A stretch of 33,936 nucleotides of DNA, taken from the NCBI GenBank assembly GCA_019311115.1, contig JAFDDB010000023.1, forward strand, positions 1-33,936. The letters run 5' to 3'. Shown here piece by piece: positions 1 through 33,936 of the stretch (its first letter is position 1; the number at the start of each line of letters is the position of its first letter). The notes beneath the pieces are model-generated. The model was not told the origin of the DNA and did no database searches. It saw only the letters and a list, made by a program, of their open reading frames with translations. A program made the translations under genes and the position numbers. The DNA comes from Deltaproteobacteria bacterium (GTDB lineage: Bacteria; Myxococcota_A; UBA9160; SZUA-336).

Positions 1-1
1 C

Positions 2-1843
2 GTCGCGATGCAGGAGGTGGGCCCCAGCGTCTTCTTTGCGCTGCTCGTGATCACCGTGTCGTTCCTGCCGATCTTCACACTCGAGGCCACCGAGGGTCGT
101 CTCTTCAAGCCGCTCGCCTTCACCAAGACCTACGCGATGGGTTTCGCGGCGATCCTCTCGATCACGCTCACGCCCGCGCTCGCAGCCATCTTGATTCGCG
201 GCAGGATTCGCAGCGAGGAGGACCATCCACTCAATCGCTGGCTCATTCGGGGATACGCGCCGGTCGTCCGCCTGGTCGTCCGGCGGCGCGGCTGGGTCGT
301 CGCCGGGGCGCTGCTTCTCATGGGACTGACGATCCCCGTCGTCTTGCGGCTCGGAAGCGAGTTCATGCCTCCGCTCAACGAGGGCACGATCCTCTACATG
401 CCCACCGCTCCGCCGGGGATGTCGATTACCGAGGCCGCAGACGTGCTGCAGCGGATGGACCAGGAACTGATGGAGTTCCCGGAGGTCGCCCGGGTCTTCG
501 GGAAGATCGGCCGGGCGCGCACGCCGACGGATCCCGCTCCCCTCTCGATGGTGGAGACCCTGATCACCTTGAAGCCGCGAGACCAGTGGCGACAGGGCAT
601 GACCTGGGAGCGGCTCCTCGAGGAGATGGACGAGAAGCTGGACTACCCCGGCATGCCGAATCTCTTCTGGATGCCGATCCAGACCAGCACCGAGATGCTC
701 GCGACCGGCATCCGCAGCAAGCTCGGCATCAAGGTCTTCGGCGACGACCTGGAGACGATCGAGAGGGCGGCGATCGAGATCGAAGCCGCCCTCGCCGACG
801 TCCCCGGCACACGGAGTGCCGTGGCGGAGAGGCTCACAGGGGGGTTCTTCCTCGACATCCGCGTCCGTCGAGAGGAAGCGGCGCGCCACGGCCTGCGCGT
901 GCGGGACGTGAACGAGATCGTCGAGACCGCGATCGGGGGCCGCAACGTCTCGTACACCGTCGAGGGCCGGGAGCGGTATCCGATCAACGTCCGCTACGCC
1001 CGCGACTTCCGGCAGGATCTGGGCGCCCTGCGGCGGGTGCTGGTCGCGACGCCGCAAGGCGCGCAGGTGCCGATCTCTCAGATCGCAGAGATCGAGTTCG
1101 CGATGGGTCCGCCCTTCGTGCGGAGCGAGTCGGGACAGCTCGTGGGGTTCGTCTTCGTCGATGTCGCAGACCGGCCGATCGTCGACTACGTCGAGGACGC
1201 GCAGCGGGCCGTTGCCGAGAAGGTGACCCTCCCGGCCGGGACGCGACTCTCCTGGGCCGGGCAGTTCCAGTACTTCGAGCGCGCCAAGGAGCGGCTGAAG
1301 CTCGTCGTACCGCTGACGGTGCTGCTGGTGAGCCTGCTCCTCTACCTGAACACGGGATCCGTCGTCGAGACGGGGATCGTATTGCTGGCGGTTCCCTTCT
1401 CGCTCGTAGGCGCATTCTGGCTGCTCTGGCTGCTCGACTACAACATGAGCGTCGGCGTCTGGGTCGGGATCATTGCGCTCGCGGGCCTCGACGCGCAGAC
1501 CGGTGTCGTCATGCTGCTGTACCTGACGCTGGCACACCGGAAGCACGTAGCCGAGGGGCGGATGCACCGCTTCGAAGACCTCGAGGAGGCCATCGTCGAG
1601 GGCGCCGCCTCGCGCGTGCGCCCGAAGCTGATGACTGTCGTCGCGATGACAGCCGGCCTGCTACCGCTACTCTGGAGCAGTGGCACCGGGGCAGACGTCA
1701 TGAAGCGCATCGCGGCGCCGATGGTCGGCGGGCTCGTGACGTCCGCAGTCCTCGTCCTTTTGGTGTACCCCGCGCTCTTCGCGATCTGGAAGCGACGGTC
1801 GCTTCCAGATGCGAGCGCACTGCTGAACAGAGAGACACCATGA
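2..1843 (+). CDS. cusA: Heavy-metal efflux RND pump CusA/CzcA, C-terminal part (5' truncated)
   Basis: This is the inner-membrane proton-driven pump subunit of a tripartite metal exporter. The frame is open from the first bases of the window, so the N-terminal part lies upstream. What remains starts in the first transmembrane bundle and runs through the second periplasmic porter region to the last transmembrane helices (LVVPLTVLLVSLLLYLN, then IALAGLDAQTGVVMLLY). The segment TSTEMLATGIRSKLGIKVFG matches the CusA loop that carries a metal-binding Met (CusA M573), which points to Cu(I)/Ag(I) or a related soft metal. The next gene overlaps its stop codon (ATGA) and encodes a CusF-like copper chaperone, which supports copper or silver as substrate. 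The adaptor and outer-membrane channel are not in view. A CzcA-type divalent specificity cannot be fully excluded. Confidence 0.9.
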   Translation, partial: VAMQEVGPSVFFALLVITVSFLPIFTLEATEGRLFKPLAFTKTYAMGFAAILSITLTPALAAILIRGRIRSEEDHPLNRWLIRGYAPVVRLVVRRRGWVVAGALLLMGLTIPVVLRLGSEFMPPLNEGTILYMPTAPPGMSITEAADVLQRMDQELMEFPEVARVFGKIGRARTPTDPAPLSMVETLITLKPRDQWRQGMTWERLLEEMDEKLDYPGMPNLFWMPIQTSTEMLATGIRSKLGIKVFGDDLETIERAAIEIEAALADVPGTRSAVAERLTGGFFLDIRVRREEAARHGLRVRDVNEIVETAIGGRNVSYTVEGRERYPINVRYARDFRQDLGALRRVLVATPQGAQVPISQIAEIEFAMGPPFVRSESGQLVGFVFVDVADRPIVDYVEDAQRAVAEKVTLPAGTRLSWAGQFQYFERAKERLKLVVPLTVLLVSLLLYLNTGSVVETGIVLLAVPFSLVGAFWLLWLLDYNMSVGVWVGIIALAGLDAQTGVVMLLYLTLAHRKHVAEGRMHRFEDLEEAIVEGAASRVRPKLMTVVAMTAGLLPLLWSSGTGADVMKRIAAPMVGGLVTSAVLVLLVYPALFAIWKRRSLPDASALLNRETP

Positions 1844-2136
1844 AGATCGCACTCGTGTTCTCCATGCTCCTGACGCTGACCGCGTCGGCCTGTGGCGACG
1901 CACCGCCAGACGCAGCGCTCGCACATGGAACCGTCGAGGGAGTCGATGTCGACGCCCGCAAGCTGACCCTCGACCATGGCGACATCCCGGGCCTGATGAA
2001 GGCCATGACCATGACGTTCGATGTGGCGCCCGGCATCGCGCTCGAGAGTCTGCGGCCCGGGGCCGAGGTCGACTTTCGGGTCACGGAGGAACGGGGCGTC
2101 TATACCGTGACCGAGATCCGGCCTTCGGGGTCGTAG
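1840..2136 (+). CDS. CusF-like copper-binding lipoprotein
   Basis: This is a small 98-residue periplasmic metal chaperone. An N-terminal signal (MKIALVFSMLLTLTASAC) ends in a lipobox-like LTASAC, so a lipid-anchored protein is likely. The CusF domain follows: HGTVEGVDVDARKLTLDHGDIPG, then MKAMTMTFDV. The DH and MTM groups match the His and the two Met ligands of CusF. The Trp that caps the copper site in E. coli CusF is replaced here by Met. The ATG overlaps the pump stop codon by four bases (ATGA), so the two are translationally coupled. The inferred role is to hand Cu(I) or Ag(I) to the pump. The ATG at 1840 is the only start that gives the signal peptide. Confidence 0.85.
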   Translation: MKIALVFSMLLTLTASACGDAPPDAALAHGTVEGVDVDARKLTLDHGDIPGLMKAMTMTFDVAPGIALESLRPGAEVDFRVTEERGVYTVTEIRPSGS

Positions 2137-2149
2137 GGCCGCCTGAGCC

Positions 2150-3070
2150 TCAGCCCGCCAGCGACAGCGCCATCACCCCTTCGATCTCTTCGGCCGAGGC
2201 CTCGACGTGCCCGAGGCGCGCGTCGAGCGGGTGCTTGCGCGCGCCGTCGAGCTCGACGTGGCCCGTGCGGGCGAGCGTCCGGATGGTCCCCATCAGGCGG
2301 TCGCGGCCGAGCAGCTCGATGATCTCGGGCACGTCGCGCAGGAAGGCGGTCGCGAGCAACGGAGTCACGCGCCGGGTGAACGCGAGTCGCACGGGCCCGA
2401 GCCGGCTGTTGAGCCAGCGCACGTGCCCGATCTCGTCGATCAGGATCTGGTCGAAGAGGCAGTCGATGCGCGCGAGCACCTCCGGCTCGTGCGCGAACAG
2501 CACGTGCGCCTCGTCCTTCATCAGCTGGAACGCAGCAATGCCGATGATCTCGGCCGCCAGGATCGTGACGTTCGAGAGCGCGTACGGCAGGTGGAGCAGC
2601 GCCCTCAAGATGAAGCGTGTCGTCGGCTTCGGCTCGGCGGCCGGCGCCATCTGGGCACCGAGCATCCGGACGCAGTCCGCCAGCAGTCGCGTGTGGTAGT
2701 TCTCTTCGAGCAGGACCCAGGCGTATGGATCGTCCGGGTCGCGGTCCGTGCGCAGCTGGAACGTGTACTGGACGCCCCAGTCCTCGGACAGGTTCACGCT
2801 CGCGGCGCAGAGCGCCCAGAGCGTGCGCCGGTCGAGACCGGGGTCCAGCCGCTTCGCTCCCTGGTTGCGCTGGAACGTGTCCGGGTCGAGCCGGGACGCG
2901 GGCGAGACCACGAGCGGCCGGGCGTCGAGCTCGGCGAAGAAGGCCTCGCGCTTGGCGCAGGTCTTCGTGTCGAAGTCCGGAGCGCCGTTGCGCTCGCGCA
3001 GATACTCGACATACGCGCGCTTCACGCGCTCCCGCTCTTCCACAGGCAGTGACTGGAAGACGTCTCGCAA
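2150..3070 (-). CDS. Ferritin-like di-iron protein of unknown substrate
   Basis: This is a helical protein of about 306 residues with the classic di-iron ligand order E, ExxH, E, ExxH. Counting from the TTG start, these are E96 (SEDWG), E123/H126 (EENYH), E174 (AAEIIG) and E213/H216 (DEIGH). The spacing recalls AurF-type N-oxygenases and other ferritin-like oxidases; the exact family is not recognised. The reaction is unknown. I chose the TTG at 3070 because GGAGGGG sits five bases upstream and the frame beyond it is low-complexity (REQEGREQERE) and comes from a 15-base tandem repeat. An upstream ATG at 3130 in the same frame would add 20 residues. It is convergent with the copper genes and divergent from the MFS gene. 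Confidence 0.7.
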   Translation of the reverse strand: MRDVFQSLPVEERERVKRAYVEYLRERNGAPDFDTKTCAKREAFFAELDARPLVVSPASRLDPDTFQRNQGAKRLDPGLDRRTLWALCAASVNLSEDWGVQYTFQLRTDRDPDDPYAWVLLEENYHTRLLADCVRMLGAQMAPAAEPKPTTRFILRALLHLPYALSNVTILAAEIIGIAAFQLMKDEAHVLFAHEPEVLARIDCLFDQILIDEIGHVRWLNSRLGPVRLAFTRRVTPLLATAFLRDVPEIIELLGRDRLMGTIRTLARTGHVELDGARKHPLDARLGHVEASAEEIEGVMALSLAG

Positions 3071-3073
3071 GCT

Positions 3074-3080
3074 CCCCTCC
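3074..3080 (-). promoter_or_regulatory. Shine-Dalgarno for a TTG start
   Basis: Reading the minus strand, GGAGGGG lies five bases before the TTG at 3070-3068. It is the only strong ribosome binding site near the 5' end of the di-iron gene and decides its start. Confidence 0.6.
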
Positions 3081-3082
3081 CG

Positions 3083-3112
3083 CTCCTGTTCCCGACCCTC
3101 CTGTTCCCGACG
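3083..3112. repeat. Two-copy 15-base tandem repeat
   Basis: CTCCTGTTCCCGAC occurs at 3083-3096 and again at 3098-3111, with a one-base spacer each time. It lies just upstream of the proposed TTG start of the di-iron gene, in the region shared with the divergent MFS gene. Confidence 0.75.
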
Positions 3113-3201
3113 GGGAGCAGGTTGCCACAAGGGGGCACCGGGGCAAAGCCGGAAGGGCCCCGCTACCGCGTCTTCGCTCCGATGGTGTAGACCTGACCCG
3201 G

Positions 3202-4422
3202 ATGAGCACCGAGCCCGTCGAGCGCGACCGCCACCCGTACCGCTGGGTCATGCTCGCCGGCGTCTCGGGGGTCTACTTCAGCTTCGGGCTGGTGATGACC
3301 GCGATCGCCCCGGTCGTCGCCGTGGTCGGCCGTGACCTGGGACTCAGCAAGACCGCGCTGGGAAGCGCGCTGGGCTGCTGGCAGCTCGTGTACGTGGGGA
3401 TGGCGATCCCCGGCGGCGCCTTCATCGACCGCTTCGGCGTTCGTCCCGCGCTGTTTCTCGCGGGAGTCACCATCGCCCTCTCGGGCGTGCTGCGCGCTAC
3501 GAGTACGGGCTACGTCAGCCTGCTGCTGGCCGTAGGGGTGTTCGGCATCGGCGGACCGCTGCTCTCGGTCGGCGCACCGAAGCTCGTGCAGACCTGGTTC
3601 AGCGGCCGGGACCGCGGCCTGGCCATCGGCATCTACATGTCGAGCGTCGGCCTCGGCAGCATGGCGTCTCTGGCTCTCACGCAGTCCGTAGTCATGCCCT
3701 GGCTCGACGACAGCTGGCGAGCGGTCCTCGTCGCCTACGCCTGCGTGGCCCTCGTGTCCGCATTCGCGTGGGCACTGGTCGCACACCATCCCCTGAGCCG
3801 CGCCGCACAGGTCGAGGACCGCGCCCGCGAGGGAACCGCGGCCGGGACCTACGCGGCGTTGCTGCGGATGCCGATCGTGCAGTCGGTGTTGATGCTCGCG
3901 CTCGGCACGTTCATGTTCAGCCACGGCATCATCAACTGGCTGCCGGAGGCGCTGCGCAGCGCGGGCCTGACCGCGACCGCGGCGGGAAACTGGGCCGCCC
4001 TGTCTACGGGCGTCGGCGTGGTGGCCGCCCTCATCGTGCCGGCGCTGGCCACGCCGGATCGGCGCACCCCGATCCTGGTTGCGCTGCTGCTCCTCGCCGG
4101 GGCGTCGCTGTTCCTGCTCGACCCGTCGCACCGGGGAGCGTTCGGCGTGGGCCTCGTCGCCCTCGGCACCGCCCGCGCCTGCATCACGCCCATCGCGCTG
4201 CTCCTGCTGATGGAGAGCCCGCGCATCGGCGCGCGCCACATGGCCGCCGCGGGCGCGCTCTTCTTCACCAGCGGCGAGATCGGCGGCGCCCTCGGCCCCT
4301 TCCTGTTCGGGGCGATCGCAGACCAGTCCGGCTTCGACCGCTCGCTGCAGTGCTGGGCGGGCCTGGCGATGCTGCTGATCGTGGTGGTCCTCCGGATGCG
4401 GAAGCACGCGCACCCATCCTAG
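3202..4422 (+). CDS. MFS transporter
   Basis: This is a 406-residue major facilitator superfamily membrane carrier with about twelve hydrophobic segments. The first is around residues 15-35 (WVMLAGVSGVYFSFGLVMTAI). The loop between helices 2 and 3 reads GAFIDRFGVRPAL, the usual MFS GxxxDRxGxRxxL signature. The loop FSGRDRGLAIGIYMSSVGLGSM resembles the anion/cyanate (CynX) and monocarboxylate branches. The substrate cannot be read from the sequence. The ATG at 3202 is placed just before a short hydrophilic leader rich in Arg and Glu. The open frame extends further upstream, but that part overlaps the di-iron gene antisense and does not read as protein. Confidence 0.88.
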   Translation: MSTEPVERDRHPYRWVMLAGVSGVYFSFGLVMTAIAPVVAVVGRDLGLSKTALGSALGCWQLVYVGMAIPGGAFIDRFGVRPALFLAGVTIALSGVLRATSTGYVSLLLAVGVFGIGGPLLSVGAPKLVQTWFSGRDRGLAIGIYMSSVGLGSMASLALTQSVVMPWLDDSWRAVLVAYACVALVSAFAWALVAHHPLSRAAQVEDRAREGTAAGTYAALLRMPIVQSVLMLALGTFMFSHGIINWLPEALRSAGLTATAAGNWAALSTGVGVVAALIVPALATPDRRTPILVALLLLAGASLFLLDPSHRGAFGVGLVALGTARACITPIALLLLMESPRIGARHMAAAGALFFTSGEIGGALGPFLFGAIADQSGFDRSLQCWAGLAMLLIVVVLRMRKHAHPS

Positions 4423-4458
4423 GCCGGCGCACCGCTCGTTTGCGTCGTCACACGGCAG

Positions 4459-4534
4459 TGGTAGGCGGGAGAGGACTCGAACCTCCGACCAACGCCTTGT
4501 AAGGGCGCCGCTCTACCAACTGAGCTACCCGCCC
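4459..4534 (-). tRNA. tRNA-Val (anticodon TAC)
   Basis: On the minus strand this folds into a complete 76-base tRNA with encoded CCA (4461-4459). The acceptor stem is GGGCGGG paired with CCCGCCT (one G-U). Positions 8-9 are TA. The D stem GCTC/GAGC closes a loop with GG. The anticodon stem GCGCC/GGCGT closes the loop CTTACAA, giving anticodon TAC at 34-36. The T arm is GGAGG-TTCGAGT-CCTCT. The discriminator base is A. It lies downstream of lon on the same strand. Confidence 0.95.
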
Positions 4535-4551
4535 TTTCTTGCCGGGTTATC

Positions 4552-4598
4552 GGCGGCGGAGCCGCCTGCCCGGACGGCACGCTGGCTTCGCGCGTGCC
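4552..4598 (-). other. Two hairpins between lon and tRNA-Val
   Basis: Two perfect inverted repeats lie just after the lon stop codon. One is GGCACGC / GCGTGCC at 4576-4582 and 4592-4598, with a nine-base loop. The other is GGCGGC / GCCGCC at 4552-4557 and 4561-4566, with a three-base loop. Neither is followed by a T tract on the minus strand. They could act as a factor-dependent terminator, an RNA 3' end stabiliser or a processing signal before the tRNA. Confidence 0.4.
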
Positions 4599-4619
4599 TT
4601 CCGTGGCGCTGACGAAGTC

Positions 4620-7100
<2,481 letters not shown>

Positions 7101-7109
7101 GGATGCCGC

Positions 7110-8347
<1,238 letters not shown>

Positions 8348-8351
<4 letters not shown>

Positions 8352-8962
8352 GACTTCCCCCCCGGAAGCTCATTCAGGTCGTGCCGTTCCATGATCCGGT
8401 CGATGATCCCGTACTCCAGTGCCTCCTGCGCCGACATGAAGTGGTCGCGCTCGGTGTTCTTCTCCACCTCGGCGACGTCGCGGCCGGTGTGCCGGGCCAG
8501 GATCTCGTTCATCGAGCGGCGCAGCTTCAGGATCTCTTCGGCGTGGATCTCGATGTCGGCCGCCTGCCCCTGCGCACCGCCCCAGGGCTGGTGGATCAGG
8601 ATGCGGGCGTTCGGCAGTGCGAACCGCTTGCCGGGCTGGCCTCCTGCCAGCAGGAGCGCGGCCATGCTGGCGGCCTGTCCCATGCAGATCGTCTGGACTT
8701 CGGGACCCACGTACTGCATGGCGTCGTAGATGCCGAGTCCCGCGTTTACATCTCCGCCGGGCGAATTCAGGTAGATGTGGACGTCCTTCTCGGGTTCCTC
8801 GGCTTCGAGGAAGAGCAACTGCGCGATCACCAGGTTGGCGACGTCATCGTTGATCGGCGTGCCCAGGAAGATGATGCGGTCCTTGAGCAGCCGGGAGTAG
8901 ATGTCGTACGCCCGCTCGCCGCGGTGCGATTGCTCGATGACCATCGGGACCAACATCGACAT
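8348..8962 (-). CDS. clpP: ClpP, ATP-dependent Clp protease proteolytic subunit
   Basis: This is a 204-residue serine peptidase that forms the proteolytic barrel of ClpXP. The catalytic triad is Ser99 (GQAASMA), His124 (ILIHQPWGG) and Asp173 (TERDHFMSA). The N-terminus [26 protein letters not shown] is typical of the short propeptide form. A second in-frame ATG lies at 8956. The gene is followed without a gap by clpX and then lon, and preceded 97 bases away by tig, in the conserved tig-clpP-clpX-lon order. Confidence 0.97.
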
Positions 8963-8971
8963 AGGCCTTTC

Positions 8972-8977
8972 ATTATA
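8972..8977 (-). promoter_or_regulatory. Possible -10 element for clpP
   Basis: The minus strand reads TATAAT at 8977-8972, only ten bases before the clpP ATG at 8962. No good -35 hexamer is seen 16-18 bases upstream (CAGAAC at best). If used, the transcript would start about three bases before the ATG and be nearly leaderless, or translation would begin at the second ATG (8956). Confidence 0.35.
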
Positions 8978-9059
8978 GCGGGAGCGGGGGCGAAGTTCTG
9001 GCCGCCGTACCTGGAGAAGACTCTGCGGAGGGGCCTAATTCGGCTTCCTTTTCAACGGG

Positions 9060-10343
9060 TTACGACCCCGAAAGGCTAGCTGCTGAGACCAGGAATTCAA
9101 CCACCCGATCGTCCACCACGCTCGCGTGGAGTGCGTCCAGAAGCCCCCGCTCGCGATAGCTCTTCTTGAGCTCATCTACGGGCTGGTCGCTGCGCTCGGC
9201 CATCTCGGCCAGCCGCTCGTCGACGTCCTCGGGGCTCGCCTCGATCGACTCCGCCTTCGCGATCTCCGGCAGCAGGAATCCGAGGCGCACGTCGCGCTCG
9301 GCCTGCGGGCGCCACTCCTCGCGCCACTGCTCGAGCATCGGCATGAGCTGCTCGCGCGGCAGGCTGTGAAGCTGCTGGATGGCGCGCCCCAGCCGGTTGC
9401 TGAGTTCGCGCTCGACCAGGCTGTCTGGGACCGGGAACGGGTTCGCCTCGATCACGGCGTCGAGCACGGCCTCGCGCGTGCGGCGTTCGAGCTCGGCGGT
9501 GCGCTGCTGCTCGAAGCGCTCGGCCAGGTCGGCCCGCAGCTCCTCAAGCGTCTCGAAGTTCGACGCGTCCTTCGCGAGCTCGTCGTCGAGCTCCGGCAGC
9601 TCGCGCTGCTTCAGGCCGACGAGCTTCACCTCGAAGTGGGCCACCTTGCCCTCGAGCTCCTTGGCGGCGTAGTCGTCGGGAAAGGTCACGTCGAAGCCCT
9701 TCTCGTCTCCCGCGCGCAGCCCGACCAGCTCGTCCTCGAAGCCGGGAATGGTGCGCCCCGCCCCCAGCTCGACGATCATCTCCTTGCCGCTGCCGCCCTC
9801 GAAGGGCTCGCCGCCCACCGTGCCCTCGAAGTCGACGGCCGCCAGGTGGCCCTCGGCCGCGACCGTGCCGTCGGGCAGCTCGGTGATCGAGGCCTGCGAC
9901 GCGCGCAGCTGCTCGAGCTGGGCCTCGACCGGGTCGGACTCCGGCTCGGGAAGTTCCGGGGCCTCGATCTCGAGCCCCTTGACCTTGACCAGCTCGATCT
10001 CGGGGCGGATCTCGAGGCGCGCCGAGTAGGCGAACGCCGATCCGGGGGCCGGCGGGTCGCCAGGCTCGAGGCGCGGCTCGCTCACCACGTCGAGGGAGTG
10101 GTCGTTCACCGCCGGCGGCAGGGTCTCCTGCACCAGGCGCTCGAGCACCTCCTGGCTGGCCTGGTCCTGGTACACGCGCTCGACGACGGACCGGGGCACC
10201 TTGCCGGGGCGGAAACCCTTGATGCTCGCCTTGCGCGTGAGGCCCTTGAAGACCTCTTCGAATGCCGCGTCGACCTCCGCGGTCGCGACCTCGATCTTGA
10301 GCAGCCGCTCGACGGGCCCGGTCTCTTCGATCTCCACCTGCAT
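9060..10343 (-). CDS. tig: Trigger factor, ribosome-associated chaperone and PPIase
   Basis: This 427-residue chaperone binds at the ribosome exit tunnel and has peptidyl-prolyl isomerase activity. The N-terminal ribosome-binding domain carries the signature GFRPGKVP at 43-50, at the same position as the E. coli signature loop. The FKBP-type PPIase domain follows (about 155-245, including VDFEGTVGGEPFEGG and GFEDELVGLRAGDEK). The helical C-terminal chaperone domain ends at residue 427. The ATG at 10343 has AGGAG six bases upstream and gives the normal family length; the open frame upstream lies in a hairpin-rich leader and another gene. It heads the tig-clpP-clpX-lon cluster. Confidence 0.95.
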   Translation of the reverse strand: MQVEIEETGPVERLLKIEVATAEVDAAFEEVFKGLTRKASIKGFRPGKVPRSVVERVYQDQASQEVLERLVQETLPPAVNDHSLDVVSEPRLEPGDPPAPGSAFAYSARLEIRPEIELVKVKGLEIEAPELPEPESDPVEAQLEQLRASQASITELPDGTVAAEGHLAAVDFEGTVGGEPFEGGSGKEMIVELGAGRTIPGFEDELVGLRAGDEKGFDVTFPDDYAAKELEGKVAHFEVKLVGLKQRELPELDDELAKDASNFETLEELRADLAERFEQQRTAELERRTREAVLDAVIEANPFPVPDSLVERELSNRLGRAIQQLHSLPREQLMPMLEQWREEWRPQAERDVRLGFLLPEIAKAESIEASPEDVDERLAEMAERSDQPVDELKKSYRERGLLDALHASVVDDRVVEFLVSAASLSGS

Positions 10344-10359
10344 GGCAGCTCCTGGCAGT

Positions 10360-10377
10360 CCGCGCCGTGGGGCGCGG
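10360..10377 (-). other. Hairpin in the tig leader next to the Shine-Dalgarno
   Basis: CCGCGCC (10360-10366) and GGCGCGG (10371-10377) form a perfect seven-base stem with a four-base loop. It ends six bases upstream of the AGGAG (10349-10353) of tig. Its position suggests a leader structure that could affect translation or RNA stability, or the end of an upstream transcript. Confidence 0.45.
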
Positions 10378-10480
10378 GAACGGGGAATCCTAGCGAACCG
10401 CAGGCCACGCGCCGGAGCCCCCGGCCGGGGCGCCCGCGGGCGGGCAGCGGGCCAGAGGCGCCGCGCCAGCGACGATCCGC

Positions 10481-11245
10481 TCAGCCCGTGAACTGCTTCT
10501 GGAGCCGCTGCATCCCGCGCAGCCAGCGGTCGTAGTCGCCGGCCTTTCGCTGCATGTACTCCTCGACCTCGGGGTGCGGGAGGATCAGGAAGCGCTCCTC
10601 GTCGAGCGCCTCCACCACGCAGTCGGCTACCTGCTCGGGCTCCATCATGCCGTCGACGCCGGCGGCCCCGCCGTCGCCACCCGCCGTCATGGCGGTGCGG
10701 ACGGCCTGCGGGCAGAGGACCGAGACCTTGAGGCCGCGCTCGCCGTAGGTGACGGCCAACCACTCGGCCAACGCCACGGCCGCGTGCTTGGTGACGGCGT
10801 ACGGAGCCGACCCGATCTGCGTCAGCAGCCCGGCCGCCGAGGCGGTGCTCACCAGGTAGCCCTCGCCCCGCTCCAGGATGCCGGGCAGCAACGCGCGCGC
10901 GGCGTAGACGTGCGCCATCACGTTGATGTCCCAGATGCGCTGCCACTCGTCGTCCGGAACCTCGACGCCACCTCCGATCCCGATGCCGGCGTTCGAGACG
11001 AAGAGATCGACGGGCCCGCTGCGCTCCTCGGCTTGAGCGACGAGCGCGCGTACGCCCGCCTCGTCGCTCACGTCGAGGGCGAAGGGCTCGCCTCCGCACT
11101 CGACGGCCACGCGGGCCGCGCCCTCTTCATCGCGGTCCGCGACCACGACGGCGCGCGCCCCCTCGGTCGCGAAGCGCAGGCAGAGCGACCGTCCGATGCC
11201 GCTCGCCCCTCCCGTCACCACGACGTGCTTGTCTGCGAGCTTCAC
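10481..11245 (-). CDS. SDR-family NAD(P)-dependent oxidoreductase
   Basis: This is a 254-residue classical short-chain dehydrogenase. The cofactor loop is TGGASGIG (11-18). Asp37 at the end of the second strand (VVVADRD) favours NAD(H). The NAG motif is at 85-87. The catalytic residues are Ser136, Tyr149 and Lys153 (YAVTK). The substrate is unknown; the tail ([27 protein letters not shown]) resembles SDRs found in lipid- and steroid-degrading bacteria. It starts with GTG preceded by AGGGAGGA. It is divergent from the HAD-like gene and reads towards tig with a 137-base gap. Confidence 0.9.
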
Positions 11246-11293
11246 CCGGCGGTCCTCCCTCGGCCGGCAGTATAGGCGCTAGGATCCCCGGCC

Positions 11294-11965
11294 ATGGACA
11301 CCCCCTCCGACGGCACGCGGCAGGACGACATGCAGAACGATGACATCCGGAAGATCCGCGCGGTCATCTTCGACCTGGGCGGAGTGGTGATGGACTCACC
11401 GCTGCACGCGATCGCGCGCTACGAGCGCGACCACGGCATCGAGCACAACGCGATCAACCACTCGATCGTGGCGATCGGCGAGTCCGGCGCCTGGTCGCGG
11501 CTCGAGCGCGGCGAGCTGACGCTCGACGAGTTCTTCGGACCGTTCGAGCAGGACTGCCGCGAGCACGGCATGACCGTCGACGCGCGCCACATGATGGAGT
11601 ACATCGCCGAGGCCGGCGTCGCGCGCCCACAGATGCTCGAGGCCGTCCGCTGCATCCGCGCCCAGGGGCTCGGCGTGGCGGCGCTGACGAACAACTGGAC
11701 CAGCGACGGCGAGAGCCCCGTGCGCTCGCTCTTTCCCGTGTTCATCGAGTCGAGCGTGGTCGGCTGGCGCAAGCCCGACCCCCGAATCTACGAGCTTGCC
11801 TGCGGCGAGCTCGGCATCACCCCCGCCCAAGCCGTGTTCCTCGACGACATCGGCCGCAACCTCAAGTCCGCCCGAGCCCTGGGCATGACCACCATCAAGG
11901 TAGACGACCCCGACGAAGCCCTGGCCGAACTCACCAAGGTCCTAGGCTTCCCCCTCTCCACGTAG
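11294..11965 (+). CDS. HAD-like hydrolase of the epoxide-hydrolase N-domain type
   Basis: This is a 223-residue haloacid dehalogenase superfamily protein. Motif I is FDLGGVV with Asp27. The usual second Asp (DxD) is Gly, as in the soluble epoxide hydrolase N-terminal phosphatase and ACAD10-like group. Motif II is ALTNNW, the Lys motif is WRKPDPRIYE, and motif III is FLDDIGRNLKSARALGM. The substrate is not known. No clear ribosome binding site precedes the ATG at 11294. An internal ATG at 11330 has AGGA at a suitable distance and would remove 12 non-conserved residues. Confidence 0.85.
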   Translation: MDTPSDGTRQDDMQNDDIRKIRAVIFDLGGVVMDSPLHAIARYERDHGIEHNAINHSIVAIGESGAWSRLERGELTLDEFFGPFEQDCREHGMTVDARHMMEYIAEAGVARPQMLEAVRCIRAQGLGVAALTNNWTSDGESPVRSLFPVFIESSVVGWRKPDPRIYELACGELGITPAQAVFLDDIGRNLKSARALGMTTIKVDDPDEALAELTKVLGFPLST

Positions 11966-12011
11966 CACCAAGCCGGCTCACATCGATCTCCACCCCGTGA
12001 GAAGCGAAGAA

Positions 12012-12434
12012 TCAGGGATCGATGCGCGCCGTCGCCGACCCCTTGACGACCTCTTTCCCGTCCTGGTTCACCGTAGAGATGGTCAGGTCGACCAGGTGCT
12101 GCCCGTCCTCCTCGCGCAGCGCCTCGACCGTGGCGCGGGCGGTGAGCGTGTCGCCGGGCCAGACCTGGCTGGCGAAGCGCACGCCGAACTTCGTGAGACG
12201 GCCGTCGCCGACGTAGTTCGTCAGCATGGTGCCGGTCAGTCCCATGGTCAGCATGCCGTGGGCGAACACCGTGGGGTAGCCCGCCACCTTCGTGGCGAAG
12301 ATCTCGTCGCTGTGGATCGGATTGTAGTCGCCCGACGCTCCGGCGTACTGGACTATCTGCGTCCGCGTCAGGTCGTTCACCACGAGCTCCTCGTGCGTGT
12401 CGCCGACCGATAGCTTGCTGGCGCTGAGTGCCAT
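12012..12434 (-). CDS. MaoC-type (R)-hydroxyacyl dehydratase subunit, HadB-like
   Basis: This is a 140-residue single hotdog domain with the hydratase-2 catalytic motif YAGASGDYNPIHSDE (30-44; Asp36 and His41), followed by VFAHGMLTMGL. These residues catalyse reversible hydration of trans-2-enoyl thioesters. The neighbour just upstream encodes a second hotdog subunit without this complete motif, which matches the HadA-HadB heterodimer arrangement known from mycobacterial fatty acid elongation. The ATG at 12434 has GGGAGAG upstream. The two genes are 20 bases apart. Confidence 0.85.
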   Translation of the reverse strand: MALSASKLSVGDTHEELVVNDLTRTQIVQYAGASGDYNPIHSDEIFATKVAGYPTVFAHGMLTMGLTGTMLTNYVGDGRLTKFGVRFASQVWPGDTLTARATVEALREEDGQHLVDLTISTVNQDGKEVVKGSATARIDP

Positions 12435-12454
12435 CTGCTTCTCTCCCGTCTCGC

Positions 12455-12991
12455 CTAGCCGTTCTCGATGACGCGTTCGGTGCGCACACCGACGCCGCGC
12501 GCGGTGATCACCAGCTCGCCGTCCTGGTCGCGGTACTCTGTCACGCTCTCGCTGAACACGAGCTTGCCTGCCCGGCGGCCTTCCTTCTCCCAGGTGCGGC
12601 CGCGCTTTGTCTCGGCGGTCAGCACGTCGCCCGGGCGCAGGTGGCGGTGGTACTCGAAGTGCTGCTCGGCGTGGAGTCCGCCGGCCGCGGCGCCGCTGCC
12701 GCCGCCGCCCGAGCTCTTGCTCTTGCTCTCGCCCTTCGACTCCGTCTTCTCTGCGCGCTGCAGGCCGCTCGGGTTGCGGCCGGAGCCGAACCAGGGCTGG
12801 CCGATCTTCGGCCGCAGGCCGTAGTCGGGATCGAACTGCGCCGACGCCTGCGCAAAGGTGGGCGGCGCGATGATGCCCCCCGCCTCGCTCTTGGCGGCGT
12901 ACTCGGCGTCGCTGTAGACGGGATTCGCGTCGCCGACCGCGCGCGCGAACATCAGGATGTGACTCGCCTCCACCGGGAACGTCTTGGCCAT
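12455..12991 (-). CDS. FAS1-type dehydratase N-domain protein, HadA-like, with low-complexity insert
   Basis: This is a 178-residue hotdog protein of the MaoC N-terminal (FAS1_DH) type: FPVEASHILMFARAVGDANPVYSD, then IIAPPTFAQASAQFDPDYGLRP. It has AxGDxNP but no following catalytic His (NPVYSD rather than NPIHxD). It is therefore probably the substrate-binding partner of the adjacent HadB-like subunit. In the middle (near 106-128) is a Lys, Ser and Gly/Ala-rich stretch (ESKGESKSKSSGGGGSGAAA) that looks like a disordered insert. The ATG at 12991 has GAGGAGG upstream. It is the first gene of the pair. Confidence 0.82.
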   Translation of the reverse strand: MAKTFPVEASHILMFARAVGDANPVYSDAEYAAKSEAGGIIAPPTFAQASAQFDPDYGLRPKIGQPWFGSGRNPSGLQRAEKTESKGESKSKSSGGGGSGAAAGGLHAEQHFEYHRHLRPGDVLTAETKRGRTWEKEGRRAGKLVFSESVTEYRDQDGELVITARGVGVRTERVIENG

Positions 12992-13052
12992 CGGATCCTC
13001 CTCGAGCCGCGATTGTACACCCGCACTCCTGCGGCAAGGGCGAGGGGCGACG

Positions 13053-15275
13053 TCAGCGCGCCGGCGGAACGGGCCGGAGCCTCTCGAAACGGCGGATCTC
13101 GACCTGGCCCGGGTGGCCGCCCGGGGGCGCGGGGTCGGGCACGAAACGGACGCGCGCCTCGAGCACCTCGAGCTCGAGGCCCGGTGTCGGCCGGACCTTC
13201 GGGTTGGTCCAGAGCCGCACGACGGCGGTCCGCAGCGCCTCGTTGGTGGAGAAGCTGTAGGCGATGCGCGTGCGCTCGCCGGCCAGCATGGGCACGGACC
13301 GTACGAGGAAGCGGGTTCCTTCGCTGGCAAAGTCGTGGATCAGCTGCGCGCCTCCGCCCGGCCCGTGCAGCACGAGGTCGATCTCGACCTCGAGGCGCGT
13401 CTCGGCGGGCACCGCGAAGTTCTGTCCGCCGAAGATCCACTGCAGGCTCCGGGTGTCGGGTGCGAGCCGAACGCGGCCCGGACGCATCAGCACGAACTCG
13501 TTGGCCTTCGCCGCCACCAGCGGGGTCCGGCTCTCGGCCACGGCCTCGCGCAGGAAGGCGATCTCGTCGGCGCGCACGTCGTCGCTGCGCGTCCCGGGCG
13601 CGGCGAAGAGGCGCGAGCGGTCGACGGCCCAGCTGGTGCAGCGTTCGAGCGCCTCGTCGCACAGGTAGAAGCGATCGGCCTCGCTCACGCCCCCCACCGT
13701 CCGCAGGTAGGTATTGGCGAACGCGATGTTGCGCGGCGAAGCGTAGCTGCGGAACAGACTGCGCCCGCGGAACGCCCCCGCGCGCTCGCCCAGCCCCAGG
13801 TAATCGAGGATCGACACGGGGATGTCGAGCTGCGAGTACGGCTCGCCGACCGTCGCGACGTCGCGCTCCGGCGTGAGCGCGATCGCGACGCCCCAACTCT
13901 GCGCCAGGCCGCGCGTCGGGTCGTCGCCGTCCCGGAGGCCCGCCGACTCGTCCGAAGTAATCAGCACCAGCGTGTCGCCCAGCACGCCGGCCTGCTGGAT
14001 CAGGTCGAGGAAGCGGCCGACCGCGCGGTCCAGGTAGTACGCCGCGTGCGCGTGCGAGCCGGGCTCCCCCCCGCCGACGGAGCCGGCGGGAACGTTGAAC
14101 GGGTGATGCGTCCCCGACGTGAGCAGAGTCAGGAACCAGGGGCCGCCGCGTGCCTGCAGTTCGCGGATCATGTCCACGCTGCGCTCGAGGAAGGCCAGGT
14201 CGTCCACGCCCCAGCGGCTGCGCGAGTAGGCGCGGTCGAAGTACTCGACCCCGATCGAGCGAGCGAACCCGGCGCCAGGCATGAACTGGTCCTTCATCAT
14301 GAAGGCGAGCGGAGCGGCCTGCAGAAAGACGGTCTCGTAGCCGGCGTCGGCCAGCACAGATGGCAGACATTCCGGCCCACCGAACGCCGCGTACTCCGAC
14401 ATGCGCGGCGGACCGGTCGAGAGGAGCGGCAGGTCGCCGCAGAGCATGGCGTACAGGCCGCGGTTCGTCTGACGCTGCAGCGACACGAAGTTGGTCCAGG
14501 TGAGCCCTTCGCGCGCGACCTGGCTCAGGTTCGGCATGTCGTAGGAGGTGCGGCGTCCCTGTGCACTGGCGACGGACCGCAGGTGCGCGCCCGACACGCC
14601 CTCGACGACGACCAGCAGGACGTTGCGGCCGGAGTGGCCGAGCGCGATGCGCGGCTCCCCCGGCAAGGCGTCTCCTGGCCGGCTCTCCAGGGCACGCGGT
14701 TCGCGCGCAGACGGGACCGGCTCGCGCGGTGCCAGACCGCGGGCGTTCTCGATCAGCACGTTGTGCTGTCGCCAGCGCAGCGCCGCCGGATCCTCTGGCC
14801 AGAGCCACTGCACGGCGAAGAGCCCGAGCGCGGCCACGGCGATCGGCCAGCGCGACAGGTTCGTCCGCCCGCCGCGCAGCGCGGCCGCGCCCAGCGCAGC
14901 CACGACCGCGAGGAGCGCGAGCATGCCGAGCGGAGAGCTCACCGCGGTCGCGGAGCCGCCCAGGAAGGTGGGGTCGGCCAGGTAGGCCGCGTAGGCGAGC
15001 GCGGCGTTCGCGTCGAGAGCGACGACGTGCTCGTAGTTGGCGTAGCAGAGCAGCGTCCAGACGACGAGCACGATGCCCGTCGCGATGCGGCTCCAGCGCG
15101 CCAGCGCGCCGAGCCCCGCTGCAGCCGCGAGACCGACGGCGAGGTCTCCCGAGAGGCCCCGCAGGTCGATCAGCCCCGGCGCGGTGCCGTCGCGCAGGAG
15201 CAGCCCCGCGCGAAGCGCGACCGGGGCGGTCAGGACCGCGGCCACCAGGGCCAGAGCTCGGATGCGGAGCGCCAC
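13053..15275 (-). CDS. LtaS-like membrane phosphotransferase / sulfatase-fold protein
   Basis: This is a 740-residue inner-membrane protein. Residues 1-160 hold about five hydrophobic segments. A Pro/Arg-rich linker follows, then an extracytoplasmic alkaline-phosphatase-fold domain. LtaS-type landmarks are visible: Glu225 (VVVEGVSG), a likely nucleophile Thr270 in RQTNRG, THHPFNVP (His390/391) and ITSDESAG (Asp442-Glu443). LtaS has Asp-His at that last site, so a metal ligand is substituted. A beta-rich C-terminal region (about 590-740) is extra to LtaS. Likely chemistry is transfer of phosphoglycerol or a similar head group to a surface glycan; the acceptor is unknown. The start is GTG and the ribosome binding site is weak. 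Confidence 0.75.
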   Translation of the reverse strand: MALRIRALALVAAVLTAPVALRAGLLLRDGTAPGLIDLRGLSGDLAVGLAAAAGLGALARWSRIATGIVLVVWTLLCYANYEHVVALDANAALAYAAYLADPTFLGGSATAVSSPLGMLALLAVVAALGAAALRGGRTNLSRWPIAVAALGLFAVQWLWPEDPAALRWRQHNVLIENARGLAPREPVPSAREPRALESRPGDALPGEPRIALGHSGRNVLLVVVEGVSGAHLRSVASAQGRRTSYDMPNLSQVAREGLTWTNFVSLQRQTNRGLYAMLCGDLPLLSTGPPRMSEYAAFGGPECLPSVLADAGYETVFLQAAPLAFMMKDQFMPGAGFARSIGVEYFDRAYSRSRWGVDDLAFLERSVDMIRELQARGGPWFLTLLTSGTHHPFNVPAGSVGGGEPGSHAHAAYYLDRAVGRFLDLIQQAGVLGDTLVLITSDESAGLRDGDDPTRGLAQSWGVAIALTPERDVATVGEPYSQLDIPVSILDYLGLGERAGAFRGRSLFRSYASPRNIAFANTYLRTVGGVSEADRFYLCDEALERCTSWAVDRSRLFAAPGTRSDDVRADEIAFLREAVAESRTPLVAAKANEFVLMRPGRVRLAPDTRSLQWIFGGQNFAVPAETRLEVEIDLVLHGPGGGAQLIHDFASEGTRFLVRSVPMLAGERTRIAYSFSTNEALRTAVVRLWTNPKVRPTPGLELEVLEARVRFVPDPAPPGGHPGQVEIRRFERLRPVPPAR

Positions 15276-15321
15276 GCTGTCTGCTTATCACGCGCCGTCA
15301 GCTACGACCACGGCGCGGAGT

Positions 15322-16275
15322 ATGCTGGGGGCCTTGCTCACGCTCGAGTCCATCCGCCAGGCGGCAAAGCGCATCGAAGGGCACGTGCTGCGCACGCCGG
15401 TGCTGTACCGCAAGCCGCGCGGCGACTGCGAGCTGTGGCTCAAGGCCGAGTCGCTCCAGGTCACCGGCGCGTTCAAGCTGCGCGGCGCGTTCAACCGCAT
15501 GGCCGTCCTACCCGCGGACACGCGAGGTGTGGTGGCCCACTCCTCGGGCAACCACGCGCAGGCAGTCGCGCACGCCGCCGCGGCCCTCGGGCTGCGTGCC
15601 GTGATCGTCATGCCGAACGACGCGCCCGCCCTGAAACGCGCGCGGACCGAGGCGTCCGGCGCGGAGGTGGTCGAGGTCGGTCCCGACAGCGACGAACGCG
15701 CGCGCCGGGCCGATGAGCTGGCCGCCGAGCAGGGACTCGTCCTGGTGCCGCCCTTCGACGACCCGCTCGTCGCGGCGGGGCAAGGCACTGCGGCCCTCGA
15801 GCTGATCGAGGACTCGGGGCCGCTCGACCGCTTCTACGCGCCGATCAGCGGCGGCGGGCTCATGGCGGGCTGCGCCGTGGCGGTGCACGGCCTCTCGCCG
15901 GGGACCGAGGTCGTGGGGGTCGAGCCAGAGGACGCCGACTCGGTCCGCCGCGGGCTGGCCGAGGGCCGCAGGGTCAGCGTGCCACCCCCGCGCACCCTGG
16001 CCGACGGTCTGCGCGTTCGGACACCGGGCGAGGTCACCTGGCCGGTGATCCGCGAGCACGTGGCCCGCGTCGCGCTCGTGTCCGACAAGGAACTGCTCGA
16101 CGCCATGGCCTGGGCGCTCGGCGAGCTACGCCTGGTGCTCGAGCCTTCCGGCGCGGCCGCGCTCGCCGCCGCCCTGCGCGAGGGCCGCGGGCGCTGCGGG
16201 GTGATCCTGAGCGGCGGAAACGTGGACCCGGCGCTGCTCGCCCGGGTCGCGGCGCGCATATACTGCACGGCATGA
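15322..16275 (+). CDS. PLP-dependent serine/threonine dehydratase family protein
   Basis: This is a 317-residue fold-type II PLP enzyme. The PLP lysine is Lys52 in VTGAFKLRGAFN. The phosphate and substrate loop is SSGNHAQA (74-81). The glycine loop GGGLMAG and the C-terminal SGGN are also present. There is no C-terminal ACT domain, so it is the short catabolic or serine racemase-like form rather than allosteric IlvA. The predicted reaction is deamination of L-Ser or L-Thr, or racemisation. The ATG at 15322 follows GGAG closely; a TTG at 15334 is an alternative. Its stop overlaps the next start (ATGA). Confidence 0.88.
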   Translation: MLGALLTLESIRQAAKRIEGHVLRTPVLYRKPRGDCELWLKAESLQVTGAFKLRGAFNRMAVLPADTRGVVAHSSGNHAQAVAHAAAALGLRAVIVMPNDAPALKRARTEASGAEVVEVGPDSDERARRADELAAEQGLVLVPPFDDPLVAAGQGTAALELIEDSGPLDRFYAPISGGGLMAGCAVAVHGLSPGTEVVGVEPEDADSVRRGLAEGRRVSVPPPRTLADGLRVRTPGEVTWPVIREHVARVALVSDKELLDAMAWALGELRLVLEPSGAAALAAALREGRGRCGVILSGGNVDPALLARVAARIYCTA

Positions 16276-17159
16276 CGGACACGCATGAGTTCACCGAGCA
16301 GGACGGAGCCTGGACCGGCGCCTACCGCGCACCGGTCAACGCGTCGGCCGACGCCGCGGGCAGCATCCACGATGACTCGACCGCGCAGCGCCTGGGCTTC
16401 CGCGGCGGCACGGTCGCGGGCTCGATCCACATGGACCAGTTCCCGCCCATCCTGATGCACGCCTTCGGCACGCGCTGGTTCGAGACGGGTGGACTCTCGA
16501 CCTACTTCCTTCTCGCCACGACGCACGGCGAACCCGTGCGGCCCTTCGTCGAGTCACGCGTGGACGCGTCCCCTGCGGAGGACGACGACGCGCAGGTCGC
16601 CGTCTGGATGGAGGGCGAGGACGGGCGCCGCATCCTCGAGGGCACCGCCTCGATCGGCTCGCCGTCGGAGCCCTCGGAGCTGCGCCGGCGCCTCGGCCGA
16701 CTGCGCGAGCCCGGAGAGCTTCGCATCCTGGAACACGTCCGGGTCGGCACCGAAGCCGACGCGCGCGCCGCGCGCATCGACGACGGTCCGGACCTCGACG
16801 CCGCACAGGCGCGGCGCACGGAGCCGCTGTCCTGGTACCGCGAGACCTCGCCGTGGGGCGGCGCGATCCTGAGCCCCATGCAGTGCGTGCACGTCATGCG
16901 CGGTCCCGAGGTCGGCTTCGACCTGCGCCGGCACGAGGCGGTGGGGCTCTTCGGCGCGATCGAGGTGCAGCACCTGGCCGGCCCGGTCCATGCCGGACGC
17001 GACTACCTGACGCGGGGAAAGCTGCTCGCCGTCGGCGACACGCCGAAGACCGAGTACCTGTGGTACGAGTCGACGCTCTCGGAGAAGACCGGCCGCGACG
17101 TGGCGTCGATGGTCATGATGCTGCGGTTCATGAAGGGCTCGTCGCAGCTGTGGAGCTGA
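16272..17159 (+). CDS. Double hotdog (MaoC-like) protein of unknown function
   Basis: This is a 295-residue protein. The N-terminal half has SIHDDSTAQRLGFRGGTVAGSIHMDQF, which resembles the MaoC segment with an essential Asp/His followed by FRGGxxxG. The C-terminal half (from about 200: MQCVHVMRGPEVGFDLRRHEA) may be a second degenerate hotdog. The likely substrate is an acyl thioester, but the product cannot be named. It is translationally coupled (ATGA) to the Ser/Thr dehydratase-like gene upstream, an unusual pairing. Confidence 0.65.
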   Translation: MTDTHEFTEQDGAWTGAYRAPVNASADAAGSIHDDSTAQRLGFRGGTVAGSIHMDQFPPILMHAFGTRWFETGGLSTYFLLATTHGEPVRPFVESRVDASPAEDDDAQVAVWMEGEDGRRILEGTASIGSPSEPSELRRRLGRLREPGELRILEHVRVGTEADARAARIDDGPDLDAAQARRTEPLSWYRETSPWGGAILSPMQCVHVMRGPEVGFDLRRHEAVGLFGAIEVQHLAGPVHAGRDYLTRGKLLAVGDTPKTEYLWYESTLSEKTGRDVASMVMMLRFMKGSSQLWS

Positions 17160-17160
17160 C

Positions 17161-17175
17161 GCCGGCCTAGCCGGC
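17161..17175. other. Inverted repeat carrying a stop codon at a convergent junction
   Basis: GCCGGC (17161-17166) and GCCGGC (17170-17175) flank the three bases CTA, which are the TAG stop of the minus-strand DUF72 gene. It lies two bases after the stop of the plus-strand gene. CTTT follows on the plus strand. It may act as a weak bidirectional terminator. Confidence 0.4.
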
Positions 17176-17955
17176 CTTTCGCCTGCGCTCGGGCCGGCGG
17201 GCCGCCGGCCGCTTGCGCTCGAAGACGCGCGCCGCGACGTCGAGGAACTCGGCCGCCATGCGCGGCGCGGCTCCGGCCTCTTCGTGATTGAAGAACACGA
17301 ACACCTCGTCCCAGCCGGTGGCGCGCAGCCGCTCTGCCCACGCCGACAGGTCTGCGGGGGAGTAGTCGGGGCGGCGCAGGCGCAGGTAGCCCCAGGGGGC
17401 GGTCGACACGAGGTCTACCGGGCCCGTCGGAGCGGCGAGGTCCTCCGCCTCCCCGCTGGACGCCGGGTCGGCCTGCACCAGCGCGAAGCCGCGCTCGCGC
17501 AGCGCCGCGTGCACCGCGTCGTCCCGCCAGGAATCGTGCTGGAACTCGAAGGCCGCGCGCGTGCCCTCGGGCAGCAGCGCCATGAACTTCTCGAGCCGCG
17601 GCAGGTCGCAGCGGAGCCTGGGCGGAAGCTGGAAGAGCAGCGCTCCCAGCCGCGGGCCCAGCGTCGCGACCGTGCGGAGCAGGTAACCGGTCTCGTCCTC
17701 GGTCTCCTTCAAGCGCTTGGAGTGCGTGATGCGCCGCGTGGCCTTGATGACGAAGCGGAAGCCTTCCGGCACCTGCTCGCACCAGTGCTCGAGCACGTTC
17801 GCCCCGGGCAGGCGGTAGAAGGTATTGTTGATCTCGACCGCGGGAAGCTGCTCTCCGTAGAAGGCGAGGCGCTCGCGAGCGGGGAGCTTCTCCGGGTAGA
17901 AGCAGCCCTTCCACTCGTCGTAGCTGTAGCCACTGGTCCCCGTGCGCAGCTCCAA
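17167..17955 (-). CDS. DUF72 (YecE-like) TIM-barrel protein
   Basis: This is a 262-residue member of the DUF72 family. Family features include TGTSGYSYDEWKGCFYP at the N-terminus, VEINNTFYRLP (about residue 40), FRFVIKATRRITHSKRL and FVFFNHEE near the C-terminus. The biochemical function of the family is not established. I chose the TTG at 17955 because AGGAGG lies seven bases upstream and the protein then begins directly with the conserved ELRTGTSG. An upstream ATG at 17988 would add eleven non-conserved residues. The C-terminus is a basic tail (ERKRPAARRPERRRKAG). Confidence 0.85.
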   Translation of the reverse strand: MELRTGTSGYSYDEWKGCFYPEKLPARERLAFYGEQLPAVEINNTFYRLPGANVLEHWCEQVPEGFRFVIKATRRITHSKRLKETEDETGYLLRTVATLGPRLGALLFQLPPRLRCDLPRLEKFMALLPEGTRAAFEFQHDSWRDDAVHAALRERGFALVQADPASSGEAEDLAAPTGPVDLVSTAPWGYLRLRRPDYSPADLSAWAERLRATGWDEVFVFFNHEEAGAAPRMAAEFLDVAARVFERKRPAARRPERRRKAG

Positions 17956-17962
17956 CGCTCGT

Positions 17963-17968
17963 CCTCCT
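17963..17968 (-). promoter_or_regulatory. Shine-Dalgarno for a TTG start (DUF72 gene)
   Basis: AGGAGG on the minus strand lies seven bases before the TTG at 17955-17953. It is the best start signal for this gene. Confidence 0.6.
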
Positions 17969-17998
17969 CGGCTTCGCGGCGCCATCATGACACGCGTC

Positions 17999-18889
17999 TC
18001 AGATCGTGTCGGAGACTCCGCGGACGAAGAGGGGCTCGATCCCGAGCCGCGAGGCGTCGCTCAGCATGGCGTCGTCCTCGAGCGCGGTTGCCACCGAGGC
18101 TGCCGCCTCCAGCGTTGGCCTGAGCAGGGTCGCGTCGCTCGAGGTGTTCAGGAACAGCCCCGGACGGGCCATCACCCAGGCGACGGCGCGCGCGAGCGCC
18201 TCGGGATCGCGAATCGGCTCGTACCAGCTGAAGCGCCGCTGCGTGTCGCCTTCGGTCCAGCGCCGCCGCGCGATCGACTTGATGGTCTGGACCGCGACCC
18301 CGCGCTCCGCGCAGAGCGTTACGAGCGTCTCGAAGTCACTCGCGTAGTCGGGCTGCTGCAGCATGGCGTAGTTGTAGGGCAGCAGAACCGAGTCGAAGGC
18401 GAAGCGCTCCAGGCTGCGCAGGTGCATCTCGGCCACGCGCGTTCCGTGTCCGGTCACGCCCAGGAAGCGCACGAGACCAGCGTCACGCGCCTCGACCAGC
18501 GCCTCGAGGGCGCCGCCGGGACCCATCGCCGTGTCCCACTCGTCGCGATCGACCAGGTTGTGCATCTGGATCAGGTCGAGGCGCTCCACGCCGAGCCGCT
18601 CGAGCGAGCGCCGGATCGAATCGGCGGCGCCTTCGCGAGTTCGCTCCCCGGTCTTGCTCGCCAGGAAGAACGACTCGCGGTGGCGGGGCATCCAGGGCGC
18701 GAGCCGCAGCTCCGACTCACCGTACGAGGCCGCGGTGTCGATGTGGTTCACACCGAACTCGAGCAGCGTCTCGAGTACGGCATCGGCGCGGTCCTGCTTC
18801 ATGCCGCCCAGGGCCGCCGCGCCGAAGATCGTGCGCGTACTCGAGTGGCCCGTGCGGCCGAAGACCAGGCGGGGAATCGGCTGATTCAT
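17999..18889 (-). CDS. Aldo/keto reductase
   Basis: This is an NAD(P)H-dependent (alpha/beta)8-barrel oxidoreductase of about 296 residues. The catalytic tetrad is readable from the ATG at 18889: Asp51 (HIDTAASYG), Tyr56, Lys79 (LASKTG) and His110 (LIQMHNL). The middle contains GVTGHG and VLLPYNYAM. It resembles the general AKR group next to uncharacterised reductases; the substrate is unknown. An upstream ATG at 18901 would add four residues. Neither start has a strong ribosome binding site. It is divergent from the sulfatase-fold lipoprotein with a gap of about 60 bases. Confidence 0.87.
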
Positions 18890-18948
18890 GGCTGCGAGCA
18901 TACACGACCCGAGCCACCCCGAGCGCGCAGCTGCTAGTTTCCCCCGCC

Positions 18949-21048
18949 ATGCCCGGAGCCTCTGCGCGCCGACTCATCGTCCCGATCCTCGCGGTCCTCG
19001 CCTGCGGCGGCGCGGACGGACTGGAGCCCGAGTACCGGTTCGTCGAGCCCGACCTTCACGCGGCGCGCGACGCCCTGCCCCCGGTGGCGACGATCGACGA
19101 CGAGACGCGGACGACCCTGTACGGACATCGCGTGCGCACCCTGGTCTCGGTGCGCAGCGTGCCCGTGAAGGACGGCATCGTCACGCTCCGGCCGCGCCTG
19201 CGCGGCGTCTTCCGCGGTGCGAAGCGCCTGCTGGTCCAGCCCCTCGTCTATCGCGAGCACCGCTGGCACGTCCTGACGACGACGCTGGTACCCGTGCAAC
19301 GCGACTCGCGCGGCGACGAGTTCGTGGTCGTGGAGTTCTGGCCGACCGGCGCCCGCCGGAAGAAGGGAAGGGTAGACGTGGCGGTCAAGGCGTTCGTCGC
19401 GCCCGACGCCCCCGACCCCGACTTCGAGACGCCGCCCGTCCAGATCGCGGCCGGATCGGTGCTCGAGTTCTCGACGGGCCTGCTCGCGACGGGCCCCGCG
19501 CAGAGCGCGGTCGGGTTCAGCATCGACATCTGCCACAGCGGCGAATGCCAGACGCGCTTCGCGCAGACGCTCGACCCCACAGATCCCGACGCGAGCGGCT
19601 GGCACGACCACGCGCTCCCGCTCGCCGAGTACGCGGGCCGCACGGTCTCCTTCGTGTTCCGCACGCGCCACCTCGACGCCGCGCCCCAGGCCATGGCCTT
19701 CCCGGTCTGGGGGAACCCGGCCGTCTACAGGCCGGCCAAGCGGTCCGCCAGCGCGCCGAGCTTCATACTGATCTCACTCGACACGCTGCGCGCAGACCAC
19801 CTGTCGTTCTACGGCTACCGGCGCCTCACGTCGCCCCGGCTCGACGTGCGCATCCCGCCGAACGCCACCGTCTTCGAGCAGTGCGTCGCTCCGGCTTCGA
19901 CGACCGGCCCTTCGCACATGACGATGTTCACCTCGCTCCAGCCGCTGGTGCACGGCGTACGAAAGTCGGCGGGCAGCCGGAAGATCCCGCCGAGCGTGCG
20001 CACGCTGGCACAGCTTCTGCGCAGCGGCCGGTTCTTCACCGGCGCTGTCACGGAGAACGGTCCGCTCGGCATCCACAAGGGATTCGGCCGCGGTTTCGAC
20101 ACCTTCCGCGAGAACAAGGCGCCCAAGACGCAGGGCGCATTCGAGGGACGGATCGCGCGCACGCTCGGCGAGGGCCGGACGTGGCTCACACGGCACGGGA
20201 GCAAGCGCTTCTTCCTCTTCCTCCACACCTACGAGACGCACACACCGTACCGGGCGCCCGCCATCTTCGACCCGGTCTTCGCCGACGATCCGGACCGGGC
20301 GCCGTTCGACCACCTGCCCGAGGGCGAGCAGCCGATCGACTACGACCGCGAGATCCGGTACGCGGACCAGGAAGTCGCCGAGTTCCTGAGCTGGCTCGAT
20401 GCCGAGGGCCACGCCGAGAACACCATCGTGATCCTGACCTCGGACCACGGCGAGGCCTTCATGGAGCACGGTTTCCGCTTTCACGGATCCGACCTGCACG
20501 AGGAGATCCTGCGGGTTCCGCTGACCTTCCAGGGCCCGGGCATCGCCGCGAACCGCCGGGTCGACGTCCCGGTGGGTCTGATCGACATGCTGCCGACGGT
20601 TCTCGAGCTGGCGGGACTGCCACCGAGCCGGCAGGCGCACGGCCGCAGCCTGGCGCCGCTGCTTCGCGGGGAGCCGACCGACCCGGAGACGTGGATGTCG
20701 CGGACGATCTACAGCGAGGCGTGGCAGACGCACGCGGCGACGCTCAAGTGGTTCCAGGTGCTGCAGCCGACGTTCGCGGTGCGACTCGGGCACCGCAAGC
20801 TGATCCGCTACCGGGAGCCGGACGGCTTCCGGTACGTCTACTACGACCTGGCGCAGGACCCGCGCGAAGAGCGGGATCTCTACCCGCAGATGCCCGGGCT
20901 CGCGGTCGACCTGCGCCAACTCATCGATCGCTACGAGGCGATCTCGGAAGAACTTCGTGCGGCGCTGCAGAGCGGCGGCGCCGCAGACGAGGACGAGATC
21001 GATCCCGAACGCGAAGAGAAGCTCCGGGCGCTGGGGTACATCGACTGA
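18949..21048 (+). CDS. Sulfatase-fold lipoprotein with Thr in place of the active-site Cys
   Basis: This is a 699-residue exported protein. The signal ends in ILAVLAC with Cys19, so lipid anchoring is likely. Residues 20-265 form a beta-rich domain of unknown type. The alkaline-phosphatase-fold domain starts at [20 protein letters not shown] (Asp278). It has [11 protein letters not shown] where sulfatases have CxPSR, so the nucleophile position is Thr319. It continues with [10 protein letters not shown] (Asp499, His500). The C-terminus ends LRALGYID, common in this subgroup. Without Cys or Ser in the CxPSR position, formylglycine activation is not expected. It may be a phosphatase, phosphodiesterase or phosphotransferase. 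Confidence 0.85.
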
Positions 21049-21073
21049 TCCCGGGTCGCGTACACTCGCGCCC

Positions 21074-21640
21074 GTGAAGACCCTGCACGTCGACTCCCGA
21101 ACCCGCCTGCGCCCGGTCCGGCGCACCGACGCGAAGGCGCTGTTCGCCCTGACCGAGTCCAACCGCGAACACCTGCGCGCGTGGCTCCCCTGGCTCGACG
21201 CCATCCGCAGCGAGAAGGACACCGAGACGTTCATCGCGGCGTGCGTCGAGCGCGCCCGGCAGACGGGCGCATTCACCGCGCTGATCGAGCACGAGGGCCG
21301 GGCCTGCGGCGTGGCGGGGTACAACTGGATCGACGCCGCGAACCACGCCTGCGAGATCGGCTACTGGCTCGACCGCGACCACATCGGCCGCGGAATCATG
21401 ACCGGCTGCTGCCGGGCGCTGATCGCACACGCGTTCGACGTGGTCGAGCTCAACCGGGTGAACATCCCCGCCGCCGTCGGCAACCGGCGAAGCCGCGCGG
21501 TCCCGGAGCGCCTGGGCTTCACGCAAGAGGGCGTGCTTCGCGACGCCGAGTGGCTCTACGACCACTACGTAGACCACGCGCTCTACACCCTGCTGCGGCG
21601 CGACTGGGAGGCGCCACAGGCCGGGCAGGAGGAGCCGTAG
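21074..21640 (+). CDS. GNAT acetyltransferase, RimJ/RimL type
   Basis: This 188-residue N-acetyltransferase resembles enzymes that acetylate ribosomal protein N-termini, though the substrate here is not known. Family features are RLRPVRRTDAKALFAL at the N-terminus, WLPWLD, the CoA-binding region IGYWLDRDHIGRGIMTGCCRALI, and ELNRVNIPAAVGNRRSRAVPERLGF. The last part carries the usual N.xS segment before the RLGF motif. The start is GTG at 21074, 25 bases after the previous stop. Confidence 0.88.
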   Translation: MKTLHVDSRTRLRPVRRTDAKALFALTESNREHLRAWLPWLDAIRSEKDTETFIAACVERARQTGAFTALIEHEGRACGVAGYNWIDAANHACEIGYWLDRDHIGRGIMTGCCRALIAHAFDVVELNRVNIPAAVGNRRSRAVPERLGFTQEGVLRDAEWLYDHYVDHALYTLLRRDWEAPQAGQEEP

Positions 21641-21645
21641 GCGGC
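21634..21645. other. Small stop-codon inverted repeat at a convergent junction
   Basis: GCCG (21634-21637) and CGGC (21642-21645) flank TAGG, which contains the TAG stop of the acetyltransferase gene. The stem is short and there is no T tract; its significance is uncertain. Confidence 0.25.
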
Positions 21646-21648
21646 AGC

Positions 21649-22440
21649 TCAGGCGCGCACGTGCCGCGCGATGAAGCGCACCGCCGCGCGGTCGAACTCC
21701 GCGGGTGCGTCCAGATTCACCGAGTGGCCGCCGTCCATGTCCTCGATCTCGAGCAGCGGCATGTGTCGGGCGGCGCGGTCACGCAGCGGCGTGAAGCGTT
21801 TCTCGTGCGTGCCGCAGGCTAGCAGGGCCGGAACCCGGTTCTCTCGGAGCCGGTGACCGAGCGCGGCGTGGACGACGGTTCCGCGCCCGGAGAACGCGAT
21901 GCCCTGCGGGTCGTGCTCCGCCGCGTCCGCGACGAGCGCGGCCTTGATCTCGGGCGCCAGCCGGCGCGCCTGCCTCGGGTGTATGGGCATGCGCTCGACG
22001 GCGGCGGCGCCGTGCTCGCTCACGGCGCTCTGCAGCGCACGCATGGCCGGCTCCAGATCGCGCCCCCACTCCGGCGGAGAGAAGGCCGAACTCGTGTTGG
22101 TCAGCAGCTGCGCGATCACCCGCTCGGGGTGAGCGAGCGCGTAACGCAGCGTCAGCGCGGCGCCCAGTGACTGCCCCAGCACGAACCAGCGTTCGGCGCC
22201 GATCTGGTCGCCGATGCGCTCGAAGGCGTCGACGTAGCGGTCCGGGTGATAGGCCTCGACGGCGTCCGGCGCGGGCGAGCGGCCGTGCCCGTACAGCTCG
22301 AGCACGACCGGCCGGCAGACCCGCGAGAGCGCCGGCAGGTTCGGGCGCCACTGCGAGCGGCTCGAGAGCATTCCGTGCACCAGCAGCAGGTGCGGCCCGC
22401 GGCCCGGCAGGACTTCGTAGTGGGGGAGCACCTGCGGCAT
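21649..22440 (-). CDS. Alpha/beta hydrolase
   Basis: This is a 263-residue serine hydrolase. The oxyanion-hole HG is at 22-23 (LLLVHGML). The nucleophile elbow is GQSLGA with Ser91. The catalytic His is in DGGHSVN near the C-terminus. LELYGHGRS is the usual strand-4 segment. It has no signal peptide and is probably cytosolic. It lies four bases after the DUF3237 gene, so both are likely in one transcript, divergent from the ThDP enzyme operon. An ester, lactone or C-C bond substrate is possible; none can be assigned. Confidence 0.88.
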   Translation of the reverse strand: MPQVLPHYEVLPGRGPHLLLVHGMLSSRSQWRPNLPALSRVCRPVVLELYGHGRSPAPDAVEAYHPDRYVDAFERIGDQIGAERWFVLGQSLGAALTLRYALAHPERVIAQLLTNTSSAFSPPEWGRDLEPAMRALQSAVSEHGAAAVERMPIHPRQARRLAPEIKAALVADAAEHDPQGIAFSGRGTVVHAALGHRLRENRVPALLACGTHEKRFTPLRDRAARHMPLLEIEDMDGGHSVNLDAPAEFDRAAVRFIARHVRA

Positions 22441-22444
22441 GGCC

Positions 22445-22903
22445 TCAGTCGTTCACGACCTCGTAGACGCGGTACTCGACGGCGCCCGGCAGCATGCGCC
22501 CCTCTCCCACGGCGACCAGCGAGTTGAGCCAGGCGTAGCCTTCGGCCCCCGTCTCGAAGCGCGGCTGGGTCATGAAGTAGAGATCGCCAAAGGCGGTCTC
22601 GCCGCCGCTGGACACGGCGCGGACGAAAGCCTCACTCATCTGCAGCACGCCGTAGTACTGCATGTAGATCAGGGCGCCGTCATCGGTCTCGAGCGTGCCG
22701 CGCACGTCGAGCCGGCCGACTCCGTCATTCCCCACGAGCAGCCAGTCCGCCCCGCTGGCGTGGAGCCTCCCCTTCAGGCGGGGACCCTGGAACGTCCCGC
22801 CGGTCACGTCGAAGATCTGGCGCGAGCCCGAAGGCACCGCACCCACGGCGACGGCGGGCTTCAGGTCCGCACGGTAACTCATCAGATACTCGAGCTTCGC
22901 CAC
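22445..22903 (-). CDS. DUF3237 family protein
   Basis: This is a 152-residue protein with the DUF3237 pattern: VPSGSRQIFDVTGGTFQGPRLKGRLHASGADWLLVGNDGVGRLDVRG (starting near residue 24), TDDGALIYMQYYGVL, and the C-terminal PGAVEYRVYEV. The family is a beta-barrel of unknown function, often found near aromatic or ester catabolism genes. It is the first gene of a two-gene minus-strand unit and diverges from the ThDP enzyme across 94 bases. Confidence 0.85.
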   Translation of the reverse strand: MAKLEYLMSYRADLKPAVAVGAVPSGSRQIFDVTGGTFQGPRLKGRLHASGADWLLVGNDGVGRLDVRGTLETDDGALIYMQYYGVLQMSEAFVRAVSSGGETAFGDLYFMTQPRFETGAEGYAWLNSLVAVGEGRMLPGAVEYRVYEVVND

Positions 22904-22997
22904 GATTCGCTCCTCCTGGCCGGACTCCCGAGTCTACACGGGTCTCTCCGGGGTCGGCTCCTGCTAGGATCGCTTGCACGGACGAAGGAGCGGGACC

Positions 22998-24602
22998 ATG
23001 GACACGGTCGGAAAGTGGATCGGGAGGTACCTCAAGCAGCGTGACATCGACGCGATGTTCACCCTGACCGGGGGCCACATCTTCCCGCTGTTCGACGGCG
23101 CGGTGGAGGCGGGGATCCGCGTTATCGACACGCGCCACGAACAGGCCGCAGCCTTCGCCGCCGAAGGCTGGGCGCTGCGCACGGGCCGCCCGGGCGTCTA
23201 CGCCGCGACCGCGGGCCCCGGCTTCGTGAACGCCGTATCCGGCCTGGCGCACGCATCGGTCACCCAGAGCCGCACGCTCTGCCTGGCGGGCGCGAGCCCG
23301 GTCGGCGAGGACGACAAGGGGGCGCCGCAGGAGCTAGAGCAACTTCGCGTCGCCGAGGTCTACACGCGCTACGCGAAGACGGTGCGCCGCACCGACCGCG
23401 TGCCGCAGTACTTCGAGAACGCCTTCCAGCACATGCTCGGGCCGAACCCGGGACCCGCATTCCTCGAGCTTCCGCAGGACGTGCTCTACCGGCCGATGAG
23501 CGCCGAGGCCCCGACCTCGTTCGGACCCCGCCCCACTCCGCGTTCGGCCGGCGACCCGCGCGACGTCGAGCGCGCAGCCGACCTGCTTCGACACGCCGAA
23601 CGCCCTGCGGTCGTCGTGGGCGGCGGCGGCTTCTGGTCCGGCGCCGCCGACGAGCTGCGCGCCTTTGCCGAGGCGACCGGCCTGCCGGTGTTCACGCGCA
23701 ACGCTGGGCGCGGACTGCTCCCCGACTCACACCCGCAGTGCTACGGCGGCTCGCCCGGACTCGCGGTCTTCAAGGCCGACGTGGTACTGGTCGTCGGGTC
23801 GCGCTTCAGCTCCACGTTCTACTACGGCCAGTTCGCCGAGGGCGGCAAGGTCATCCAGGTCGACTGCAACGCGGCGGCGCTCGGTGACAACCGCGGCATC
23901 GACGTGGGCATCTGCGGGGACGCGAAGCTCGTGCTCGAGCAGCTGACCGCCGCGCTCGACGGGTTCAGCACCTCCGCGGAGTGGATCTCGACGCTCGACG
24001 GCGCGGTGGCGAAGCGGGTCGAGAAGTTCGCGCCGGGCTACCACTCCACGTCCACGCCCATCCACCCGATGCGGCTGCTGCACGAGATCAACGAGTTCGC
24101 GGACGAGCGGACGACGATCACGATCGACGGCGGCGACATCGGCGTCGCCGCGGCGCGCCACCTGCGCGCGGAGCATCCCGGTGCGCAGCCGTCGAACGCG
24201 AGCATCCTGGGCTCGCTCGGGCCGGGGCTGCCCTTTGCACTGGGTGCGAAGGTCGCCGCACCGGACGACCACGTGATCTGCGTCAACGGCGACGGGGCGT
24301 TCGGCATCGGCGCCATGGAGATGGACACGGCCGTGCGCCTCGACCTGCCCTTCACCTGCGTGATCGGCAACGACCTGAAGTGGGGAATGATCGAGCGCGC
24401 TCACGTGGACCTGTTCGGCGGCGACCGGGTCGTCGCCGCGGACCTCGGCGATCGTCCGTACGAGGAGATGGTCCGCGCAATGGGTGGGTACGGCGAGCGC
24501 GTCGAGGATCCGGACCAGATCCGGCCGGCCCTGGACCGCGCCAGGGACAGCGGCCTCCCGGCCTGTCTGAATGTCATCATCGATCCGAAAATTCGCGGCT
24601 AG
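22998..24602 (+). CDS. Thiamine diphosphate-dependent enzyme, acetolactate synthase large-subunit-like
   Basis: This is a 534-residue ThDP enzyme of the pyruvate-oxidase/decarboxylase family. The activating Glu is Glu48 in DTRHEQAAAFAAEG. The ThDP/Mg motif starts at GDG (431-433) and ends with Asn458-Asp459 (GNDLKWGMI) in place of the usual NN. The central domain (about 195-325) resembles the FAD/ADP-binding domain. No small regulatory subunit follows, so biosynthetic acetolactate synthesis is unlikely. A catabolic 2-oxoacid decarboxylase, carboligase or oxalyl-CoA decarboxylase-like role is more likely. AGGAG lies eight bases before the ATG. It heads a three-gene unit. Confidence 0.87.
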   Translation: MDTVGKWIGRYLKQRDIDAMFTLTGGHIFPLFDGAVEAGIRVIDTRHEQAAAFAAEGWALRTGRPGVYAATAGPGFVNAVSGLAHASVTQSRTLCLAGASPVGEDDKGAPQELEQLRVAEVYTRYAKTVRRTDRVPQYFENAFQHMLGPNPGPAFLELPQDVLYRPMSAEAPTSFGPRPTPRSAGDPRDVERAADLLRHAERPAVVVGGGGFWSGAADELRAFAEATGLPVFTRNAGRGLLPDSHPQCYGGSPGLAVFKADVVLVVGSRFSSTFYYGQFAEGGKVIQVDCNAAALGDNRGIDVGICGDAKLVLEQLTAALDGFSTSAEWISTLDGAVAKRVEKFAPGYHSTSTPIHPMRLLHEINEFADERTTITIDGGDIGVAAARHLRAEHPGAQPSNASILGSLGPGLPFALGAKVAAPDDHVICVNGDGAFGIGAMEMDTAVRLDLPFTCVIGNDLKWGMIERAHVDLFGGDRVVAADLGDRPYEEMVRAMGGYGERVEDPDQIRPALDRARDSGLPACLNVIIDPKIRG

Positions 24603-24615
24603 GCGGCGAGGGGGC

Positions 24616-26601
24616 GTGCGAGGCGCCGCGCTGCTGCTGGCGATCGTCGCCGCGTGCCCCTGGGTGGCGTGCGACTCGGGCGAAGGCCCGGCGGGGCCCG
24701 CCGAACCGCGCGAGGCCAGCGAGTGGCCGTCCTACGGGGGCGACCCGGGCGGCCAGCGCTACGCGGCGCTGGACGAGATCACGCCCGAGAACGTGCACCG
24801 CCTGGAGGTCGCGTGGACGTACGAGACGGGCGACGTCTCGGACGGCAAAGGCGAGGTGCGCTCGACCACCGCGTTCGAAGTGACACCGATCCTGGTCGAC
24901 GGGCGGCTCTTCTTCTGCACGCCGTTCAATCGCGTGATCTCGCTCGACCCGGCGACCGGCGCGGAGCACTGGACCTTCGATCCCCAGATCGACCTGTCGG
25001 GACGCTATGCGAACCAGCTGATCTGCCGCGGCGTCTCCACCTGGGTCGATCCGGACGCCGGACCGGACGACACGTGCCGCCGCCGCATCTACACCGCGAC
25101 CAACGACGCGCGCCTGATCGCACTCGACGCGGCCGACGGACGGCCCTGCGCGGACTTCGGCCAGGCCGGCACGGTCGACCTGAACGCCGCGGCGGGCGAG
25201 CAGCGCTGGCAGGGCGAGTACCAGGTCACGTCGCCCCCGGCACTCGTGAACGGAGTCGTGGTGGTGGGCTCCGCGATCAGCGACAACGCGCGCGTCGACG
25301 CGCCGAGCGGCGTGGTGCGCGGCTTCGACGCCCGGACCGGCCGCGAGCGCTGGGCCTGGGACCTGGCGCCTCCGGACTTCGACCGCCGGACGGGGCTCGT
25401 GAGCGCAGAGGGTCACGCCCTGGGCACGCCGAACGTGTGGGCTCCCATGTCGGTCGACGAGGAGCGCGACCTGGTCTTCGTGCCGACCGGCAACGCGGCG
25501 CCCGACTACTACCGAGGACCGTTGGCGGGCATGAACTACTACGGTAGCTCGGTGGTCGCGCTTCGCGGCGCCAGTGGCGAGATCGCCTGGCACTTCCAGA
25601 CCGTGCACAACGACCTCTGGGACTTCGACGTACCGGCGCAGCCCACGCTCACGACGCTCCGCCGCGACGGCGAGGACGTGCCCGCGCTGATCCAGACCAC
25701 GAAGATGGGGCTGCTCTTCGTGCTCGACCGCCGCACGGGCGAGCCCGTGTTCGGAGTCGAGGAACGCCCGGTCCCGCAGAAGGGCGCGCCGCTCGAGCAG
25801 TTGTCGCCGACGCAGCCCTTCCCCCTGCTTCCCCCTCCCCTGGTCCCGCACAAACTCCGCGCCAAGGACGCCTGGGGCCTGACGCCGCTCGACCGCGCCG
25901 CCTGCACCAAGCGCATGCGGCTGATGCGGAACCAGGGCATCTACACGCCGCCCACGCGCCAGGGCTCGGTCATGTACCCGGGCAACGCGGGCGGCTCGAA
26001 CTGGGGCGGCATCGCGGTCGACCCGGAGCGGCAGCTGGCGATCGCCAACACGATGAACGTGGCCTGGGCCGTGAAGTTGATCCCGCGCAAGGACTTCGAA
26101 CGCGAGCGCGAGGCGAACCCGGGGGTAGAGATGGCCCCGATGGAGAGCACGCCCTTCGGCCTGCGCCGCGAGATCCTGATGTCGCCATTCGACCTGCCGT
26201 GCAACCCGCCGCCCTGGGGAACGATCGCCGCGGTCGACCTCGTGAGCGGCGAGATCCGCTGGCAGGAGCCGCTCGGCACGATTCGCGACCTGCTGCCGAT
26301 TCCGATTCCGCTGAGGCTGGGGGTCCCCAACATCGGGGGACCCGTCGTGACGCGCAGCGGCCTGATCTTCATCGCAGCGACAATGGACGACTACCTGCGC
26401 GCGATCGACATCGAGACCGGCGAGGAACTCTGGTCCGGCCGGCTGCCCGCGGGCGGACAGGCGACGCCCATGACCTACCGGGTAGAGAGCGCGTCGGGCG
26501 GGAAGCAGTACGTGCTGATCGCGGCCGGTGGGCACGCGCGCGCGGGCACGCGGCTCGGTAGCTCGCTGCTCGCGTACACGCTGGATGGCGACGTCGATTG
26601 A
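24616..26601 (+). CDS. PQQ-dependent dehydrogenase, soluble glucose-dehydrogenase type, lipoprotein
   Basis: This is a 661-residue periplasmic quinoprotein with an eight-bladed propeller. The signal MRGAALLLAIVAACPWVAC ends in a lipobox, so membrane anchoring by lipid is likely. Membrane glucose dehydrogenase (Gcd) signatures are clear: WPSYGGDPGGQRYAALDEI, LICRGVSTW, TSPPALVNGVVVVGSAISDN, SGVVRGFDARTGRERWAWD, and TVHNDLWDFDVPAQP (Asn332, Asp333). The Gcd N-terminal membrane domain is missing, so its electron acceptor is unknown. It probably oxidises an alcohol or aldose. I chose the GTG at 24616 for its GAGGGGG site, 13 bases after the previous stop. An ATG at 24571 would add 15 residues. 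Confidence 0.88.
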   Translation: MRGAALLLAIVAACPWVACDSGEGPAGPAEPREASEWPSYGGDPGGQRYAALDEITPENVHRLEVAWTYETGDVSDGKGEVRSTTAFEVTPILVDGRLFFCTPFNRVISLDPATGAEHWTFDPQIDLSGRYANQLICRGVSTWVDPDAGPDDTCRRRIYTATNDARLIALDAADGRPCADFGQAGTVDLNAAAGEQRWQGEYQVTSPPALVNGVVVVGSAISDNARVDAPSGVVRGFDARTGRERWAWDLAPPDFDRRTGLVSAEGHALGTPNVWAPMSVDEERDLVFVPTGNAAPDYYRGPLAGMNYYGSSVVALRGASGEIAWHFQTVHNDLWDFDVPAQPTLTTLRRDGEDVPALIQTTKMGLLFVLDRRTGEPVFGVEERPVPQKGAPLEQLSPTQPFPLLPPPLVPHKLRAKDAWGLTPLDRAACTKRMRLMRNQGIYTPPTRQGSVMYPGNAGGSNWGGIAVDPERQLAIANTMNVAWAVKLIPRKDFEREREANPGVEMAPMESTPFGLRREILMSPFDLPCNPPPWGTIAAVDLVSGEIRWQEPLGTIRDLLPIPIPLRLGVPNIGGPVVTRSGLIFIAATMDDYLRAIDIETGEELWSGRLPAGGQATPMTYRVESASGGKQYVLIAAGGHARAGTRLGSSLLAYTLDGDVD

Positions 26602-26626
26602 CGCGGCGCCGTCCGAGGAGGGAACC

Positions 26627-27856
26627 GTGAGCGGCTTCACGCTGCGCAACTGCGCGCTGCTCGACGTCGAGGCCGGCGTGCTGCGGCCGGGACACGGCGT
26701 ACGCGTCGAGGACGACCGGATCGTCGAGGTGTTCGAGGGCGACGCACCGTCCGGCGTCGAGAGCTTCGACGGCGGTGGACGCACGCTCATGCCCGGCCTG
26801 ATCGACGCGCACGTCCACGCCACGATCACGACGCTGAACCTGGCCGCGATGCAGACCAAGCCGATGACGCTCGTCTCCCAGGAGGCTCGCGTGATCCTCG
26901 AGGCCATGCTCCAGCGGGGCTTCACCACCGTGCGCGACGCGGGCGGCGCCGACTGGGGCCTGGCGCGCGCCGTCGAGTCCGGGTTGATCCAGGGCCCGCG
27001 CATCTTCTTCTCGGGCCGGACGCTGAGCCAGACGGGAGGCCACGGCGACTTCCGGCCTCGCAACGACGACACCGCCCTCTGCGCCTGCCAGATCCACTCG
27101 ACGGGGTTCTCGCACGTGGCCGACGGCGTGGACGCCGTGCGCAAGGCCGCGCGCGAGGAACTCAAGCGCGGCGCGAACCAGATCAAGATCATGGCGTCGG
27201 GAGGCGTGGCCTCGCCGACCGACCCCGTCTGGAACGTGCAGTACTCCCCCGAGGAGATGCGCGCCATCGTCCAGGAAGCCGAGGGCTGGCGCACCTACGC
27301 CATGGCCCACGCCTACACGCCCGAGGCCGTGACCCGCGCGGTCGAAGCCGGCGTGCGTACCATCGAGCACGGCAACCTGGTGGACCGCGAGACCGTCGCC
27401 CTGATGGCGGACCGCGGCACCTACATGGTGCCCACCCTGGTGACGTACTTCATGCTCGACGAGTTCGGCCGAGCGCTCGGCTTTCCCAAGGCGAGCCAGG
27501 CCAAGGTGCGCGACGTCCTCGACGCGGGGCTCGCCTCGCTCGAGCTGTGCCGCGACGCCGGCGTCCCGCTCGGCTTCGGCACCGACCTGCTCGGCGAGAC
27601 GCACGAGCACCAGTCCCGGGAGTTCTCGATTCGCGCACAGGTCCTGCGCCCCGCCGAGATCCTCCGCTCGGCCACGCTCGTGAACGCCGAAATCCTGGGT
27701 CGCCAGGGAGACCTCGGCGTGATCGCGCCCGGCGCGCGCGCCGACCTGCTGCTCGTCGACGGGAATCCGCTCGAGGACCTGTCCGTGCTCGAAGACCAGG
27801 GCAAGCGCCTCGACGCGATCGTCAAGGACGGGGCGTTCGTGCGCAATCGGCTCTGA
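26627..27856 (+). CDS. Metal-dependent amidohydrolase (imidazolonepropionase/prolidase-like)
   Basis: This is a 409-residue amidohydrolase superfamily enzyme. The binuclear metal site is complete: His62 and His64 (DAHVHA), Lys187 (NQIKIMASGG, probably carbamylated), His228 (AMAHAY), His248 (IEHGN) and Asp320 (GFGTD). The C-terminal segment ADLLLVDGNPLEDLSVLED is typical. Related enzymes cleave Xaa-Pro dipeptides, imidazolone or other cyclic amides. There is no signal peptide, so it is cytosolic. The GTG at 26627 has GAGGAGGG six bases upstream; an ATG at 26585 overlaps the previous gene. It is the third gene of the ThDP enzyme/quinoprotein unit. Confidence 0.88.
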   Translation: MSGFTLRNCALLDVEAGVLRPGHGVRVEDDRIVEVFEGDAPSGVESFDGGGRTLMPGLIDAHVHATITTLNLAAMQTKPMTLVSQEARVILEAMLQRGFTTVRDAGGADWGLARAVESGLIQGPRIFFSGRTLSQTGGHGDFRPRNDDTALCACQIHSTGFSHVADGVDAVRKAAREELKRGANQIKIMASGGVASPTDPVWNVQYSPEEMRAIVQEAEGWRTYAMAHAYTPEAVTRAVEAGVRTIEHGNLVDRETVALMADRGTYMVPTLVTYFMLDEFGRALGFPKASQAKVRDVLDAGLASLELCRDAGVPLGFGTDLLGETHEHQSREFSIRAQVLRPAEILRSATLVNAEILGRQGDLGVIAPGARADLLLVDGNPLEDLSVLEDQGKRLDAIVKDGAFVRNRL

Positions 27857-27980
27857 GCCGCATCGCGGTCGCAGCCTCGACGCAACGCGCACGCAGCGGC
27901 GTACTGTGATGCGGATCACTCCATCTCGTGGGGTCGCATCTATCATGGCCGCCGCGCAGACAGCGCAACGGAGGCAACTC

Positions 27981-28424
27981 ATGCAGGTGTGGATTCAGTG
28001 CTGTCGTCAGGGACTCGCGCTGCTGATGGCAGTGGCAACGGTCGCGATCGGACCCATGGTCAGCTCGGCGCGCGCCGAGCTCGTGACGACCGCCTCGATG
28101 CTGGCTCCGGCCGACGACCTCGAGGGAGCGCGAGATCGCGTTGCGGCCGTGCTGGCTCGCGACGACGTGCGCGAACAGCTCTCGGCGTTCGGCCTGGATG
28201 CGGACGAGACCGGCGCTCGGGTCGCGAGCCTTTCCGATGCGGAGATCGCGGAACTGGACGCCCGGCTGGCATCGCTCCCCGCGGGCCAGGACTTCGTGGC
28301 CGTGGTCGGAAGCCTGCTCATCCTGACCGTACTCGTTCTCTTCCTGACGGATGTATTCGGATGGACCGACGTCTTCTCGTTCGTCAATCCGCAGTTCGAG
28401 GTCAAGCGAACCGACCGGCGCTGA
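27981..28424 (+). CDS. PA2779-like small membrane protein
   Basis: This 147-residue protein is recognised as PA2779 family. It has a cleavable signal (cut likely after SSARA, about residue 32) and a helical domain with RDRVAAVLARDDVREQLSAFGLDADE and RVASLSDAEIAELDARLASLPAG (99-102). A transmembrane segment follows (about 105-122), then a conserved end with two TDVF units (123-126 and 129-132, TDVFGWTDVFSFV). GGAGG lies seven bases before the ATG. It is followed by the PA2778-like cysteine peptidase, the same order as in Pseudomonas aeruginosa (PA2779, PA2778). The function of the pair is unknown; it may be a substrate or partner of the peptidase. Confidence 0.82.
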   Translation: MQVWIQCCRQGLALLMAVATVAIGPMVSSARAELVTTASMLAPADDLEGARDRVAAVLARDDVREQLSAFGLDADETGARVASLSDAEIAELDARLASLPAGQDFVAVVGSLLILTVLVLFLTDVFGWTDVFSFVNPQFEVKRTDRR

Positions 28425-29362
28425 GGCGGTCCCGCGCAGCAATTCTGGTCCTCTTGCTGTGCGGAACCGGCGCGGTCGCCTGCGGTACGCCGCAGGTCGA
28501 TCGCGCCCTCGCGTCGCGTGCAGGCGAGCCCGAGCAGCTGCTCGACGTTCCCTTCCACCCGCAGCGACGCAACCACTGCGGCCCCGCGTCGCTGGCCATG
28601 GTGCTCGAGTGGAGCGGCGACTCCGTCACTCCCCAGGAGCTCGACGAGACCGCCTTCACCGCGGCGCGCGAAGGCAGCCTCCAGCTCGACATGCTGAGCG
28701 CTGCGCGCCGCCGCGGACGGCTGGCCTACCCGGTGCGCGACCTGGCCTCGCTGCTCGCGGAGCTCGACGCGGGACACCCGGTGCTGGTGCTCCAGAACCT
28801 GGGCCTGCGCTGGTACCAGGTCTGGCACTTCTCCGTCGCCATCGGGCACGACCTGCAGCGCGGAGTCCTCATCCAGCACACCGGACGCGACCAGGCGAGG
28901 CCGATCTCACTGCGCACGTTCGAGCGCACCTGGGACCGCGCCGACGACTGGGGACTCGTCGTCCTGCCGGCCGGCACGCTCCCCGCGCGCGCCGACGAGC
29001 CCGTCTACCTGAGGGCGGCGCTGGGACTCGAGCTCGCCGGACGCCCGGTCGAAGCCGCGGCCGCCTTCGACGCCGCGACCGCGCGCTGGCCCGACAGCCT
29101 GGGCGCCTGGATGGGCCTCGGCAACGCGCGCTACGCCTCGGGTGACCTCGACGGCGCGGAGCGCGCCTTCCGCAGCGCGGCAGAGGCACACCCCGGGAGC
29201 GGTCCGGCGCTCAACAACCTGGCGCAGGTGCTCTTCGAGCGCGGCCACGGCGACGACGCGCTTGAGACGATCGACCGCGCCATCGCGCTCGGCGGCCCAC
29301 GCCGCGCCACCTACGAGCGAACGCGGGACGAGATCCGGGAGAGTCACCAAGCCACGCCGTAG
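28361..29362 (+). CDS. PA2778-like C39-type cysteine peptidase lipoprotein with TPR
   Basis: This 333-residue protein has a basic N-terminus, a hydrophobic segment ending in lipobox GAVAC (Cys41), and a C39-like papain-fold domain. The likely catalytic residues are Cys73 (RRNHCGPASLAMVLEW), His156 (VWHFSVAIGHD) and Asp164. The C-terminal part (about 215-333) has tetratricopeptide-like repeats (GAWMGLGNARYASGDLDGAERAFRSAAEAHP, then ALNNLAQVLFERG). The start is uncertain. The ATG at 28361 overlaps the PA2779-like gene by 64 bases and has no good ribosome site; the only alternative near the stop is a CTG at 28421. It is probably anchored on the periplasmic side, next to its PA2779-like partner. 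Confidence 0.8.
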   Translation: MDRRLLVRQSAVRGQANRPALRRSRAAILVLLLCGTGAVACGTPQVDRALASRAGEPEQLLDVPFHPQRRNHCGPASLAMVLEWSGDSVTPQELDETAFTAAREGSLQLDMLSAARRRGRLAYPVRDLASLLAELDAGHPVLVLQNLGLRWYQVWHFSVAIGHDLQRGVLIQHTGRDQARPISLRTFERTWDRADDWGLVVLPAGTLPARADEPVYLRAALGLELAGRPVEAAAAFDAATARWPDSLGAWMGLGNARYASGDLDGAERAFRSAAEAHPGSGPALNNLAQVLFERGHGDDALETIDRAIALGGPRRATYERTRDEIRESHQATP

Positions 29363-29466
29363 CCGCGGCCCCGGAACCAGAAGAGGCCGAGCGCGTCCGA
29401 GGCCGCGTCGGCTGCGAACGCGAGCGATCCCGGACAGGATAGACTCCGCGCACGGAGGGAATTCGC

Positions 29467-30378
29467 ATGCGCATCGGCATCTTCGGCGGCGACGTCGCCG
29501 GCAGCTGGAGCCTCGACGAGGCCATCGCCTCGGCGCGGCAGGCCGAGGCCGACGGCTTCGACAGCTACTGGCTCCCGAACATCTTCGGCCTCGACGCGCT
29601 CACCGCGCTGGCCGTGCTCGGCCGCGAGACCGACCGCATCGAGCTCGGGTCCGACGTGGTCCCCGTGCACCCGAGGCACCCGCTGGCCATGGCACAGCAG
29701 GCGCTGACGGCACAGGTGGCCAGCGGCGGACGGCTGACGCTCGGGCTCGGGGTCTCGCACAAGCTGGTCGTCGAGGGGATGTTCGGCGGCTCGTACGACC
29801 GGCCTGCGCGCTACATGCGCGAGTTCCTGTCGGTCCTGAACCCGCTCCTCGACGGGCAGCCCACCCGCTTCGACGGCGAGGTCTTGAAGGCCATGGGGGC
29901 GATCCGCATCCCGGGAGCGACGGCGCCGCGGGTGATGATCGCCGCGATGGGACCGCACATGCTCGACCTGGCCGGCGCGATGACCGACGGGACGCTGCTG
30001 GCATGGACCGGCGAGAAGACGATCGCCGGCTACGTGGCCCCGCGCCTGCGGGCGGCGGCCGACAAGGCGGGACGCCCTGCGCCGAGGATCGGCACGGCAC
30101 TCCCCATCTGCGTGACCGACGACGAGAGCGCCGCTCGCGAGCGAATCGCCGAGGGCTTCAAGATGTATGACGGCCTTCCGTCGTACCGCGGCATGCTCGA
30201 CCGTGAGGGCGTTGCGCGCGTCGCAGACGTCGCCGTCGTCGGCAGCGAAGACGCCGTTCGCGAGCGGCTCGCGAGTCTCGAGTCGGCCGGCGTGACGGAC
30301 TTCCAAGCGGTCGAGTACCCGAACGACGACGACGAACGTGAGCGGACGCGAGCGGTCCTCGAGTCTGCGCTGGGCTAG
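29467..30378 (+). CDS. LLM class F420-dependent oxidoreductase
   Basis: This is a 303-residue luciferase-like TIM-barrel flavin/F420 oxidoreductase. Landmarks are MRIGIFGGDVAGSWSLDEAIASARQAEADGFDSYWLPN, VVPVHPRHPLAMAQQALTAQ, LTLGLGVSHK and PRVMIAAMGPHMLDLAG. The fold and motif set match F420 rather than FMN enzymes, but the cofactor is inferred. GGAGG lies eight bases before the ATG. It converges on the MFS exporter gene; the two stop codons share CTAG at 30375-30378. Confidence 0.85.
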   Translation: MRIGIFGGDVAGSWSLDEAIASARQAEADGFDSYWLPNIFGLDALTALAVLGRETDRIELGSDVVPVHPRHPLAMAQQALTAQVASGGRLTLGLGVSHKLVVEGMFGGSYDRPARYMREFLSVLNPLLDGQPTRFDGEVLKAMGAIRIPGATAPRVMIAAMGPHMLDLAGAMTDGTLLAWTGEKTIAGYVAPRLRAAADKAGRPAPRIGTALPICVTDDESAARERIAEGFKMYDGLPSYRGMLDREGVARVADVAVVGSEDAVRERLASLESAGVTDFQAVEYPNDDDERERTRAVLESALG

Positions 30379-31619
30379 GCGGCCATCTGCTCGCGCGAGG
30401 GCAGCGTGCGGATGTCCGCGAAGGCGACCCACACGAACGCCGCGAAGGCGGACACGGTGAGCGCGCCCGCGGCGACCGCCACGGGTGCGCCGACGAACTC
30501 GGCCAGCGTCGCCGCGAAGAAGCCGCCCGCCGACGACAGGAACCACGTCAGGCCCCAGATGCCCATCACGCGGCCGCGCAACGCGTCCGGCACCATCAGT
30601 TGCAGGGTCGTCATTCCCAGGTTCAGGTAGACGGACGCGAAGAACGCGCCGCCGAAGAGCAGGCCCATCGACAGGGTGAGCGACCGGCTGGCCGTGAAGG
30701 CCGCGATCCACAGACCGAAGACGAGTGCGGCTCCCACCATCAGGTTCCCGGTGTGCCGCCCGGCGCGCACGCGCACGATCGACAGCGTGCCGATCAACGC
30801 ACCGACGCCCGCCGCGGCCTCCAGATAGCCGAATCCCCGGACGCCCACGTTCAGTACGTCGTCGGCGAAGATCGGCAGCAGCACCACGTACGAGCGGCCG
30901 AAGATCGAGGAGAAGAAGGACAGCCCGATCGTCGCCAGGAAGATCGGCTGCGCCGCGATGTAGCGCAGGCCGTCCAGCATCCCGCCGCCGTGCTCGCTGT
31001 GGTCGTGCGGCGCCTGGGGCTCGAGGCGAAGGCTCCAGATGAGGTACGTCGAGATCGCGTAGCCGAGCGTCGTGACGAAGAAGGCCTGTCCGATGCCGAC
31101 CACCGCGATCAGGACTCCCGCGGTGGCGGGCCCGACGATGCGCATGCTGTTCCAGATGGCCGCCGCCAACGCGACCGCACTCGCCATGGCCGGGCGCTCG
31201 ATCAGCCGCGGCAGCAGGGCGTTCTGCGCAGGGTTGGTCACGGCCGCGAGGACGCCCGTCACTCCGGCCCACACCAGGACCATCCAGACCTGCACCACTT
31301 CACCGACGACCAGCAGGGCCAGCGCCAGGTGTGCGAGACAGGTCAGGCCGCGGCCTCCGGCCAGCAGGCGTTGGTTGTCCATGCGGTCGGCCAGCAGCCC
31401 GGCCGGAACTGTCAGCAGGATGGTCACCACCGCCGAGATGAGCCCGGGCACGCCCAGCCAGAATGGAGAGTCGGTCAACTGGTGCACGAGCCAGCCCGAT
31501 GCGATGAACCGGAACTGCATGCCGAACACCATCGCCAGACTGGCGAGCCAGTAGCGCCGGTAGTTCGGATACGAGAGTGCGCCGCGCGGCGGCTCGGCGG
31601 ACGTCGTGGCGGCGGTCAC
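30375..31619 (-). CDS. MFS transporter, enterobactin-exporter-like
   Basis: This is a 414-residue twelve-helix MFS protein. The N-terminus SYPNYRRYWLASLAMVFGMQFRFIASGWLVHQLTDSPFWLG and the loop LLADRMDNQRLL are typical of the EntS/MFS_3 drug and siderophore exporter group. A central charged loop (LRLEPQAPHDHSEHGGGMLDGLRYI) is followed by the second six helices. The substrate is unknown. The start is GTG at 31619 with a weak ribosome binding site. It is divergent from the crotonase gene. Confidence 0.88.
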   Translation of the reverse strand: MTAATTSAEPPRGALSYPNYRRYWLASLAMVFGMQFRFIASGWLVHQLTDSPFWLGVPGLISAVVTILLTVPAGLLADRMDNQRLLAGGRGLTCLAHLALALLVVGEVVQVWMVLVWAGVTGVLAAVTNPAQNALLPRLIERPAMASAVALAAAIWNSMRIVGPATAGVLIAVVGIGQAFFVTTLGYAISTYLIWSLRLEPQAPHDHSEHGGGMLDGLRYIAAQPIFLATIGLSFFSSIFGRSYVVLLPIFADDVLNVGVRGFGYLEAAAGVGALIGTLSIVRVRAGRHTGNLMVGAALVFGLWIAAFTASRSLTLSMGLLFGGAFFASVYLNLGMTTLQLMVPDALRGRVMGIWGLTWFLSSAGGFFAATLAEFVGAPVAVAAGALTVSAFAAFVWVAFADIRTLPSREQMAA

Positions 31620-31704
31620 CGAGTCACTCTACCCGGCGGTCTGTTCCGAGGCGAGCGCCGCGGGGTAACATGGCCCGCCGGCCAACGCGCCGCTGGAGGA
31701 ACCC

Positions 31705-32529
31705 ATGGCCTACGAGATGATCCTGCTCGACGTCAAGGATCAGGTGGCGACCATCACCCTGAACCGCCCCGACCGCATGAACGCCTGGAACGCCGAGATG
31801 GCGGGCGAACTCAGCGACGCGCTCGAGGCGTGCAACGCCGATGACGGAGTCCGGGCGATCGTGCTGACGGGCGCCGGCCGGGCCTTCTGCGCCGGCGCCG
31901 ACCTGGGCGGACGCGGCGACACCTTTGGTGGACGCGAGAGGGGCGGCGCTCGACAGCGCACCCGGCGCAACGTGATGCCGTGGGAGATCGACAAGCCGGT
32001 GATCGCGGCGCTGAACGGGCACGCGGTCGGCGTCGGCTTGACCTACCCCATGCTGTGCGACATCCGGTTCGTGGCCGAGGACGCCAAGCTGCAGTTCGCC
32101 TTCGTTCGCCGAGGCATCCTGCCCGAGCTCGCCTCGCACGTGATCGTGGCGCGCGTCGCCGGGTTCTCGAACGCCGCCGACGTGCTGCTCTCGGGCCGGA
32201 TGCTGAACGGTAAGGAGGCCGCGGAGTTGGGACTCGCGACCCGGGCGCTGCCGGCGGAAGAGGTCCTGCCCGCCGCGCAGGAGCGCGCCCGCGACATCGC
32301 CCGGAACGCCGCGCCGGTGTCGGTGGCGATCTCGAAGCGGCTGCTCTGGGAAGGCATCACCTCGAGCGTGCCCGACATGCTCGCGCGAGAGGGTGAGCTC
32401 TTCGCATGGCTCGGAAACCAGCCCGACGCGCGCGAGGGAGTGGCGTCGTTCCTCGAGAAACGCCCCCCCGAGTGGAAGCTCTCGGTCAGCCGCGACCTGC
32501 CCGACGCGCTCCGGAGAGAGAAGGACTAG
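31705..32529 (+). CDS. Enoyl-CoA hydratase/isomerase family protein, isomerase-like
   Basis: This is a 274-residue crotonase-fold protein. The oxyanion-hole motifs are FCAGADL (61-67) and NGHAVGVG (104-111). When aligned with rat enoyl-CoA hydratase, both catalytic glutamates are absent (Glu144 is Thr113, Glu164 is Phe133). However, Glu141 in GILPELASH falls where delta3-delta2-enoyl-CoA isomerases have their single glutamate (PExxSS). An isomerase or other acyl-CoA reaction is therefore more likely than classic hydration. GGAGGA precedes the ATG. The stop codon lies in a 12-base inverted repeat. Confidence 0.87.
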   Translation: MAYEMILLDVKDQVATITLNRPDRMNAWNAEMAGELSDALEACNADDGVRAIVLTGAGRAFCAGADLGGRGDTFGGRERGGARQRTRRNVMPWEIDKPVIAALNGHAVGVGLTYPMLCDIRFVAEDAKLQFAFVRRGILPELASHVIVARVAGFSNAADVLLSGRMLNGKEAAELGLATRALPAEEVLPAAQERARDIARNAAPVSVAISKRLLWEGITSSVPDMLAREGELFAWLGNQPDAREGVASFLEKRPPEWKLSVSRDLPDALRREKD

Positions 32530-32565
32530 CAGGCTGCTGAGGTGACCGTCGCCGCAGCCTGCTAG
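32526..32565. terminator. 12-base inverted repeat with both stop codons, possible bidirectional terminator
   Basis: CTAGCAGGCTGC (32526-32537) and GCAGCCTGCTAG (32554-32565) are perfectly complementary, with a 16-base loop. The TAG stop of the crotonase (32527-32529) is in the left arm and the TAG stop of the minus-strand methyltransferase (32564-32562) is in the right arm. No T tract follows on either strand. The repeat core AGCAGGCTGCTGA resembles sequences I recall as dispersed repeats in GC-rich deltaproteobacterial genomes; that resemblance is from memory. Confidence 0.6.
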
Positions 32566-33254
32566 CCGCCGCAGTCGACCACGAGCATCTCATTTCCTCC
32601 GCGCTGGAACTCGTAGGGCACGCGCTCCACGCGCGGCGTCAGCCCGAGCGCGCGCAGCCGCTCCAGGGCGGGATCGAGGTGCGGAGACGGCGCGGCGTTG
32701 ACGTCCACCAGCGGAAAGACCCGGACCTGCCGGGCGACCCGGCACAGCTCGGTCAGGCCGTCGACGTGGAACTCGACGGGGAGCTGCTCGGCGTAGAAGA
32801 AGAGCAGGTGCGAGCAGAGCGCCAGATCGAACTCGCCGTCCTCGAGGGGCAGCTCCGGCAGCCCTCCTTCGCGGTAGCGGCCTTCGCTTCGGCCGGCATC
32901 GTAGTCCTGCAGGAACATCTGCATCGCCGACATGCGAACTCGCCCAAGCTCTTCGACCGAAGAGATCGCATCCCAGACGAACTGGTGTTGCTCGCGCCGT
33001 GTCTGGCCGATGACGTCGTCAAACGTCTCGTCGATCCGCGCCGCAATTTCGTCCCGCGATGCGGCATACAGCGGATCGAGCGACACGACCGAGCCGCCCT
33101 TCCGTGTGAGCTCGCAGTTGAAGCTGGCGGGACCATCGCCGCAGCCCAGGATGCGTCCCGAGAGTCCGCCGCGTTCGGGCGGCTGCAGGTCGAACATGCG
33201 CAGATACTCTGCGTACGAGCGCCCCCACGGAACCACCGAGTGATACGAGAACAC
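32562..33254 (-). CDS. SAM-dependent methyltransferase-like protein
   Basis: This is a class I methyltransferase-fold protein of about 230 residues. The SAM motif I reads ILGCGDGPASFNCEL and is followed by an acidic strand end, VVSLDPLY. Motif IV is FDLALCSHLLFFYAEQLP. The C-terminus gives RVFPLVDV and ends in an Asn-Glu-rich strand (RGGNEMLVVDCGG). The acceptor is unknown. I chose the GTG at 33254 because the conserved family start appears to be VFSYHSVVPWGRSYAEYLRMF. The frame stays open to a GTG at 33350, which would add 32 residues. Confidence 0.75.
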   Translation of the reverse strand: MFSYHSVVPWGRSYAEYLRMFDLQPPERGGLSGRILGCGDGPASFNCELTRKGGSVVSLDPLYAASRDEIAARIDETFDDVIGQTRREQHQFVWDAISSVEELGRVRMSAMQMFLQDYDAGRSEGRYREGGLPELPLEDGEFDLALCSHLLFFYAEQLPVEFHVDGLTELCRVARQVRVFPLVDVNAAPSPHLDPALERLRALGLTPRVERVPYEFQRGGNEMLVVDCGG

Positions 33255-33379
33255 GGCTAGTCGAGGCTGGAGAAGACGACGATCACCGGCCTGATCCCCG
33301 TACAGACACTGTTGAAAGAGCGGCGCTTCGCGCAGGGTACACGACCGCACAGCCCGGCAGCCGCCCCCGTGCCGGCCGT

Positions 33380-33724
33380 TCAGCGCGCCGTCAGGACCTG
33401 CTCGTAGAACGCCAGGAAGGCGTCGATGTCGGCGTCGACGCGCATGAAGAAGCCGGCCTCGTCCTCGCCGAGCTGACCCTGCCGCGCGCGCGTGGACATC
33501 ACGGTGCCGCAGAGCTCGATCTCGTTTCCCTCGAGGTCATCGAACAGGACGCGCACGAGCTCGCCGGTCTCGGGGGGCGCGCTGCACACGATGAGCATTC
33601 CCACCATGCTCAGACTGCGTACCTGTCCCTTGCCCTCGACGGTATCCGTCTCGAAGGTCAGGCCGACCGCCTTGATCACCCGGCGCAGCCGCTTGCGCTC
33701 GGATCGTCGCCGTTCGTCGCTCAT
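33380..33724 (-). CDS. PilZ-like domain protein
   Basis: This is a 114-residue single-domain protein. It has an Arg-rich N-terminus (ERRRSERKR, 4-12) that fits the PilZ RxxxR motif. The second motif is S37-x-S39-x-x-G42 (VRSLSMVGMLIV), where c-di-GMP binders have D/N-x-S-x-x-G. The beta-barrel segments FETDTVEGKGQVRSL, GELVRVLFDDLEGNEIELCGTVMS and AGFFMRVDADI follow. The Asp/Asn to Ser change makes c-di-GMP binding uncertain. The ATG at 33724 has GGGAGCAAGGA upstream. Confidence 0.8.
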   Translation of the reverse strand: MSDERRRSERKRLRRVIKAVGLTFETDTVEGKGQVRSLSMVGMLIVCSAPPETGELVRVLFDDLEGNEIELCGTVMSTRARQGQLGEDEAGFFMRVDADIDAFLAFYEQVLTAR

Positions 33725-33862
33725 TCCTTGCTCCCCAATGCGGAATCGGTGACGGCGATCCCGTCCTTTAGGGCGCTGTGCACGCCTGTCCGCGGTGGCG
33801 CGCGTGACAGCACGTCTCGCGATCCGGTAACCTCTGGCGCGCCTCCCCCCCGAGGAGTGCGG

Positions 33863-33936
33863 ATGTCGGTGTCGTTCCTGAGCCTCCCCGAGCTGCGGCG
33901 GACCCCTCCCGAGATCGACGGTCACCTGCATCCCCG
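33863..33936 (+). CDS. Start of an unidentified protein, cut by the window end
   Basis: Only the first 24 codons are in view. The ATG at 33863 has GAGGAG five bases upstream. The translation MSVSFLSLPELRRTPPEIDG is followed by HLHP. The HxH after a short N-terminus would fit a metal-dependent hydrolase, but too little is visible to name it. It diverges from the PilZ gene. Confidence 0.55.
   Translation, partial: MSVSFLSLPELRRTPPEIDGHLHP

Follow-up and report, generated by a model that had tools for sequence, protein, structure and literature searches.

The PA2779-family and PA2778-family genes that lie side by side in the window (the whole stretch of DNA analysed here, 33,936 nucleotides of contig JAFDDB010000023.1 from a deltaproteobacterium) form a real, strictly co-distributed two-gene module, and their pairing is not incidental. 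C39 peptidases have been described chiefly as components of peptide exporters that cut leaders; the pair described here consists of a periplasm-facing C39 enzyme (PA2778) with a substrate candidate (PA2779) named by co-occurrence alone. PA2778 may be a dedicated envelope peptidase that cuts PA2779 at a double glycine beside the membrane, a reading drawn from several independent kinds of evidence, to which we give a probability of about 0.5. Both families have already been named by NCBI after genes of Pseudomonas aeruginosa, which presumably stand in the same order as in the window, and PF20332 in Pfam is DUF6627. No functional study of either was found in the open-access literature under the gene or family names; the first-pass annotation, which had called the system undescribed, was thus right about its function and not about the families.

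According to the preferred reading, PA2779 would leave the cytoplasm through Sec and stay anchored in the inner membrane through its C-terminal helix, which would place the double-glycine motif immediately outside that membrane. PA2778, a putative lipid-anchored, extracytoplasmic cysteine peptidase of C39 fold dedicated to PA2779, would grip the amphipathic helix ahead of the motif and cut at Gly-Gly/Ala/Ser, parting the helical domain from its membrane anchor, and the TPR domain may hold the substrate or a further partner. Dedicated cutting would explain the one-way dependence between the families (PA2779 multiplies, and occurs without the peptidase only in two cases at contig ends), and cutting of PA2779 by PA2778 would also account for the conservation of the cysteine and for the kinds of residue permitted at the motif. 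This account leaves a conserved tail on PA2779 unexplained and must cope with a lipoprotein +2 residue suggestive of the outer membrane; cutting could precede the departure of the lipoprotein from the inner membrane.

The gene pair and its distribution

The features of the two genes are as follows.

27981..28424, + strand: PA2779-family (DUF6627) exported protein, 147 aa (translation from ATG, profile scores)
27981..28076, + strand: signal peptide, residues 1-32 (sequence, alignment)
28077..28274, + strand: helical extracytoplasmic domain, residues 33-98 (alignment; helices in the model of a relative)
28275..28289, + strand: LPAGQ, the window form of [LM]PA-G-[GAS], proposed peptidase site (alignments)
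28296..28346, + strand: hydrophobic membrane segment, approximately residues 106-122 (sequence reading, family-wide hydropathy)
28347..28376, + strand: TDVF...TDVF tail, family form TDILGxTDVFPF (alignment; missing in short and split forms)
28361..29362, + strand: PA2778-family lipoprotein cysteine peptidase, C39 + TPR, 333 aa from ATG (profiles)
28481..28483, + strand: lipoprotein Cys41 (alignment)
28538..28975, + strand: C39 peptidase domain (profile, predicted model, fold matches)
28577..28579, + strand: nucleophile Cys73, with the oxyanion-hole Gln five residues N-terminal (alignment)
28826..28828, + strand: catalytic His156 (alignment)
28880..28882, + strand: Thr174, aligned to the C39 catalytic Asp (alignment; Ser in nearly all main-branch relatives)
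28991..29302, + strand: TPR domain (profile, predicted model, fold matches)

Translation confirmed both genes, as well as the LPAG (residues 99-102) and the two copies of TDVF reported in the first pass. Both proteins exceed the curated cut-offs of their families and are thus members: PA2779 scores 101.4 bits against NF033919 (cut-off 40) and 83.5 bits against PF20332 (cut-off 27), and PA2778 scores 297.2 bits against NF033920 (cut-off 150), covering positions 2-253 of the 255 in the profile, i.e. both the C39 and the TPR half. PA2778 also matches PF13529 (39.6 bits, cut-off 24) and, barely above threshold, PF03412 (22.4 versus 22). The predicted plan of PA2779 is a signal peptide, a helical domain and a single C-terminal membrane helix, and the alanine preceding the presumed signal-peptide cut is kept in all 86 aligned copies. 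The lipoprotein cysteine of PA2778 is present in 83 of 84 aligned rows, the remaining row having a gap. The start of PA2778 is unsure: translation may begin within the first gene, at an ATG (28361), or at a CTG at 28421 that overlaps the stop of the first gene (28421-28424) and would yield a lipoprotein signal peptide of normal length. A non-ATG start with translational coupling to the first gene is thus possible in the window. The window also carries, at 4459-4534 on the minus strand, a tRNA-Val gene with anticodon TAC.

The arrangement first noted in the window, an exported, membrane-anchored protein directly upstream of a C39-TPR lipoprotein, is borne out by the profiles and by its recurrence in relatives. 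A peptidase scan of the contigs of named genomes yielded 323 relatives, from which 80 loci were kept, and PA2779 lies immediately upstream on the same strand in 77 of them. The exceptions are two loci truncated by the contig start (L018, L045) and one with PA2779 downstream (L033).

Co-occurrence had been set beforehand as a test of the pairing, and each family was accordingly sought separately in 376 genomes of two classes, with PA2779 called by its curated cut-off and the peptidase by E ≤ 1e-20. The pairing came through clearly: both families occur in 89 genomes, PA2779 alone in 2, the peptidase alone in 0 and neither in 285, figures that include, in each sample, a centre genome picked for having the pair (G235, G237). 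Fisher's test gives p ~4e-85 for these 376 genomes with relatedness between genomes uncorrected. In both PA2779-only genomes (G258, G457) the gene lies at a contig end. In the class of Sulfuricella sp. T08 (G235; 229 genomes), PA2779 is above cut-off in 57 genomes and the peptidase is found in 55, all of them with PA2779 and 54 of them above the peptidase cut-off; PA2779 lies at most 1.5 kb upstream of 57 of the 59 peptidase pieces, a linkage count that omits a genome with a sub-threshold PA2779 match (G311, 24.5 bits), scored as having neither family. In the class of Desulfosarcina alkanivorans (G237; 147 genomes), 34 genomes have PA2779 above cut-off, and the peptidase is found at E ≤ 1e-20 in precisely these 34 (in 22 of them above its own cut-off); 29 of 35 peptidase pieces are linked to PA2779 within 1.6 kb. 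In the phylum of the window itself, the family is rare, with matches above cut-off in 2 of 235 genomes, both from the same family as the window, along with two weaker matches.

Linkage alone is insufficient to explain this co-occurrence, because two genomes (G495, G588) carry the families on separate contigs (four contigs of 173-473 kb) and because additional PA2779 copies lie away from the peptidase, in genomes that possess one. The ratio of PA2779 to peptidase copies is, for example, 4 to 1 in G552 and G619. No conserved third gene was found beside the pair in 101 loci analysed with a crude gene caller: the two families appear in 78 and 73 of these loci, against 17 for the next most frequent cluster, an ABC ATPase. 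No relative of the pair was confirmed on viral contigs. In tblastn searches of plasmids PA2779 had no match, and two PA2778 records were recovered, both annotated with an adjoining PA2779-family gene.

A few loci depart from the usual arrangement. Second peptidase copies with no adjoining PA2779 found occur at L136 5286-6362 (G401) and at the partly masked L167 3781-4806 (G610), each in a genome with a linked pair elsewhere. Genome G246 carries two paralogues of PA2779 that end differently at the C terminus (L138 6025-6913 and L139 5282-6784), each adjoining a different small lipoprotein that does not resemble the C39 enzyme; these neighbours are possibly a second partnership. At L144 5001-6397 (G432) the peptidase gene is fragmented and the adjoining PA2779 has alanine for the first motif glycine. 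The same motif letters occur at L219 (G291), where the peptidase is matched over its full length.

A three-gene version exists in the class of Desulfosarcina. In 13 of its 34 positive genomes, the peptidase is split into a short C39 gene and a separate TPR lipoprotein gene. In 12 of these genomes, both genes share a contig with a divergent PA2779 and lie downstream of it. The matches are separated by about 1.5 kb in G477; in G485, PA2779 stands at the end of one contig and the C39 and TPR genes on another; in G532, the two halves share one frame with a single stop between them. An additional split locus was found in G247 (L141), and this locus together with L149-L162 shows the combination of divergent PA2779, C39-only peptidase and separate TPR protein. 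The split C39 proteins (four scanned) align to the start of the NF033920 profile, at most to positions 2-155, and the split TPR proteins (two scanned) to its end, at most to 155-255. All six scanned halves fall below the NF033920 cut-off, so such proteins may lack PA2778-family annotation. The main and split branches are separated with support of 100/99 in the C39 tree (62 rows), which is flagged because its joining of long branches may be false, and of 100/98 in the PA2779 tree (66 rows). Each tree was rooted at its midpoint and built with alternate main-branch rows. Given the split loci and the presence of one such branch in both trees, PA2779, C39 and TPR are three modules that belong together, and the enzyme and its partner appear to have diverged together.

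Active site, localisation and predicted structure of PA2778

The catalytic residues are kept in nearly every copy. Among main-branch rows with a residue at the position in question, the cysteine is found in 91/92, the histidine in 93/93 and the oxyanion glutamine in 91/92, and in the split branch each is present in 14/14 (the masked L167 row is left out of these counts). The window protein carries all three in the alignment. The catalytic aspartate of C39 enzymes, whose position was also taken from alignments, is absent after the histidine of the window protein, which has threonine there; 92 of the 93 main-branch rows with a residue at this position have serine, and the split branch is mixed (Asp in 3/14). 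Since the position is not kept as aspartate, PA2778 may rely on a Cys-His dyad or bring in a different residue. An Asn/Asp exchange near the histidine distinguishes the main and split branches and was considered as a stand-in for the missing aspartate.

The residue after the lipidated cysteine bears on where the enzyme resides. By the +2 sorting rule for lipoproteins, residues other than aspartate of the kind found here point to the outer membrane. The +2 residue of PA2778 is Ala, Gly, Ser or Thr in 82 of 84 rows (Ala in 67) and never Asp, which suggests an outer-membrane location, far from a substrate in the inner membrane. A partnership that involves no cutting is a tentative possibility on these grounds: PA2779 might anchor PA2778 to the membrane, activate it or inhibit it as part of a stable complex that spans the periplasm, with the double glycine as a structural hinge or binding loop. 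The one-to-one dependence of the families fits such a complex equally well, the missing aspartate is in keeping with it, and the +2 residue makes a bridge between the membranes conceivable. However, a pure scaffold would not need the cysteine, histidine and glutamine that are so consistently conserved, and the excess of PA2779 over peptidase copies in some genomes fits substrates better than subunits.

The model of the mature window peptidase, built from 79 sequences, is confident (pLDDT 94.4). Its first half is confidently predicted to have a C39 fold, matching 6mpz, a double-glycine protease with bound leader (Z 15.6, rmsd 2.3, 134 residues), as well as 3k8u (Z 15.5) and 3erv (Z 16.9), and its second half matches TPR proteins. 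The pseudomurein endoisopeptidase PeiR is also among the fold matches (8z4n, Z 15.7).

This last match and the TPR domain, which suggests the binding of other proteins, are what speaks for PA2778 acting on other envelope proteins or on the cell wall, with PA2779 as a chaperone or reporter. Such a role seems unlikely, given that the 101 loci showed no conserved neighbour besides the two genes and that the extra PA2779 copies track the presence of the peptidase. Moreover, expression of a PA2779-family gene of P. stutzeri DSM4166 is reported to rank within the top 3% in all four samples (PMC10155442), higher than is typical of an adaptor that serves a minor enzyme.

Joint structure prediction, proposed at the outset as a check on the pair, delivered the enzyme and not its contact with the partner: the C39-TPR model is confident, but PA2779 is not confidently placed. 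The two proteins were folded as one chain using the genes of relatives that stand in a shared frame with one stop between them (A6). In this read-through model the peptidase is confident, the PA2779 helical domain has block means of 71-88, and the motif, membrane helix and tail have pLDDT values of 59-69, with the motif as a loop rather than a strand. Its fold comparison is filled by TPR and C39 entries. Three OGT rows with ranges reaching residues 1 and 16 were considered as a sign of docking and rejected, because ranges stretched in a similar way also appear in the peptidase-only model. Mean-field couplings from 143 pairs (effective number 116) revealed no coevolution between the proteins above noise, and the best cross-protein couplings include signal-peptide residues.

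The double-glycine motif and the tail of PA2779

The window protein reads LPAGQD, with L99-G102 followed by the hydrophobic segment and then by TDVF twice. The family was characterized from 152 loci reduced to 143 non-redundant pairs, none of them from L018, L045 or L033. The motif has Pro in 141 of the 143, Ala in 140 (Ser in 3) and a first Gly in 141, with Ala in its place in two (L219 and L223). At the second place Gly occurs in 105, Ala in 18, Ser in 17, Gln in 2 (the window and L203) and Glu in 1 (L213), so Gly, Ala or Ser stands there in 140/143, and together with the first Gly in 138/143. The window protein lacks the Gly-Gly/Ala/Ser form and, having Gln at the second Gly, represents its family poorly. 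Among the 13 split-branch copies that reach the motif (the masked copy L140 is left out), Pro is found in 0, Ala in 6, Gly at the first place in 12 (Ala in 1), and Gly and Ser at the second place in 12 and 1, respectively. In a diverse set of 19 members, only two columns are invariant, a glycine of the helical domain and the first motif glycine.

The motif is thus better read as a double glycine, [LM]PA-G-[GAS], than as LPAG, because the split branch retains the glycines and loses the proline. The site originally proposed for the peptidase survives in its position, the stretch before the membrane helix being the likeliest cleavage or recognition site, and changes in the element that is kept. 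The alternative site, the TDVF repeats, fails as a general recognition element, being absent from short and split forms.

Substrates of C39 enzymes typically terminate in Gly-Gly, Gly-Ala or Gly-Ser (PMC6363468), and the aligned motif residues of PA2779 match this same set. The residues preceding the motif have an amphipathic pattern, as in double-glycine leaders, with hydrophobic residues (VLIMFWC) at columns 106, 103 and 99 in 131, 143 and 142 of the 143 pairs. If the cut is placed after the second glycine, the hydrophobic residues fall at -5, -8 and -12, with Pro at -4 and Asp/Glu at -7 (123/143), giving Gly-[GAS] and a hydrophobic -12; if it is placed after the first, they fall at -4, -7 and -11, with Ala at P2 and a polar -12. 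The positions given for the LahT leader are -4, -7 and -12 (PMC6363468), and across the 143 pairs neither register reproduces the full double-glycine leader rule (hydrophobic -4, -7 and -12 before Gly-Gly/Ala/Ser). A purely structural role is another possible reason for the conservation of small residues ahead of a helix.

The motif is followed by the membrane helix and then by a basic tail (Lys/Arg 301 versus Asp/Glu 107 in 142 copies, one of the 143 having been dropped for too short a tail). A median of 33 residues follows the motif, and 13 of the 142 copies, short forms, have no more than 27. Most members of the main branch strongly conserve the TDILGxTDVFPF tail, so the C-terminal piece is there more than a discarded anchor; the tail is absent from short and split forms, and the existence of short forms shows that it is not a universal part of the protein. 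In 20 genomes searched with a C-terminal profile of the long-tail forms, every match with E 1e-5 or better fell at a PA2779-family locus; weaker matches also occurred. At this threshold there is thus no sign of a general sorting tag.

The conserved tail and the length that follows the motif are compatible with a bacteriocin-like precursor, in which the N-terminal helical domain would be the leader and the C-terminal hydrophobic peptide a product residing in, or acting on, a membrane; LahT, a C39 enzyme, is described as holding a helix before the double glycine (PMC6363468). This is nevertheless quite unlikely, as the helical domain is also conserved in all forms and the tail is missing from the short and split ones. 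A resemblance to Nif11 leaders was judged to be chance: the NCBIfam model matched 1 of 19 members, with E 0.11 and short of the motif. The helical domain also gave weak RuvA_C-like matches in 2 of the 19 members (best E 0.029).

Comparison with known systems

The closest working analogue of PA2778 is FapD of the Pseudomonas Fap amyloid system, likewise a Sec-exported C39 protease facing the periplasm (PMC5557850) and the one periplasmic example that was found. FapD is active in the periplasm and requires its cysteine; the same 2017 paper presents the Fap proteins as lacking a canonical C39 recognition sequence and describes the target of FapD as unclear (PMC5557850). FapD is encoded in the fap operon; PA2778, by contrast, is lipid-anchored, carries a TPR half and has a one-gene partner to itself. 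The C39 domains of LahT, ComA and PCAT1 share the predicted fold and the Cys-His-Gln residues with PA2778, and their type of substrate shares with PA2779 a Gly-Gly/Ala/Ser motif after an amphipathic helix. These domains are, however, parts of ABC transporters and have a catalytic aspartate, where PA2778, an exported lipoprotein-TPR fusion, has Ser or Thr.

The preferred reading, dedicated cutting of PA2779, has other parallels outside the C39 family. Sortases and their LPXTG substrates combine an LP-x-x-G motif before a membrane helix, a basic end and a dedicated cysteine enzyme (PMC3237569). PA2779/PA2778 resembles this system in these respects and differs from it in the C39 fold, in a motif without threonine and in a split branch without proline; no LPXTG motif was found in the 143 pairs, all of which have Gly (or Ala) at the place of the threonine. 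The closest genetic analogue is rhombosortase with its target: in the GlyGly-CTERM/rhombosortase system, protease and target are co-distributed and, if there is a single target, adjacent, as here (PMC3237569), and MYXO-CTERM and myxosortase are co-distributed like the present pair (PMC11980579). GlyGly-CTERM, MYXO-CTERM and PA2779 all have a motif, a membrane helix and basic residues (PMC3237569, PMC11980579). Rhombosortase and myxosortase are intramembrane proteases serving tags on many proteins (PMC3237569, PMC11980579), in contrast to PA2778, a C39 lipoprotein whose candidate tag occurred only on PA2779-family proteins (20 genomes, E ≤ 1e-5). The enzyme co-distributed with PA2779 is of C39 type and not of the rhomboid family.

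It is highly improbable that PA2778 is a sortase-like transpeptidase on a C39 fold, which would cut PA2779, keep the helical domain as a thioester and transfer it, thereby moving an abundant domain onto a new envelope acceptor (a lipid, the wall or another protein); we know of no protein-anchoring system of this kind in Gram-negative bacteria. Cutting of PA2779 by PA2778, if confirmed, would provide a function for two conserved families in at least Pseudomonadota and Desulfobacteria-type bacteria. The pair has a predicted two-residue cut site and a partner made by a single gene, and its naturally split version could serve structural studies. As for P. aeruginosa itself, PA2779 is reported to be transcribed divergently from PA2780 (bswR) (PMC3985676), and the start codon of PA2778 is reported as lost in clone CHA (PMC3697988).
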